Below are positions 1-54,869 of a stretch of 54,869 bases of DNA, one piece after another (the first letter of the stretch is position 1; each line of letters starts with the position of its first letter). A program made the translations under genes and the position numbers. The DNA comes from a virus, in the IMG/VR virus record IMGVR_UViG_3300023109_001295, positions 1 through 54,869 of that record; one strand, written 5' to 3'. The notes under the pieces are model-generated. The model did not search any database, was not told where the DNA came from, and saw nothing but the letters and a program-made list of their open reading frames with translations.

Positions 1-127
1 CTTGCATCGAGTTATCAACCCAAACTTGTAGCTTGGAGAAAGAACCTAAACGAACCCAAGTATCATCATTTGCTTTAGTATCAAAGTATCCTAACGCAAA
101 TTTCTTCTTCATGTCAATACGATCCAT
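1..127 (-). CDS. partial early phage protein, unknown function
   Basis: The N-terminal 42 codons of a leftward gene whose 3' end lies beyond the window. It begins MDRIDMKKKFALGYFD. The start at 127 is supported by an AAGGAA ribosome-binding site and by the early promoter at 158-186. The visible part has no signal peptide or membrane segment and I recognise no family. Its promoter places it among the early genes. Confidence 0.7.
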   Translation of the reverse strand, partial: MDRIDMKKKFALGYFDTKANDDTWVRLGSFSKLQVWVDNSMQ

Positions 128-157
128 TCTTGTTTCCTTTTCTCAATTTATAGAACA

Positions 158-186
158 ATTATAAACGGTTTCATAAAGAATGTAAA
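158..186 (-). promoter_or_regulatory. early sigma70-type promoter
   Basis: On the minus strand, TTTACA (181-186) and TATAAT (158-163) are separated by 17 bases. Transcription would run left into the partial gene ending at 127. It belongs to a family of 19 near-identical promoters in the window. Confidence 0.85.
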
Positions 187-204
187 CAACTTTTTTCTCT
201 CTGG

Positions 205-226
205 TTAGAACTTTTTGTTATATTAA
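205..226. repeat. dispersed 22-bp element, copy 1
   Basis: The element TTAGAACTTTTTGTTATATT (plus AA) lies upstream of the early promoter at 158-186. A copy with one mismatch is at 11741-11762, in the same position relative to another early promoter. It could be an upstream promoter element or a leftover of promoter duplication. Confidence 0.5.
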
Positions 227-343
227 TTACTATTTTTATAACGAATAGAATGTCATCTAAAGGATGATTATTGCTGCCATAGATTGAATCCATTGACTTT
301 CAAACTTATTCTAGAGGGACGATACAAAGCCCTAAAAATTGCC

Positions 344-351
344 TATTTATA
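344..351 (-). promoter_or_regulatory. T4-type late promoter box, leftward
   Basis: TATAAATA on the minus strand. With the box at 362-369 on the other strand it forms a divergent, inverted pair 10 bases apart. It would direct late transcription left, towards the gene at 1-127. Confidence 0.5.
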
Positions 352-361
352 GTCGTATCTG

Positions 362-369
362 TATAAATA
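362..369 (+). promoter_or_regulatory. T4-type late promoter box in front of the curli cassette
   Basis: TATAAATA on the plus strand, the only such plus-strand box found. It lies 5 bases before the ATG at 375, so the transcript would start at or very near the start codon. It is the best candidate for driving the rightward cassette 375-9243. Confidence 0.65.
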
Positions 370-374
370 ACAGT

Positions 375-671
375 ATGGAAGAGATCTTTAAGCTTATATC
401 CGATGTGGGATTACCTATTGCTGGTGCTATCACAATGGGCTTCTTTATTTTTATTATCATCAAGCAAATATTTGAAGGAATCGTTGACAATATAGCCACG
501 CTTACAATGTTTGCGGAATCACTAGAAAATAGAGCAAGAACCATGTCGAACGAGATGATCAAGATTGATCTCCTTGTTTCGAGTGCATTAGGATTAACAC
601 CAGATATTGGCAGAGTTGCTCGAGCAGAGAACTTTGTTGAAGATGGAAAGGTTGACGTAAGGAGAGATTAA
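375..671 (+). CDS. small membrane protein, holin-like architecture
   Basis: 98 residues. One hydrophobic segment (about residues 11-30, GAITMGFFIFIIIKQ) is followed by a predicted helical, partly charged tail. The ATG at 375 has no clear Shine-Dalgarno sequence and lies just after a late promoter box; a TTG at 339 in the same frame is a weaker option. First gene of the rightward cassette, one base from the next gene. The layout resembles small phage holin/UviB-like proteins, but no family is certain. It may help insert or regulate the downstream secretion proteins, or act in lysis. Confidence 0.6.
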   Translation: MEEIFKLISDVGLPIAGAITMGFFIFIIIKQIFEGIVDNIATLTMFAESLENRARTMSNEMIKIDLLVSSALGLTPDIGRVARAENFVEDGKVDVRRD

Positions 672-672
672 G

Positions 673-855
673 GTGGCAAAAGAAAACCTTAAAGGCGCGT
701 CTCGAAAACTGATACAGGCAGGACAAGATTGGAGTGACCCAGATACGTGGAAGGCATTAGCTTTCGTCTTGGTCTTCTTTGCTGCTGGGTTGTGGTTATT
801 TGCTACACATGATCCTGTCTACACATATACAAAAATGGAATCATTAGAAAGATAA
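673..855 (+). CDS. small single-span membrane protein
   Basis: 60 residues from a GTG start, with GGAGAG upstream. A charged N-terminal half is followed by one membrane segment at about residues 28-46 (ALAFVLVFFAAGLWLF). Its stop overlaps the next start (TAATG), so translation is probably coupled. Function unknown; part of the curli cassette by position. Confidence 0.6.
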   Translation: MAKENLKGASRKLIQAGQDWSDPDTWKALAFVLVFFAAGLWLFATHDPVYTYTKMESLER

Positions 856-1139
856 TGGATATTGCGAATTTAGTTAATGAGTATGGATTCCCTGCTGTCA
901 TGGTAGTAGGACTAGGATACTTTGTGTATTTTGTTTGGAAGTTTGTGAATGAGAATTTACAGCCAGAAATTGATAAACAACACATGGCTTTAATCAAACT
1001 CATTGACCGTATGAGAATGCTTGACCAGGATTTAATTCGTTTACAACAAAAAGTAGATGTTGTTCTGAAATATAAAGAAATGGAAAAATTGAAAGAGGAA
1101 GGGAAGAGGAGAAAAAAATCAAATGAAACTAGCAATTAA
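855..1139 (+). CDS. membrane-anchored coiled-coil protein, BhlA/UviB-like layout
   Basis: 94 residues: an N-terminal membrane segment (about 10-32), then a helical region with heptad-like leucine/isoleucine spacing (about 40-75), then a lysine-rich tail. This layout is seen in BhlA/UviB-type holin-like phage proteins, so a membrane-permeabilising or scaffold role is possible. It overlaps csgF by 17 bases, tying it to the secretion genes. Function is not established. Confidence 0.6.
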   Translation: MDIANLVNEYGFPAVMVVGLGYFVYFVWKFVNENLQPEIDKQHMALIKLIDRMRMLDQDLIRLQQKVDVVLKYKEMEKLKEEGKRRKKSNETSN

Positions 1140-1641
1140 AGTATTATCGGCATTTGTAGTATCATTTATAATAGGTGCTTTGTTTACTGCTAACGCAATG
1201 GCAGAGCCTATTGTTCATGGTTTTAAGAATCCGTCTTTTAGTGGGATAGGAACAGGCGCACACTACCTTACCGTTGAGAACCAAGAACACGGTAGAAAGA
1301 AAGCAATTAAAGATGCGATGGAAGCAGCGCAGAGAGCAGCCGAAAGAGAAGCATCTAATACAACTCTTGCCAAGTTTATTAGAAACCTAGAATCACGTAT
1401 ATATGCTCAGTTATCAAAACAGTTAGTTGATAACATGTTCTCTAACGAAAACCCAGTTAGATTTGGATCTTTCGTATTAGAAGGATCTACAGTAACTTAC
1501 GAAGTAATTACAAGTGCAGATGGAACTGAATTTATTAAAATGACAATTGTTGATGAGAATGGAACATCTACAGTTATCGAAATACCGATTGGCAGCGGTA
1601 ACTTTGGAGGAAGCGATGATACGGGCTCTGACGGCGGTTAG
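1123..1641 (+). CDS. csgF: CsgF-like curli assembly protein
   Basis: 172 residues. A Sec signal peptide ends near NAMA (residue 27). The mature protein opens with FKNPSFSGIGTGAHYL, matching the conserved CsgF start (FRNPNFGGNPNNGAFLL in E. coli, from memory). The C-terminal part, TIVDENGTSTVIEIP, matches the CsgF end. CsgF is exported through CsgG, plugs the pore and anchors the curli nucleator outside the cell. Compared with E. coli it has a long helical middle (about 60-120) and an acidic Gly/Ser/Asp tail. SD GGAG lies before ATG 1123. It overlaps csgG by 26 bases, so the two are probably made together. Confidence 0.85.
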   Translation: MKLAIKVLSAFVVSFIIGALFTANAMAEPIVHGFKNPSFSGIGTGAHYLTVENQEHGRKKAIKDAMEAAQRAAEREASNTTLAKFIRNLESRIYAQLSKQLVDNMFSNENPVRFGSFVLEGSTVTYEVITSADGTEFIKMTIVDENGTSTVIEIPIGSGNFGGSDDTGSDGG

Positions 1642-2596
1642 CGTATTACTGTTTTTAACAGGGTGTGCCTCTTTTTCTCAAATTCCAGTTTGGAGCGAAG
1701 ATCCAGGCGAATGTTCTTACGAGAACGGTAAATGGGATGATTGGAAAGATGAGAAGTATATTGGAGATAAAGCATACCAAGGTACAAGAAAGTTTTTTGG
1801 AAAGGGATTAATTTGCGCTGAGAAACCTCAGGTAGTTAAGTTACCATCCTTTATGGAATTATTGAATCTACCAGCTGCACAAAATATGCCTGTGGTTGCA
1901 GTATATAGATTCGAAGATAAAACAGGCCAAAGAAAAGATTCACAAACAGGTCAAAGTTTTAGTACAGCGGTTACACAAGGCGGTACTGAATTATTGATTG
2001 ATGCTCTAAAGACAGCTGGGAACGGCAAGTGGTTTAGAGTTGTAGAACGACAAGGGATAGATGCTCTTGTTAGAGAAAGACAAATTATAAGATCAGCACG
2101 GGATGAAGCAGCTAAGAAGCTTAATGAAAAATCTCCTGGTGTAGGTCCTCTATTATTCGCAGGAATGATTATAGAGGGTGGTATAGTTGGTTATGATAGT
2201 AATATGAAAACTGGTGGTAGAGGAGCAAGGACTTTAGGTATAGGTTTTAGTAATCAATATCGACAAGACCAAGTTACAGTTTCTGTACGAGCAGTTAGCG
2301 TGTTAACAGGTGAAATATTATTGAATGTCCAAACGAAAAAATCAATCCTAAGCTACGGTGCAGGAGGAGACGTTTTCCGATTTGTAGAACAAGGAACACA
2401 GTTGATTGAATACGAGGACGGAGTGGGTAATAATGAATCAGTGACATACGCGGTACGAACAGCTATTGAGGCTGCAGTACTAGAAATGATATACCAAGGC
2501 CACGATAGAGGGTTTTGGACAATCGTAGATGGACATCGTCACCCCCATCAGAAAGATCATATGGGTACAAACGATAAACATGCGATTAAACAATAA
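1616..2596 (+). CDS. csgG: CsgG-like outer-membrane curli secretion lipoprotein
   Basis: 326 residues. The start at 1616 is chosen for a strong GGAGGA site and because it gives a lipoprotein signal peptide with lipobox LTGC (Cys17). The core matches CsgG: VAVYRFEDKTGQ, FSTAVTQG, WFRVVERQGIDALVRERQII, EGGIVGYDSNMKTGG.GAR, and TGEILLNVQTKKSILSY. CsgG forms the nonameric outer-membrane channel that secretes curlin. An extra stretch of about 43 residues between lipobox and core carries two cysteines (33 and 67) absent from E. coli CsgG. Full length with all core blocks present, so probably functional. No csgE or csgC was seen. Confidence 0.93.
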   Translation: MIRALTAVSVLLFLTGCASFSQIPVWSEDPGECSYENGKWDDWKDEKYIGDKAYQGTRKFFGKGLICAEKPQVVKLPSFMELLNLPAAQNMPVVAVYRFEDKTGQRKDSQTGQSFSTAVTQGGTELLIDALKTAGNGKWFRVVERQGIDALVRERQIIRSARDEAAKKLNEKSPGVGPLLFAGMIIEGGIVGYDSNMKTGGRGARTLGIGFSNQYRQDQVTVSVRAVSVLTGEILLNVQTKKSILSYGAGGDVFRFVEQGTQLIEYEDGVGNNESVTYAVRTAIEAAVLEMIYQGHDRGFWTIVDGHRHPHQKDHMGTNDKHAIKQ

Positions 2597-2607
2597 AGGA
2601 AAAAATA

Positions 2608-3339
2608 ATGAAACATAAAATAATAGGCCTATCTTTATTATGTATGTTTTCTTTCAATGCATTTGGGCAAGCAACAGACGATAATGAAATTAACATCGAC
2701 CAAACCGGTGATACATTAACGTTATACATAGACCAATACGGATATGGTAACAAGATTGGACTAAACGACTTTAGTTCTTCTTCAACACCAATGACTGTAT
2801 CAGGTTCTTCGTTAACGATTAATATTGACCAGATTGGTAATGAGAATTTATTATTCGGTCCTCTGATTGCAGATAGCTCAACTTACAATCTTCTTTTTAC
2901 AGGAGATAGTAATTCTTATGATTGGAACATAGGATATGTTGGTTCTTCAGACACTTCAGCAATAGATGTTGACTTTACTGGTGATTCAAATACTATGGAC
3001 TTTGACCAAGGCTATAACGCAAGTGCAGAAAGATTAGATATGGATTTGACATTAATCGGAGATAGCAATATCTTTGATGTTGACATAGATGTAGATGACG
3101 CAGTTTGGAACTTCGATATTACAGGTGGTTCTAATAACATTAACACTATGCAGAAGGATGGTGGAGAACAAGAGATCAATGTAACGTTGGTCGGTGATTC
3201 TGCTGACATAGATATCAACCAAATGAGTGGAACCTGTGCAACAGGCGTAACCACTTGTAATGGTATCATCACACTCGATGTGGATTCTGATAATGCAACT
3301 ATTCAAATCAATCAGAAAGATTCAGCTAACGACAGCTAA
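2608..3339 (+). CDS. curlin-like repeat protein, secreted (subunit 1)
   Basis: 243 residues. A signal peptide ends near FGQA (about residue 22). The mature part is a series of curlin-like strand repeats rich in Asn, Asp, Gln and Gly: INIDQTGDTLTLYIDQYGYGN, LTINIDQIGN, then several hydrophobic-GDSN-xxDxD units. The last part has a cysteine pair (TCATGVTTC) and ends IQINQKDS. Such repeats are typical of CsgA/CsgB amyloid subunits, and the gene directly follows csgG. AAGGAA precedes the start. It is more acidic than E. coli CsgA. Probably the exported fibre subunit or nucleator; amyloid formation is inferred, not shown. Confidence 0.8.
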   Translation: MKHKIIGLSLLCMFSFNAFGQATDDNEINIDQTGDTLTLYIDQYGYGNKIGLNDFSSSSTPMTVSGSSLTINIDQIGNENLLFGPLIADSSTYNLLFTGDSNSYDWNIGYVGSSDTSAIDVDFTGDSNTMDFDQGYNASAERLDMDLTLIGDSNIFDVDIDVDDAVWNFDITGGSNNINTMQKDGGEQEINVTLVGDSADIDINQMSGTCATGVTTCNGIITLDVDSDNATIQINQKDSANDS

Positions 3340-4450
3340 GTTTCTACTGTTAGGCTCCATTATAACTTTACCTCTTGAAGTTATATCAAGTCAAATAGGA
3401 GAAATTGTAGAATCGAAAGGTAGTGGGCAAATTGTTCGAGAGGCTGGTAATAGTATCAGCCTCTCAGACAGTCCCTCAATTGAATTAAACGATACTGCTG
3501 AAACAACAAACGGTCGTATGCTAATTGAGTTTTTAGATAAAGCTGAACTCTCACTTACAGAACATACGAAAGTATACATAGATAAAGTATACTACGATCC
3601 TGACCCAAGCAAGTCAAAAATGACAATGCGAATGGCATTAGGCACAGCACGCTTTGCTTCAGGTCGATTAGGAATGGTCAATAAGAATAACATTGACATT
3701 CAAACTCCCACTGCATCAATTGCAGTTCGCGGAACAGATTTTACAACAACGATAGACGAGCTTGGCAGATCTCTTGTCATATTATTACCTGACGAATTTG
3801 GAAACCCTTCTGGTTCCATTACAGTCTTTAATGATGGTGGAGAGATTGTATTGAATGAAGCGTATGCTGCTACAATGGTTTCTTCAATGGATAGTCCGCC
3901 TACAAGACAAATCACAATGGTTGGAATAACACCAAGTATGATAGACAATATGTTTATCGTATCGCCTCCTCCTGAGGTTAGAGAAGCAATAGACGAACAG
4001 TTAGCAGATGATATGAATGCAGATCAAGGAATACTTGATATTGACTTTTTAGAGTTTGATGGATTAGATATTGATTACTTGGAGGACGATGCGTTAGAGT
4101 TCACAGAGCTTGACATTGATTATTTAAATGTTGATTACTTAACTGATGTATTAAATGTAGTTGAGGCATTAATCTCTACAGCAGCAAGACTTGACGATAG
4201 TGCATTAGCTCAATCGTCTTTAGGAGCAGAATTAAAAGGTGCAGCCTTTGGTTTAAATTTAGATTCGCAATATAATGTTTATGAACAGGACGGTAAGGTA
4301 GTATTCTATCGTTCTGTAAATGAAACGATACAAATCATGTTAGGTTCTAATGCAAGAGCAACACTACGAACAACAGTAGACGGATACGAAGGTACTATAT
4401 TATTAAACGGTGGGGAAGACACGATTATTGAATTAAGACAGGGTGGATAA
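3293..4450 (+). CDS. FecR-domain exported protein
   Basis: 385 residues from ATG 3293, chosen because it gives a clean signal peptide (basic start, then KFLLLGSIITLPLEV). It overlaps the curlin gene by 47 bases. A FecR domain spans about residues 35-170, with GRMLIEFLDKAELSLTEHT and IQTPTASIAVRGTDF, the typical end of this fold. A later acidic region (about 246-286) repeats DIDYL-like units. FecR domains sense or bind ligands in the periplasm; FecR proteins often sit next to CHASE2 cyclases, and one lies downstream here. It may monitor curlin export or envelope state. Confidence 0.8.
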   Translation: MQLFKSIRKIQLTTAKFLLLGSIITLPLEVISSQIGEIVESKGSGQIVREAGNSISLSDSPSIELNDTAETTNGRMLIEFLDKAELSLTEHTKVYIDKVYYDPDPSKSKMTMRMALGTARFASGRLGMVNKNNIDIQTPTASIAVRGTDFTTTIDELGRSLVILLPDEFGNPSGSITVFNDGGEIVLNEAYAATMVSSMDSPPTRQITMVGITPSMIDNMFIVSPPPEVREAIDEQLADDMNADQGILDIDFLEFDGLDIDYLEDDALEFTELDIDYLNVDYLTDVLNVVEALISTAARLDDSALAQSSLGAELKGAAFGLNLDSQYNVYEQDGKVVFYRSVNETIQIMLGSNARATLRTTVDGYEGTILLNGGEDTIIELRQGG

Positions 4451-4459
4451 ATAAGTAAT

Positions 4460-5269
4460 ATGAAATATAAGAATAAAAACGAAGAACGAGCATGGGAGAT
4501 GTTTCGTAAATCAGTTGGACCAAGAGTATGGTCAGGCCGAGATTTGGGTACCTGGTTTGCGATGGGTGTATTCATAGGCGTAATGCTTGTTGCACCATAC
4601 ACGCTTGGAGATGATAATATAATTACAATGGAACAAACTGGTGATACTTTTCAATTAGGTGTAGATCAATTCGGTCACTCTAATGAAATCAGTATGTTAG
4701 ATGGTAATTCATATATTAATGCTTCAACTTTAGATATGTATTTAGTACAAGTAAATACGAGTCATACTGCTCTTGCTAATAGAATTACCTTTGATGAAAT
4801 AAGTGGTCAAGGTAATCAAATGAAAATAGGTCAAGGTATTGATTGGACTGATATTACATCAGACACTAACTTGGCTTGGAGTTACGATGGTTGGGAAGGC
4901 GGTGGTCATGAAGTTGATATTGCTATGTATGGTGATTATAATAAATTAGCAGTACAGCAAACAAACCAATCTACTGCACTCGACGGACATAACTTTGATT
5001 TACATTTAGCAGGTGATAACAACGAAGTTAAAATAAAGCAACAAAGTGATGGCGCAAAGAGTATAGATCTAACTATTTACAATGATGGTAACGATGCGTT
5101 CATTAGACAGAAGGGGAACGGTGCTTCGCACAATGCAAACATTACTCTTGATGGATTATATGGAACGGATTTAATATTAAAACAAATGAGTCAGACGAAT
5201 CAAACGTATACACTGAGTGTTAACTGCATGACGGTTGGTGGATGTGGAGTATCGGTAACTCAAGATTAG
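4460..5269 (+). CDS. curlin-like repeat protein, secreted (subunit 2)
   Basis: 269 residues. A long basic N-terminus is followed by a hydrophobic export signal (WFAMGVFIGVMLVAPYTLG, about 32-50). The mature part has curlin-like repeats: IITMEQTGDTFQLGVDQFGHSN, then units such as HEVDIAMYGDYNKLAVQQ, NFDLHLAGDNNEVKIKQQ and ANITLDGLYGTDLILKQ. It ends with a cysteine pair (NCMTVGGCGVSVTQD) like subunit 1. Two different curlin-type subunits recall the CsgA/CsgB pair (major subunit and nucleator). The 73-base gap after it holds an opposing promoter. No strong SD is visible. Confidence 0.78.
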   Translation: MKYKNKNEERAWEMFRKSVGPRVWSGRDLGTWFAMGVFIGVMLVAPYTLGDDNIITMEQTGDTFQLGVDQFGHSNEISMLDGNSYINASTLDMYLVQVNTSHTALANRITFDEISGQGNQMKIGQGIDWTDITSDTNLAWSYDGWEGGGHEVDIAMYGDYNKLAVQQTNQSTALDGHNFDLHLAGDNNEVKIKQQSDGAKSIDLTIYNDGNDAFIRQKGNGASHNANITLDGLYGTDLILKQMSQTNQTYTLSVNCMTVGGCGVSVTQD

Positions 5270-5295
5270 ATTATACCTTTAAAGTCGATAAACTT

Positions 5296-5324
5296 ATTAT
5301 AACACAGTTGGCAGTTGATGTCAA
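5296..5324 (-). promoter_or_regulatory. early-type promoter antisense to the curlin gene
   Basis: On the minus strand, TTGACA (5319-5324) and TATAAT (5296-5301) have a 17-base spacer, the same as promoters of the leftward early genes. It lies between rightward genes 4460-5269 and 5343-5654, so its transcript would be antisense to curlin subunit 2 and genes further left. No leftward gene follows it. Confidence 0.75.
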
Positions 5325-5342
5325 TAGAAAAATGAAATTATT

Positions 5343-5654
5343 ATGGAATTAGACATTTACGGAAATCCAATAGGAACTAAGTACCCAGGGGAAGAAGGCT
5401 GTCCTGATGGTATGATGTGTATTCCTGAAAACGAATTTCATATGCAACTTGCCGGTGCAGGTATGGAATACGATGAAACGTCGAGAGAGATTCAACCTGT
5501 TGGCGATGCAGAAGCAATTATAGATTTTACAAAAGATCTACTCTTCCTTGATCCTATGACAATTCTAAACATGGCAGTCCCTCTAACAATATTCGCGGTA
5601 TATGGTTTAACAATATATGCTGCGGTGAAATACATACAAAAGAAATTAAGTTAA
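5343..5654 (+). CDS. small membrane protein of the curli cassette, unknown
   Basis: 103 residues. The N-terminal half is soluble and acidic with two cysteines (GCPDGMMCIP). One membrane segment lies near the C-terminus (about 75-98, ILNMAVPLTIFAVYGLTIYAAV), followed by a short basic tail. Two bases from hemE. No strong SD before ATG 5343. I recognise no family. Its place between curlin and hemE suggests a membrane helper in the cassette. Confidence 0.6.
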   Translation: MELDIYGNPIGTKYPGEEGCPDGMMCIPENEFHMQLAGAGMEYDETSREIQPVGDAEAIIDFTKDLLFLDPMTILNMAVPLTIFAVYGLTIYAAVKYIQKKLS

Positions 5655-5656
5655 TT

Positions 5657-6598
5657 ATGAAAACATTATTACAAAGAACAATACAAGATAAAGAAGTCAA
5701 TTTATATCCTACATGGTTAATGAGACAAGCAGGTCGTTATATGCCTGCATATATGGAAATGAAAGCAAAGTCAAATGGCTTCTTAGATATGGCAATGACT
5801 CCATGGAAGGCTGCTGAAATTACAATGCAACCTATTCTTGAGTTTGATATGGATTGTGCAATTATATTCTCAGACATACTTGTTGTGAATCACGCTTTAG
5901 GTCAAGAACTTGATTATAATCCATCTCCTGTATTAGGTCCATATAGTCCATCATTCTTTGATACTCCTATAGAAGAGTTTGTAGAAAACTGCGAACCTGT
6001 ATATGAAGCAATACGAAGAGTTAGAGAAGAGCTTGATGATAGTAAATCATTAATTGGATTTGCGGCAGCACCGTATACAATATGTAAGTATATGTGTAAA
6101 GAACAAAATTTAGATGCGGTAGTAAAACTGATACCGTATATTATCGAACATTTAGAAAGACAGATCGATGCAGGCTGTGATACAGTACAAATCTTTGATT
6201 CGCATGCTGGTGATATTTCTGAAGAAGACTTCGAAGCATTCGTTATGAATCCAACTAAACTTATTGTAGATCATATTCGACATCTATATCCTGAAGTATG
6301 TATTATTGCATTTCCAAGATTAGTAGGTGATAAGATTAATACTTATATTGAATATGTCAATCCAGATTGTACTAATATCAGCGATGATAAACCAGTTGAT
6401 GAAATCAATGGTGAAGTACTACAAGGTGGTATAGCAATTAAGAGATTAATTAAAGGAGAAGATATTACACCTGTCCTCAATAAAATGAAAGACAGACCGT
6501 ATGTTGTTAACTTAGCTCATGGAATCCACAAGACGACTCCTGTAGAGCATGTAAGACAATTTGTAAATACGGTAAAAGAATATCGAAAGAATGTTTAA
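5657..6598 (+). CDS. hemE: uroporphyrinogen decarboxylase (HemE)
   Basis: 313 residues, shorter than the usual 340-355. HemE removes four carboxyl groups from uroporphyrinogen III to give coproporphyrinogen III in haem synthesis. Signatures: LMRQAGRYMPAY (residues 21-32, the substrate-binding arginine motif), AIIFSDILVVNHALG (catalytic Asp region), GFAAAPYTICKYM (the Tyr motif, diverged from GSPWTLATYM), VQIFDSHAGDIS, and NLAHGIHKTTP near the end. Key residues look intact. It sits between a membrane protein and the cyclase, overlapping the latter by 8 bases. With ALAS (33770-34972) it makes two haem-pathway enzymes in one phage. Confidence 0.9.
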   Translation: MKTLLQRTIQDKEVNLYPTWLMRQAGRYMPAYMEMKAKSNGFLDMAMTPWKAAEITMQPILEFDMDCAIIFSDILVVNHALGQELDYNPSPVLGPYSPSFFDTPIEEFVENCEPVYEAIRRVREELDDSKSLIGFAAAPYTICKYMCKEQNLDAVVKLIPYIIEHLERQIDAGCDTVQIFDSHAGDISEEDFEAFVMNPTKLIVDHIRHLYPEVCIIAFPRLVGDKINTYIEYVNPDCTNISDDKPVDEINGEVLQGGIAIKRLIKGEDITPVLNKMKDRPYVVNLAHGIHKTTPVEHVRQFVNTVKEYRKNV

Positions 6599-8636
6599 AA
6601 CACTAACTCAATGGTGGACGGTATTGTTCACAATCGCAGGATTTGCAGCGATATCAATATCTAACCCTAATATAATACAAAGTATAGAATACGCTTATTA
6701 TGACTCGTTACAGCAAGCTAAAGAAAAAGAGATTATTGAAGATGTGGTACTTATCAACATCGATGAAAGAGCCATCTCTGCCAAAGGTCAGTATCCGTGG
6801 CCCCGCGGTAGCGTTGCTGATTATTTACGCGACGGCCCTGATGATTCTCTTTATGTATTAAATGTAATCTATTCAGAAGCAGATAGATTCAAAGAAGATC
6901 ATTTATTACAAGAAGCAATGGCAACCAAAGCTGTTGTATTAGCTTCTGCTCCAACTCAACAAACCACGGGAGGTGTAGGCAACTTTGTCGGTGTTGCTAC
7001 ATTTGGTGACCAAGATGCAAACTGGCTCTACAATATTCCGGGGTTACTTTATCCCATTGATGACCTTTCTAGTTTTGCCTTTGGGATTGGCGGTGTACTT
7101 GCAGTTCCTGACGAACCAACTGGGGTTGTGCGAAGAAGCCCACTTGTTGTCAATGCAGGAGGAAATCAATATCCCAGTCTCGCTCTTGAGACTCTGCGGG
7201 TGTTCTCTGGAGAGTCTTCCTATCAAATGAAGGTAGGTCCACAAGGAGTGGAATGGATTCGTATGGGTCGTCAAGATCCTATTACAACAAACAGTTACGC
7301 TGAAGTACCTATTGCCTTTTGGAATCAATTTCCATCGCAGTCAATTACAGAACCACTACCAAGCGGTAAAGTATTAGTTTTTGGAATAACCGCAGAAGGC
7401 TATTCTAATCCAGTCGCAACCCCAACGGGTGCAATGTATCCCCACGAAGTTCAAGCTCAGTTAATTCAGACCTTGCTTTCAGGATACGAAATAAAGATTC
7501 CCGACTGGTCTGCAATATTTGAGCTCTTCTTTCTGGTCTTAGTGAGTCTAGGAATCCTTGTAGCGGTCTATGTACTGCCCATAACTCCTGGGGTGTTAAT
7601 GTCTCTTGTTCTCGTTGGTTCTGCATACGGAGTGAGCCATTGGCATTGGACCTCCTCCTTAACCTTTGTTGATGCAACTTTAATTTCATTATGTTCCTTG
7701 GTAGTGTTCGCACAATCTTCCTTTAACAAATACTATTTAACCTTTTTGGAAAAGCGCGAAATCATGAAACAATTCGCAGGTTACTGTAGTCCTGAAGTTG
7801 TTACTATTTTACAACAAAACCCAGGACTTGTCAAGGAAGGAATGAAAAAAGATGTAAGTATTGTCTTTTCTGATTTGAGAGGGTTTACACCATTAGGCGA
7901 ATCCTTTGGAGATGATGTTAGAGGACTGACTGATCTTATGAATGGTTATATGGACGCAATCACACAACCTGTCTTAGATGCGAATGGAATGATCATCAAG
8001 TACATTGGGGACGCAAGTATGCATATACATAATGCTCCAATGGAAGATGAAGACCACGCAAAATCTGCCGTAAGAACAGGTATTAATATGTTAAGAGCAG
8101 TGGAGAAGTTTAATGATAAAATTACTAAAGAAGGACGACCACCTATTGGTATGGGTGCTGGGATTAATAGTGGTCTTGGTTATGTTGGTGAAATGGGAAG
8201 TTCGTCACGACACAGTTACGACATACTTGGAGATGCAGTATCAACTGCTGCAAGAATCGAATCTAAGTGTAAAGAATACGGCTGCCTCCTTCTTGTCGGA
8301 GAAGAAACAGTAGATCGTTGTGGTCAAAACGAATTCTTCTTTTTAAAGGTAGATGACCTAGCAGTAAAAGGAAAAACTGTTGGAGTTGGAATACATACAG
8401 TACTTGACTTGAATAAAGATAAATATATTAAACCGGCTCAGATGCACAATGATATGCATATGAATTATCAGAAACAAGATTTTGATAAATCAATTAAAAT
8501 ATGTAATGATTTAATGGAATGCTTCGAAGGTCAAATGAAGGGATACTACAATATGTGGATTGAGCGTTGTGAATACATGAAAACGCAAGATCTACCCAAG
8601 GATTGGAATGGAGTTTTTATCGCGACTACTAAGTAG
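6591..8636 (+). CDS. CHASE2-domain class III adenylate/guanylate cyclase
   Basis: 681 residues. An N-terminal membrane segment (about 9-25) precedes an extracytoplasmic CHASE2 sensor (about 30-300, with VVLINIDERAIS and YPWPRG). Then come about three membrane helices (308-375) and a cyclase domain (about 420-600). Metal-binding Asp residues are present in IVFSDLRGFT (D428) and KYIGDAS (about 470). GAGINSGLGYVGEMGS and SYDILGD follow. The position usually held by the transition-state Asn (VNxAAR) is Ser551 in AVSTAAR, while the Arg is kept. The protein probably makes cAMP in response to an envelope signal; activity and nucleotide choice are uncertain. Overlaps both neighbours. Confidence 0.88.
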   Translation: MFKTLTQWWTVLFTIAGFAAISISNPNIIQSIEYAYYDSLQQAKEKEIIEDVVLINIDERAISAKGQYPWPRGSVADYLRDGPDDSLYVLNVIYSEADRFKEDHLLQEAMATKAVVLASAPTQQTTGGVGNFVGVATFGDQDANWLYNIPGLLYPIDDLSSFAFGIGGVLAVPDEPTGVVRRSPLVVNAGGNQYPSLALETLRVFSGESSYQMKVGPQGVEWIRMGRQDPITTNSYAEVPIAFWNQFPSQSITEPLPSGKVLVFGITAEGYSNPVATPTGAMYPHEVQAQLIQTLLSGYEIKIPDWSAIFELFFLVLVSLGILVAVYVLPITPGVLMSLVLVGSAYGVSHWHWTSSLTFVDATLISLCSLVVFAQSSFNKYYLTFLEKREIMKQFAGYCSPEVVTILQQNPGLVKEGMKKDVSIVFSDLRGFTPLGESFGDDVRGLTDLMNGYMDAITQPVLDANGMIIKYIGDASMHIHNAPMEDEDHAKSAVRTGINMLRAVEKFNDKITKEGRPPIGMGAGINSGLGYVGEMGSSSRHSYDILGDAVSTAARIESKCKEYGCLLLVGEETVDRCGQNEFFFLKVDDLAVKGKTVGVGIHTVLDLNKDKYIKPAQMHNDMHMNYQKQDFDKSIKICNDLMECFEGQMKGYYNMWIERCEYMKTQDLPKDWNGVFIATTK

Positions 8637-9243
8637 TTTAATCATCGGCTTAATTGCCTTACCTGCATACGCTTATGTGCCTGACGAATTAGAGTTAGGT
8701 TATATAGGACTCAACAATACTCAGAAATTTCTAATACGTAATGGTATGACCGTACCATATAATAAACAAGTAGTAAAAAGAGTCGTTGTTGGTAAAGCAA
8801 GGATAATGCCAAATGGTGCAATTGTTAATTTACCGTTTGGACCTGATATGCTTCCATCGTTTGATGCTCTGCAAAATGATCCTAAATGGCAACATAAAGA
8901 AAGCATTGATCTATCACACTTAGAGTTTCATCAATCACGAGACTTTAACTATCAATCTGAGTTTCTATTCATTCACGCTCTCGATGTCTTTTCAACATAT
9001 AAAGGATTAAAGTATGATTGTATCTCAGAAGCAAATCCAATAGTTGGTAAAGATCCATCTCTCTTAAAGCTTATACTTTTTAAAGTTACAATTATTAGTT
9101 TATTAGAAAGTATCTATGGTGCCTATCCAAGAGAGTGGAATGCGTTTCAAACTGCATCGGCATATACGACAGGAGTTGTAGTACAGAATAACTTTCAGGT
9201 TACAAAAGAAGCAAAAAGAAACCCACGCTGTTTTAAAAGATAA
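8608..9243 (+). CDS. secreted or membrane protein of unknown function, last gene of the cassette
   Basis: 211 residues. A signal peptide ends at AYA (residue 23). ATG 8608 follows AAGGA and overlaps the cyclase gene by 29 bases. The C-terminal half has two hydrophobic stretches around HALDVFSTYKGLKYDC, EANPIVG and LKLILFKVTIISLL. That pattern recalls small membrane proteins of the DUF5658 type, but the match is only by eye. The gene could be a cassette-specific periplasmic helper standing in for CsgE. A terminator hairpin lies 8 bases after the stop. Confidence 0.55.
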   Translation: MEFLSRLLSSLIIGLIALPAYAYVPDELELGYIGLNNTQKFLIRNGMTVPYNKQVVKRVVVGKARIMPNGAIVNLPFGPDMLPSFDALQNDPKWQHKESIDLSHLEFHQSRDFNYQSEFLFIHALDVFSTYKGLKYDCISEANPIVGKDPSLLKLILFKVTIISLLESIYGAYPREWNAFQTASAYTTGVVVQNNFQVTKEAKRNPRCFKR

Positions 9244-9250
9244 AAAAATA

Positions 9251-9270
9251 GGGTAGCCTTTCGACTACCC
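9251..9270 (-). terminator. intrinsic terminator between converging transcripts
   Basis: GGGTAG (9251-9256) and CTACCC (9265-9270) form a 6-bp stem. On the minus strand it is followed by a T-rich tract (complement of 9242-9250), so it best fits a leftward terminator; it may also block rightward readthrough. The palindrome CAACCGGTTG follows at 9271-9280. It marks the right edge of the curli cassette. Confidence 0.65.
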
Positions 9271-9293
9271 CAACCGGTTGAATTGCACTCAGG

Positions 9294-9404
9294 TTATGCA
9301 ATCGTACTTATGCTATAAACTGTTAATCCCATGAACATGGTAATCAACAAACACTCGATACAGATCTCACTATTAAGATGCAACTCTTTTATGAATTGCT
9401 TCAT
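9294..9404 (-). CDS. 36-residue small membrane peptide
   Basis: A small leftward ORF with a strong ribosome-binding site (GAGGAAGAAG, ending 2 bases before the ATG). A polar N-terminus is followed by one hydrophobic span (CLLITMFMGLTVYSISTIA). Two cysteines lie before the span. It is the last gene before the terminator at 9251-9270. Unknown function. Confidence 0.45.
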   Translation of the reverse strand: MKQFIKELHLNSEICIECLLITMFMGLTVYSISTIA

Positions 9405-9488
9405 CGCTTCTTCCTCTGTTGTTTATATTACGAGTTTTTAATACATCCCTCTGGATGCCACGGTTGAATCCAATATTTAAAAAATGTT

Positions 9489-9581
9489 TTAAACATTAGG
9501 ACCCACCGCTAACAAAGACATACAAAAAATACATGCGAGTGCGCATACTTCAAGTTTATCTTTAAATTTCTCTAGGTCCAT
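9489..9581 (-). CDS. possible 30-residue membrane peptide
   Basis: A short leftward ORF starting MDLEKFKDKLEVCALAC with a hydrophobic end (CIFCMSLLAVG). No convincing Shine-Dalgarno sequence is present, so this is weakly supported. It lies between two better-supported small ORFs. Confidence 0.25.
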   Translation of the reverse strand: MDLEKFKDKLEVCALACIFCMSLLAVGPNV

Positions 9582-9628
9582 AAAACTATATATAAAGACT
9601 AGTTATAATACATTATAAAATAACTGCT

Positions 9629-9805
9629 TTATTTTCCATAGAACTCTAGTTCTTCTTTTGCCACACAATCATCGTAGAACTGTTTCAATGGTTTATACAT
9701 ATTTTTGATTTGAACTGGCATAACACCACCCGAATCAAGTACCCATTGAATCTCTCTTGCGAGTTGTCTTGACAGTTTAATCTCTTTTAAAATTCTTTCG
9801 TCCAT
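9629..9805 (-). CDS. 58-residue early phage protein, unknown
   Basis: A leftward ORF beginning MDERILKEIKLSRQLA and ending EELEFYGK, with GGAG 8 bases before the ATG. Charged and probably helical. It follows the NTF2-like gene by 8 bases, so it is likely cotranscribed. No family recognised. Confidence 0.6.
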   Translation of the reverse strand: MDERILKEIKLSRQLAREIQWVLDSGGVMPVQIKNMYKPLKQFYDDCVAKEELEFYGK

Positions 9806-9813
9806 ATTTACTC

Positions 9814-10194
9814 CTACTGCTTATATGCAGAAATCTTTACGATCTTATTAGCATTATCAAATACAAAGTAATCTATTACCTTAAGTGTTTGATGATTCTC
9901 TCTAAAGTCGTTTGAAGGATCACTACCTTGTGTCATAATTTCAATATCAATTATAGCGCAAGCTGAGTCTCCTTCTATCACAATCGCATCTATGATCGCG
10001 GTTATTCGTAAACAGTTTCGAAAGATTGTCTTGTTAGCCTCAATTACATCTTCTATACCTGTCCAATGACCAAAGCTATCAGTTAATTGAATATCCTTAG
10101 AGAACATTGTCTCTAAAGTATCAACATCTTTATTTGAAAATGCTTCGAAGTAATCTCTTAAGATGTCTTCTTTTATTGCGTTATCCATACTCAT
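9814..10194 (-). CDS. SnoaL/NTF2-like fold protein
   Basis: 126 residues. YFEAFSNKDVDTLETMFSKDIQLTDSFGHWTGIEDVIEANKTIF is the usual opening of the SnoaL/NTF2-like fold (a helix, then a D-T-F strand-turn and a G-x-x-x-I helix). The second half is beta-rich, as expected. These folds bind small molecules or act as isomerases; the ligand here is unknown. ATG 10194 has GGAG upstream and overlaps the upstream gene (ATGA). Cotranscribed with the small genes 10191-11653. Confidence 0.65.
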   Translation of the reverse strand: MSMDNAIKEDILRDYFEAFSNKDVDTLETMFSKDIQLTDSFGHWTGIEDVIEANKTIFRNCLRITAIIDAIVIEGDSACAIIDIEIMTQGSDPSNDFRENHQTLKVIDYFVFDNANKIVKISAYKQ

Positions 10195-10520
10195 GCTGCG
10201 TTCTCCATTTCTTTTACATGTTTACATTGGCCACGGAACTGAAATCCTTTACAAGAACACTTGCCGTTCGTGACATAATAAGTATCGCCGTTACTACCTT
10301 TCACGGCAACACCACCTAGACTACCTTTCTCTTGATAGTCTCCAACTTTTACAAACTTACGTCTTGATTTTGAGAATTGTTTCATTGGTGAATTGAAAAC
10401 TTTGAGTTCTCCACCTGGAGCTTGATAAGCCACAAGTTGTGTTTGACCATTAACGTGATAGAAACCATTAGTGATCGTATGATCGCCCCAATCGGTAACT
10501 TCTTTTAATATCTCAATCAT
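10191..10520 (-). CDS. SWIM-type zinc-finger protein
   Basis: 109 residues. The C-terminus has CSCKGFQFRGQCKH, the CxCx(n)CxH pattern of a SWIM zinc finger, preceded by a beta-rich region with YYVTNGK. SWIM fingers bind DNA or protein. GGAGAGG lies before the ATG. Short phage proteins with this finger are usually unassigned; a regulatory or DNA-binding role is inferred. Confidence 0.7.
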   Translation of the reverse strand: MIEILKEVTDWGDHTITNGFYHVNGQTQLVAYQAPGGELKVFNSPMKQFSKSRRKFVKVGDYQEKGSLGGVAVKGSNGDTYYVTNGKCSCKGFQFRGQCKHVKEMENAA

Positions 10521-10728
10521 TTAAAAACCTCTCCATAATTTCACCACCAAATACATTGAACCAACTACATCCTTTGTATACATTTTCTATTACAAAGAAC
10601 GTTGGTGTCCAAACGACTGCTATAGGAACACAAATTATTAACTTACCTACTCTTACCCAATCAACTGACTTGACATTCTTTTCAACAATGTCAGCTGCAG
10701 AATTATAGTATTCAATTAATGGTCTCAT
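10513..10728 (-). CDS. small membrane protein, unknown
   Basis: 71 residues with one hydrophobic segment (about 27-48, VGKLIICVPIAVVWTPTFFVI) and an amphipathic N-terminus. It overlaps the SWIM gene by 8 bases. No family recognised. Confidence 0.6.
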   Translation of the reverse strand: MRPLIEYYNSAADIVEKNVKSVDWVRVGKLIICVPIAVVWTPTFFVIENVYKGCSWFNVFGGEIMERFLND

Positions 10729-10950
10729 TTATGTATTGTCTCCGTCAAAATATTTTACTTTAGATTTATCGAAGGTTTCTCCATCTTTACGATGTTTCCA
10801 ATTGTAGTACCAACCACCTTCTTCCCAATATAAAGGCAATCCTTTACCTGCACGTTTCTCTTCTTCCATGTGGACTTGCATGTAAACGACATGACCCATA
10901 ATCCATAGGAGGAAAAAGCCTCCAGTATATCCTAGTATTAATTCTAACAT
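10729..10950 (-). CDS. small membrane protein, unknown
   Basis: 73 residues from ATG 10950 (GGGTGA upstream); an upstream in-frame TTG is less likely. The N-terminal membrane segment (LELILGYTGGFFLLWIMGHVVYM) is followed by a charged, Trp/Tyr-rich tail. Part of the run of small leftward genes. Confidence 0.6.
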   Translation of the reverse strand: MLELILGYTGGFFLLWIMGHVVYMQVHMEEEKRAGKGLPLYWEEGGWYYNWKHRKDGETFDKSKVKYFDGDNT

Positions 10951-10952
10951 AG

Positions 10953-11156
10953 TTATTTCACCCAAACTTTAGTATACCTCTCAGGCATATTCTCACAAGA
11001 GAATTGTTGGTCGGTATAGTTAATTACTTGAACACATTCATTAGTTGAATGGCTCACCTGAACATCTGGTAGTGATACTGCGTTATTCAGTGCGAATATA
11101 AATCCTACTGAAATGACTGAAATTGTTACTGCTGAAATTGCTATATCTTTTAACAT
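10953..11156 (-). CDS. small exported or anchored protein, unknown
   Basis: 67 residues. A hydrophobic N-terminus (IAISAVTISVISVGFIFALNNAV) serves as signal or anchor; the short outer part has two cysteines (ECVQV, SCENM) that could form a disulfide. The start overlaps the upstream stop (TAATG). Confidence 0.6.
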   Translation of the reverse strand: MLKDIAISAVTISVISVGFIFALNNAVSLPDVQVSHSTNECVQVINYTDQQFSCENMPERYTKVWVK

Positions 11157-11653
11157 TACGCTGCCTCCTTGGCAAAATAAGAACTGAGTTGCGAATAGCT
11201 CAGTTCGGAACCATCATCCATAGTGAATGTTGATTTGTAGAACGCTCTACTATCTGCGTCGGTAATGATCCATGACTCAAGCTTGGTTAGGATCTCCTTT
11301 CTCATATAACCCATATCGGTGTTATCTGTTTTCTTGGTAGCACAGAAGTGTTCTCCATCGAACCAAAGAAGGGTTGGAGTTTCCCAAGATTCAATATGAT
11401 CAGCCATACTGAACTCAGCGTCGTCAATGAAATTGTAATCAAGTACATATTCCTCAGAAGCTTCGTTGGAATACGACACTGCGTCAAAAGCAGCTTGCTT
11501 GAACTCAGGATCCTGAGCATCGGCGATAGAACAAGAAACGACGAATGTATCGCCACCCTTGAACTTCCAATAAGCATCGGAAACTCCATGGACATAATCC
11601 TCATCATGAGCCGCGTAGTTTTCTCTGTACTGTGTCTGAATTACTAATTTCAT
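11156..11653 (-). CDS. conserved early protein of marine T4-like phages, unknown
   Basis: 165 residues starting MKLVIQTQYRENYAAHDED. Acidic, soluble, no membrane segment. It is the first gene behind the early promoter at 11684-11712 and the leader carries the SD GGAG. I recall similar proteins in marine T4-like phages, with no known function. It heads the small-gene unit running left to about 9294. Confidence 0.65.
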   Translation of the reverse strand: MKLVIQTQYRENYAAHDEDYVHGVSDAYWKFKGGDTFVVSCSIADAQDPEFKQAAFDAVSYSNEASEEYVLDYNFIDDAEFSMADHIESWETPTLLWFDGEHFCATKKTDNTDMGYMRKEILTKLESWIITDADSRAFYKSTFTMDDGSELSYSQLSSYFAKEAA

Positions 11654-11683
11654 ATCTTCTCCATTAATTTAATTTATACAACC

Positions 11684-11712
11684 ATTATAAACGGTTTCAT
11701 AACTAATGTCAA
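11684..11712 (-). promoter_or_regulatory. early sigma70-type promoter
   Basis: TTGACA (11707-11712) and TATAAT (11684-11689) on the minus strand, 17-base spacer. The leader after it reads TGTATAAATTAAATTAATGG, shared with several other early leaders. Drives 11156-11653 and the genes to its left. Confidence 0.9.
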
Positions 11713-11740
11713 TAGTTTTTATGAAAATAAACTAACTTTT

Positions 11741-11762
11741 TTAGAACTTTTGGTTATATTAA
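11741..11762. repeat. dispersed 22-bp element, copy 2
   Basis: TTAGAACTTTTGGTTATATT plus AA, one mismatch from 205-226. As there, it lies just upstream of an early promoter; here it also covers the last codons of the gene at 11759-12082. Confidence 0.5.
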
Positions 11763-12082
11763 GTCTTCTTTTTATAAGGAGTAAATTGACCGTCTTTTGG
11801 CCTACCGGTTCTTGCCATTTCTGATTGATAACCATTAATGATTCTATCAAACCTGTATGGCTGAACACCAGGTGTACTACGGATGGCTTTCTTAACTGCT
11901 ATCAGCTCAAGATTCCTTTCGTCAGTACAAGGCCGTTTCATTTCGGTATGTACGATTTCAAATAGGTTATAAAGCTGTCTTTCAGTTAGTCCAACAAGTA
12001 AGGCTCTTGCCTCTTTGTCGAAGTTCCTGTCTCCACCTTTATTTCTTTTTCTGCCGTCCGATTCTTCATATCTAGTATTCAT
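11759..12082 (-). CDS. basic phage protein, unknown
   Basis: 107 residues, highly charged, beginning MNTRYEESDGRKRNKGGDRNF and ending with a lysine-rich tail. It overlaps the epimerase stop (TAATG), so it is probably translated after it. The middle (RALLVGLTERQLYNLFEIVH) looks helical. Possibly nucleic-acid binding; no family recognised. Confidence 0.55.
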   Translation of the reverse strand: MNTRYEESDGRKRNKGGDRNFDKEARALLVGLTERQLYNLFEIVHTEMKRPCTDERNLELIAVKKAIRSTPGVQPYRFDRIINGYQSEMARTGRPKDGQFTPYKKKT

Positions 12083-13095
12083 TATATTTTTACCTTTGAT
12101 GTGTCTAAAGCCTTCATAAAGTCATTAGGGTTAACATTGCCGTCCTCGATTTCCTTCTTCAGGTAATCTATCGTATCAAATATGGCATCTTGTATCGTCT
12201 TCTCAGGAAGCCATCCGAGACCTTTTGCCTTATCAATATTCGCAAATATCGTATGAGCTTCTCCATTGATCTCTGGTTGATTATCATATTCAAGATAATC
12301 TGCAGGTACTTCGTCCTTAAGATACTCCCAAATGATTTCAGAGATTTCATATAATGAATGCGATTGATTCATACCTAAATTGAATGTTTCTCCAACAGTT
12401 CTTTCGTCAGTCAGACATTGTATATGGAATTTATTTACGTCATCAACATGAATAAAATCTCGTCTACGTGTTCCGTCTCCGAATATGATTGGATTATTAC
12501 CACCAAGTAAACGAATAGCAACTCCTGCGAATAGAGGAGGTACAGTTCTCTTATAGTCTTGAATTGGTCCTGCGATATTGAAGTAACGTAAAGCCGTATA
12601 CTTTAGTCCTCTTGTTCTTGCATAACTGTCTGCTATCAAAGCAACTGATGCTTTTGAAACTGCATAGAATGTTGTAGGATCTGAAGCACCTTCTTTATAG
12701 CCATCTGCAGGTAGCTCAACGTTTTCGTATACTGCAGATGTTTCACTAAAGATAACTCTGTCACATCCATTATTTAGAGCTGCATTAAATACATTAATAG
12801 AACCAATGATATTCTGTTCAGCGGCAAAGACAGGTTCATTATGGCAGTCATAGATTGAAACTAAACCACCGAAGTGAAATACCACATCAGGTTTCTCTGT
12901 TGCGAATATTTTGTCTAATAATACAGAGTCAGTAATATCAGCAAGATAGAACTTAGCTGAATCATGGAACTCCGGTACATAGACTGATTGTGAAAGGTTA
13001 TCCACGAGTACTACCTCATGACCTTCCGCATTTAATAGAGGAAGAAGATTCGTACCTACGAAGCCTGTTCCACCGGTAATTAGGATTTTACTCAT
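12082..13095 (-). CDS. NAD-dependent sugar epimerase/dehydratase
   Basis: 337 residues of the extended short-chain dehydrogenase type (GalE/WcaG-like). It opens with the NAD-binding glycine motif ILITGGTGFVGTNLLPLL, has DVVFHFGG, the catalytic S-YxxxK (TFYAVSKASV, about residue 150), and RYFNIAGP. These enzymes interconvert nucleotide sugars such as UDP-glucose and UDP-galactose; the exact substrate cannot be told. With the FkbM methyltransferase and several glycosyltransferases it points to phage-made or phage-altered glycans. Confidence 0.88.
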   Translation of the reverse strand: MSKILITGGTGFVGTNLLPLLNAEGHEVVLVDNLSQSVYVPEFHDSAKFYLADITDSVLLDKIFATEKPDVVFHFGGLVSIYDCHNEPVFAAEQNIIGSINVFNAALNNGCDRVIFSETSAVYENVELPADGYKEGASDPTTFYAVSKASVALIADSYARTRGLKYTALRYFNIAGPIQDYKRTVPPLFAGVAIRLLGGNNPIIFGDGTRRRDFIHVDDVNKFHIQCLTDERTVGETFNLGMNQSHSLYEISEIIWEYLKDEVPADYLEYDNQPEINGEAHTIFANIDKAKGLGWLPEKTIQDAIFDTIDYLKKEIEDGNVNPNDFMKALDTSKVKI

Positions 13096-13201
13096 ACGCT
13101 TCTTCCGCCTTTTGTTTCATTCTTTCAACAAGTTCTAACAACTCTTCAATCTCTCGAGAGTCTTCAACTGTGTCGAGTTCTATTTCTACTTTAATTTTCA
13201 T
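13088..13201 (-). CDS. 37-residue acidic coiled peptide
   Basis: A small ORF beginning MKIKVEIELDTVED and continuing as a heptad-like acidic helix (EIEELLELVERMKQK). AGGAAG precedes the ATG and it overlaps the epimerase start by 8 bases, which supports real, coupled translation. Function unknown. Confidence 0.55.
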   Translation of the reverse strand: MKIKVEIELDTVEDSREIEELLELVERMKQKAEEAYE

Positions 13202-13212
13202 AATTTACTTCC

Positions 13213-13227
13213 TGTGTAATGTACACA
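13213..13227. promoter_or_regulatory. possible operator palindrome
   Basis: TGTGTA-ATG-TACACA, a perfect 6-bp inverted repeat with a 3-base centre, between the genes at 13239-13565 and 13088-13201, 12 bases before the latter's start. Could be a repressor site or a small hairpin in the mRNA. Confidence 0.3.
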
Positions 13228-13238
13228 ATTATTTATGC

Positions 13239-13565
13239 CTACCAACAATGCCTTCTTTGAATGTAGACATCAACGGCGGCAGCATTAGCCATTCCACCGA
13301 TAACATCTCCATGACCAGTATGACCAATCATGTTTCCTGTTCTTTTATTAACGACTTTGTTAATTGGCTTCCTTGCCTTAACGGTAACTCTGAATCTCAG
13401 ATCACTACCTCTCTTATCAGTTGCTCCGTAATACTTAAGTTCCTTATTCATAGAGGTAACATAAGATTTTACAGATTCAACGGTCAGCATATCTTCGGCA
13501 CAAAAAGTATCGAAGGTTCCAACGTAAGCATCAGTTCTTTGTTTTCCATTAGCATCAAATTTCAT
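13239..13565 (-). CDS. phage protein, unknown
   Basis: 108 residues starting MKFDANGKQRTDAYVGTFD; the C-terminus is glycine/histidine-rich (NMIGHTGHGDVIGG). No membrane segment. It is directly behind the early promoter at 13597-13625. No recognised domain. Confidence 0.6.
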   Translation of the reverse strand: MKFDANGKQRTDAYVGTFDTFCAEDMLTVESVKSYVTSMNKELKYYGATDKRGSDLRFRVTVKARKPINKVVNKRTGNMIGHTGHGDVIGGMANAAAVDVYIQRRHCW

Positions 13566-13596
13566 AATATATCCTTTTTATTTAATTTATACAGTT

Positions 13597-13625
13597 ATTA
13601 TACTATAGTTCTTTATGAATGTCAA
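13597..13625 (-). promoter_or_regulatory. early sigma70-type promoter
   Basis: TTGACA (13620-13625) and TATAAT (13597-13602) on the minus strand with a 17-base spacer. Drives 13239-13565 and probably 12082-13201. Confidence 0.88.
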
Positions 13626-13658
13626 TAGTTTTATGAAAGTATTTCAAATAAAAATAGA

Positions 13659-13676
13659 AGGTAGCTTACGCTACCT
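13659..13676 (-). terminator. intrinsic terminator after the DUF932 gene
   Basis: AGGTAGC and GCTACCT form a 7-bp stem with a 4-base loop, followed on the minus strand by a T-rich tract (complement of 13644-13658). The stop codon of 13666-14619 lies inside the hairpin. It insulates this gene from the promoter just downstream. Confidence 0.85.
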
Positions 13677-14619
13677 CCGCCATTTCAACTGCAAGATTGA
13701 GAGCATCAAGCTTTCTTTTTGCATTGTGTCCGAACCAAGCTGCAGCAGCTCGAGTATCAGCAGACCTTCCCATTTCGTGGTCAGTCATATATGTTACTGA
13801 GTTGTAAGCATTCCACCATGTTCCTGGAGACATATCAGCTCCTGGTTGAGTATCGACGATTTCTAATGCACGTTCAGCAGTCCTTGAGAGGATCTTGCCT
13901 TCTTGATTAGAAGTACCGAATACTTGCGATAGGAATAACTTGTAAGCTTTATCAGAGTAACGCTTCGATGAAAGGAACTCAGCAGCTTCTTGGAATTGCT
14001 CTACACGGTTGTGCGAGATACCAAGTAACTCTTTAACCATTTCAGGATTGAAGTGATTACGATGAGATAACCTTACTGCAGGTTGACCACGTTCAGTCAA
14101 AGCCATAGACAGTGTATTATTACAAACAACACGAGTCATTACGAACTTGACATCAATGGACTTACCATATACATGCGGATTTGAGAATAGAAGATAACCT
14201 TTTACTTGATCATCGTTCTTCAACGTAAATCCATCTTTGACATCAGCAGCAGCGAATACCATTTGACCATCTTTCAATGACCCTGCAGTATCCATGACCA
14301 TATCACCAGCAGATACGAATTCATTAAAGAATTCAAAAGCATCTTCGTTTTGACATGGTTTCCAATTACCTGAAACATTCGTTAGAATCTTTCCGTCAGT
14401 TTCACGTACCAAGGCCTCTTGACCAGTAGGTACTTTTTGTCCGTTAATTTCAACAAATGATGGTTGCTTTGATACTTTCCAATCAAGGTTAGCAGCTTTC
14501 ATCATTTCCATTGGAGTCATATCATCCGATACCGGAACTCCTAGACCATGCCAAGGAATACCCTTTGATTCGCGGTATGCCATCTGCGCTTGTCCATTTA
14601 CCATTTCTAATTCATGCAT
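13666..14619 (-). CDS. DUF932 / TIGR03299 phage-plasmid protein
   Basis: 317 residues. MHELEMVNGQAQMAYRESK and GIPWHGLG are the typical opening of the DUF932 family found in phages and plasmids; the rest (VTRVVCNNTLSMAL, HNAKRKLDALNLAVEMAE) also fits. The role is not established. It has its own early promoter (14656-14684) and terminator (13659-13676), so it is a single-gene unit and probably well expressed. Confidence 0.85.
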   Translation of the reverse strand: MHELEMVNGQAQMAYRESKGIPWHGLGVPVSDDMTPMEMMKAANLDWKVSKQPSFVEINGQKVPTGQEALVRETDGKILTNVSGNWKPCQNEDAFEFFNEFVSAGDMVMDTAGSLKDGQMVFAAADVKDGFTLKNDDQVKGYLLFSNPHVYGKSIDVKFVMTRVVCNNTLSMALTERGQPAVRLSHRNHFNPEMVKELLGISHNRVEQFQEAAEFLSSKRYSDKAYKLFLSQVFGTSNQEGKILSRTAERALEIVDTQPGADMSPGTWWNAYNSVTYMTDHEMGRSADTRAAAAWFGHNAKRKLDALNLAVEMAEVA

Positions 14620-14655
14620 AATTTATTTCCTCATTAATATTTAATTTGAACAACC

Positions 14656-14684
14656 ATTATAATCTATATCATAACGAATGTCAA
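14656..14684 (-). promoter_or_regulatory. early sigma70-type promoter
   Basis: TTGACA (14679-14684) and TATAAT (14656-14661) on the minus strand, 17-base spacer. Drives the DUF932 gene. Confidence 0.88.
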
Positions 14685-14693
14685 CAACTTTTT

Positions 14694-14852
14694 TCACTCA
14701 TTTGAAAATTGTTCGGTCCAGGCAGTAAATACCTCAAACGCTTCAGCTTTAGTTAAACCGAAAGCTTCTTGTAAAACCTTCGGCGCTCCAAACATATTGA
14801 TAGATCCACCAGCTCGTAGATCATCTAAAAAAGTAAACATTTCTTTAAGCAT
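14694..14852 (-). CDS. 52-residue phage protein, unknown
   Basis: A leftward ORF starting MLKEMFTFLDDLRAGG and ending FTAWTEQFSNE. The start overlaps the upstream stop (TAATG), a common arrangement here. Soluble and mostly helical. Function unknown. Confidence 0.6.
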   Translation of the reverse strand: MLKEMFTFLDDLRAGGSINMFGAPKVLQEAFGLTKAEAFEVFTAWTEQFSNE

Positions 14853-15211
14853 TACGCGACCTCCTTAAAGCCAAATGAATCAACCATGTACATTTTGTCA
14901 TCAGTCTTATCAACAATGATATCTCCGACTGAAGTACTATGACCAGTTCTGAACCTATGAACTGCATCAGGGTCTTCCCAAAGATTGGTGATCCTAAATA
15001 CATCATCAAGACTCTTTGCTTGAACATCGTAAGTATCTTCGTACAATGCAAGATCAGCAGAATCAAACTCGTTCTTTCTCAGACCATGCATGTAAGCAAG
15101 CTTTGCTTTCCAAGCTGGTGACCTTTCCTCAGCTCCACTCCAACCGTATGTGTTTGGGTAATCTTCTTCGGACTTAGGAACGACGATTTGTTTGACGATG
15201 TAATTTTTCAT
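14852..15211 (-). CDS. YodL-like phage protein
   Basis: 119 residues. The C-terminus, HSTSVGDIIVDKTDDKMYMVDSFGF, matches the short YodL-type pattern (S-x-S-V-G-D-x-I ... Y-V-D-x-x-G-F) seen in many phage proteins of unknown role. First gene behind the promoter at 15242-15270, cotranscribed with 14694-14852. Confidence 0.6.
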   Translation of the reverse strand: MKNYIVKQIVVPKSEEDYPNTYGWSGAEERSPAWKAKLAYMHGLRKNEFDSADLALYEDTYDVQAKSLDDVFRITNLWEDPDAVHRFRTGHSTSVGDIIVDKTDDKMYMVDSFGFKEVA

Positions 15212-15241
15212 ATTGTTTCCATTAATTTAATTTATACAGCT

Positions 15242-15270
15242 ATTATAAATGGTTTCATAAAGAATGTCAA
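15242..15270 (-). promoter_or_regulatory. early sigma70-type promoter
   Basis: TTGACA (15265-15270) and TATAAT (15242-15247) on the minus strand, 17-base spacer; conserved AT-rich leader after it. Confidence 0.9.
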
Positions 15271-15289
15271 TAGTTTTATGAGATTAATT

Positions 15290-15583
15290 TCATTTATTTT
15301 CATAAAGTTCTGAAATAAACGATTTGACCTCTTCGAGATCCTTTGTAAGGAGAAGATTGTTATAATCTTCGTAGTATGACGATCTTGTTACTCCAAAGAT
15401 CCAGTCTACAAATTTAATTCCTAAATGTTCCTGAGATTCTTTTCTTTCAGCAAGATCTGGTGAGTTGACCCAGATACGATATCCATTGAACTCAAATGAA
15501 GGTAACTCGTCGTTACCCCATGATGTATCTTCCCACTCTGCAGGAATGTCATAACCTTTTGTGTATTGATCCCAAGTAATCAT
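15290..15583 (-). CDS. phage protein, unknown
   Basis: 97 residues, acidic and aromatic-rich (MITWDQYTKGYDIPAEWED). Its start overlaps the upstream stop (TAATG), so it is coupled to 15583-15900. No recognised domain. Confidence 0.6.
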   Translation of the reverse strand: MITWDQYTKGYDIPAEWEDTSWGNDELPSFEFNGYRIWVNSPDLAERKESQEHLGIKFVDWIFGVTRSSYYEDYNNLLLTKDLEEVKSFISELYENK

Positions 15584-15900
15584 TAGGCAGCCTTCCTTGC
15601 GAAGTATCTGCCTCTTCCTTTATAACCAACAGCTTGAACAGCCTGTAATGGAGATGTTTCTTTTGAAACAGCAAGGTAGTCTTCAACAGTGTAGTTATCT
15701 ACAATACAGTTGACCCAAGATTTCCAAGGCTTTGATCCATACTTGAACCTAGCAATAAAATTAGGCTTGACTTTACCGATCCATGAAGGATGGCAGTTAG
15801 GATGAACTTCGTTCATCAACGGAGCTCCTGGAAATTCTCCACGATACATTAGGTACATTCCGTCCCAAGTGAATTCTTCTTTGATAAATTTAGTTCCCAT
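15583..15900 (-). CDS. phage protein, unknown
   Basis: 105 residues with a basic C-terminus (YKGRGRYFARKAA). It includes YRGEFPGAPLMNEVHPNCHP. No known domain. First gene behind the early promoter at 15933-15961. Confidence 0.6.
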   Translation of the reverse strand: MGTKFIKEEFTWDGMYLMYRGEFPGAPLMNEVHPNCHPSWIGKVKPNFIARFKYGSKPWKSWVNCIVDNYTVEDYLAVSKETSPLQAVQAVGYKGRGRYFARKAA

Positions 15901-15932
15901 ATTGATTCTCCATTAATTTAATTTATACAACT

Positions 15933-15961
15933 ATTATAATATAGTTCTTTATGAATGTAAA
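15933..15961 (-). promoter_or_regulatory. early sigma70-type promoter
   Basis: TTTACA (15956-15961) and TATAAT (15933-15938) on the minus strand, 17-base spacer. Drives 15583-15900 and 15290-15583. Confidence 0.85.
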
Positions 15962-16038
15962 TAGTTTTAGAGAAAAAAGTGTGACTTTTTTAGATTAAAA
16001 AGGAATATGGATAGAACTGGAGGTTATATAGAGATGAA

Positions 16039-16058
16039 ATCCGCCGATTAAGACGGAT
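16039..16058 (-). terminator. hairpin at the end of the HD-domain gene
   Basis: ATCCG (16039-16043) and CGGAT (16054-16058) form a 5-bp stem around the stop codon of 16048-16575. The downstream T content is weak, so it may be a terminator or an mRNA end-stabilising hairpin. Confidence 0.45.
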
Positions 16059-16575
16059 CCCACGTTTTGTCAAGCATCGATTGAGCATGACTCTTGAGTA
16101 TTGGGTTTGCTTTGATTAAAACATCCAATAGGTACTGCTTTTCGTACTTGTAAGCTTTATGGAAGAACTTTGGATCGTGTGGAATAATAGATTCGCTGTT
16201 ATGTATTAAATCAGCAACCTTTATCGTCTGACTTTCCGCAGGTCCCATAGCAAAATGATCTGCATCCATCTTCTTACGGAATTTACGATTACCATCTGAC
16301 TGCTCAGAAACGTTAGAACAAAAATGAACATACTCAGCAACTAACGAACCAAACTGATCTGTCACATCTGAAAGCGTAACATATGTATCTTCAACAACAT
16401 CGTGTAATAACGCAGCCGCAACCATCTCTGGTGTATGGTCAGGGATTGTCTCAATTATTTTTGAAACTCCGATAGGATGCGTGGAGTAAGGTTCTCCAGT
16501 ATATTTGCGTCTTTGACCATCGTGTGCTTTGATAGCCAACATTAGCGCTTCTTGTATTAGTTTGGTATCTTTCAT
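16048..16575 (-). CDS. HD-domain (p)ppGpp hydrolase-like protein (MESH1/SpoT hydrolase type)
   Basis: 175 residues. AIKAHDGQRRKYTGEPYSTHPIGVSKII, then AALLHDVVEDTYVT, then IKVADLIHNSESI give the H...HD...D metal motif and RxKxxGEPY-like start of RelA/SpoT hydrolase and small MESH1-type alarmone hydrolases. It would remove the 3'-diphosphate of (p)ppGpp and so weaken the stringent response. No synthetase domain is present. The ATG lies 6 bases after the TATAAT box with no SD, so the mRNA may be leaderless. Its own promoter is at 16582-16610. Confidence 0.82.
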   Translation of the reverse strand: MKDTKLIQEALMLAIKAHDGQRRKYTGEPYSTHPIGVSKIIETIPDHTPEMVAAALLHDVVEDTYVTLSDVTDQFGSLVAEYVHFCSNVSEQSDGNRKFRKKMDADHFAMGPAESQTIKVADLIHNSESIIPHDPKFFHKAYKYEKQYLLDVLIKANPILKSHAQSMLDKTWDPS

Positions 16576-16581
16576 GGATTA

Positions 16582-16610
16582 ATTATATACTAGTTAAGTG
16601 TAAATGTCAA
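16582..16610 (-). promoter_or_regulatory. early promoter, leaderless arrangement
   Basis: TTGACA (16605-16610) and TATAAT (16582-16587) on the minus strand, 17-base spacer. The ATG of the HD gene (16575) begins 7 bases after the -10 box, about where transcription should start. Confidence 0.85.
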
Positions 16611-16619
16611 CTAAAAGAT

Positions 16620-17336
16620 TTACCTATTTGTAAAGTAAACCATAAACTCAGCAGGAAGGTAATCGAAAGATTCTTGTTTGATTGCTTCGTCATCCCATAT
16701 TGCTTCTGCCAAGAACGCATGTTGATATTGGACCTTTCCTTTATCTTGATAGAATTTAAGGAAATCATCTCTGAATCGTTTGAAGTCAGCAGGACCTGAA
16801 GTTGAATGTCGTCTATGTACTTCGAGAGCAATATGACCTACATTGTTATAGATCCAATCTAGGTTTTCTTTTGTAAAGATATCGTATTCTCCACCTTCAC
16901 AATCCACCTTTAAATAGTCAATCTTTTCTATTTCGTAAAAGTCAATAAACTCTCTAAAGGTTAAAGGAACGAATTCACCAGCAGCTGCAGAATTATAAAC
17001 ATGCTTAACATTATGTTCGTTATTCATAATTGCGGCATGACATGGAACAACCATTCTTTCTTTTGCATTAATCGTATACTTGTCTGTATTACGCATTGCT
17101 GTTTCTAACAATTCACGATTAGGTTCAATCATGTATACTTTACTTGCACCAGAGTCGAGAGCAAGACAACTGAACATACCTACGCAAGTACCAACATCAA
17201 CTACAACGTCTCCTGGTTTAGGTTGGTCCCACCATTCGTAATCTTTGTTAAAAAAGAATTCTCTTCGCATGTTAGAGATATGGTCAATGTCTAATGTTCC
17301 CATATCCATGTTTATATTGAGTGTGTTATGATTCAT
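16620..17336 (-). CDS. FkbM-family methyltransferase
   Basis: 238 residues. VVVDVGTCVGMFSCLAL is the S-adenosylmethionine-binding motif I, VYMIEPNRE motif II, and IDYLKVDCEGGEYDIF the FkbM signature. FkbM enzymes O-methylate sugars or other small molecules and are frequent in phage and bacterial surface-glycan gene sets. It fits with the epimerase and glycosyltransferases here. The substrate is unknown. Confidence 0.88.
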   Translation of the reverse strand: MNHNTLNINMDMGTLDIDHISNMRREFFFNKDYEWWDQPKPGDVVVDVGTCVGMFSCLALDSGASKVYMIEPNRELLETAMRNTDKYTINAKERMVVPCHAAIMNNEHNVKHVYNSAAAGEFVPLTFREFIDFYEIEKIDYLKVDCEGGEYDIFTKENLDWIYNNVGHIALEVHRRHSTSGPADFKRFRDDFLKFYQDKGKVQYQHAFLAEAIWDDEAIKQESFDYLPAEFMVYFTNR

Positions 17337-17351
17337 AATGTAATCCTGTTA

Positions 17352-17702
17352 TTAATGTATTAGTTGACTTCCTTCCGCAACTAACCCATCTATCATGTCA
17401 AATGTTTGGTCTTCAAAACCTGACTTAATCAGATCAACGACCGTTGGAAATTCTGTATCGGTTTCTACTTCACCGATGTTAAGGTTCTTTTGTTTTCTTG
17501 GTGGAAACATATCGTTTATATAATGGGAAGCAGCACGCTCAGTTTTAAACGATGAACAGTTAGTTAAGCCAAAAGGATTGTTGGCTGCAAAGCACGCATA
17601 GATTCTTCCATCGTCTTCCATTCCAAGATCATATCCATTATAGGTTCCTAAGAACACACCCATGTTATCGTCAAATACTATGTACCGTCTTTTCTTTTTC
17701 AT
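17352..17702 (-). CDS. phage protein, unknown
   Basis: 116 residues from ATG 17702 (MKKKRRYIVFDDNMGVFLGTY); longer in-frame starts would overlap the nuclease heavily. Overlaps the upstream nuclease gene by 32 bases. Beta-rich start, acidic tail. No family recognised. Confidence 0.55.
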   Translation of the reverse strand: MKKKRRYIVFDDNMGVFLGTYNGYDLGMEDDGRIYACFAANNPFGLTNCSSFKTERAASHYINDMFPPRKQKNLNIGEVETDTEFPTVVDLIKSGFEDQTFDMIDGLVAEGSQLIH

Positions 17703-18366
17703 AGAGCTCTTTATATGTATTTCGTACAGCTGCAAAGTGATCAATATATTGTGTCGTATCAAACTCAAAGACTTGAGGTTCGTTTCCATCAACACCAATA
17801 AAGACCACACCCTTTTTCACTTTATGACCAGTCATTTCTTCAAATGCTTTTGCGTAGAAAGAAACCTGCATATAATAATTCAGAATCCATTCTTCTTTCT
17901 TTGGTCTCTTTGATGTTTTAAAATCAACGACCGCAAGTTCTCCATCCCATTCAGCAATACAGTCAACTTGACCTGCAGTTTCTAATTCATTGGAATATAA
18001 GAAACACTCCTGGTACCAAATATTATTTATTCGTTCATCAAGAATGGGTTTCATTGTATTAAACATATGAAGATTAGCAGGCATATGCTTCTTGCCGTAA
18101 TCTGGATCGTTATCCAAATAGTCTTCACAAAGTTTATGAACTGCGGTACCACGTCGAGCGGCTTGAGTAGAGATTTTGTTTGCTTCTGCATGGCCAACGC
18201 GATCACGCCATTTCTGTATATCTTCTTTTCCAAGAATACCTAATACAGTAGTGACTGACGGATAACCTTTGCCTGATGGAGTTTGGTAAATACGTTTACC
18301 ATCCACTGAAGCTCTTGTTAGTTTTTCGAGGACAGGTGCCTCTGAGTTGTGTTCAAATAGTTTCAT
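17671..18366 (-). CDS. PD-(D/E)XK exonuclease, RecB/Cas4-like
   Basis: 231 residues. TAGQVDCIAEWDGELAVVDFKTS shows the GxxD ... DxK catalytic pattern of PD-(D/E)XK nucleases, followed by the RecB-type QxxxY (YYMQVSFYA). The N-terminus (YPSVTTVLGI, TAVHKLCEDYL) is also typical of phage and mitochondrial MGME1-like exonucleases. Likely acts in DNA end processing during replication or recombination, or host DNA breakdown. Located just downstream of phoH. Confidence 0.85.
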   Translation of the reverse strand: MKLFEHNSEAPVLEKLTRASVDGKRIYQTPSGKGYPSVTTVLGILGKEDIQKWRDRVGHAEANKISTQAARRGTAVHKLCEDYLDNDPDYGKKHMPANLHMFNTMKPILDERINNIWYQECFLYSNELETAGQVDCIAEWDGELAVVDFKTSKRPKKEEWILNYYMQVSFYAKAFEEMTGHKVKKGVVFIGVDGNEPQVFEFDTTQYIDHFAAVRNTYKELYEKEKTVHSI

Positions 18367-18386
18367 AATATATTTCCTAGAAATGA

Positions 18387-18409
18387 AAGGGGACCCGAAG
18401 ATCCCCCTT
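18387..18409 (-). terminator. hairpin between phoH and the nuclease gene
   Basis: GGGGA (18389-18393) pairs with TCCCC (18402-18406), with flanking AA/TT across a one-base bulge. Downstream on the minus strand the T tract is short and broken. Could be a weak terminator lowering nuclease expression relative to phoH. Confidence 0.45.
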
Positions 18410-18414
18410 CGAGT

Positions 18415-19170
18415 TTAAGCCACCAGTGACGGCCTTATTTCTGCTCTCTCCTTTGCTATAATGTATTCTTTTACTAAACCACTTCTAACAATGTCTTCAA
18501 TTCCAAATTGAATTACTTTGAAAGAATGATCCATGCGTTGGATTACTTTAAGAAAATCGCGTAGTCCTGATGTATCGTGTTTGTGTCTAGTTCCGGCAAG
18601 ATCATCTTGTGCTGTATCACCGCAGAATATAATTTTTGACGAATCTCCGACTCGTGTAATAATACTATCGAGTTCGTGATAAGTCATACTTTGACATTCA
18701 TCTACAATTATGATAGAGTTATCAAATGTTAATCCTCTAACAAACGATGATGTCATAAACTTAACTGAGCATTTTTGTTTGAGTATTTCCCAAGCATCTC
18801 CTCTGCCAAATAAGTTATTAGTAATATCCGCGTAGGGTACCGCGTAGACGGCTTCTTTTTGAGCCTGAGTGCCTGGCATAAAACCTTGCTCTCTTGTCTG
18901 TACTGCTGAACGAACGATTATTACTTGGTCATAATTATCATCATCTAAAATATCACAAAGACCAAGATATAATCCGCACATTGTTTTGCCTGTGCCTGCT
19001 GTTCCAATTGCAGCAATATTATACCCAGCGTTATAACTGTCGAAAAATTCCTCTTGAGTCGGAGTCAGTGGCGAAATATGATTCATGGAAAATTTACTAT
19101 CCATGCGTTTTCCATCTTTCTGCTTAATCTTCCTTTTCTCCTTCGGTGATAAACGACGTTGTCTTGACAT
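18415..19170 (-). CDS. phoH: PhoH-like ATPase
   Basis: 251 residues. Walker A GTAGTGKT and Walker B IIIVDECQ, with the PhoH features YADI, KFMTSSFVRGLTFDN and IIFCGDTAQ. PhoH-like P-loop ATPases (probable RNA helicase-nuclease partners) are near universal in marine myophages. The basic N-terminus (about 1-25) may bind nucleic acid. AAAGGAGGT precedes the ATG. A hairpin lies just upstream. Confidence 0.93.
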   Translation of the reverse strand: MSRQRRLSPKEKRKIKQKDGKRMDSKFSMNHISPLTPTQEEFFDSYNAGYNIAAIGTAGTGKTMCGLYLGLCDILDDDNYDQVIIVRSAVQTREQGFMPGTQAQKEAVYAVPYADITNNLFGRGDAWEILKQKCSVKFMTSSFVRGLTFDNSIIIVDECQSMTYHELDSIITRVGDSSKIIFCGDTAQDDLAGTRHKHDTSGLRDFLKVIQRMDHSFKVIQFGIEDIVRSGLVKEYIIAKERAEIRPSLVA

Positions 19171-19192
19171 AAAACCTCCTTTGCATTAACAA

Positions 19193-19217
19193 GGAAGCGA
19201 TCTGAAAGATTACTTCC
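19193..19217 (-). other. intergenic hairpin before phoH
   Basis: GGAAG ... CTTCC with inner ATCT ... AGAT and a 3-base loop gives about 10 paired bases with one mismatch. It covers the stop codon of 19210-19455. No T tract follows, so it is more likely a processing or stability element than a terminator. Confidence 0.45.
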
Positions 19218-19455
19218 AATCGTTAATTTTGTTTCCAGTGTATGATTTGTTTTGTTTCATTGATGTAAGTATATCACGAAAGCCTTGATCCGGTTTCATC
19301 CGTCCAAGACGCGCAGCCTCAATCACAGGTTGGCCACTAGTAATTATAGATTTTAAATGTGGGTTGTCTTTTTTGAACTGGTCGATAGCAGACATCGACA
19401 TGAACTTGTCGAATTGCTCACCAGTGTTTGTATCTTCAAAGGTATATGTAGGCAT
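19210..19455 (-). CDS. conserved small phage protein, unknown
   Basis: 81 residues beginning MPTYTFEDTNTGEQFDKFMS, like the first strand of FmdB-type zinc ribbons but with no cysteines. Similar proteins beside phoH occur in marine T4-like phages, as I recall. A late box (19484-19491) sits upstream, so it and phoH may also be expressed late. Confidence 0.65.
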   Translation of the reverse strand: MPTYTFEDTNTGEQFDKFMSMSAIDQFKKDNPHLKSIITSGQPVIEAARLGRMKPDQGFRDILTSMKQNKSYTGNKINDWK

Positions 19456-19483
19456 CAGCTTCCAATCTTATATTCCATGGTTT

Positions 19484-19491
19484 TATTTATA
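19484..19491 (-). promoter_or_regulatory. T4-type late promoter box
   Basis: TATAAATA on the minus strand, about 30 bases before the start of 19210-19455 and overlapping the 3' end of the HAD gene. Would drive 19210-19455 and phoH late. Confidence 0.6.
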
Positions 19492-20068
19492 CGATTGACT
19501 CGTAGATTTCTTTCCAATTTTTAACTTTTACCAAATTATTATTTTGATAATCTTTATTAAAGTCATGTTCAATCAGAATAGATCTAAGTCCCATATCGAG
19601 TCCGCATTCAGCATTAGAAGGTTTATCTTCAACCCAAATACATCCGCTATCTTTATAAGGTAATAGACCGTCGTCCTTATCGGCTCCACAATCCAAACAT
19701 ACCACTCTCTCAAATACATCTTTACCGAATAATCTTTCGAGATTCTGTTCTCTTAGTTTACCGGCATAGTAATCAGTACTGAGACTAGTAATACAATGAA
19801 AAACATAACCTTCACTATGGAGTTTCTTGACATATTTAATCGCGTCTCTTAGACCAGGAAGGAATCCAATCCTAGCTGATTCGTTGAATTGTCTTACAAG
19901 TTGTCTTGATTGTTCCTTTGTAATACCAAAGGTTTGTGCTACGTCGTACTGACCTTCTTCAATAACGGTATATCCGTTTTCATTCATATACTTATAGAAT
20001 GCATACTTCCAATCAAGTAGTACACCGTCACAATCTACAAGGATCAATTTATCTGCTCTGTGATCCAT
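19487..20068 (-). CDS. HAD-superfamily phosphatase
   Basis: 193 residues. KLILVDCDGVLLDW is HAD motif I (DxD), HCITSLS motif II, and CIWVEDKPSNAE motif IV. A cap lies between motifs I and II. Similar phage HAD proteins are 5'-nucleotidases or polynucleotide 3'-phosphatases; the substrate here is not certain. Driven by the promoter at 20098-20126. Confidence 0.82.
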   Translation of the reverse strand: MDHRADKLILVDCDGVLLDWKYAFYKYMNENGYTVIEEGQYDVAQTFGITKEQSRQLVRQFNESARIGFLPGLRDAIKYVKKLHSEGYVFHCITSLSTDYYAGKLREQNLERLFGKDVFERVVCLDCGADKDDGLLPYKDSGCIWVEDKPSNAECGLDMGLRSILIEHDFNKDYQNNNLVKVKNWKEIYESIV

Positions 20069-20097
20069 ATTTGCTCCATTAATTAATTTATACAGAT

Positions 20098-20126
20098 ATT
20101 ATAACAAAGAATGTACTAATTGTCAA
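20098..20126 (-). promoter_or_regulatory. early sigma70-type promoter
   Basis: TTGACA (20121-20126) and TATAAT (20098-20103) on the minus strand, 17-base spacer. Drives the HAD gene. Confidence 0.88.
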
Positions 20127-20131
20127 TGGTT

Positions 20132-20278
20132 TTATGATAAAAAGTTCTTCTTTTCTGATAATTTACGCTTTCGAACTTCTGCTCGATGTGCTTTCTTCTG
20201 CTTTTCACGTTTACGATCTTCGATCTTAATGTTTGTCCAATCGTCGGAAGAGGCGGTCTGTTTAGTCCGCTTAGCCAT
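20132..20278 (-). CDS. 48-residue very basic protein
   Basis: Starts MAKRTKQTASSDDWTNIK and continues as a Lys/Arg-rich helix (EDRKREKQKKAHRAEVRKRK). Likely binds nucleic acid by charge alone. Lies 11 bases after the gene at 20290-20727. Function unknown. Confidence 0.6.
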   Translation of the reverse strand: MAKRTKQTASSDDWTNIKIEDRKREKQKKAHRAEVRKRKLSEKKNFLS

Positions 20279-20289
20279 GTGGTCCTACC

Positions 20290-20727
20290 TTATTTGAAGT
20301 TGAGTGGGTCGGTAAATAGAGTTGGAAACGCTGCTTCGAGAGTTTTCTTAGTTAATCCTTTGATAGGAGTATGGCTAATCATATTCTCTGCGAGGATCTT
20401 AGCATCGTTAGGATGTAAGTCTTCAAGCAACTGTATGAACAATGCTTCCCTTCTATTTTTATTGAGGTTGTCATACCCACCACCTAAAAAGAATATTCGC
20501 AAACGTCTTGCTTCTCTATATAACATAGTATCAAGGTCAACGAGTTCGTTATCTTTAAATGGAGGTGGAGTATCTGGTAATAAGAATTCAACATTCTCAT
20601 CATATATTAAACGCAGTACTTGTCTTAATGGTACGGCATCATGTTTCTGTAAGTTCTCGACTTTTGCTTTAACACTTTTACATGCAGCAGTATCTGATAT
20701 CACTTTTGATATTGAGGTTCTAATCAT
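20290..20727 (-). CDS. DUF6433-like phage protein
   Basis: 145 residues, with KVENLQKHDAVPLRQVLRLIYDENVEFLLP near the start and RREALFIQLLEDLHPNDAKIL later, a pattern I associate with DUF6433 proteins of T4-like marine phages (by-eye match). It lies next to the RNase H/FEN gene. Role unknown; perhaps an accessory to replication. Confidence 0.6.
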   Translation of the reverse strand: MIRTSISKVISDTAACKSVKAKVENLQKHDAVPLRQVLRLIYDENVEFLLPDTPPPFKDNELVDLDTMLYREARRLRIFFLGGGYDNLNKNRREALFIQLLEDLHPNDAKILAENMISHTPIKGLTKKTLEAAFPTLFTDPLNFK

Positions 20728-20729
20728 AA

Positions 20730-21587
20730 TTAAAAATCCTGTAAATCACCAATGAGGTTCTTTAGCTTTTGTTTTACGAAGTAATTAAACAGATGAGATC
20801 TGCCAACTTCTTCTTGGTTATTATAGTTCTCAAGTATACTGTCTTGGTATTCCTGAGGTATCATTGTTAGGTCAATCATTTGTTTGTTACGATTATACCT
20901 TAGTTTTGTTTCTTCATCCATTTCTTCAGGATGCGCAGAGAATAGTTCAATACGCTTCTTAGTCATTGGCTTTTGTCTTTCACCAACGGCAAGACAGTTA
21001 TCTGCTGATAGAATGTTTGGAACTCCATCACCAGTATCACCACGAAGAATATGTTCGGTAATATACTGAGTAGGATTAGCATGTCTTACCCATTTCTTTA
21101 GAACGGGATTATACTGATCTACGTTTGCATATTGTTGTAACTGAATGAAGTCCTTATCACCAGATAGAACAAGAATCTTTTCAGATCCATTATTCAGTTC
21201 AGTGCCATGTTCCATACATAGAGTTGCGATAATGTCATCGGCTTCAACGCGATCAACATATACTACCTTATATGGAAAGAACTCTTCGAGCTCTCTACGA
21301 ATTTGATGAATAGCATCAAAGCACGCATTCCAATCCATGTCTGATTGATCACGATTCTTTTTACGATTTGCTTTGTAGTATGGATAGTAATCTTTTCTCC
21401 ATACATTTGTGCTATCAGCGCAGATTACGATTTCACCGTACTCTCCTGAGAACTTCTTTCGATTAAAACGAATTGAATTGAGAAACATGTGACGAAGGAG
21501 ATTCTCATCAACTTCCATGTTTGTGTGATTACCAATACCTGCGAACAAAGACGCGAGCATTACTTGGTTATAGTCAACTAATATCAT
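20730..21587 (-). CDS. rnh: T4 RNase H-like 5'-3' exonuclease (FEN family)
   Basis: 285 residues. MILVDYNQVMLAS is the first acidic motif; ADSTNVWRKDYYPYYKANR, VEADDIIATL and VLSGDKDFIQLQQY are the other acidic/basic motifs of FEN-family nucleases; GDTGDGVPNIL is the H2TH-type region. It removes RNA primers from lagging-strand fragments. Size is close to T4 RNase H (305). Driven by the early promoter at 21619-21647. Confidence 0.92.
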   Translation of the reverse strand: MILVDYNQVMLASLFAGIGNHTNMEVDENLLRHMFLNSIRFNRKKFSGEYGEIVICADSTNVWRKDYYPYYKANRKKNRDQSDMDWNACFDAIHQIRRELEEFFPYKVVYVDRVEADDIIATLCMEHGTELNNGSEKILVLSGDKDFIQLQQYANVDQYNPVLKKWVRHANPTQYITEHILRGDTGDGVPNILSADNCLAVGERQKPMTKKRIELFSAHPEEMDEETKLRYNRNKQMIDLTMIPQEYQDSILENYNNQEEVGRSHLFNYFVKQKLKNLIGDLQDF

Positions 21588-21618
21588 AATTTATCCATTA
21601 TTTAAATTTACAAGTACA

Positions 21619-21647
21619 ATTATATCACAGATCTTCGTCAATGTCAA
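21619..21647 (-). promoter_or_regulatory. early promoter inside the preceding gene's 3' end
   Basis: TTGACA (21642-21647) and TATAAT (21619-21624) on the minus strand, 17-base spacer. The -35 is within the last codons of 21625-22011. Drives the RNase H-like gene. Confidence 0.85.
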
Positions 21648-22011
21648 TAGTTTCTTCTAAATTCTTTTTCAATCCACCGGATAGCTGATCTGCGTTAGAA
21701 TCCATAACAACAACATTCTGCGTAGCAAATGGTTGGAGTTGATGTTCTTCTCCCATTGTTTGTAGATGTAACGAACGAATGGCTTCAAAGATCAGTATCA
21801 TACTTGGGAAGTATCTTTCAAAGTCTTCATCAAATTCACAACCTGCTCTTGCCATTTCTCCCAGTACGTTTTCCCATATAATTTCTGCAAGTTCAGTTGA
21901 ATACGATTCTTTATATTCGCGAATTCTTTCTGATACGCTTTCCTCGTTAATTGGCGGATTAGAGTGTATCTTTGGAAAATGTATAAGGTTATCTTTATTC
22001 TTGGTAGGCAT
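21625..22011 (-). CDS. conserved phage protein, unknown
   Basis: 128 residues; acidic C-terminus ending DIDEDL that is encoded over a promoter. The middle (FPSMILIFEAIRSLHLQTMG) looks like a conserved helix seen in marine T4-like phage proteins. Overlaps the glycosyltransferase gene by 17 bases. Role unknown. Confidence 0.6.
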   Translation of the reverse strand: MPTKNKDNLIHFPKIHSNPPINEESVSERIREYKESYSTELAEIIWENVLGEMARAGCEFDEDFERYFPSMILIFEAIRSLHLQTMGEEHQLQPFATQNVVVMDSNADQLSGGLKKNLEETIDIDEDL

Positions 22012-22957
22012 CTCCGATGTTCCTTAGTAGAGTGTTCCACATTGTGGCAAATGAGGCAATAGAATTTCTTGCCAAGTTGAATCTATCAGAGAAGGTAAAT
22101 CCATGAAAGTAGTTAGGATCGTTCTTCATCTGAGTTAAAATTTGTTTTGTAACTGAGAAGGCATAATTAGCGTGATTATTCATATCTTCACTCCAATCAT
22201 ACATAATCGTTGCGTTTGCACCGGTCTCTGGTAAAGCACCATAGTTTGGGTGAATACAAATCATTTGAGATTTGATTGCTTCAAGTAACGCAATACAAGA
22301 TGTTTCTTTCCATATATTTGGATATAGGAATATATGAGACTTATCTAACGCTTCAAGAACTTCGTCGTTTGATTTAACTCCATGATAAGTCATATTAGGA
22401 TGTTCTTCGATTTGCGCAAAGAGTGGCTTATATGCTTCGTTACGTTCTCCCCATCCGTATATTTCAAATCCTGAATAAACATCAAGATGAATATTATCAA
22501 ACTCTTTTGCTAAGGAAGCAAAAATTGGTACAAGTAGTTCTAAACCACGATGTGGTGTTGTATGATATACGAAACGAATTGTTTCCATATCCTTTTCTTT
22601 TGGATCATACTTAACTTCAACTGCGTTATGAATTACTGAACACATACTATATGGAATACCGTATCTCATAATGTATTGATCTCTTTGCCATGCTGTCACA
22701 AAAACAATATGAGTAAACTTTTGCCAACCGCTATCTTTGAGAATTTGATTCTCAGGATCTTCTGATAGGTCATGACACCAAAGGATATTTGGAACATCTT
22801 CATATAGTTCTCTGACACGACCAACATGTACTGCCACCTTACTTAATACACCTGCGCCGACACCGTCTATTAAACGTTGCCTCATCATTTCAGTTCCGCC
22901 GCTTGAATTCTTAGACAGATCTGTCTCGATTACTTCACCCTTATAAATTACACTCAT
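21995..22957 (-). CDS. glycosyltransferase, GT4-like
   Basis: 320 residues in a two-domain GT-B layout. SGGTEMM near the N-terminus, ILWCHDL and CSVIHNAVE in the first half, FVYHTTPHRGLELLVPIFA opening the nucleotide-sugar half, and ETSCIALLEAIKSQ as the EX7E-like motif. It would transfer a sugar from a nucleotide-sugar donor; the acceptor is unknown. Overlaps the next glycosyltransferase (ATGA), so the pair is translated together. Might decorate virion proteins or host lipopolysaccharide. Confidence 0.85.
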   Translation of the reverse strand: MSVIYKGEVIETDLSKNSSGGTEMMRQRLIDGVGAGVLSKVAVHVGRVRELYEDVPNILWCHDLSEDPENQILKDSGWQKFTHIVFVTAWQRDQYIMRYGIPYSMCSVIHNAVEVKYDPKEKDMETIRFVYHTTPHRGLELLVPIFASLAKEFDNIHLDVYSGFEIYGWGERNEAYKPLFAQIEEHPNMTYHGVKSNDEVLEALDKSHIFLYPNIWKETSCIALLEAIKSQMICIHPNYGALPETGANATIMYDWSEDMNNHANYAFSVTKQILTQMKNDPNYFHGFTFSDRFNLARNSIASFATMWNTLLRNIGDAYQE

Positions 22958-23766
22958 TCTAATACTCCATAAATTTTGTCTGCTTCACGTTCATTCTCAA
23001 ATACTTCATCAAGGGAAAGGTGAATTCCTTTGCTCTCCCACCATAGGTCGATGAACTCGTACGAATAAACAGCTGCCTTTGCTTGTTCGTTATAAAAATA
23101 TATATTCTTAGATCTAAAGTCCGTTATGTTGTGGTTAAACAACGGAAAGGAAATAACCAACCCAAACCCATGTAATATATTGTTCTCTGTTGTTACAGGA
23201 GATCCTAAAGGCATACGATAATGTATCTTATCCTCAAAATCTCCAAAGTAATATTCTACTAATTTTTCTGCATACCATCTTTTAATTGCATATGCTTGTA
23301 AACCATGATCCCACATTTCTCTTTTCTTAGGAACAAATGGTATATACTCATTCTTGTAATCGTATGGATACTCAAAGACATTACACATCTGTAACGCTCC
23401 CCATTCCCACTGATTACACTTATCAATATATTCTCTTAATGTAAAGTTCCAATATTGAAGTGGTTCATAATCAAGGTCGTCTTCAAAGAACAAACCATAC
23501 TCTTCGTCGGTATTCTCTAACCACCATTTAATAGTTAATAAGTGAGATGATGTAACACCTTTTGTCGTGGCGTTTACAACCTCAGGATCACCTACGAAAG
23601 GAATACTTTTGCCTTCCTCATAACGATCGTATTGATGGACTTTTATATCGTCAAGACCATGACGTGAAAATTCTGACTCTGTCCAAGACCTACGATCCTT
23701 ACACTCAGTAAGGTTTATTATATTAGGCTTCGGAAGATTCTTTAATTTGTCCGTTAGTGCTATCAT
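22954..23766 (-). CDS. glycosyltransferase-like protein (GT25-like)
   Basis: 270 residues from ATG 23766; other in-frame starts are further upstream. NIINLTECKDRRSWTESEF and the acidic EEYGLFFEDDLDY match the start and EDD/DxD region of GT25-type enzymes. VTSSHLLTIKWWL corresponds to the helix before the acidic motif. Overlaps the kinase gene by 44 bases. Probably works with the adjoining GT4-like enzyme. Confidence 0.7.
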   Translation of the reverse strand: MIALTDKLKNLPKPNIINLTECKDRRSWTESEFSRHGLDDIKVHQYDRYEEGKSIPFVGDPEVVNATTKGVTSSHLLTIKWWLENTDEEYGLFFEDDLDYEPLQYWNFTLREYIDKCNQWEWGALQMCNVFEYPYDYKNEYIPFVPKKREMWDHGLQAYAIKRWYAEKLVEYYFGDFEDKIHYRMPLGSPVTTENNILHGFGLVISFPLFNHNITDFRSKNIYFYNEQAKAAVYSYEFIDLWWESKGIHLSLDEVFENEREADKIYGVLE

Positions 23767-24379
23767 CAAAAATCTCATTATGAATAGTATATAGTGCATC
23801 ACGTAAATTATGTAATGAACCATTGTTATGTAAGCGGTATGTTTTTATATCCATTTCTTCTTTTAGGACATACATTCTATCTATTGATGTTTTATGATTA
23901 ATCGTTGTCTCTGAAATAACATGACCATTAAAGTATTTACGCGAATCAGTTGAGTAGTCACAACCTTCTCTTGTTAATTGAACGATAACAATATTCTCTG
24001 CACCGACCTTTTCAATAATAGGTTCAAGTTCTTCAACAAATCCACCATCCGCTAACGCATAGTTCTTGCCTTCTTCTATTTCTTCGGCAACTGATTTACC
24101 AAAATAATCTAAACCTTTCTTTGGCTTGATGATATCTTCAGAAACATGAATCATTGCTTCGCGTCTTGACATACCTTGTAAAGCAAACTCTGCCTTTTCT
24201 TTTTGAGCTCTATCGTTATAGCCTTCCATGAACCATCTTTCATCAACATCAAAGTGTTTAATTGTTTCTTTAAATAATTGATACTTAAAAGACAGATTGC
24301 CAAATCCATAGTTCTCTTTGAATAAGCTTGCTGCTTCATCTTTGCCTGAGGCTGGGGGTCCGTTAAATATTACTATCAT
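23723..24379 (-). CDS. P-loop nucleotide kinase (dNMP kinase-like)
   Basis: 218 residues from ATG 24379, which puts the Walker A FNGPPASGKDEAA at the N-terminus. ALADGGFVEELEPI and VQLTREGCDYSTDSRKYF fit deoxynucleoside monophosphate kinases such as T4 gp1, and the length is similar. It would phosphorylate dNMPs for phage DNA synthesis. Overlaps the RuvC-like gene by 17 bases and has its own promoter inside it (24466-24493). Confidence 0.78.
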   Translation of the reverse strand: MIVIFNGPPASGKDEAASLFKENYGFGNLSFKYQLFKETIKHFDVDERWFMEGYNDRAQKEKAEFALQGMSRREAMIHVSEDIIKPKKGLDYFGKSVAEEIEEGKNYALADGGFVEELEPIIEKVGAENIVIVQLTREGCDYSTDSRKYFNGHVISETTINHKTSIDRMYVLKEEMDIKTYRLHNNGSLHNLRDALYTIHNEIFDDSTNGQIKESSEA

Positions 24380-24932
24380 CTTTCTTCTCTGTAAGTTGAG
24401 TGAAACCGTATTTACAAATATAGTAGGCATCTACAATATCAGTAATAGGATTCCACGATTTGTTTATTATACCACATTTTTCGCGAATGTCAATAGAAGT
24501 TTCTTTCTCAAAGGCTTCGATCATTAAATCTTTACCAGCATTACCTTTTCCGCAACCAAACTTTTTAATCATTGTTGGTGGATATACATCGTATGGTATA
24601 TCTCTTTCCCATAGCTTATGTTTAAATAAACCACAGTTCTCTGCTATTTGAAATACTCTACCGACCGCTCCAAATGCGTATCCTTCAATTCCAACAAAGT
24701 CACATTCAAAACATTTTTCCTGAGACCAAGATCCAATGATATCATATCGTTCTTGATCGTTAAACCAATTGTCAGGATACATCGTTGCTTGATATTGTCC
24801 TTTCTCTCCAATCAGTAACTTCTTTTGTTTTACATAATAGTAAAAAGTACAATTGTCGTAACTCCATTCTTCACCTTCATGTACACAAATAGCCGGACTA
24901 CTTAAACTGTAGTCAACACCTGCCACCTTCAT
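24363..24932 (-). CDS. RuvC-like Holliday junction resolvase
   Basis: 189 residues from ATG 24932, chosen for GGAG 7 bases upstream. KVAGVDYSLSSPAICV has the first catalytic Asp; FVGIEGYAFGA the Glu; GKGNAGKDLM and TDIVDAYYICKYG the last acidic pair, as in RuvC-fold resolvases. These cut recombination junctions and branched phage DNA before packaging. This would fill the role of T4 gp49, which is unrelated in fold. Confidence 0.82.
   Translation of the reverse strand: MKVAGVDYSLSSPAICVHEGEEWSYDNCTFYYYVKQKKLLIGEKGQYQATMYPDNWFNDQERYDIIGSWSQEKCFECDFVGIEGYAFGAVGRVFQIAENCGLFKHKLWERDIPYDVYPPTMIKKFGCGKGNAGKDLMIEAFEKETSIDIREKCGIINKSWNPITDIVDAYYICKYGFTQLTEKKDDSNI
24466..24493 (-). promoter_or_regulatory. 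early promoter inside the RuvC-like gene
   Basis: TTGACA (24488-24493) and TATAAT (24466-24471) on the minus strand with a 16-base spacer, the only one of the set not spaced 17. Would drive the kinase and glycosyltransferases. Confidence 0.65.
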
Positions 24933-24970
24933 AACTAACTCCATAACTAATATATTATGGTATTATTTAT

Positions 24971-25495
24971 TCAGTCTTGACGGTAGAAGATATGAGATCC
25001 TATAGTTCCTACTTGTTGTAAGGATGGAGCCCAATATGGATTTACGAACGTTGTATGATAATGAGTAGCACCTTCAGTGAGTCCACGAAACTTGCCAACG
25101 TGTAACATTCTATAAGAAACATATACTGCTTCTTCCCATGCATCTACTTCAGTTGCTTCATCGGTCCTTCCGTCACAATACCAACTGAACTGACAACGAT
25201 TTCGTTTAGGTACAAGTACTTTAGGATCTTTCCAAGAAGGTTTATGCTCAGCCTGATATACAACTGAACAGACAGTACTTGGGTATCTATCGTCACGTAC
25301 ACGATTCAGAACAACATCTGCAACTGCATATTTACCTGCTAGGTTCTCTGACCTTGCTTCATGATAGATATTCATTGCTAAACAATGTAGGTCTTCTGAT
25401 TGGTATTCTATTGATAAATCTACTTGATCATCAAACGTACTTGCCGAAGAAGGTAGAGTCAACGCTGCTACCACTAACGCTAAAGCAACTCTCAT
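24971..25495 (-). CDS. SleB-type cell wall hydrolase
   Basis: 174 residues from ATG 25495, which gives a signal peptide (MRVALALVVAALTLPSSAS). LHCLAMNIYHEARSENLAGKYAVADVVLNRV is the SleB/Hydrolase_2 signature with the catalytic Glu; CQFSWYCDG and ATHYHTTFVNPYW follow. It cleaves peptidoglycan glycan strands. SleB proteins are frequent in marine alphaproteobacterial phages. A second muralytic enzyme, the T4-type lysozyme, is at 41574-42041. Confidence 0.9.
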   Translation of the reverse strand: MRVALALVVAALTLPSSASTFDDQVDLSIEYQSEDLHCLAMNIYHEARSENLAGKYAVADVVLNRVRDDRYPSTVCSVVYQAEHKPSWKDPKVLVPKRNRCQFSWYCDGRTDEATEVDAWEEAVYVSYRMLHVGKFRGLTEGATHYHTTFVNPYWAPSLQQVGTIGSHIFYRQD

Positions 25496-25770
25496 GCTTG
25501 TCTCGTGACACAATATGCATTAAGCAATTCTTCGTCGGACATTTTCTTTCCGAACGTATGAATAAGTTTACCATTCTGAAAACGTTCGATATAACCAGCA
25601 TTGTATTCAATGTCAGTTACACTCTTAGTCATATTAGCAGTATCGTCAGGACGATCATCGTAGTGCATAGAATCCATAGAATGTGAATGGATGCAAGCAG
25701 CACCACGAGACCATTCAAGCGCCTGTTCCATTATGGCAAAATCTTCAACCATCTTAGTATATTGTGTCAT
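25492..25770 (-). CDS. phage protein, unknown
   Basis: 92 residues, His/Met/Asp-rich in the middle (HSHSMDSMHYDDRPDD), possibly metal binding. Overlaps both neighbours by 4 bases (ATGA), so coupled with ligase and SleB. No family recognised. Confidence 0.55.
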   Translation of the reverse strand: MTQYTKMVEDFAIMEQALEWSRGAACIHSHSMDSMHYDDRPDDTANMTKSVTDIEYNAGYIERFQNGKLIHTFGKKMSDEELLNAYCVTRQA

Positions 25771-27044
25771 AGTTTTTCTCCTGGTTCAAAACCTCTAAAA
25801 CATTTAAATCGCGGGAATCTCAAACTGTAAACTTCTTCCGAGTCTTGACTTATTGTTACAACATCAGCTCGTACTTCAACTAACTGACCAAGTACAGCGT
25901 CACGGTTATTCCAAATATCATCCCTGTTAGCATCGCTAAGACCTGTGCCAACATTAACCTTGATAAGTTTACCTTCGTCGGTACCTTCGCAAACAAGTGC
26001 TCCTGTGCTTCCTTCATTTTTACCAGTTCCTTCTTCAATATCTATTACTGTTAATGTTACTTCAATGTAAGGTTTCATTTTCAACCAACCGTAAGAACGT
26101 TTACATTCGTAGTAACCGTTCACAGGTTTAACCATGATACCTTCGTATCCTTCTTCTATTGCTGTATTATTAATTGCTTTGAACTTATCAGCATCATCTT
26201 CAATATTAAGGACTGTATAGTCAGTTAAGACAATGCAATCTTTGAAGTATTCTGATCTTTCAAAGCCTTTCAATAATTCTTTTCTTTTAATAAGTGGTAA
26301 TGAACTCTTTGCTGTTTTGAATTCGTCAAGAGGTATAAAATCAAACAATGCAAAATAAGCATCAGTTGTTTCAGCACCTTCTTTACGATGTACTTGTTTC
26401 ATTAGTGTTTGGAAATCAGCGGACATAACCTCACCATCAAAGACAAGATCATCAAACATTTTATTGCTGAATGCTTCTTCGATATGTGGGAAGTTTTTGA
26501 GTTGTTTACCGTTTCGAGAATAAATCGTTGCGTTAGAATTTTCTACAATAATAATGGCTCTTACTCCATCATACTTATATTCTACAACGCAGTCTCCTGT
26601 AATCTTTTTAGGATTGTTGTCACCACTATGAGCAAGCATACAAGTGAATACAGGGATGGTTCCTTTCTTAACGTTATTGACTGTCTTGAGAGATACACCG
26701 CATCTAAGGTCTTTAATTAAGATTCTACGGTACCAATCATTCCATTGGTCAATTGTTGACTGTAGAGATAAAGATAAGATCGCGTCTCGAGCAGCATTAC
26801 CTGTCAATTCACGATTCTTTAATTGATCTGCAAGATGATAGAACTCATCAGCAGTAATTCCTTCGCCTTGAGTATCAGAGTATGGAATATCAGCCACACC
26901 AAAGGTAATCATATTATCGAGACAATATAATAAACCTTTGACTAGACCTTCATCATCAATATATTGAGATAACATATCTTCTTTATAGAGTCGACTGTTA
27001 TCTCGCTCAAGTAACTGAATTAATTTCCAAGGATCTGTTTTCAT
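25767..27044 (-). CDS. ATP-dependent DNA ligase
   Basis: 425 residues from ATG 27044 (ATGA overlap with the upstream stop). VEYKYDGVRAI is motif I with the adenylated Lys; TIYSRNGKQL motif Ia; DLVFDGEVMS motif III; YEGIMVKP motif IV; WLKMKP motif V. Seals nicks in replication and repair, like T4 gp30 (487 residues). The N-terminal helical DNA-binding region (about 1-140) is present. Confidence 0.93.
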   Translation of the reverse strand: MKTDPWKLIQLLERDNSRLYKEDMLSQYIDDEGLVKGLLYCLDNMITFGVADIPYSDTQGEGITADEFYHLADQLKNRELTGNAARDAILSLSLQSTIDQWNDWYRRILIKDLRCGVSLKTVNNVKKGTIPVFTCMLAHSGDNNPKKITGDCVVEYKYDGVRAIIIVENSNATIYSRNGKQLKNFPHIEEAFSNKMFDDLVFDGEVMSADFQTLMKQVHRKEGAETTDAYFALFDFIPLDEFKTAKSSLPLIKRKELLKGFERSEYFKDCIVLTDYTVLNIEDDADKFKAINNTAIEEGYEGIMVKPVNGYYECKRSYGWLKMKPYIEVTLTVIDIEEGTGKNEGSTGALVCEGTDEGKLIKVNVGTGLSDANRDDIWNNRDAVLGQLVEVRADVVTISQDSEEVYSLRFPRFKCFRGFEPGEKL

Positions 27045-27298
27045 GAACAAAGTGCCTCGCAGATTGCTTCGCCATCAGCTTCTTCCATGATTTCAGCAAG
27101 AGATTGAGTAACTTCGTTGCCTTCTGCAAATAGCATTAGCTCAGCAGCAACCACCGCAGCTTGTTCGCGGGTCAATTGAATATGACCTTGATCTCTCCAT
27201 GGTGGGGTTAATTGAATACAAGTTCCACGTTCCTTTCCACCGAAGAACCTTGTTTGCATGATATCTGTTGTTGGAACAGTTCTCAATTCAGTACTCAT
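27041..27298 (-). CDS. phage protein, unknown
   Basis: 85 residues: a beta-type first half (FFGGKERGTCIQLTPPW) then a helical acidic part (REQAAVVAAELMLFAEG). Directly before the ligase gene and driven by the promoter at 27329-27357. Function unknown. Confidence 0.6.
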   Translation of the reverse strand: MSTELRTVPTTDIMQTRFFGGKERGTCIQLTPPWRDQGHIQLTREQAAVVAAELMLFAEGNEVTQSLAEIMEEADGEAICEALCS

Positions 27299-27328
27299 AA
27301 TGTATTCCTTTATTCAATTTATACAACC

Positions 27329-27357
27329 ATTATATACAGTATCATAAAGAATGTCAA
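27329..27357 (-). promoter_or_regulatory. early sigma70-type promoter
   Basis: TTGACA (27352-27357) and TATAAT (27329-27334) on the minus strand, 17-base spacer. Drives 27041-27298, the ligase and SleB. Confidence 0.9.
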
Positions 27358-27375
27358 TAGTTATTTTAACTTTTT

Positions 27376-27681
27376 TCAGTCATTATTCAGATCTTCACCA
27401 TTTCGACCACGATCTTCGTTTCCATCAGCATTCAATTCAGTCATGTCCTGCTGCTTGTACTTGAAGTTCTTATCCTTCAAATGAGGATACCTTGTTTCCG
27501 CAGGATGTACGGTATTGAACTCTTCCTCATGCCGTTCTTTTGCTGTTTGTCGTGTATCTCCTTCAAGACCCAAATCAGCGTTATCCTTTTTACCAAAGAT
27601 TCTATCCCAGCCATCATCATACGATTTAGTAGATGCTTTGCTTCTGAGAGAATCACCAGTTATGTCGTTCTTTGTTGCCAT
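27376..27681 (-). CDS. hydrophilic phage protein, unknown
   Basis: 101 residues, charged and probably disordered, with SKASTKSYDDGWDRIFGKK in the first half and an Asn/Asp-rich end. A similar short segment occurs in marine T4-like phages, as I recall. Role unknown. Confidence 0.55.
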   Translation of the reverse strand: MATKNDITGDSLRSKASTKSYDDGWDRIFGKKDNADLGLEGDTRQTAKERHEEEFNTVHPAETRYPHLKDKNFKYKQQDMTELNADGNEDRGRNGEDLNND

Positions 27682-27682
27682 T

Positions 27683-27886
27683 TTAATATAGTTCCAAGTC
27701 TAGTTGTACAGGCGCGTCTTTCTTAAAGAACATACGACCTAATTCGTCAAGTTCTAAAGTAAATTTGTCGCCAGGTTCGAACGAAGTAGTACTAATTCGT
27801 ACCATGTGAGTTTCGTCAGGATCTGGTTTATCAATAAAATGTAAACCTTCTGCCGAAATTCTAAATTTAAAGTCACAATACATCAT
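27683..27886 (-). CDS. small phage protein, unknown
   Basis: 67 residues, beta-rich (CDFKFRISAEGLHFIDKP). Two adjacent ATGs at 27886 and 27883 overlap the upstream stop. No domain recognised. Confidence 0.55.
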   Translation of the reverse strand: MMYCDFKFRISAEGLHFIDKPDPDETHMVRISTTSFEPGDKFTLELDELGRMFFKKDAPVQLDLELY

Positions 27887-28296
27887 CTTGCCATCTCACT
27901 TATTTCTGTTGCTTCTTTTTGATTCATAATTGGAACTGCATTTGATTTATGCATCGTAGCAATACCTTTTACGAGTGTACCCGTGTATTTGGGCGATTCC
28001 TTTTTAGTTCCATGACCACCGCCACCTGTAGAATGACAAGAAGGATATTCTGGTACTTCTCTACGAAATGTATCGGTTGGTACAAATGGTTTAAACTCTT
28101 TGCTAGGTTTTACTTTACCTAAACAATAATTTATATATTCATCAACAGTGTCGTACCTTAGATCATACATACCACTACGTTTCATTGCTTTGTTGTGCAG
28201 TCGCCAATTAAGCTCGTATTGAGCCATTTTAGCTTTAGTGATTTTAACTTTACGTTTCCGAGTGGAAATCGTTGATAGACCTCTTGCTAATGCCAT
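27883..28296 (-). CDS. conserved phage protein, unknown
   Basis: 137 residues starting MALARGLSTISTRKRKVKITKAK, very basic at the N-terminus; HSTGGGGHGTKK and NQKEATEISEMAR occur later. GGAG precedes the start, 25 bases after the structured RNA 28321-28476, which may form part of its leader. Possibly nucleic-acid binding. Confidence 0.6.
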   Translation of the reverse strand: MALARGLSTISTRKRKVKITKAKMAQYELNWRLHNKAMKRSGMYDLRYDTVDEYINYCLGKVKPSKEFKPFVPTDTFRREVPEYPSCHSTGGGGHGTKKESPKYTGTLVKGIATMHKSNAVPIMNQKEATEISEMAR

Positions 28297-28320
28297 AATA
28301 TAAACTCCGTCAAAAAAGGG

Positions 28321-28476
28321 TGAAACAGTGGTCGCTTCTTTGGCGTTCCGTTCCTACTCAGTATGTCGGTAGTTCAGGTGTTGCTCCCGAAGGCAGTTCT
28401 CCGTCATGGGTCCTAAATGGTAGAGCTATTAACTCCGTGATTCCATCTCGCCGTCGTGGTTTATCCCACCGTTTCA
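28321..28476 (-). ncRNA. GC-rich structured RNA (leader element or stand-alone small RNA)
   Basis: About 156 bases, clearly more GC-rich than the surroundings. On the minus strand UGAAACGGUGG (28476-28466) pairs with CCACUGUUUCA (28331-28321): 11 bp with one G-U pair, which would be an A-C mismatch on the plus strand, so the leftward RNA is the functional one. Inside are AGAUGG/CCAUUU enclosing GGAG/CUCU (28448-28415), a C-UUCG-G tetraloop near 28390, CUAC/GUAG (28372-28354), and GGCG/CGCC closing the inner part. An early promoter (28483-28511) places the transcript start at the first stem; a run of six Ts (28317-28312) follows the last strand. I could not match it to a known family. Confidence 0.65.
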
Positions 28477-28482
28477 AATATA

Positions 28483-28511
28483 ATTATAACAAACTATTTT
28501 CCAAATGTCAA
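28483..28511 (-). promoter_or_regulatory. early promoter of the structured RNA
   Basis: TTGACA (28506-28511) and TATAAT (28483-28488) on the minus strand, 17-base spacer. The expected start is about 28476, at the edge of the closing stem. Confidence 0.88.
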
Positions 28512-28525
28512 TAGTTTTTTTAAGT

Positions 28526-28822
28526 TTATTTATAGTGCCTTTGACCTCTACCGTTAAAAGCGTTTAATTCAGATGAAATCTTCTTCTGATGTCTCTTAAT
28601 GGCTTCAGCCTTTTTTCTTTTTCTTTTCGCAGTAGGTTTCTCGTAATACTCCCTTGCTCTAAGTTCTTTTAAGATTCCTGCTTTTTCAACGTTCTTCTTA
28701 AACTTTCTCAATCCTATATCAAACGGCATTGGTGTACTCGGCCTTTTATCTTTAGGATGTCTTGGTCTTGGTGTCAAATCGACTGATAAGCCACCATTTC
28801 TATTATTGTTATTATTTCTCAT
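28526..28822 (-). CDS. rpsU: ribosomal protein bS21 homologue
   Basis: 98 residues. [46 protein letters not shown] follows the bS21 pattern closely (host proteins are about 70 residues). bS21 sits at the 30S mRNA exit region and helps initiation. An extra N-terminal stretch of about 31 residues, Asn- and Pro-rich, comes before it if the ATG at 28822 is used; an internal ATG at 28732 would give the usual length. The ATG at 28822 lies 6 bases after TATAAT with no SD, suggesting a leaderless mRNA. Phage-coded bS21 is known from marine phages. Confidence 0.88.
28527..28534 (-). promoter_or_regulatory. T4-type late promoter box
   Basis: TATAAATA on the minus strand at the end of rpsU. A late transcript from here would carry the structured RNA as a leader before 27883-28296. 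Confidence 0.5.
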
Positions 28823-28828
28823 GTAGCT

Positions 28829-28857
28829 ATTATATCAAGTTTTATTATGAATGTCAA
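28829..28857 (-). promoter_or_regulatory. early promoter of rpsU, leaderless arrangement
   Basis: TTGACA (28852-28857) and TATAAT (28829-28834) on the minus strand, 17-base spacer. Only 6 bases separate the -10 box from the ATG at 28822. Confidence 0.88.
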
Positions 28858-28863
28858 TAGTTT

Positions 28864-29376
28864 TTATGATTTATTTTTAGCAGCCAATTTTGCAGCAGCT
28901 TTTTCTTGTTTCGCAATTTCTTTATCATATGCCTTTTGATCTACATAACCGTTCTCTAAAAGCTTTATTCTATTCAACATGTGTTGTGCTTGAGTATCTT
29001 CTTTGGATCCACCGTAGTAAGGAACACAATGACCTTCTTCAGACATCACTGATGTAACTGGTCTCCATCCATCTGTTGTTGGACAGTAGACATCAAAGTC
29101 TCCAAGGATACGACCGAACTTGCCTTTCATATCTTCGCCGTTTCGAGCAACTTGAGTTTTTAATACTGGACGCTTACCTAGTAATTCTTTTAATCTTTTA
29201 CTTGCAGCTTTACCAAATAACTTTTCTACTTTATCGCTTGTTCTTGATTCTGGTGTATCAATTCCCATGATACGAACTCTTTCGTTTCGTAACCAGATTC
29301 CAAAGCCAAGATCAATATCGACATCAACGGTATCGCCGTCAACTACTTTAATTAAATTTGTTCTATACTCGTACAT
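28864..29376 (-). CDS. thermonuclease-like (SNase) nuclease
   Basis: 170 residues. IKVVDGDTVDVDI (Ca-binding Asp region), VRIMGIDTPESR (catalytic Arg and Glu), KFGRILGDF (second Arg) and EEGHCVPY are the SNase signature. No signal peptide, so it probably acts inside the cell, for example on host DNA or in phage DNA processing. Its start overlaps the iscU end by 25 bases. The C-terminal tail is Lys/Ala-rich. Confidence 0.88.
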   Translation of the reverse strand: MYEYRTNLIKVVDGDTVDVDIDLGFGIWLRNERVRIMGIDTPESRTSDKVEKLFGKAASKRLKELLGKRPVLKTQVARNGEDMKGKFGRILGDFDVYCPTTDGWRPVTSVMSEEGHCVPYYGGSKEDTQAQHMLNRIKLLENGYVDQKAYDKEIAKQEKAAAKLAAKNKS

Positions 29377-29753
29377 TGTTGTTTCTTCCTATAATCGTTT
29401 ACCGCAGTTTTAATTGCATCTTCCGCTAATACCGAACAGTGGATCTTAACAGGTGGGAGTGCAAGTTCTTCTGCGAGTTCAGTGTTTCTAATTGTTTCTG
29501 CTTTGTCGATGTGGATACCTTTGACCCACTCTGTAAGGAGACTGCTTGAAGCAATTGCTGAACCGCATCCATACGTTTTAAAACAGGCATCTTCTATAAC
29601 GCCGGAGTCATTAACTTTGATCTGTAATCGCATTACGTCACCACATGCAGGTGCGCCTACCATCCCAGTTCCTACAGTAACATCTGTCTCATCCATCTTC
29701 CCTACATTTCTAGGGTTTTCATAATGATCTATTACTTTTTCACTATAGGCCAT
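29352..29753 (-). CDS. iscU: IscU/NifU-type iron-sulfur scaffold protein
   Basis: 133 residues from ATG 29753. YSEKVIDHYENPRNVGKMD is the IscU opening; VGAPACGDVMRLQI, KTYGCGSAIASSSLLTEW and PVKIHCSVLAEDAI carry the three cluster-binding cysteines. It would assemble Fe-S clusters, using host IscS. A short leader ORF (29743-29796) with a strong SD overlaps its start, and iscU itself has no good SD, so coupled translation is likely. A late box at 29819-29826 lies upstream. In E. coli the protein is 128 residues. Confidence 0.9.
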   Translation of the reverse strand: MAYSEKVIDHYENPRNVGKMDETDVTVGTGMVGAPACGDVMRLQIKVNDSGVIEDACFKTYGCGSAIASSSLLTEWVKGIHIDKAETIRNTELAEELALPPVKIHCSVLAEDAIKTAVNDYRKKQQCTSIEQI

Positions 29754-29796
29754 TAGAATCAACTTTTGTTGATGCCGTGTTAATTGTCTCGCTCAT
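29743..29796 (-). CDS. 17-residue leader peptide overlapping the iscU start
   Basis: ATG 29796 follows AAAGGAG at good spacing and encodes MSETINTASTKVDSNGL. Its stop lies just past the iscU ATG (29753). It may carry ribosomes to the iscU start, which lacks a clear SD. It contains no run of Cys codons, so classical attenuation is unlikely. Confidence 0.45.
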   Translation of the reverse strand: MSETINTASTKVDSNGL

Positions 29797-29818
29797 GCTC
29801 GACTCCTTTGTATAAGTA

Positions 29819-29826
29819 TATTTATA
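29819..29826 (-). promoter_or_regulatory. T4-type late promoter box
   Basis: TATAAATA on the minus strand, between glyA and iscU. Would drive iscU and the SNase gene late. Confidence 0.6.
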
Positions 29827-29832
29827 CTCAGA

Positions 29833-30993
29833 CTACCACTGAGAAGGATCCTCTAAGATAGAAACGATTTGATGACCAAGCTCAATCCATTCTTCCTTTG
29901 TTTTGCCACGAGTTGTTTCTGCGGCTGTACCAATACGAATTCCACTTGTCTCTTTAAAGTTTCGAGGATCGTTAGGAATACCATTTTTATTTACAGTGAT
30001 ACGATGTTTCTCTAAGATATCAGCTGCTTGTCTTCCACTCAATTCAGAGTTAACTAAACTTACTAATATAATATGAGAATCAGTACCACCTGATAATACA
30101 GATAGAGTATCGCTGTTATGTAATACTGCTGCTAATGCCTGAGCGTTCTCAACTACCTTTGCTGAATAATCTTTAAACTCTTCAGTATCAGCTTCAACGA
30201 ATGCTTGTGCTTTGGCAGCAATGATATTCATTAATGGTCCGCCTTGAGTACCTGGGAAGATTGCTCCATTGAGCTTTCTTGTATAGTCAGGATTGTTCCA
30301 TAATATAATTCCACCACGAGGACCACGTAATGTTTTATGAGTTGTAGAAGTAACAACATCGGCATAAGGAACAGGATTGTCATATACACCACCGGCAATT
30401 AAACCAGAATAGTGAGCCATGTCAACCATAAGTAATGCACCTACTGAATCAGCAATTGCTCTGAACCTTACCCAATCAATTTGTCTTGGATATGCACTTG
30501 CACCAGCAACGACAATATCAGGTTTGTGTTCTTGTGCCAATCGAGCAACTTCGTCGTAATCAATTAAACCGTTTTCATCAACACCGTAAGTATGAGCATT
30601 AAACCATTTACCTGAAATCGTAACTGGAGCTCCATGAGTTAGATGACCGCCACTTGCTAAATCCATTCCAAGAATTGTATCACCTGGATTTAAGAATGCT
30701 TTATATACAGCAAGGTTTGCGTTTGCTCCACTATGTGGTTGAACATTAGCAAATTCACAACCGTATAGATCTTTGAGTTTATCAATAGCCAAGGTTTCGA
30801 CTTCATCCATAAATTCGCAACCGTTATAATAACGAGCACCTGGATATCCTTCTGCGTATTTGTTTGTAAACTCTGAACCACAAAGTTTCATAACTGCTTT
30901 CGAAGCAAAGTTCTCTGAAGCAATTAGTTCTGTGGTTAATTTTTGGCGTGATAGTTCTTTTTGGTAAATCTTGTTAATTCTTTCATCTAGCAT
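29833..30993 (-). CDS. glyA: serine hydroxymethyltransferase (GlyA)
   Basis: 386 residues, slightly shorter than the usual 415-430. [35 protein letters not shown], and [13 protein letters not shown] with the PLP lysine (K220) are diagnostic. It makes glycine and methylene-tetrahydrofolate from serine. Methylene-THF feeds ThyX, coded nearby, and glycine feeds the ALAS at 33770-34972. Own promoter at 31115-31143 inside the glutaredoxin gene. Confidence 0.95.
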
Positions 30994-30994
30994 A

Positions 30995-31231
30995 TTATTG
31001 CTGTTCCATCCTATATTGTGTTTCTCTTATTAAATGATAATAGGTACCTATCAACCTTTCGTCTTCAAAGATTTGAGGTTGAACGGACGTACCTATGCCT
31101 TTTTCTTTTAATTGATTATAATACATTGTCAGCCCAATGTCAAGGAATTTATAACCCCCATAATGTTTGGCTGCATGTTCTTTAGCTTTATCGCAGAAAG
31201 CGCAAGCTCGAGTACCATAGATGTAGATCAT
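30995..31231 (-). CDS. glutaredoxin-like thiol protein
   Basis: 78 residues. [17 protein letters not shown] shows the CxxC (CAFC) active site; the [15 protein letters not shown] part matches the cis-Pro and GSH-binding region of glutaredoxins. May reduce ribonucleotide reductase, as T4 NrdC does, although NrdB here has its own Grx domain. Overlaps 31228-31557 by 4 bases. Confidence 0.82.
31115..31143 (-). promoter_or_regulatory. early promoter inside the glutaredoxin gene, upstream of glyA
   Basis: TTGACA (31138-31143) and TATAAT (31115-31120) on the minus strand, 17-base spacer, embedded in coding sequence. Drives glyA. Confidence 0.8.
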
Positions 31232-31557
31232 GCCTTTGGTGTTTTATCTTTCCAATCGTTAATGTAATCAAGTTGCTTTGCTTGACTCCACTCTTGAGAT
31301 AACTCTTCGTTATCTTCTGCAAAATATTTGAGTGCTTTAACTGTATCTACAATATCAATGTTAGTAACGGTTTCACCAAGCCAACGCTGACTGAACTCCT
31401 TTACTTCTTCAGCTTCAACAGATTCCTGAGACCATAACTTGGCAAGCTTATCAGTACAATGAACTTCTTCATTCCACCTTTGTACTTCTTCTCTTGGAAT
31501 AATATATCTCTGTTTAAACATTGAAACAGTATCAACTACTACATAATCACTTTTCAT
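31228..31557 (-). CDS. phage protein, unknown
   Basis: 109 residues, acidic and helical, opening MKSDYVVVDTVSMFKQRYIIP. Cotranscribed with the glutaredoxin. No domain recognised. Confidence 0.6.
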   Translation of the reverse strand: MKSDYVVVDTVSMFKQRYIIPREEVQRWNEEVHCTDKLAKLWSQESVEAEEVKEFSQRWLGETVTNIDIVDTVKALKYFAEDNEELSQEWSQAKQLDYINDWKDKTPKA

Positions 31558-31566
31558 TTTCTTTTC

Positions 31567-31695
31567 CTATAAAAATAACAATGCTATTAGGAATCCTATA
31601 TTGAGTCCTAATGAACATGCTAATAATAAATCTTTACCGAACGAGTCCCTTTCGACTATTACTTCTATCGGCCTCTCTCCGTGCCAATTGTTCAT
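31567..31695 (-). CDS. 42-residue membrane peptide nested with the next gene
   Basis: ATG 31695 has GAGGAG about 7 bases upstream. MNNWHGERPIEVIVERD is followed by one hydrophobic span (LLLACSLGLNIGFLIALLFL). It starts inside 31634-31813 in another frame, an Rz/Rz1-like nesting, but there is no lipobox. Function unknown. Confidence 0.5.
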   Translation of the reverse strand: MNNWHGERPIEVIVERDSFGKDLLLACSLGLNIGFLIALLFL

Positions 31696-31813
31696 ACAAC
31701 GGCTCCTCTGCTACCGCAGGAGATTTAATGCATACCCTTGTATTAAAAGGTTGTCCACACTCTCTTGCGTATACTGTCTTACCCTTATCGGGACTTTCAA
31801 ATATCTGTGCCAT
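31634..31813 (-). CDS. 59-residue phage protein, unknown
   Basis: Starts MAQIFESPDKGKTVYARECG with GGAG upstream; basic C-terminus (RREADRSNSRKGLVR). Two cysteines. Overlaps the nested gene 31567-31695. Role unknown. Confidence 0.55.
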   Translation of the reverse strand: MAQIFESPDKGKTVYARECGQPFNTRVCIKSPAVAEEPLYEQLARREADRSNSRKGLVR

Positions 31814-31822
31814 AATATACTC

Positions 31823-32002
31823 CTATACTACTTTATTAATTATAAAGAAAGATAACATCATTGAACCGAATACTAGACATTGTAATATAGTGGCCCAAAA
31901 GATTTGTCTCATTGGGTGTATCTCTACAATCTTTTCTACCCAGCTTTCACTTGGTGATAGATTCACTACTTGTAATATCTTTTCTTCAGTACTTCCTGTC
32001 AT
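31823..32002 (-). CDS. 59-residue membrane protein, unknown
   Basis: MTGSTEEKILQVVNLSPSES leads into a hydrophobic C-terminal span (IFWATILQCLVFGSMMLSFFII). Overlaps the upstream gene by 17 bases. With the two genes downstream it fills the region 31567-32002. Tail-anchored layout; function unknown. Confidence 0.55.
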   Translation of the reverse strand: MTGSTEEKILQVVNLSPSESWVEKIVEIHPMRQIFWATILQCLVFGSMMLSFFIINKVV

Positions 32003-32264
32003 TGTCTAACCTTCTTGTAATTTTGTTAATTATATTTTCTGCTTCAGGATAATCATCCATCATTTCGACGACTTTATCAATCATATCTAAATCAAGTAAC
32101 ATATCGTTTCGACGATTCAACCAACTCTCTTGTTGTTTCATCTGTTCGATTTTCATCTGTTCCATGTAATGCATATCATGTAACTTTTTGATGAATTGAT
32201 TTACTTGTAACCATCTGTGATAATCTATATTGCCGTCCTTATCAAATGGTTTTTCTTTGCTCAT
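31986..32264 (-). CDS. phage protein, Met/Gln-rich helical, unknown
   Basis: 92 residues, with a long helix MHYMEQMKIEQMKQQ and acidic middle (LDLDMIDKVVEMMDDYPEA). Starts at an ATGA overlap with the DUF454 gene. No domain recognised. Confidence 0.6.
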   Translation of the reverse strand: MSKEKPFDKDGNIDYHRWLQVNQFIKKLHDMHYMEQMKIEQMKQQESWLNRRNDMLLDLDMIDKVVEMMDDYPEAENIINKITRRLDNDRKY

Positions 32265-32671
32265 TTAAATAGCCCTATCCTTTCTCCCGCTGCTTTACGA
32301 CGATCATACTCTTCGGGAGTAGAAGGGTAACGCCATCCCCATGCTGCACCAAGAGCCATAAAGGTTCCTGAGTACGCAACCGCTTTCCAATTACCTGTAA
32401 ATACAATCATACACAATAAAGCAAATGCCATAAATCCTAACATCATATACTTTGCCTTTTGCGGAAATACTTTTTTGGTTTCCCAGTTTGTTAAAAATGG
32501 TCCAAAGAGTTTATGGTTATATAACCAGTTGTGCATTCTGTCTGAACTCTTTGCGAAACAATACGCAGCAAACACTGCAGGTATACTAAAAGGAATGCCT
32601 GGTAAGATAACACCTACATAAGCAACTCCTAAGCTAAGGAATCCTAATCCACCCCATGCTAACTTTTTCAT
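32261..32671 (-). CDS. DUF454 (YbaN-like) inner-membrane protein
   Basis: 136 residues from ATG 32671 (a GTG at 32677 is possible). GFLSLGVAYVGVILPGIPFSIPAVFAAYCFAKSS and LFGPFLTNWE are the DUF454 signature; three or four membrane spans are visible. The family role is unsettled. In some proteobacteria DUF454 genes lie near haem or iron genes, which is interesting beside ALAS and HemE (recollection, not tested). Confidence 0.82.
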   Translation of the reverse strand: MKKLAWGGLGFLSLGVAYVGVILPGIPFSIPAVFAAYCFAKSSDRMHNWLYNHKLFGPFLTNWETKKVFPQKAKYMMLGFMAFALLCMIVFTGNWKAVAYSGTFMALGAAWGWRYPSTPEEYDRRKAAGERIGLFK

Positions 32672-32673
32672 AT

Positions 32674-32937
32674 TCACGATAGTACAGCCTTAATATGTTC
32701 TGCCGCAATAATCACAGCGTCTTGTCCGCCAATTCTTACAGGCATTGATTTATCCCAAGATAGATATACCGTATCACCTTTGTTTAAATGGGTTGCTTCA
32801 GGACCTACTGATAATATGATACCAGGCTCTGATGCAGTTTGTTTTACGTCAGCTGATAATATAATACCACCTGCTGTTGTTTCTTCTTTTGGAGCAGCTG
32901 CTACTAGTACTTGCTCTCCAATCATTTGAATACTCAT
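32674..32937 (-). CDS. GroES-like co-chaperonin
   Basis: 87 residues. MIGEQVLVAAAPKEETTAGGIILSADVK and GIILSVGPEATHLNKGDTVYLSWDKS follow the GroES pattern, including the mobile-loop region (AGGIILS). It would cap host GroEL, as T4 gp31 does when folding the major capsid protein. Overlaps the next gene (TAATG). Confidence 0.88.
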   Translation of the reverse strand: MSIQMIGEQVLVAAAPKEETTAGGIILSADVKQTASEPGIILSVGPEATHLNKGDTVYLSWDKSMPVRIGGQDAVIIAAEHIKAVLS

Positions 32938-33761
32938 TATATTTTCCTTCGGTTTATTGTGGAAGTTAGTCCACTTCTTTTTTCTTCAATCTCCATGTTC
33001 ATTACTTGACTGTTATCAATTAATGGTTTAGCAGGAGTCTCACGCTCACGTTTAAATGCGGCGGTACTTACAATTAATAACATTATTGCCAAAGGATCAA
33101 ATACGAATATAATTATAAGTATAATCCATCTGACAGCATTGTCATAATATTCTTCTGCCTCAGTTCCGTATATCATATCAGCGATATATTTAACAGGACC
33201 GAGTTCCGATTCTTGTTCTAACTGAAGTCTCTGTATAGGTAACTTCTGTTCGTTATATTGTACAATACTATCCACTGCTTTGTCAATAGTTATTGCTAAA
33301 TTATTTCTTTCTTCTGTTTGACGTCCATTAACATAATTACGATCTTTAGGTTGTGAAGTCTGTAATACGTAATCTAATCCTTCGATTCTATCTTGTGCAG
33401 CTTTAAGTTTGGATTGCTCTGCAGCTATTCTTGTATCAATGATACTTGCTTCGAGAGAATAGGTATCTCCAGTTAAAGCAGAATCAATATGAGCTTTAGA
33501 AAGGAATCCAAATATACCCATACTTGTAATTAACATTAGGACTATAACAGCGGCTGTAAAATAACCACGAACTAAATTATTGATTCTATCCCATTCGTAA
33601 TGTAACCATGCTGCTGAAACAAGTTTACCAAACTCAAGCACAGTTGCCATAACGGCAATACTGAGAGCAGCGCCACTAAAGATTGTCATTAATCCTATGA
33701 TACTAAAATATGCAGCGGTTGCTGCTAAAGTGAGGGATGTTGTTAAAGTTAACCATTTCAT
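32937..33761 (-). CDS. membrane protein with periplasmic coiled coil
   Basis: 274 residues. Three N-terminal hydrophobic spans (about 5-25, 28-50, 68-88), a coiled-coil-like segment (about 105-190, with AEQSKLKAAQDRIEGL), then a hydrophobic span (WIILIIIFVFDPLAIMLLIV, about 212-235) and a cytoplasmic tail. Similar proteins occur in marine T4-like phages, as I recall, without known function. An envelope role such as superinfection control is possible. Confidence 0.6.
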   Translation of the reverse strand: MKWLTLTTSLTLAATAAYFSIIGLMTIFSGAALSIAVMATVLEFGKLVSAAWLHYEWDRINNLVRGYFTAAVIVLMLITSMGIFGFLSKAHIDSALTGDTYSLEASIIDTRIAAEQSKLKAAQDRIEGLDYVLQTSQPKDRNYVNGRQTEERNNLAITIDKAVDSIVQYNEQKLPIQRLQLEQESELGPVKYIADMIYGTEAEEYYDNAVRWIILIIIFVFDPLAIMLLIVSTAAFKRERETPAKPLIDNSQVMNMEIEEKRSGLTSTINRRKI

Positions 33762-33769
33762 AATATTAT

Positions 33770-34972
33770 TTATTTGTAATAAGCAAATGTCTCTTTGAGT
33801 CCGACAATCAAATCTTCCATCATACCATTAGTATGTAAGGGAGTAGGTGTAATTCTAAGTCGTTCTTTACCAACATCGACTGTTGGATAATTAATTGGTT
33901 GCACATATAATCCATGTTCGTTTAATAACCTATCTGACATTAGTTTACATTTCTTTGCATCTCTAACCATCACTGGTAATATATGAGTGCAACTCTCTTC
34001 GTGTAATTCTATACCTTCATCAATTAACATATTCTTTAAAGTCAATGCTCGTTCTTGATGAGTTTCTCTTAAATCATTATGGTCTGCCAAGTAACGAACA
34101 GAGGCAATTGCGCCTGCAGCCATAACAGGTGACATACTTGTTGTAAAAATAAATCCACTTGCGACTGATCGTATAGCATCAAGAACAACACTATCACCAG
34201 CAATATAACCTCCATGACAACCAAACGCTTTTCCCAAGGTTCCATTTACAATATCCACTCTATCCTGTGATAAAATCTTTTCGCAGTATCCTGCGCCTGT
34301 TTCTCCGTATAAACCTACGGCATGTACTTCATCTATATATGTCATTGCTCCATACTGATCTGCCAAATCGCAAATCTCTTCAATAGGAGCAACATCTCCA
34401 TCCATACTATATACTGATTCAAATACAATACATGGTACATAACCAGCTTCAACTGTAACTTGTAAACATTCTTCTAACGATTCCATATCATTATGTTCAA
34501 ATACATGTTTATGAGCGCGACTATGTTTCATACCCATAATCATTGAGGCATGATTCTTATTGTCCGAAACGAAACATATATCAGGAATGATACGAGATAG
34601 AGCAATTAACGCCCATTCGTTTGCTACATAAGCAGAAGTAAATAATAAACCGCTTTCTTTTTTATGCAGGTCTGCTAAAACCTTTTCGAGAGTAACATGA
34701 TAATGAGAGGTACCGCCAATATTGCGAGTACCTCCACTACCACTGCCTGTCTTTAACAATGCGGTTTGCATTGCGTCAATTACATACTTGTTTTGTCCCA
34801 TTCCCAAATAATCATTTGAGCACCAGTTAACAATTGTCTTAGGGGAATAAGGTGAGTACCAAGTCGCTTTAGGAAAGTTTCCTTTATCACGAACGATATC
34901 GTTAAATACCCTGTACTTACCTTCTTCCTTTAATTTGTCAACTACGTTTTGGAACGGTTGTTTGTTTATCAT
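33770..34972 (-). CDS. hemA: 5-aminolevulinate synthase (ALAS)
   Basis: 400 residues. Condenses glycine and succinyl-CoA into 5-aminolevulinate, the first step of haem synthesis in alphaproteobacteria. [35 protein letters not shown] (H142), [11 protein letters not shown] (D214) and [14 protein letters not shown] with the PLP lysine K248 are present, at the same numbers I recall for Rhodobacter [26 protein letters not shown] also fits. Length is close to bacterial ALAS, so it is probably active. It is downstream of the nrd genes and near DUF454. Confidence 0.93.
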
Positions 34973-34982
34973 TATCTACGCC

Positions 34983-36191
34983 TTATGCTGCGTAGGCATC
35001 ATCCCAGGTTCCTTCTAAACCAGCAACCTCATATTCGGTTACTCGATTCTCGAAGAAGTTTGTATGGTCTGCACCATTCAATACCCATTCTAACCAAGGT
35101 AGTGGATTTTCCTTTACCTTGAAATTTGGTTTCATGCCTAACTGTAATAATCTTCTGTCGGTTATATATTTTATATATTCTTTTACTTCGGATTTTTCCA
35201 GTCCTTCAATAGAACCCATTGCGTATGCAAGATCAATGAACTTATCTTCGAGATCTACAATATCTTTTGACATTTCGTAAATTTCTTTTTTGAACTCATC
35301 GTCAACAACACGACTATGTTCTTTTACGAATGCTTTGAATAATTTAGAGTTACCTTCAACGTGAATTGATTCGTCTCTAATACTCCATTCTACTACTTTA
35401 CCCATACCTTTCATTTTACCGAAACGTTGAAAGTTAAGTAACATAACGAAAGAAGCAAATAAAGCAACACCTTCGTTGAATACTGATTTGGCTAATGATA
35501 AACCAAGACCGCGTAGAGTATTGGTATCTGCCTTTCTCATATAATCAATCTTATCAGCCATCTCAGAGTAATCCAAGAACGCATGATATTCACTATCAGG
35601 TAAACCTAATGTTTCATTCAATAGCGCATAAGCACGTTGATGAATACCTTCTCTTGCTGCAAATGATCCTAACATATTACGGATTTCGTTATTCTTAAAC
35701 TTAGGAATAAACTGATCGTAATAGTTCTGACCAACGGCAACATCTGATTGAGTAAATAGACGTAAGATATTTGTAATATAGTCTTTCTCAACTTGACCGA
35801 TCTTACCGCCTTTCCAATCAGCAACATCTTCAGACAAATCCAATTCGTCTTCGATCCAATGAGCTTTCTCATGTCTTGTTGTAATTTCAACAGCCCAAGG
35901 ATAGTGAAACGGCTTGTATGTTTCAGAGAATTCTAAAAGACCACCTTGTTTCTTGACTAACTTGTCTGCTATTGCCATAAGGTCGTTATACGTACCTACA
36001 TGTTCGTCGTTAATGTATATCTGTGGTACGGATCTTACTTCCTTACCGTTAGACACTCTTTGATAAAAAGCAAGTCTTTGCTCCTCATCATCTAATACTA
36101 CCTGTGTATAACCAATTCCATGTTGATTAAACCAGGCCTTTGCCTTTTCGCAAAAAGGGCAATTGGATTTCGTATAAATTAAAACTTCCAT
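34983..36191 (-). CDS. nrdB: ribonucleotide reductase beta subunit with N-terminal glutaredoxin domain
   Basis: 402 residues from ATG 36191 (AAGGAT upstream). Residues 1-85 are a glutaredoxin domain: LIYTKSNCPFCEKAK (C11, C14), RSVPQIYINDEHVG. Residues about 95-402 are a class Ia beta subunit: WIEDELDLSEDVADW, then AAREGIHQRAYALL with metal ligands E181, H184 and the radical tyrosine Y188. It makes and holds the radical for NrdA. The fused domain probably re-reduces NrdA directly. Five bases from the nrdA stop. Confidence 0.94.
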   Translation of the reverse strand: MEVLIYTKSNCPFCEKAKAWFNQHGIGYTQVVLDDEEQRLAFYQRVSNGKEVRSVPQIYINDEHVGTYNDLMAIADKLVKKQGGLLEFSETYKPFHYPWAVEITTRHEKAHWIEDELDLSEDVADWKGGKIGQVEKDYITNILRLFTQSDVAVGQNYYDQFIPKFKNNEIRNMLGSFAAREGIHQRAYALLNETLGLPDSEYHAFLDYSEMADKIDYMRKADTNTLRGLGLSLAKSVFNEGVALFASFVMLLNFQRFGKMKGMGKVVEWSIRDESIHVEGNSKLFKAFVKEHSRVVDDEFKKEIYEMSKDIVDLEDKFIDLAYAMGSIEGLEKSEVKEYIKYITDRRLLQLGMKPNFKVKENPLPWLEWVLNGADHTNFFENRVTEYEVAGLEGTWDDAYAA

Positions 36192-36196
36192 TTCGT

Positions 36197-37984
36197 TTAT
36201 CCTTGGCATGCTACGCATTCATCTTGTTCCTCTTCTGACTTACCAAATTGTACTGCGTTAGGGTTAATAATATCATCTAACTTTTCGCGTTTCACTTTTT
36301 CGGAAACGTTTTCTGCTCTGTTAGAAGATTCTGTTCTTAAATAATATAATCCTTTACAACCTTCTGCCCATGCTTGATAATGTACTGTATGTAAGTACTT
36401 CTTATCAGCTCCTGCTGGGAAAAAGATGTTAAGGGATTGGCCTTGGCATAAATACTTTTGCCTGTCTCCTGCTAGCTTAATTAACGCGTGTTGGTTTAAT
36501 TCTATTGCCGTCTTGAAAACATTCTTTATATGATCATCTAGAAACTCTAAATGTTGAACTGACCCACCATTAGTAATAATAGTTGACCATACTTCATCTG
36601 TATTTTTACCACGTTCTTCCAATACCTTTTCAAGATATGGATTTTTATTTAGGTGACTACCCACCCTTGTTCTAGAAGTAAATGCATTTGCCTTCCAAGG
36701 TTCAATACTTGGCGAGGTATCTACAATCATAGAACTATTTGCGTTTGGAGCAATTGCTAACATATGAGCATTACGTCGGCCTGTGCCTTTCATATCTGGT
36801 GCTTCACCTCGACGTTTACCCATTTCTTCAGTTGCTTCAACCGACTTTCTTTTCATATATTCAAAGATCTCTTCGTTCCTGTCAATTGCTTCTTGACTAT
36901 CAAACGCAATTAAGTTTCTTTGGAAGTAGGAATGTAATCCCATCGCTCCTAAACCTAATGATCTTTCTTGTTGTGCACTATAACGTGCTTTACTAATCTC
37001 ATCACCTGCATTATCAATAAAGAACTGTAATACATTGTCCAAGAATACGATAAGGTCTTTAACCATATTAGTATCTTTCCATTCGTCGTACTTTTCTAAA
37101 TTGACTGAAGATAAACAACATACTGCTGTTCTTTCTTCGTCGGTCACAAGGTGTATCTCATTACATAAGTTAGATCCTTTAATTGATAAACCCAAATCCT
37201 TTTGAGATTGTGGTAATGCCGCGTTGGCAGTATCAATAAAGTTAACATAAGGTTCGCCTGTTCGGTATCTTGTCTCTAATACTAATTCCCATAGTTTACG
37301 AGCATCTACCATTTCACGAACTGACTTGTCGTTAGGATCTAATAAACCCCATTGCTTGCCATCTCTAACCGCTTCCATAAAGGCATCAGTTAAATTAACA
37401 GCATGATGAAGGTTTAAATTCTTTCTGTTTACGTCTCCTGTTGGAATACGCATATTAATAAATTCTACAATATCCGGATGGTCAATATCCATATAAGCTG
37501 CATAAGAACCTTTTCTTGTACGGCCTTGACGATATGCAACCATGTCAGCATCAACTGTATGTAAAAACGGCATCGGTCCTGGAGCCTTTTTAGATACTGC
37601 TCGAATATCAGACCAATGACCACCTACTCCACCACCTTTAACAGATAACCATCGCAACTCTGCTGTATGGTCAATCAATCCGTCTAAAGTATCAGGTACA
37701 TATGTTAAGAAACAACTAATAGGTAATGCTTTTGCTTTCTCTCCCTTTAAGACTGCATTAGACAGTACAGGAGAAGAATACATAAAGTATCCTTGAGATA
37801 CATAATCATATATTCTTTGTGCAAGTTTTAAATTACCACCGCAGAATGCAACCGCTGCTCGAGCATAAGCCATTTGTGGAGATTTCTCATCATCTCGACA
37901 ATAATAGTCTTTCAATAATTTAAATGATTGTTCTCCAAGATCCTTATCTCGTTTTGTTTGAATTTCAATACCTAGATGCTGCAT
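36197..37984 (-). CDS. nrdA: ribonucleotide reductase alpha subunit
   Basis: 595 residues, shorter than E. coli NrdA (761) because the N-terminal ATP-cone is missing, so it probably lacks dATP shut-off. Catalytic features: LPISCFLTYV and AVCCLSSVNL (redox cysteine pair), GSNLCNEIHL (thiyl Cys and Glu), KGLYYLRTESS (radical-transfer tyrosines), and the C-terminal CVAC that meets the glutaredoxin. Supplies deoxynucleotides for phage DNA. Confidence 0.95.
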   Translation of the reverse strand: MQHLGIEIQTKRDKDLGEQSFKLLKDYYCRDDEKSPQMAYARAAVAFCGGNLKLAQRIYDYVSQGYFMYSSPVLSNAVLKGEKAKALPISCFLTYVPDTLDGLIDHTAELRWLSVKGGGVGGHWSDIRAVSKKAPGPMPFLHTVDADMVAYRQGRTRKGSYAAYMDIDHPDIVEFINMRIPTGDVNRKNLNLHHAVNLTDAFMEAVRDGKQWGLLDPNDKSVREMVDARKLWELVLETRYRTGEPYVNFIDTANAALPQSQKDLGLSIKGSNLCNEIHLVTDEERTAVCCLSSVNLEKYDEWKDTNMVKDLIVFLDNVLQFFIDNAGDEISKARYSAQQERSLGLGAMGLHSYFQRNLIAFDSQEAIDRNEEIFEYMKRKSVEATEEMGKRRGEAPDMKGTGRRNAHMLAIAPNANSSMIVDTSPSIEPWKANAFTSRTRVGSHLNKNPYLEKVLEERGKNTDEVWSTIITNGGSVQHLEFLDDHIKNVFKTAIELNQHALIKLAGDRQKYLCQGQSLNIFFPAGADKKYLHTVHYQAWAEGCKGLYYLRTESSNRAENVSEKVKREKLDDIINPNAVQFGKSEEEQDECVACQG

Positions 37985-37998
37985 TCTTTACTCCGTTA

Positions 37999-38697
37999 TT
38001 ATTCTTGTACATATTCTTTGGTTAAGGGAAAGATATTGGTAATTACTCTTGCACATTCTACAGCAAGATCCATATGTTCTAACTGAGTACCGTTACCTGA
38101 TCGCAATTCAATATAATGAATCCATGATCTTAGTGTACCATTGACATATAATCTTGAGACTGTATTGCCTTCTGGTAAAACCGCTCTTGCTTGTTCTTTT
38201 GCGATTCCTTTATCAATTGCCCATTTATATAATTTTTCTGTTTCTCGAATGAAGTCCATTTGTTTCATTCTCCAATCTTCTGCTATTCTTCTTTGACCTT
38301 CGTCGTCCATATCAACTGCGATACTATTTTGACGATTCTTTGTATCTTGGAATCTTGCTTCGCGTGGTATCATTTCTAAATCTTCAAGTGGGTTTGCGTA
38401 TCTTTGGCTAAACTCTTGAAAGGAGAAACTACGATGTCTTAGTAGTTGACGAGCAATATCTCTTGTCGTTTCAACTTCTAAACAAACACTGACCATTTCC
38501 AAAGGTGACCAATGTTTATGCTTGATTAAATAATTAACAAGCTTACTATTTGTTGCTGTGTTGTTTTGATTACTAGGATTACTTACGCGAGCACAATATG
38601 CTACTAAACCTAATAAAGAATTATCTCCTTTAAGAACTTCCTTAGGAGACCCTACAATTGTAGGTACTTGACTATGACTAATCAATTTTACTTTCAT
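37999..38697 (-). CDS. thyX: flavin-dependent thymidylate synthase ThyX
   Basis: 232 residues. RHRSFSFQEFSQRY (residues 87-100) is the ThyX motif RHRxxSxxxxSxR; VETTRDIARQLL and LRSWIHYIELR follow. Makes dTMP from dUMP using FAD and methylene-THF, which GlyA can supply. Between the primase gene and nrdA in one leftward unit. Confidence 0.95.
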   Translation of the reverse strand: MKVKLISHSQVPTIVGSPKEVLKGDNSLLGLVAYCARVSNPSNQNNTATNSKLVNYLIKHKHWSPLEMVSVCLEVETTRDIARQLLRHRSFSFQEFSQRYANPLEDLEMIPREARFQDTKNRQNSIAVDMDDEGQRRIAEDWRMKQMDFIRETEKLYKWAIDKGIAKEQARAVLPEGNTVSRLYVNGTLRSWIHYIELRSGNGTQLEHMDLAVECARVITNIFPLTKEYVQE

Positions 38698-38703
38698 TAT
38701 ATA

Positions 38704-39729
38704 CTATGTCCTTTTCCATTGTTGAAATTTCAATTTAGCTTCCAAACCTCTATATGTTATTGTTCTCATTAAACTCTCAACGCAAGATATACTTCCATCA
38801 AGAACCATTTCATTAATATCTTTGCCAGGTACATTGTGTGGCCATATCACAACACTGTGTCCTGCATCGATTATACGTCCCATCCTTTTATGAATCTCTA
38901 AATTACGAGGTTCAGCATCAAAGACGAAGACTGCATTATCCACCTTTTCAAGCGAATTGGTATTTCCATCTGCTCCATTCATTGCGATTGCATTTGATAA
39001 GAACATACTATCAAGTGCACCTTCAACAACATAATACTTTTCGTTAAAGTTAACTTTGTCAAGTCCGTACAGTTTAGGTACTTCATCGAACATAATAGTT
39101 ATATAACGAAGGAACGCGTCAGGGTCCATTGACCTTGCCGATACTCCGAAACAATTGCCGTCTTTATCCAAGAACGGTATTACAAGTCGAGCTTCGTCTT
39201 TCTTAACGTTCTCGAACTTATTTGGTACTATCCCATTGATCCATTCTTTAAACTTAGGTGCAAAGTAAAGACGGTAATGGTGCTTAGAAGGAATAGACCT
39301 TTTATCTATATATTTCTTTACTGGGTGGTTATAATCAAGTTGGCTGATTTTTTTTAACTTTTTTAATGGATCCGAACGAGAGAATTGTGGTTCGGTAAAT
39401 TTGGTTGACTCTAGAGTTGATGTTACCGTTTCAACTGTGTTATTTGCTTTGCCGATGAATTTCTCAGCGACATAATCATTGTATGCTAACGGATCAACTG
39501 CCTTTAGAAAATTACCAAAGATATGACTTGCACCACAATTATGACAGAAGTAAAATAACTTATTGTCTTTTTCGAGGAGCCAACCACGTGCTTTTGATTT
39601 ATTCTTTTTAGAATCCCCACACAAGGGACAACGAAAGTTGATCTTGTATGGGTTTGTGTTTTTGATGCGATATCGGTCGAGTCGCCCTGCCAAATGTTGG
39701 GCGTACTGAATATCAACAAAGTCAAGCAT
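38704..39729 (-). CDS. DNA primase, T4 gp61-like
   Basis: 341 residues. N-terminal zinc ribbon (FRCPLCGD ... FYFCHNCGASH), a middle basic region, and a TOPRIM part with YYVVEGALDSMFL and VFVFDAEPRN. It makes RNA primers with the phage helicase on the lagging strand. Length equals T4 gp61 (342). Behind the early promoter at 39766-39794, heading the primase-thyX-nrdAB-ALAS unit. Confidence 0.92.
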   Translation of the reverse strand: MLDFVDIQYAQHLAGRLDRYRIKNTNPYKINFRCPLCGDSKKNKSKARGWLLEKDNKLFYFCHNCGASHIFGNFLKAVDPLAYNDYVAEKFIGKANNTVETVTSTLESTKFTEPQFSRSDPLKKLKKISQLDYNHPVKKYIDKRSIPSKHHYRLYFAPKFKEWINGIVPNKFENVKKDEARLVIPFLDKDGNCFGVSARSMDPDAFLRYITIMFDEVPKLYGLDKVNFNEKYYVVEGALDSMFLSNAIAMNGADGNTNSLEKVDNAVFVFDAEPRNLEIHKRMGRIIDAGHSVVIWPHNVPGKDINEMVLDGSISCVESLMRTITYRGLEAKLKFQQWKRT

Positions 39730-39765
39730 AATATAAAAATCCGAAAATATCTGTTATTGAATACT

Positions 39766-39794
39766 ATTATAACAAATAATAAGAAGGATGTCAA
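39766..39794 (-). promoter_or_regulatory. early promoter of the primase/nucleotide unit
   Basis: TTGACA (39789-39794) and TATAAT (39766-39771) on the minus strand, 17-base spacer. The genes to its left are closely packed down to about 32261, so one long transcript is likely. Confidence 0.88.
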
Positions 39795-40294
39795 CCAATA
39801 ATTTTAGTAAAATCCAATTTTGTTGCGATAAGGACTAATACTGCTCCTATACCGCCAACATACCATTTCCACTGATTCAAAGTAGATACTCTACCTTCGA
39901 TCTCAGAAATGCGTTTATCAAGATTGCCATTGAGTTTGCCCAAGGCTTCCATAATTTCTGCATTTCGTTCTGTGCGATGTCTTGCGTTATTATCAGATAG
40001 GCGTTGATGATCGTCTCGTGATGAAGATCTGTATTGCTCTAAACGGTCATGAACAATTGCTAGATCTTTAGCAGTTTCAAACTTGCTCGCTTCGATTTTT
40101 GAGTCAAGTGCTTCTATCTTGTCGGCCACGTTGTTTAAGATCTCGTGTTGTACCGCAACTCGCTTATCTCTTTCGGTTGACTTTTCAAGGATATATTCGT
40201 ACTTAGAGAAAAACTTCTCTATTTGTTTGATGTCCTTTTTGATTAAGGCAACATCGGTTTTTACACCAGAAAGATTCTGATCTATATCACTCAT
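39791..40294 (-). CDS. coiled-coil protein with C-terminal membrane anchor
   Basis: 167 residues: long amphipathic helix (about 1-135, heptad-like), then a membrane span (YVGGIGAVLVLIATKL, about 143-160). The layout resembles XhlA/holin-associated proteins and it lies next to the lysis genes, so a lysis role is possible. Has both an early promoter (40319-40347) and a late box (40352-40359). Confidence 0.55.
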   Translation of the reverse strand: MSDIDQNLSGVKTDVALIKKDIKQIEKFFSKYEYILEKSTERDKRVAVQHEILNNVADKIEALDSKIEASKFETAKDLAIVHDRLEQYRSSSRDDHQRLSDNNARHRTERNAEIMEALGKLNGNLDKRISEIEGRVSTLNQWKWYVGGIGAVLVLIATKLDFTKIIG

Positions 40295-40318
40295 AACTCT
40301 TTTTCCGTTTAGTGTTAA

Positions 40319-40347
40319 ATTATATCACAGAATACATTGTATGTCAA
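40319..40347 (-). promoter_or_regulatory. early sigma70-type promoter
   Basis: TTGACA (40342-40347) and TATAAT (40319-40324) on the minus strand, 17-base spacer. Drives 39791-40294. Confidence 0.82.
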
Positions 40348-40351
40348 CAAG

Positions 40352-40359
40352 TATTTATA
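40352..40359 (-). promoter_or_regulatory. T4-type late promoter box
   Basis: TATAAATA on the minus strand, just upstream of the early promoter of 39791-40294, giving that gene dual early/late control. Confidence 0.55.
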
Positions 40360-40403
40360 ACTATGGTTTGCCTTAAAGGCACTATTTAAAGATAATATCT
40401 TTT

Positions 40404-40931
40404 TTATTTTTTTTCTACTGCAAGACCAGCAGCAGGTTCGTCATCAATTGTTACATTCCTGTAATAAACTATGACTTCGCCGAGTTCACGAATATATCTT
40501 CTCAGCTCTTGGGTATTCTTAGCCATCATTTGATAATCACCAACGGTCATTGCCACAAAGACTATGTCTCCGTTGTTTTTCTTTTTCATTTCGTCTAAGA
40601 ACTTATCGAGGTAGGTGTATCCCACGGGCCATTCTGGATGTTCTCTTTCTTCTAAATTACAATCCTTAGGCCTTTTGGTTTTAGGTTTTCCATCGTCATC
40701 TATCTCACCTGTAGGTAGCTTTTTACAAGGATTAGTAACGATTGCTTCTGAGACTACATACCACTTTGGATCTTCTAAATTAATAGGACGTGGTAGTGTA
40801 GGTTGAATAATCTCAATCTTAACTGGTTTTGTTATGATCTCAACTTCTTTAGATCCGAATACGTTTTGAAGTGTACTACATCCGCTAAGGAACGTCAGGA
40901 GCATCAAGCTCGCTAATAGCTTTGCTGTCAT
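40404..40931 (-). CDS. outer-membrane lipoprotein, o-spanin-like
   Basis: 175 residues. Lipoprotein signal with lipobox LSGC (about residue 18), then a Pro-rich stretch and a helical C-terminus (NTQELRRYIRELGEVIVYY). It overlaps the upstream i-spanin-like gene by 47 bases, the normal arrangement of a two-component spanin pair. Longer than most o-spanins, so the middle part may have another role. Spanins fuse inner and outer membranes in the last step of lysis. Confidence 0.7.
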   Translation of the reverse strand: MTAKLLASLMLLTFLSGCSTLQNVFGSKEVEIITKPVKIEIIQPTLPRPINLEDPKWYVVSEAIVTNPCKKLPTGEIDDDGKPKTKRPKDCNLEEREHPEWPVGYTYLDKFLDEMKKKNNGDIVFVAMTVGDYQMMAKNTQELRRYIRELGEVIVYYRNVTIDDEPAAGLAVEKK

Positions 40932-41268
40932 TCTCTATATCTCCAAATACTTCTGCAGTACCATTATTGAATCTTAATTCCATAAGACCTGGTTTAGCAA
41001 GGGCAAGTTTATCAAAGTTATGTTTAGCAAATATAGCAAGGTACTGATCTTTCTCTTGCTCTATTGCATTATAATTACGTTGAAGGTTACCCAAAGATTT
41101 TGTTTGTTTCTCAAAGGACTCCGTGATAGCAGCAATGGCAGCTTTTTGTTCTGCCACAGCTCCTTCTAACTTAACGTTGTTTTCTTTGAGAGTTTGGTTT
41201 TCGTTATATAACCAATATCCACCAAGACTGAGTACCAATATGATTCCTATGAACAATTGGTTAAACAT
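40885..41268 (-). CDS. inner-membrane coiled-coil protein, i-spanin-like
   Basis: 127 residues. N-terminal membrane anchor (FIGIILVLSLGGYWLY), then a long coiled-coil-like helix (NENQTLKENNVKLEGAVAEQ onwards) exposed to the periplasm. It overlaps the lipoprotein gene and lies near the lysozyme, the usual Rz/Rz1 setting. Assignment is by layout, not sequence family. Confidence 0.7.
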   Translation of the reverse strand: MFNQLFIGIILVLSLGGYWLYNENQTLKENNVKLEGAVAEQKAAIAAITESFEKQTKSLGNLQRNYNAIEQEKDQYLAIFAKHNFDKLALAKPGLMELRFNNGTAEVFGDIENDSKAISELDAPDVP

Positions 41269-41269
41269 A

Positions 41270-41539
41270 TTACTCTTCTTCTGGTGTTTCTACTGACTCT
41301 ACGGTTTGACCTGTGCGTACGTCGACTTCATCAGCAACAATTCCATCTAAACCGGCTTCAGGCTCTGCTGCTAGGTTCATTGTTTCGACTTCTGCGACTT
41401 CAGGATGTTCCGCTGTCATGTCTTGATATTTTGTATTTAAAGCTGCTCTTACTCGAGATGTCATCTCATCATCAAAAGCTTGCTTTACCTTTAACGGATT
41501 GTTGTCTAAGGCTTGTGAAATTATGTCATTTACTGGCAT
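41270..41539 (-). CDS. small acidic phage protein, possibly virion-associated
   Basis: 89 residues from ATG 41539, chosen because GGAG lies 6 bases upstream; the ATG at 41551 has none. The N-terminal helix VNDIISQALDNNPLKVKQAF and very acidic C-terminus recall small prohead or structural proteins of T4-like phages. Preceded by the late box at 41571-41578. Confidence 0.55.
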   Translation of the reverse strand: MPVNDIISQALDNNPLKVKQAFDDEMTSRVRAALNTKYQDMTAEHPEVAEVETMNLAAEPEAGLDGIVADEVDVRTGQTVESVETPEEE

Positions 41540-41570
41540 GTTGTTCTCCATATTATATTGTTAGTAAATT

Positions 41571-41578
41571 TATTTATA
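41571..41578 (-). promoter_or_regulatory. T4-type late promoter box
   Basis: TATAAATA on the minus strand, overlapping the lysozyme stop. Drives 41270-41539 and probably the spanin-like pair. Confidence 0.65.
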
Positions 41579-42041
41579 CATTTTCCAAACGAACCATTAA
41601 TCTCTCGGCTCGGTTAGTAACTTGTTTGTGCCATTGAGAATCTCTACCCTCAACAGCGGCTTCTTTCCAATCTCCTTCGAGAATGGCTGCGTGCATTTTC
41701 TTGAATTTGCTTAATCTCGTACGACCCATATTAAACATCATATTAACCAAGATTTGTTGGACTTCATCCTCAAGGGCTTCAAAGATCCCGTCTTCGTATA
41801 GATGCTCGCATTCTGAGATTGCCAAGTCCAAATCATGCTCGAAACATTCTTTGACTCTTTCCTCAGTAATTGGGGATCCAACTTGAAGACCGAACTCGGG
41901 GTCACTGTCGAGAACCAGGTGTCCAACACCAAACGTAGGGTATCCGAGATGATCTTTGTATACTTCATATACTACACCCTCGTCTACTTTTAATTGTTCA
42001 AATACCGCCTCGCGGTCTAATTTTGTATCTTTAAAAAACAT
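41574..42041 (-). CDS. T4-type lysozyme (endolysin)
   Basis: 155 residues, near T4 lysozyme (164). KVDEGVVYEVYKDHLGYPTFGVGHLV aligns with the T4 active site: E21, D30 and T36 keep the spacing of T4 E11, D20 and T26. LVNMMFNMGRTRLSKF is the conserved second-lobe motif. It hydrolyses peptidoglycan; no signal peptide, so it needs a holin. Candidate holins are the small membrane proteins at 375-1139 or 39791-40294. Confidence 0.92.
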   Translation of the reverse strand: MFFKDTKLDREAVFEQLKVDEGVVYEVYKDHLGYPTFGVGHLVLDSDPEFGLQVGSPITEERVKECFEHDLDLAISECEHLYEDGIFEALEDEVQQILVNMMFNMGRTRLSKFKKMHAAILEGDWKEAAVEGRDSQWHKQVTNRAERLMVRLENV

Positions 42042-42053
42042 TTCTTTTCCTCT

Positions 42054-42404
42054 TTATGATAATGTAGAAAGATCTACTGTAGTTGTTCCTTGAAATTGTA
42101 ATAAGGACTCTACCTGACTTTCTGCAAAATCTTGAATATTGTTTGAGTAATAATCATCACCACCGGCATATTCATATCCCCATACTGTAATATCAAACGC
42201 GGTGTTAGCGGTTGTAACTTTTGTTACTTCACTGTTGGCATAATCTTCAGCACTTAATACAGCAATCATAGGCTGTTTAGAAAATACAGAGGCACCAGCA
42301 GAAACATCAAAAGTTTTAACGTTGATAGTAATCTTCTTAACGGTATTATCCGTATCGAGTTTTAACACTTCAACCAATTCTAAAACTTTATCGTATGTAG
42401 GCAT
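42054..42404 (-). CDS. phage protein, possibly structural
   Basis: 116 residues, beta-rich and acidic, with FDITVWGYEYAGGDDYYSNN. Lies between lysozyme and the structural genes. No domain recognised; the composition would suit a virion component. Confidence 0.5.
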   Translation of the reverse strand: MPTYDKVLELVEVLKLDTDNTVKKITINVKTFDVSAGASVFSKQPMIAVLSAEDYANSEVTKVTTANTAFDITVWGYEYAGGDDYYSNNIQDFAESQVESLLQFQGTTTVDLSTLS

Positions 42405-42407
42405 TGA

Positions 42408-43166
42408 TTAACCTGCTGAAGATCCCATTGCTGCTTTTGCAGCTGCACGTTCTTTATCACGTTCTTGTTTGCGCTTTTCGCGTTCTTTCTCAGTCTCATC
42501 ACGACCTTTCTGACGTTCTGCATCAGCTGCGTGTTTTAACTTGAGTCTTTCTTTTTCTTTATCTTGTTGATCTTTTAAACGATCAGTTTCAGATGCCTGT
42601 CTTGCTTTCATTTGAGCTTGAGCAACTGCATCTTCCATTTTAACTGTACCCATAATATCTCGAATACGTTTCTTATGTTTCTTGGCAGTCTTTTTAGAAA
42701 TGCCAGGTTCACCATCAGGACCTACTCCTAATCCGGCAATGTTTCCACCCCCAACATTATTTGTAGGTTCTTCTTCGATGTCGCGCTTTGCCGCTTCAGC
42801 AATCACTGCACCGTTTTCATCTATGAATCGTTGTAACGCTAAATCAAAGTCCTCTTCTAAAGATTCCTCTGTTAAATAGTTAGTTGCATCAATTCTTTGT
42901 TGTTCGCGTATCAACCATAAGGCTGATGCATACGAAGCAAGTTTTGTCTGTCCGCCAGGAAGCTTGCCTAATAGTTTCTTCAGATTCAAAATCATTTGGT
43001 CAAAATTACCAAACGCTTTCTTCTGCGCATTCTTCGAGAATTCCTTACGTTTGATTAGGATATTACCCTTCTCATCAATAATTCCTTCCTTATATGCCTC
43101 CCACTTTTCAAAGGGCGTAACTAGCCTTTTGATAAATGAGTACACTAAGAATAAATCTACTACCAT
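42408..43166 (-). CDS. virion-associated protein, unknown
   Basis: 252 residues. LVYSFIKRLVTPFEKWEAYK near the start recurs in structural proteins of marine T4-like phages, as I recall. The second half is a charged, Lys/Glu/Ala-rich helix (about 175-245). Probably a late structural or assembly protein. Confidence 0.55.
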   Translation of the reverse strand: MVVDLFLVYSFIKRLVTPFEKWEAYKEGIIDEKGNILIKRKEFSKNAQKKAFGNFDQMILNLKKLLGKLPGGQTKLASYASALWLIREQQRIDATNYLTEESLEEDFDLALQRFIDENGAVIAEAAKRDIEEEPTNNVGGGNIAGLGVGPDGEPGISKKTAKKHKKRIRDIMGTVKMEDAVAQAQMKARQASETDRLKDQQDKEKERLKLKHAADAERQKGRDETEKEREKRKQERDKERAAAKAAMGSSAG

Positions 43167-43541
43167 TTAAATTTCCCTCAACCTTGTTTCGATAAACACA
43201 TCACCATTTATAGATGCTGCGTTCATCATCAAATCATCGTATACTAACAACTCAGGCATATAGTTCAAATACTCCACGAACGGTTTTAAGAATTCGTGAT
43301 ACTCATGTAGGCGCATGAATAGCATATTTGTTGCCTGCGGTCCAAACACATTGAATATTACAATGAGATGGTTCAGAATTAACCTTTCTTTCAATTCGTC
43401 GTCTTGCCTATAACGAGAGAAGAGTTTACGGAGATATTGGAATCTCTTAATATCCTCTTCGAACTCTGACATCTCAGTACACTGAGGGTTGTCATAGTGT
43501 TTCATCGCGTATAGCAGAAAGGTTGATTCTGTCAAATTCAT
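43167..43541 (-). CDS. conserved phage protein, unknown
   Basis: 124 residues with RRYRQDDELKERLILNHLIV-like basic-helical middle (here FSRYRQDDELKERLILNHL) and NVFGPQATNMLFMRLHEYH. A conserved late-module protein in marine T4-like phages, by recollection. One base from the next gene. Role unknown. Confidence 0.6.
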   Translation of the reverse strand: MNLTESTFLLYAMKHYDNPQCTEMSEFEEDIKRFQYLRKLFSRYRQDDELKERLILNHLIVIFNVFGPQATNMLFMRLHEYHEFLKPFVEYLNYMPELLVYDDLMMNAASINGDVFIETRLREI

Positions 43542-43567
43542 AACAATAAAGGCTAACTCAGTTAAAG

Positions 43568-43864
43568 TTAAGCGTCAGCAACGACTGTATCATCTCCAGT
43601 ACCATCTACACCTAAGTCACCAGCAGCAACTGCTGTAACTTTCATCGGAACTAAGCATTCCGCGTAGTGACGGCCATTGGACGTATGATATAACCACCAA
43701 CCTGGTCCTTTAAGACCTTTAGCTCTGTTAGCTGCAACGCCTGCTTCTGTTAAGTCAACAAAGACTGCGTTGTCTTCGTCGTTTGACTTATTAGTATTGC
43801 CTGCGGCAGTTTCGAGCCACTTTGGTACGCTAGCTGCAGCGTCTGTCTTTCCCCATAGTGCCAT
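43568..43864 (-). CDS. small virion-type protein
   Basis: 98 residues starting MALWGKTDAAASVPKWL and including GPGWWLYHTSNGRHYAECLV, a pattern common to small structural proteins in marine myophages. Preceded by GGAG. Probably a late virion component. Confidence 0.6.
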   Translation of the reverse strand: MALWGKTDAAASVPKWLETAAGNTNKSNDEDNAVFVDLTEAGVAANRAKGLKGPGWWLYHTSNGRHYAECLVPMKVTAVAAGDLGVDGTGDDTVVADA

Positions 43865-43882
43865 TGTTATTCTCCTAATTTA

Positions 43883-44125
43883 TTATTTTAAAACTGTATA
43901 AAGTTCATCAACTAATTCAGCTTTCTTTTTTCGTTTATCAAGTTCAATACCTGCCTTACGACCTTCAGCCTCAAGATCAGCTTTTGTTAGTTTACCTAAC
44001 GCAGCTTTAGTAATCTTAGGACCTTTTGCAGTTGCAGCCTTTTTAGGCTCCTTAACTGGGTCAACTTTAGCAGGAGTCTTCTTGTCTAAACCAAATAGCT
44101 TTTTAATCCAATCAATCAAAAACAT
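43883..44125 (-). CDS. small SAP/LEM-like motif protein
   Basis: 80 residues. An amphipathic N-terminal helix (MFLIDWIKKLFGL) is followed by a Lys/Ala/Pro linker and a helix-turn-helix ending LTKADLEAEGRKAGIELDKR and KKKAELVDELY, which matches the SAP/Rho-N style DNA-binding fold. May link DNA to membrane or capsid. Confidence 0.6.
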   Translation of the reverse strand: MFLIDWIKKLFGLDKKTPAKVDPVKEPKKAATAKGPKITKAALGKLTKADLEAEGRKAGIELDKRKKKAELVDELYTVLK

Positions 44126-44151
44126 AATTTACTCCTATTATATAATAGAAA

Positions 44152-44442
44152 TTAACTACCGCAATTGCTAGCGGCTAATTTCTTTTTCTTTTCTGGCTCT
44201 TCCTCTATGGATTTCTCTGTAGTTTCTTCAGCCTTTTCGTTGTCTCCTTTCCAGTTCTTGTCAACGTAATCAAAGAATTCTTTTTTCTTTTCATCGCTTT
44301 CAAGTTCAGCTGGACTTTCGACTCCAAACTTTTTTAAACATTTTTGAAAGAATTCTTGATATTCAGAATCCTCTTCATTTTGTAAACGAGACATGACCAA
44401 TTGCTCAATCTTGCCTTCTATAATTTCTTTCCAGTTGGACAT
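44152..44442 (-). CDS. acidic phage protein, unknown
   Basis: 96 residues, strongly charged, helical N-terminus (MSNWKEIIEGKIEQLVMSRL) and a Glu/Lys-rich tail ending in NCGS. First gene after the late box at 44478-44485. Possibly a scaffold-type late protein. Confidence 0.55.
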   Translation of the reverse strand: MSNWKEIIEGKIEQLVMSRLQNEEDSEYQEFFQKCLKKFGVESPAELESDEKKKEFFDYVDKNWKGDNEKAEETTEKSIEEEPEKKKKLAASNCGS

Positions 44443-44477
44443 TTTAATTTCCTTCTTAATATTAGTGATATACTGTT

Positions 44478-44485
44478 TATTTATA
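44478..44485 (-). promoter_or_regulatory. T4-type late promoter box
   Basis: TATAAATA on the minus strand, about 36 bases before the start of 44152-44442. Confidence 0.65.
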
Positions 44486-44750
44486 ACAGTTTCGTTATCC
44501 GAATCTGTAAATTATCAATACCTTTAATTAAACGATGGTATTCACCCTCTTCAATCTTAAATCTTACTCCTGGCTCTAATAATAAAGGTAAACAGTTTTC
44601 TGGTTGAAATTGCCAACCATTTCCTGATATTACTTCAACTAAACGGTCTTCTTTATCTCTGTGCCAAACAAACTCCGACTGATCTTCATTAATATCAAAT
44701 GTACGAATATCATCAAGATCCGTATATGGTTTACCAGAAATAACTACCAC
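44481..44750 (-). CDS. phage protein with non-AUG start, unknown
   Basis: About 89 residues beginning near VVVISGKPYTDLDD. There is no in-frame ATG. The strong SD AAGGGAGG (44757-44750) is followed by an ATT codon at 44741 with good spacing; a GTG at 44750 is too close. It overlaps the end of 44731-45102 by 20 bases. Either a rare AUU start, coupling, or a frameshift from the upstream gene. Beta-rich, with CLPLLLEPGVRFKIEEGEY. Confidence 0.55.
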   Translation of the reverse strand: MVVISGKPYTDLDDIRTFDINEDQSEFVWHRDKEDRLVEVISGNGWQFQPENCLPLLLEPGVRFKIEEGEYHRLIKGIDNLQIRITKLL

Positions 44751-45102
44751 CTCCCTTGAGGCCAAGATCTTTTGCGTATTTAGGTAATCTACAGGCCCAG
44801 TATCCTGCAGACATTTTATCTGTTTTAGTATCGCAATTGTGTCTGCTTGCGAAGTTACGAGCCGCGTCTCTATCGTTGATTTTAGCAGTAAGCCCGCCTT
44901 TCTCATCGCCGAACTCAATCTTTTTGATATTACCTGTGTCAGGGTTTCTAACATAAACAACATACTTTTTATTTCCGCTTGAACGTTTAGGGGTATTTAA
45001 TTCTTGTTCTTCATCAAATTCAATCATCGGAGATTCTAAAGGAACAGTAACTCCTTCATATAATCCAAAACCTTCATGTTTCCACTCTGTAAATTTTTTC
45101 AT
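44731..45102 (-). CDS. phage protein with conserved Cys motif, virion module
   Basis: 123 residues. YVRNPDTGNIKKIEFGDEKG and RHNCDTKTDKMSAGYWACRL are conserved in a family found in structural regions of marine T4-like phages. It ends GGGSYFW. The start overlaps the RimK-like stop (TAATG-style). Function unknown; perhaps head or tail assembly. Confidence 0.65.
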   Translation of the reverse strand: MKKFTEWKHEGFGLYEGVTVPLESPMIEFDEEQELNTPKRSSGNKKYVVYVRNPDTGNIKKIEFGDEKGGLTAKINDRDAARNFASRHNCDTKTDKMSAGYWACRLPKYAKDLGLKGGGSYFW

Positions 45103-46550
45103 TAGTGATCCGATTTGTCGTTTCTATCTGTTTTGTTTGATAATATAAATCGTCTGTTAGGATTCACCGCAATTTTAAACTTAGTCATTAACTTTCTATT
45201 CACTAACATTTCTGATGCAGTATCTTTTAATGACAACGCGATTTCAGCAATATGTTTCTTGTTATTGAAAAAGATCTCATGTTCAATTACAGGTCTTGTA
45301 TCAAATGCCTTCTGACCACGAGTTGGGTTTGAGACATATATTACTTCACTCTCAAACTTATAACCATTCTTTTCCCAAAATACCATTTTACCTTTTGTTT
45401 CCATTTTATCAACATGGAGCATACTTGCTTTTGCACTGTTACCAGAATCAAACTTTGCACGTACAGGATTCTTTTCCATACCTTTAAATATAATCGTTTC
45501 AATATAACCTGCTTCTTGTCTAAAGATTGGTCTTCTATTAACATCCTTAGAAAAGAATTGTATAATTGTCTCTACAACTTTCTTATCAGATACTTTACCT
45601 AGTTTCTCTTCTGTCCAAGGATCATAACCTTCAAAGTGAGAACGAATACCTGGAGAACCATTTACTTCGATAATATAAGGATTGCCTTTCTTATCAACAA
45701 AATGATCTACTCCACAATATACAGCTCCTGTTGCTCTTGCGGCTGCTTTAATTACTGTGATCTCTTTCTTCGATAAATCGTATGGTTCAGTAGTTGCACC
45801 TTGGTGAACATTGTTTCTAAAGTCTTTGTTATCTGGTGCTTGTATTCTTTCTGCCGCAGCAATGATCTTACCACCTACAAGTAGAGTACGTATATCTGAT
45901 TTCATTTCAAAGAATTCTTGTATTAACAAATCAGCATCGTATTTCCATAACGATTGACATACACCTGTTAAAGATGACATACTATCAATCTTCATTACAC
46001 CAACACCTTGAGTTCCTTTAAGTGTTTTAATAATAACAGGGAACTTTCCACCAACTCGTTTATGAGCGTCTTCGATAGATTGTTCGTTGGGTATAGATGA
46101 TGTTCTTGGAATCGGTATATTGTTACGACCTAACAATAATGCGTTGGACATTTTGTTATCACAGACTAACATAGATTCTAAATCGTTAACAAGCAAAAAG
46201 CCAATATCTTGTAAGGAGGATATAAACGCTTGGGAGGAAAGCGTACCGATTGCTCCTGCTCTTACAAATACAATTGAGTTATGTGTTTCAATTTCAATAT
46301 CTTTATCTTTGCCATCAACGTTACGAAGCTTTACAGTTCCGATGTCAATATCAGAGTCAGCAATCCACGATTTTGTTATATCAACGAAATCGTATTTTAT
46401 ATCTCTCTTAACAGAAACTTCTTCAACAATATCAGCAAAGGTTCCGTCGCCATCTCCTGTACCTAAGACGACAACGTGCAGCTTGTTATAAGGAACAATT
46501 TCTGCTTCCTCTTCAAGAGGGTCTCTTCTGTACTCAGATATGGTTTTCAT
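45102..46550 (-). CDS. RimK-like ATP-grasp ligase fused to RimB-like retropepsin domain
   Basis: 482 residues. The middle (about 105-330) is an ATP-grasp glutamate ligase of the RimK type: FPVIIKTLKGTQGVGV, LIQEFFEMKSDIRTLLVGGK, GVDHFVDKKGNPYIIEVNGS. The C-terminal part (about 360-470) resembles the RimB/ATP-dependent zinc protease fold: AKFDSGNSAKASML, RPVIEHEIFFNNK, DTASEMLVNRKLM. In bacteria RimK adds glutamates to ribosomal protein S6 and RimB trims them. Here the target may be host S6 or a virion protein. ATG 46550 is 5 bases after TATAAT without SD. Confidence 0.85.
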   Translation of the reverse strand: MKTISEYRRDPLEEEAEIVPYNKLHVVVLGTGDGDGTFADIVEEVSVKRDIKYDFVDITKSWIADSDIDIGTVKLRNVDGKDKDIEIETHNSIVFVRAGAIGTLSSQAFISSLQDIGFLLVNDLESMLVCDNKMSNALLLGRNNIPIPRTSSIPNEQSIEDAHKRVGGKFPVIIKTLKGTQGVGVMKIDSMSSLTGVCQSLWKYDADLLIQEFFEMKSDIRTLLVGGKIIAAAERIQAPDNKDFRNNVHQGATTEPYDLSKKEITVIKAAARATGAVYCGVDHFVDKKGNPYIIEVNGSPGIRSHFEGYDPWTEEKLGKVSDKKVVETIIQFFSKDVNRRPIFRQEAGYIETIIFKGMEKNPVRAKFDSGNSAKASMLHVDKMETKGKMVFWEKNGYKFESEVIYVSNPTRGQKAFDTRPVIEHEIFFNNKKHIAEIALSLKDTASEMLVNRKLMTKFKIAVNPNRRFILSNKTDRNDKSDH

Positions 46551-46555
46551 AATTT

Positions 46556-46584
46556 ATTATACAACATTAATGCTGCGATGTCAA
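46556..46584 (-). promoter_or_regulatory. early promoter of the RimK-RimB gene, leaderless arrangement
   Basis: TTGACA (46579-46584) and TATAAT (46556-46561) on the minus strand, 17-base spacer. The ATG at 46550 is 5 bases after the -10 box. An early-type promoter inside a late virion region is unusual. Confidence 0.8.
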
Positions 46585-47796
46585 CTACTTCTTGCGCTTA
46601 TTGGCAGGAAGAGATTTGTCTAATGCAGCTTCGACTTCTTTATATTGTCTGATGTATTGCATTGAAGGATACTTAGCCTTTTTCAGCTTTGCATATGCAC
46701 TCTTTACAGCAGGATCTTTTGATTGTTCCATATCAGAGATTTCATATCTTGCGTTCATCTCTTCTAAGTCAGACTCGAACATTTTTTTATAACTAGAAAC
46801 CCCTTCTTTAACTTCCTTGATTGGTCCAATGACTTTGCATTTGTACTTGGCGCAAATTTTCTTAACATCTCTGTCGTTTGCGAACTTAGTTAATGATGCA
46901 GTCTTACCAATAAATTCGATTGAAGCAGGACCTGTATCTCCACCATCAAAACTAGAGATATGCATATTTCTAACTTTAGATACAACTTTATCCATTATAC
47001 CCATTTCTTTTTGGTCGAAACCAAAATCGTCATCAAACTTGTTAGAAGTATTACCTTTAGTTACTTCGATAGTTAAACGTGCTTCGCCACGACGGTTACG
47101 ATCTTTGTAGTTCTTAAGATCTTTAATACCTTCATTTACTTCTACGCTTTCTACTAAATCAGAATACATATCTTTAATATCAGAATCGTCATAATAGTAA
47201 TGCTTAGTTAAAAAGTTTACAATATCTTTTGCTTGTCCAGTAACATCAGCAGTAGTATTACCAGTTTGCTTGATTTTAATTTTGAATAGCTTTTCAATTT
47301 TAGCAGTTAACTTTTTATCGCCTACGTAATCAATATCAGCAATACCTTTTCCTGATTTAGCTTTAACAGCTTCATTGATAGTTTCGTCCATTGAAATAGT
47401 AACTTCTTCTCTATATAAATTGGGGTGCTTTTTCTTGGCATCCCTATCCATTTGTTGCATAATCTTCTTTTGTTCAGGAGTTGGCTTTCCTGCTAAATTC
47501 CAACCACCACCTTTCTTAAGCGCTTTAGTTCTTTTTCTAAACGCTGCTGCCTTTTTAGGATCAGTCTTATCTAATTTGCTAAGGTAATCTATATCATCCT
47601 GCCAAGGATCGGCAGCCTCAACCATACTTTCGTTATGCGGATAACCTTTTAATGGCTCCTTTGAAGGCACTAAAGCTTGCTTAATTTTTTCATAAGTTAG
47701 CTTATTGATTTTTTCTTTAAATTCTTTTGTTCTTGCATCAAGACTTTTTTTGATCTCTACATCTAATCTTTCTTGCCTTGTTAATTCCTTTGACAT
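46585..47796 (-). CDS. large charged virion-module protein, unknown
   Basis: 403 residues from ATG 47796 (GGAGG upstream; an in-frame ATG at 47814 overlaps the neighbour). Lys-rich helical first third (about 1-130), then a mixed domain with KIKIKQTGNTTADVTGQAK, and a helical end. The motif GGGWNLAGKPTPEQKK is of a kind seen in marine phage structural proteins. Role unknown. Confidence 0.55.
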   Translation of the reverse strand: MSKELTRQERLDVEIKKSLDARTKEFKEKINKLTYEKIKQALVPSKEPLKGYPHNESMVEAADPWQDDIDYLSKLDKTDPKKAAAFRKRTKALKKGGGWNLAGKPTPEQKKIMQQMDRDAKKKHPNLYREEVTISMDETINEAVKAKSGKGIADIDYVGDKKLTAKIEKLFKIKIKQTGNTTADVTGQAKDIVNFLTKHYYYDDSDIKDMYSDLVESVEVNEGIKDLKNYKDRNRRGEARLTIEVTKGNTSNKFDDDFGFDQKEMGIMDKVVSKVRNMHISSFDGGDTGPASIEFIGKTASLTKFANDRDVKKICAKYKCKVIGPIKEVKEGVSSYKKMFESDLEEMNARYEISDMEQSKDPAVKSAYAKLKKAKYPSMQYIRQYKEVEAALDKSLPANKRKK

Positions 47797-47797
47797 T

Positions 47798-48331
47798 TTA
47801 TCCTCCGAATTCATGTCCAGCGACCCGCTTCATTTGCTTTTCAAATTCTGCTTGATCGGGTTTAGTTTTATATAATTTGATTGATAGGTCATCTTTATCT
47901 TTGCCTTTGATGCGCCAATTATAACCTTGTTCTTTATGTTCTGGTTTTGTTGTTTTAACAACTCGACGTTTATATCCGTCATCCCATGATTCTGAACCTT
48001 CTGATAACTGTTCATCAACCATTAAGGCAAGGACGTGGGAATCTAAACCAAATTGCTGTGCAATTTTGCCTGCATAGTAATCTTTACCATGACGACCTTT
48101 AGTTCCGTGTTTATACATGATTTCTTTTACTTTGGCAACCGCTTGGCCGTATTTCTTTTTGAATATCGTATCAGCTGCTAACTTCTTAATTAACTGTGAA
48201 GTAGTCAATTCTTCCAACTCCTTGGATTCGGGTACACAATTTGGAACGTCTTTGCCGTTCTTCTTTTTCATTCCAACTTGTTTGTATCCGTCCCAACACT
48301 TTTCAGTGACGAATTGGTTATAAGATAACAT
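47798..48331 (-). CDS. virion-module protein, unknown
   Basis: 177 residues. The N-terminal CWDGYKQVGMKKKNGKDVPN recurs in several structural proteins of marine T4-like phages. Helical middle, GHEFGG end. One base from the next gene. Confidence 0.6.
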   Translation of the reverse strand: MLSYNQFVTEKCWDGYKQVGMKKKNGKDVPNCVPESKELEELTTSQLIKKLAADTIFKKKYGQAVAKVKEIMYKHGTKGRHGKDYYAGKIAQQFGLDSHVLALMVDEQLSEGSESWDDGYKRRVVKTTKPEHKEQGYNWRIKGKDKDDLSIKLYKTKPDQAEFEKQMKRVAGHEFGG

Positions 48332-48333
48332 AA

Positions 48334-48813
48334 TTAACCTTTGTATGTTCCGTTGACGATATCACTTAATAATTTTTTAACTGCTGTTCTCGCGACTGCA
48401 GGACCAACTTTATATTTCTGTTCTAAACTTTTAGAGACACCCATCAAACCAGTAATACCATCAGAACGACCATCTTTCATAAAGGCCATGATATCTTTTT
48501 CTAATTGTTTTTGATTTGGTAAACCTTCAGCAATCTGTTTATTGTTGGTACCTTCGTTAATAATACTATCAATGAAATCTTCTAATTCTTCGACGTCGTC
48601 AGTTTTGATTTCGCCGTTGTCCAATGCCCATTGCATTAGTTCGTCTTCGACTTTCTTTGGTAAATCTTTACCTCTTCGAAGAGCATCAATATCTCTACGG
48701 TTTTTAGTTATCAGTTTCTTCCAATCGCTATCTCTTGGATACATATTAATAACTTTCTGAATGTTTTCAGTAGTTAACCTGATCTCTGCCATTGCTTCAA
48801 ATATGTATGACAT
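48334..48813 (-). CDS. virion-module protein, unknown
   Basis: 159 residues, acidic and helical; KLITKNRRDIDALRRGKDLP and KYKVGPAVARTAVKKLLSDI are notable. Closely spaced with neighbours, so part of the late structural unit. No family recognised. Confidence 0.5.
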   Translation of the reverse strand: MSYIFEAMAEIRLTTENIQKVINMYPRDSDWKKLITKNRRDIDALRRGKDLPKKVEDELMQWALDNGEIKTDDVEELEDFIDSIINEGTNNKQIAEGLPNQKQLEKDIMAFMKDGRSDGITGLMGVSKSLEQKYKVGPAVARTAVKKLLSDIVNGTYKG

Positions 48814-49496
48814 TATCCGAACCTCTTCGCAAATGTTTTGAGATCAATTGTTTCAAAAGAACCAAACTCATCGGTTACTCTGTATCCAACTTTACCTTTA
48901 AATTCTACAGGTTTTGCTGAATAATATTTGTTGCCTTGTCTAAGACCACCGATCTCAGATCCGTAGAAACCAAGCTTTTTCATTTTAGGAGCAGCTTCTT
49001 CAAGTTCTTCGTCAAACATACCTGAATCTTTCATCATCTTCAGAGCATCTTTCTTAGCTCTTTCCATATTACCTTTGTTCATCTTTTCAACAGCTTGCTT
49101 GATTAGCTTGAGTCGTTTTGCTTTATCCTTTTCAGACATTGCTTCTTCGATAGTTTCTTCTTCAACACCTTCAACACTTTCAACCTTTCTTGCGAATGAA
49201 GCAACAAATTGACCAGGACGGGCTTTAGGATACATTGCTTTAAATACAGATTCGTGTCCCATTACAAACGTAACGAGGTCTTCAAGAACAACAGTATCTA
49301 GTTTAGCCATATACTTTGCTGCATCTTTAAGTTTGTTTTGAGTTAGCAGTTTAGAGATGGCAAGAAAGTCTTTCTTATCTCCACCTGATTCTCGTTTTGC
49401 AGCATCAGAGATTTCTTTTGCTAACGCCTTTGTTTCTTTTGCGAGGTTCTCATTGATTGTATCAACGCCCTCTAATACTTGTCTAAAATTTTTCAT
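48813..49496 (-). CDS. virion-module protein, unknown
   Basis: 227 residues, starting MKNFRQVLEGVDTINENLAK. Acidic/Lys helical body with a beta-type C-terminus (MKKLGFYGSEIGGLRQG onward). The MK-F/Y-x-x-x-L-E opening recurs in nearby genes and may reflect a shared assembly signal. Function unknown. Confidence 0.5.
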   Translation of the reverse strand: MKNFRQVLEGVDTINENLAKETKALAKEISDAAKRESGGDKKDFLAISKLLTQNKLKDAAKYMAKLDTVVLEDLVTFVMGHESVFKAMYPKARPGQFVASFARKVESVEGVEEETIEEAMSEKDKAKRLKLIKQAVEKMNKGNMERAKKDALKMMKDSGMFDEELEEAAPKMKKLGFYGSEIGGLRQGNKYYSAKPVEFKGKVGYRVTDEFGSFETIDLKTFAKRFG

Positions 49497-49651
49497 TTGG
49501 GTTCCTGGTCCTTAAACTGTTTGAAAGTCTTTAATTTGTTTTCCCGCTTGACTTTTTGGTTCGGGGTATCTTTTTGAAGTTTGGCTCTTGCTTTATCAGT
49601 ACCCCAATCACCAGCGCCGCCTTCTTCCTTAATATTATTTATACGATCCAT
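49493..49651 (-). CDS. 52-residue basic protein, unknown
   Basis: MDRINNIKEEGGAGDWGTDK, then a Lys-rich helix ending KDQEPK. Start overlaps the upstream stop (TAATG) and its stop overlaps the next start (ATGA), so it is tightly coupled. The first codons contain a TATAAATA box (49636-49643). It shares the MDRI/MDRL opening with the gene at 49651-51429 and the partial gene at 1-127. Confidence 0.6.
   Translation of the reverse strand: MDRINNIKEEGGAGDWGTDKARAKLQKDTPNQKVKRENKLKTFKQFKDQEPK
49636..49643 (-). promoter_or_regulatory. possible T4-type late promoter box within coding sequence
   Basis: TATAAATA on the minus strand, formed by codons 3-6 of 49493-49651. Could drive 48813-49496 or be chance. 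Confidence 0.35.
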
Positions 49652-51429
49652 TATTTAACTTTGTCGGCAAGATCCTTATCTGCCTTACCCCATGTTCCAG
49701 GTGATTTAGTAGCAAAACTATTAACTCTTGCTAGTCCCCATTGTACCGGAGTTGTTCCAGGTCTATGACCTGTTCTCCAAGCAGCAACACCACGATCAAA
49801 CACTTTCTTTAAAATACCATAAGGCATTCCTGATTTCTCAGCTTTATCCTTTAATGATTTTTCAGGGTTTGATTTCTCGGATACGAACTCTACTTGTTCA
49901 ATCAACTGTTCTATCTCGTCGATTCTTTGATCTGTTATTTGAGATTCAATCACTGATCGTTGTTTCTCTAATGCTTCGGCTTCTCTTGCTTTGCCGTACA
50001 TCTTAAATCTGTAATCGAAGTTTACTGTATTGTCTTGTCTTAATAATTGATGTGGTCTTTTTAAACCTGCACGTTCCATATTACGGTTAACTGCTTCACC
50101 AAACATTTTCTTAAATTTGTTTGAATGCTTAGATGGTTTTGTTTTTGCTTCTGCATCACCAGGTGCCTTATCGTAAGCATCAGGATTGTCATCGTCCATC
50201 TTTGACTTTTTATTAAAATGAGCTTGTCTTTTATCTTTAGTAGAACCACCTAGATCTTTATAATAACCAGGCTGTTGCTTTTGTTGTTTGGATTCTTTAT
50301 CAGCTTCTTTTTGTAATCGTTCTTGAATAGATGCTGCTTTATATAAAGTTGAGTTTGTTTCTTCGTTAGCAGTTCTTAAAGCCTTTTGAACTTCAGGATG
50401 TTTTGATAGATTACGTTTGAGTTTATCAATTTCTTTAACTGCGTAATTCATGTTACCTGCTAAATCCAAAGCAAGTTCAATACCTAACTTAACATTCTTA
50501 TCTCTTGCAGCTGCTGATTTAGATTTTGGATTATTTTTATAATAAGTAGCAACTTCAGCGCCTGTTAGTTTTTGTTTGCCCATTGCAGACAACGGATCAA
50601 CTTTACCAGCCTTAACTCTTTCAGCAAGGAATTGGTCAACTGCAAAGTTTAATGATTCGGATATACCTAGACCACTTCTAACATCTCGATATAAGTCCAA
50701 TCTCATTCTATCGTTTCTTGTTGGAATTCCTTTTGTAAATAAATCAAGATCGCCATCAGCGGCTGCAGCTCTAATCTTACTTGCTGACATACCTGAAACA
50801 TCATCACTATCAGGATCTCTTTCGCCTGCAGAAACAACCTTAATAGAATTGAATGTATAATCCTTTCCATTATATTTGTTTAATAATGTTTCAAATTCTT
50901 TAACTCTATCTGAACCTACAACAAGAACAAGATCCTTATATTTTGCTTTTTGTAATTCCTGTGCAACTTGTATAATTGTTTTTGCATTTGATTTAACGAT
51001 TAATCTTTTACCAAAGAATGTTTGAGCATATTTGATTTTCTGATCGTATGTTAATGGATTCTTTTTAGCATCTTGAGTTTTTGATAGGTATACTAATGGA
51101 GTACCTTTTTCTGCGATTGCTGTTGATACTATCTTATTAACTAGTTTCTCGTGGCCTACTGTTGGCGGATTCATTCTTCCAAACGTAATGACAGCTTTAT
51201 CTTGAACAGCTTCGTCTAATCTCGGTTCAGTATCTATAAACTTGTTTGCGTCAAAAGTCTTCGCGGAATCCTTCTTTATAATTCCTTTACCAGTATCTTG
51301 GTCTTTCTTTTTATCTTTGCGCTTTTTGATATCTTTATTAGAAGAATCTTTTGACTGGTTGTCATCAGTGTAATCGTCGATAGATGCTCCCGCTTGTGAC
51401 GTTGTATCTTTTTCGTTTAAGCGATCCAT
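49651..51429 (-). CDS. large protein with nucleotidyltransferase (NadM/FAD-synthetase-like) domain
   Basis: 592 residues. A charged N-terminus (about 1-75) leads to a HIGH-type nucleotidyltransferase domain (about 78-250): VITFGRMNPPTVGHEKLVNK, DLVLVVGSDR, and VSGMSASKIRAAA in the ISSTxIR position. The rest is a long Lys-rich helical region. NMN adenylyltransferases use this fold to make NAD; here it is fused to a structural-looking tail, so it may be a virion or injected enzyme. Late box at 51473-51480. Confidence 0.75.
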   Translation of the reverse strand: MDRLNEKDTTSQAGASIDDYTDDNQSKDSSNKDIKKRKDKKKDQDTGKGIIKKDSAKTFDANKFIDTEPRLDEAVQDKAVITFGRMNPPTVGHEKLVNKIVSTAIAEKGTPLVYLSKTQDAKKNPLTYDQKIKYAQTFFGKRLIVKSNAKTIIQVAQELQKAKYKDLVLVVGSDRVKEFETLLNKYNGKDYTFNSIKVVSAGERDPDSDDVSGMSASKIRAAAADGDLDLFTKGIPTRNDRMRLDLYRDVRSGLGISESLNFAVDQFLAERVKAGKVDPLSAMGKQKLTGAEVATYYKNNPKSKSAAARDKNVKLGIELALDLAGNMNYAVKEIDKLKRNLSKHPEVQKALRTANEETNSTLYKAASIQERLQKEADKESKQQKQQPGYYKDLGGSTKDKRQAHFNKKSKMDDDNPDAYDKAPGDAEAKTKPSKHSNKFKKMFGEAVNRNMERAGLKRPHQLLRQDNTVNFDYRFKMYGKAREAEALEKQRSVIESQITDQRIDEIEQLIEQVEFVSEKSNPEKSLKDKAEKSGMPYGILKKVFDRGVAAWRTGHRPGTTPVQWGLARVNSFATKSPGTWGKADKDLADKVK

Positions 51430-51461
51430 TTAAATATTCCTAATTTAGTTTGCTAATGTTT

Positions 51462-52145
51462 TTATTTATAATAATTAGCAAAGGACTCGATAAATTCATA
51501 ATTTACGTGAGCTGATTCGCTCCAAATCGTAGATTCTCTCAAATATCCAATAGCAGGTGTTGGCGACATGATTGCTAAAGGTATTTGAGTTGATCGTTGC
51601 CCTCGTATAAAGTATGCGTTATCCACTGCTCCTAATATTCCTTTTTCTTCTATTTCGTGAATAAGGTTTTGTGCAGTTCGTTTGGTCATCATATATGCGT
51701 GTGCACCTTCATGACCATCTATGTTTATTATTTTTCGTTCTTGTTTATTACCTTCGATATAATTATATCCTAACTCTGATAGTTTATATCCTAATGTAAT
51801 TAAATAGTTATCTGGTATTTTAATATCTGGTTTGTAATACATTATAGCATCGTGTTCTAATACGATACCAACCGAATCTTCACCTTCGGCAATCTTTTTC
51901 CAAATAGCAGCATGACCTGCAGAACATGTATTTGCTTTATGATGCATATTTGGTTCAGCAACATGTTCCCACGGTTCGTCGAACTTCATTTTAATACCAG
52001 TTTTACACCAAGCCATACGACCAGTACAATGAGACCAACCTTCAAAGTATTCCCAGTCCAAATCTATAAGATCACAAGAGTCAGAACAATTCTTTGCGTA
52101 TTGTCTTGATATTGGATGGTCATGTGTTAATATGTAGGCCTTCAC
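51462..52145 (-). CDS. GT25-family glycosyltransferase
   Basis: 227 residues from a GTG start (overlapping the upstream stop, GTGA). AYILTHDHPISRQYAKNC, CSAGHAAIWKKIAEGEDS and GIVLEHDAIM match the LPS-biosynthesis GT25 pattern (conserved S/GH helix and ED/EHD acidic motif). Would add a sugar to a glycan, on lipopolysaccharide or a virion protein. First of a three-enzyme cassette. Confidence 0.82.
   Translation of the reverse strand: MKAYILTHDHPISRQYAKNCSDSCDLIDLDWEYFEGWSHCTGRMAWCKTGIKMKFDEPWEHVAEPNMHHKANTCSAGHAAIWKKIAEGEDSVGIVLEHDAIMYYKPDIKIPDNYLITLGYKLSELGYNYIEGNKQERKIINIDGHEGAHAYMMTKRTAQNLIHEIEEKGILGAVDNAYFIRGQRSTQIPLAIMSPTPAIGYLRESTIWSESAHVNYEFIESFANYYK
51473..51480 (-). promoter_or_regulatory. 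T4-type late promoter box
   Basis: TATAAATA on the minus strand, 43 bases before the start of 49651-51429. Confidence 0.65.
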
Positions 52146-52861
52146 TTAAACTTAATTTCCTTATAACCATGTTCTAAGCAAAACTCGTTAATTGAATCTA
52201 CATATACATCTCTTGGCGGACCGAAGTCATATAACATTTCTGCAAACGAAGAATGCTTACGAGTATTTTCGGCTGTCTTGTGTTCTACGTATTCTATGTC
52301 ATCATAATGTTTTTCTAAGTATTCATATAATAACTTATCTTGATCTTCGATTCTATATGTAACGTCAGGTTTTATGTCTCGTATGATTGTGTTAAATCCA
52401 CATATACTACGAATAGCATTTTCAATTGGATTCTTATTTTGCATTCCACCAAGATGGGCCTGCCTGTATCTATGAGATATAAAGTCTATCCTTTCTACGG
52501 GCTCTGTTTCAACGACAAAAGATGATCCATCTCTTTCAAAGGTAGATTGTATAATATGTGGTGTTTCTGTATATACAATAGATGCTAATGATTCTCTTGG
52601 GTTTCTTACATTATATATTAGATGATTATATTCAGGTCTGCGTTTAAATTCTTTCTGCCATAAGTAACTGCCTGTTGGGAAACTTAGAAACCAAGATACG
52701 ATTCCGTCTTTGCCGAGAGTTTCATGGCCAACATCTAAACCCCACTTACTTAATATCTTAGATGTAAATCCGGTTCCAGTTCTTGGATGTCCTACTCCTA
52801 GTATAGGAACAAACTTGCATTCATCACCCATCTTATAATTAATTCTTGTGCGCTTGCGCAA
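52142..52861 (-). CDS. sulfotransferase-like P-loop protein
   Basis: 239 residues from a TTG start at 52861, well supported by AAGGAG 7 bases upstream; an internal ATG at 52831 lacks an SD. ILGVGHPRTGTGFTSKIL is the 5'-phosphosulfate loop and NVRNPRESLASIVY the 3'-phosphate motif of PAPS sulfotransferases. Would move sulfate from PAPS to a sugar or other acceptor. It sits between two glycosyltransferases. Confidence 0.82.
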   Translation of the reverse strand: MRKRTRINYKMGDECKFVPILGVGHPRTGTGFTSKILSKWGLDVGHETLGKDGIVSWFLSFPTGSYLWQKEFKRRPEYNHLIYNVRNPRESLASIVYTETPHIIQSTFERDGSSFVVETEPVERIDFISHRYRQAHLGGMQNKNPIENAIRSICGFNTIIRDIKPDVTYRIEDQDKLLYEYLEKHYDDIEYVEHKTAENTRKHSSFAEMLYDFGPPRDVYVDSINEFCLEHGYKEIKFK

Positions 52862-52862
52862 T

Positions 52863-53525
52863 TTAAACTCCTTGCGAATAATCTTTTAACCAAGGCATAC
52901 CGCCATCAAGGGCTGTTGAACCCCAATGTTGTTCGCAATATATTTTCCCAGGTCCATCGTACCGTGGATAGCCTGGTCTGAACCATTGTGGTATAAACAT
53001 ATATGATGGGAATATATGTAATAGATGACGATGATTATCTAATAACCTTGCCAAGTAAAAGTTGCCTGTTGATTCGTGTGGCTTTGGATCCAATTGATTT
53101 GGTTTGAGTTGATGAAGGTTTCTTAATATCTTATCGAGGAATTCGTTACCTGGGTTTGCTGCCATCACTGGTGATATAGATCTCGGTATAACTGATTCGC
53201 ATTCAAATACAGTATATGCTAAGTTTGGATCTTCGACAAATAATTCCGAAACGTCGTGATAACATTCTGAATCTGCTTCAGGCCAGAATCCGCCTCTTTC
53301 GTATATTAACTCATAACGAATTAAATCAGCAACACCTGCCCATGTACCTCGTCTGTAGTACTCTTCAATCAAATGTTGATTATACCATTTACGTTTATGT
53401 AGCATATCATCTGTGAACACGCTGTATTCCCAGTCAGGCATTTTTTCTTGCCAAGTGTTCATCCACTTTAATGGAGCAGGATTAGGTCCTATCCAAATGT
53501 GGGTCATTTTCTTTTCGATATTCAT
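52863..53525 (-). CDS. DXD-type glycosyltransferase (OCH1/TcdA sugar-binding type)
   Basis: 220 residues. MTHIWIGPNPAPLKWMNTW, AGVADLIRYELIYERGGFW and then EADSE, where the family normally has YxDxD. The missing first Asp of DXD is a notable change. Otherwise it fits glycosyltransferases of the Gly_transf_sug type. Would use a nucleotide sugar; donor unknown. Confidence 0.78.
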   Translation of the reverse strand: MNIEKKMTHIWIGPNPAPLKWMNTWQEKMPDWEYSVFTDDMLHKRKWYNQHLIEEYYRRGTWAGVADLIRYELIYERGGFWPEADSECYHDVSELFVEDPNLAYTVFECESVIPRSISPVMAANPGNEFLDKILRNLHQLKPNQLDPKPHESTGNFYLARLLDNHRHLLHIFPSYMFIPQWFRPGYPRYDGPGKIYCEQHWGSTALDGGMPWLKDYSQGV

Positions 53526-54055
53526 AGTCTTTTAATATATCTCATTGCGGCCGATGCGTTGTCGCTGGAGTCTAAATTTATATATCCAACGTTCAGTCGG
53601 TCAAATTGTTCCATGATTGCTTCGTCAATTAAAATACACTCAGCTTCGTCTTGTGCTCTACCTTGTTGTTCAAAACCTTCAGGTCTTGTTAACATAAAGT
53701 TAATATTATGATTATATAAACAATAACATTCAAAAGCCATTTTGTCAATTAGATCTGAATAGATTGCTTCACCGTATCTCTCACGATATATTGGACTTAA
53801 GAGTACAGGACTATCGGTAATGATATAATCTACCTTATCGGATAATCGTAATATTTTTCTGTGTTGATGTCCGAGTACCCAAAGTTGATCTGCCAACATT
53901 GGTATGTTACCTTCCCATACGCACTCTTTAGCAAACTCATCTGTCAGTTCGACATTATAGCCTGCGATTTTCATTTGATAGAATAAACCCGCGGCAGCGG
54001 TGGACTTACCTGATCCTGGCCCGCCGTAGAAGTTTATGACTGTGACGTCTTTCAT
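53522..54055 (-). CDS. P-loop ATPase, AAA_28/NadR-kinase-like
   Basis: 177 residues. NFYGGPGSGKSTAAAGLF is Walker A; KVDYIITDSPVLLSP a Walker B-like strand; RPEGFEQQGRAQDEAECI a lid-type basic region. Similar phage proteins are small nucleotide or nucleoside kinases. Start overlaps nothing upstream; the promoter is at 54089-54117. Overlaps the glycosyltransferase by 4 bases. Confidence 0.78.
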   Translation of the reverse strand: MKDVTVINFYGGPGSGKSTAAAGLFYQMKIAGYNVELTDEFAKECVWEGNIPMLADQLWVLGHQHRKILRLSDKVDYIITDSPVLLSPIYRERYGEAIYSDLIDKMAFECYCLYNHNINFMLTRPEGFEQQGRAQDEAECILIDEAIMEQFDRLNVGYINLDSSDNASAAMRYIKRL

Positions 54056-54088
54056 TGAGGATCACCTTATTCATATTATAGAAATTAT

Positions 54089-54117
54089 ATTATAACAAAC
54101 TTAGGTCTTAATGTCAA
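54089..54117 (-). promoter_or_regulatory. early sigma70-type promoter
   Basis: TTGACA (54112-54117) and TATAAT (54089-54094) on the minus strand, 17-base spacer. Drives the P-loop ATPase and the glycan cassette. Confidence 0.85.
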
Positions 54118-54353
54118 CTGATTCCTTGAGAGAAACGATAATCATAAAAGTCTTTATTGATTTCTCCTGCGATTGCTGTCTTACCTGTTTGTCGACATTT
54201 AATATATGTCTTTTGAGTTCCGCCGCCTGGTTTAGTAAATGTTCTAACGCCTGCGGCTATTACACCTGGAGTATCAGCATATGTATCTGCAGCGGTTGCC
54301 GCGTTATCATATTCCCAAGCTCCATTGCTTCCTTGTACTGTTACGAATGCCAT
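54114..54353 (-). CDS. small virion-type protein, unknown
   Basis: 79 residues, MAFVTVQGSNGAWEYDNAAT, small-residue and beta-rich, of the kind found among minor tail or baseplate proteins. The start overlaps the previous stop. Its final codons overlap the -35 of the promoter at 54089-54117. Confidence 0.5.
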   Translation of the reverse strand: MAFVTVQGSNGAWEYDNAATAADTYADTPGVIAAGVRTFTKPGGGTQKTYIKCRQTGKTAIAGEINKDFYDYRFSQGIS

Positions 54354-54715
54354 TACTCGTACCCTGCTTCTTTAGTGAGTTTCATAATAACGTGGAATGG
54401 TCCATCGCCAACAACTCGTATATCTCTATTAGAATACACGTTATCTACAAAACCTTTATATTCGTGTGAACCAGAATTTACAAAATAATAATGACCGTGA
54501 GCTGTAGATCCGTCCCATCTAGAAATGTCTATATGTTTATTGGTTTTGCAGCCCCAATATATTTCTTTAATCGTTACTACTGCACCGTTAACCGATTGAT
54601 AAGGATGTACAAGGTTTGCTAATAAAATATCAACAGTATCACCTGCGGAGTCAGTTACATAAATCTTTACGACTGCTTCTGTTTTTGTTCTTTTTAAGTA
54701 ATGAATTTCGGACAT
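54353..54715 (-). CDS. virion-type protein, unknown
   Basis: 120 residues from ATG 54715 (TAATG overlap). SEIHYLKRTKTEAVVKIYVT and VGDGPFHVIMKLTKEAGYE; beta-rich throughout. Similar proteins are found in tail regions of marine T4-like phages, by recollection. Function unknown. Confidence 0.55.
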   Translation of the reverse strand: MSEIHYLKRTKTEAVVKIYVTDSAGDTVDILLANLVHPYQSVNGAVVTIKEIYWGCKTNKHIDISRWDGSTAHGHYYFVNSGSHEYKGFVDNVYSNRDIRVVGDGPFHVIMKLTKEAGYE

Positions 54716-54869
54716 TATTTTTGCCACCCTTTAATATATTGATCTGAGAAGTTAGCAAGACTGAATCCCATACGATCCACGATCTTTAATGCGTTCTTAC
54801 CATAATGGTCAATCGCAACAAATCCTTCTTGTCCTGTTACTTCAAATCCTTTTGTTGTTTTAAGAAGTG
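54715..54869 (-). CDS. C-terminal end of a gene continuing beyond the window
   Basis: The last 50 or so codons (LLKTTKGFEVTGQEGFVAID ... QYIKGWQK). No domain visible. Its stop overlaps the start of the gene at 54353-54715. Confidence 0.55.
   Translation of the reverse strand, partial: LLKTTKGFEVTGQEGFVAIDHYGKNALKIVDRMGFSLANFSDQYIKGWQK

Follow-up and report, generated by a model that had tools for sequence, protein, structure and literature searches.

The stretch of DNA analysed here (henceforth the window) comprises 54,869 nucleotides of a virus record. On its minus strand, a gene for a phage ribosomal protein bS21 (28526..28822; PF01165, E = 4e-17), with its own promoter matching the consensus at 12 of 12 positions (28857-28829), lies upstream of a structured RNA of about 165 nt delimited by its fold and its homologues (28312..28476, U tract included), which is followed by the gene for C0, a 137-residue protein assigned to phrog_27048 (27883..28296). 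The RNA has a sigma-70 promoter of its own, TTGACA-N17-TATAAT (28483..28511, minus strand), that agrees with the consensus at all 12 positions and so places the +1 at about 28476, the first base of the closing stem P1. Folding and arm swapping (see below) identify both strands of P1, UGAAACGGUGG on the 5' side (28466..28476) and CCACUGUUUCA on the 3' side (28321..28331), which form 11 consecutive base pairs on the minus strand, one of them a G-U whose plus-strand counterpart would be A-C. Next come CCC and six Us (28317-28312), which together with P1 make a terminator-like 3' end. The G+C content of the RNA region is 0.46-0.48, compared with mostly 0.31-0.42 around it. A preliminary description of the locus had pointed to the minus-strand-only stem, the promoter starting at it, the six Us and the GC-rich composition, and all four held up. 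About eleven perfect TTGACA-N16/17-TATAAT promoters, an unusually uniform early-type set, lie on the minus strand of the window between 9500 and 28857, in the part of it scanned for promoters (9.5-29.4 kb); the perfect promoter of the RNA gene is real, yet nothing special within this phage. Near bS21 there are also two auxiliary metabolic genes, encoding a NifU-like protein and a serine hydroxymethyltransferase (29352-30993).

Folding energy by itself is weak evidence for such an RNA: the minimum free energy (MFE) of the window copy is -40.4 (z = -1.9), a value equalled in 9 of 200 shuffles. The decisive evidence is comparative. Homologues were sought with nhmmer in loci fetched via bS21 and C0, most of which contain the RNA, and further lineages came from pattern scans independent of these two genes. 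In IMG/VR contigs the family comprises about 40 full-length sequences that differ from one another, plus nine minimal members, the contigs being fragments, many of them near-identical, and the E-values of the models built here being rough. Strong matches occur once per record, and the carriers are many uncultured, mostly marine phages.

In the comparative fold, full-length members are three-way junctions: P1 closes them, and two arms extend from it. Arm A (28401..28465), defined by covariation of P2a in the full set and of P2a and P2b in the minimal set, is a rod with two symmetric internal loops. In the window it consists of J1/2 GAUAAA, P2a (CC at 28459-28458 with GG at 28402-28401), a 5x5 loop ACGAC/AUGAC (AYGAC/AYGAC family-wide), P2b (GG at 28452-28451 with CC at 28409-28408) and an exchangeable hairpin, P2c (28446-28417). 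P2a can be read directly in its variants GC/GC (L057, L203), UC/GA (L034) and AC/GU (L188), and UG variants of it occur as well. The P2c position holds a 30-nt hairpin, AUGGAAUCACGGAGUUAAUAGCUCUACCAU, short GNRA-type hairpins or one long hairpin, and AUGGAAUCACGGAGUUAAUAGCUCUACCAU (window 28417-28446, minus strand) is identical in the distant window, L057, L099 and L203 with short or long hairpins elsewhere, as if P2c had been exchanged like a cassette. Arm B (28333..28395), defined by covariation of the full-length set, comprises P3 (28395-28389/28338-28333), P4 (28384-28383/28344-28343), a 3x3 GAA/GAA loop, P5 (CUAC/GUAG, 28372-28369/28357-28354) and the apical loop CGACAUACUGA (28368-28358), into which a hairpin is inserted in some members. 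Two details of the preliminary description gave way to this fold. The CUUCG at 28391-28387, taken for a UUCG-type loop, is no tetraloop, its CUUC pairing with GAAG (28338-28335) in the covarying P3. The GUGG/CCAC hairpin, thought able to disrupt the closing stem and act as a switch, can form in the window, yet about half of the minimal members have not retained it, and the covarying P2a explains its CC better. The comparative fold has -21 kcal/mol compared with -39.7 for the MFE in the nearest-neighbour model, so that loop contacts have to be assumed. MFE folding was rejected as proof, since z is only -1.9 and its helices other than P1, P2c and part of P5 contradict the covariation.

Covariation among homologues, proposed in the preliminary description as a check, was found in both sets. 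In the full-length set (28 sequences, with related sequences counted as independent), 94.6% of cells are paired, 10 of 16 pairs show double changes, and 45 cells are double-changed compared with 11.3 in shuffles (none of 500 as high); pairing falls to 21-55% once the partners are slid. By helix, this set supports four of six pairs in P3, all four in P5 and one covarying pair each in P2a and P4, while P2b is invariant and draws its covariation from the minimal members. The minimal set is 97.5% paired, with double changes in 12 of 14 pairs and 37 double-changed cells (12.4 expected). RNAalifold on the MAFFT alignment missed P1 because its 5' arm was misaligned, and P1 was therefore assessed by arm swapping and in the minimal set, where it covaries: when its arms were exchanged among relatives, the native total was reached in none of 10,000 permutations, relatives again being counted as independent. 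Support by covariation is strong for P1, P3 and P5 and thinner for P2a, P2b and P4. Unconstrained MFE folding of five minimal members gave the same P1/P2a/P2b core in outline.

The family is built of modules, with arm A in all members and arm B added in most. The minimal members (L158, L187, L221, L236, L240, L241, L243, L248 and L258) have no arm B inside P1 and follow, with small deviations, the consensus P1-GAAUWGG-CC-AYGAC-P2b-loop-AYGAC-GG-UAACGAA-P1. Arm A only is seen in L187, L188, L221, L240, L243 and L258, L188 retaining it on a long P1, and the L158 type carries an arm-B-like unit downstream with a separate closing stem of its own. L048/L117 bridge both types, having UAACGAA as well as arm B, and L225 has lost the core and consists of the promoter and the P1 hairpin only. 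Family members range from 60 to 190 nt in length, and P1, 9-18 bp long, is their most variable sequence yet always paired. Ten pattern matches in a scan of genome contigs yielded two copies, L209 and L214 (FZLS01000017.1 and FZLS01000007.1), of the L110 and L121 types in 'Rhodobacteraceae bacterium Water_Bin34'. These are probably phage contigs binned with a Rhodobacteraceae metagenome bin, and they give a weak hint at the host.

Conservation by protein coding alone, which the preliminary description had named as one outcome that would count against an RNA, was ruled out: no frame is open across relatives, and the lengths of the 28 RNAs are evenly distributed over mod 3, their differences not being multiples of three. 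On the comparative evidence, the locus is a genuine gene for a small, intricately folded RNA whose shape is kept by compensatory changes. The impression that it resembles none of the known phage or marine motifs (glutamine riboswitch, manA, wcaG) was borne out, as no Rfam 15 covariance model, those of GOLLD and ROOL included, scored above the gathering threshold in the window or in the minimal members. A lax Rfam search of the window returned only S774, at 27 of 48 bits and driven by A/T-rich upstream sequence, and manA, wcaG, glnA and PhotoRC were absent even from these lax matches. The vrRNA of VIPR systems was considered and rejected, since it needs 9-16 tandem GGYNN repeats and the longest GGYNN run here is 1. 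BLASTN turned up no RNA homologue among GenBank phages, the matches listed in the first search being to the promoter stretch, and no convincing copy was found in the isolates HTVC008M, PhiW-14, Melnitz-1, ACP17, BUCT-ZZ01 and C48C1. Model R2 found zero copies in 385 genomes of the class of the Rhodobacteraceae bin (G026), a search informative for minimal members only, since R2 rates full-length members poorly (9.4 bits for the window).

The RNA is carried in bS21/C0, epimerase/C18 and tRNA contexts alike. The order bS21-RNA-C0 hardly varies in the S21/C0 lineages, in a sample drawn using those same genes, and in the window lineages the bS21 gene is adjacent to the RNA or 3-10 nt before it. L057, L061, L099 and L153, where RNA and bS21 are fused, have the order bS21-RNA-promoter-C0. 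Relatives of C0 occur in Delftia, Acidovorax, Methylophilales and Synechococcus phages, and those in L062-L069 have plain promoters and lack the RNA. An epimerase or small membrane protein gene lies upstream, and C18 (MKWLATALFL...) downstream, in L107, L110, L121, L125, L182 and L188 (epimerase-promoter-RNA-C18 in L107, L121 and L125); C18 is constant in this lineage, while the upstream genes vary. The RNA precedes a 447-residue gene in L158, L187 and L221, and is found at tRNA genes in L016, L236, L241, L243, L250 and L258, in the order promoter-RNA-tRNA in L016, L236 and L250. In L258 the RNA is followed by a second sigma-70-like promoter and a boxA-like GCUCUUUGAAAA leader ahead of an array of 16 tRNAs (L258:640-1255). 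Between minimal RNAs and tRNA genes (or C0) we also observed apparently non-coding, hairpin-rich blocks of several hundred bases (L279 rc 3300-3645 (G010), L241:14312-14590, L281:2695-2950 and L258:641-1255), which are possibly further phage ncRNAs; part of the L279 block recurs in L214 (104 nt, 81% match) and, over a short length, in L107, both near tRNA genes. Separately, L256:1060-1520 (minus strand) holds a tmRNA with the ARAGORN tag ANDNFAPSGFALAA, matched in Rfam by permuted tmRNA and alpha_tmRNA.

Outside the bS21-fused lineage, a promoter resembling TTGACA-N17-TATAAT (10-12 of 12 positions) ends 5-14 nt before P1 in nearly all copies, a score of at least 11 being reached at 14 of 3000 random positions. 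No such promoter was found before the RNA in L057, L061, L098, L108 and L153, where bS21 ends shortly before it. Copies with a protein gene downstream carry the U tract, and it is absent in L236, L241, L243 and L258; L016, with a tRNA downstream, keeps a weaker one.

The locus has its own promoter and 3' end, is non-coding and has a conserved fold, as befits a small-RNA gene, and we think it probable that it encodes a trans-acting phage small RNA, abundant and forming a ribonucleoprotein (RNP). Driven by the strong sigma-70 promoter, transcription would begin right at the 5' strand of P1, and P1 would close the molecule, with arm A and usually arm B hanging off it. The sequences strongly suggest that the 3' end is made by P1 and the U tract in copies ahead of a protein gene and, because most tRNA-linked copies are without a U tract, by tRNA processing in those ahead of a tRNA. 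Such an RNA would act in trans, and its invariant loops (GAAUWGG/UAACGAA, AYGAC/AYGAC, GAA/GAA and CGACAUACUGA), which suggest a binding partner, may be where the ribosome or a protein of host or phage binds. That its role is related to translation is a guess from the neighbouring bS21 and tRNA arrays. The coreless L225 and the energy gap between the comparative fold and the MFE weigh against the trans-acting reading.

A cis-acting leader is the first alternative to weigh. As a riboswitch or protein-responsive attenuator, P1 with the U tract would terminate transcription before C0, C18 or another gene, and a ligand or protein on the arms would set the read-through. The order promoter-RNA-terminator-RBS-gene in the window and several lineages is what such a leader would show, as are the position of the RNA, in several lineages, directly ahead of a conserved gene that has a ribosome-binding site, the constancy of C18 beneath changing upstream genes and the aptamer-like look of the conserved loops. 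However, C0 is served by a separate promoter past the RNA in the bS21-fused copies, C0 relatives have promoters and no RNA, the downstream genes are unrelated between lineages, and most tRNA-linked copies are without the U tract. Nor was a conserved antiterminator found (P1 has 9-18 bp, the rival hairpin 3-4). A riboswitch or attenuator would be expected to have a conserved alternative structure and one downstream gene or pathway, but the GUGG/CCAC alternative is missing from about half of the minimal members, and the downstream genes differ as stated. We regard a leader as unlikely. A trans-acting RNA accounts better than a leader for the varied neighbours, the promoter set at +1, the single copy per record and a 3' end formed by P1 with the U tract or, presumably, by tRNA processing.

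More doubtful still is an RNA that binds phage or host bS21 and tunes the free protein, as OLE RNA does in Halalkalibacterium. The proximity of the bS21 gene in the window lineages and the precedent of bS21 binding OLE RNA (PMC12054373) speak for it, but searches with PF01165 found no bS21 at all in the RNA-bearing records checked that have none adjacent, including contigs of 221, 195, 108 and 100 kb (virus records can be partial, and the host may supply bS21), no conserved SD/anti-SD duplex was found, and the sequence of P5 varies. We give little credence to a put-like antitermination RNA, in which, as in HK022, the nascent RNA would bind RNA polymerase past the promoter and make it read through later terminators. 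The RNA does begin at the +1 of strong promoters, sometimes before tRNA arrays or long co-directional runs of genes; in many lineages, however, it is ended by its own terminator-like U tract, elsewhere it lies at the end of the bS21 transcript right before a new promoter, and in L258 the second promoter with the boxA-like leader comes after it. Model R2 gave only weak matches in HK022 (25-40 kb; best E 0.38) and no clear one in its early region, although an analogue need not match. That the RNA is a mere strong hairpin at an mRNA 5' end or terminator, with a functionless core, is very improbable: L225 does retain just the promoter and the P1 hairpin, and P1 varies most in sequence with its pairing always kept, but invariant internal loops and compensatory changes in the arms across lineages require a function of their own.

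Carrying the trans-acting small RNA further, we tentatively entertain a new phage RNA machine, an RNP with arm A as its core and arm B as an option that might target the ribosome or RNA polymerase of the host as the phage takes over, in carriers of roughly 100-220 kb and amid unrelated neighbours. The few structured ncRNAs known in phages are joined here by a family not described before, whose fold is well supported and whose history is modular; its carriers are large uncultured marine phages, and models R2 and R3 can be used to find more members, also in cultivable phages.

Known systems resemble the family in part. Like manA, wcaG, glnA and PhotoRC, the structured motifs of marine phages and cyanobacteria (PMC2864571), it is a structured marine or phage RNA. 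With HK022 put it shares a promoter-proximal, structured phage RNA and differs in its terminator-like end and its placement after bS21. OLE RNA, a structured bacterial ncRNA bound by bS21, is likewise linked to that protein, here through gene neighbourhood only; OLE is bacterial and about 600 nt long, whereas many of the phage carriers are without bS21. ROOL and GOLLD are phage-encoded structured ncRNAs without an assigned function, often near tRNA islands (PMC12286853), and some members of the present family similarly head tRNA arrays; ROOL and GOLLD, however, are much larger than its members of 60-190 nt (GOLLD exceeds 800 nt) and assemble into nanocages. Of the known kinds, structured phage ncRNAs near tRNA islands come closest, and among them the RNA described here is neither ROOL nor GOLLD but a new family.
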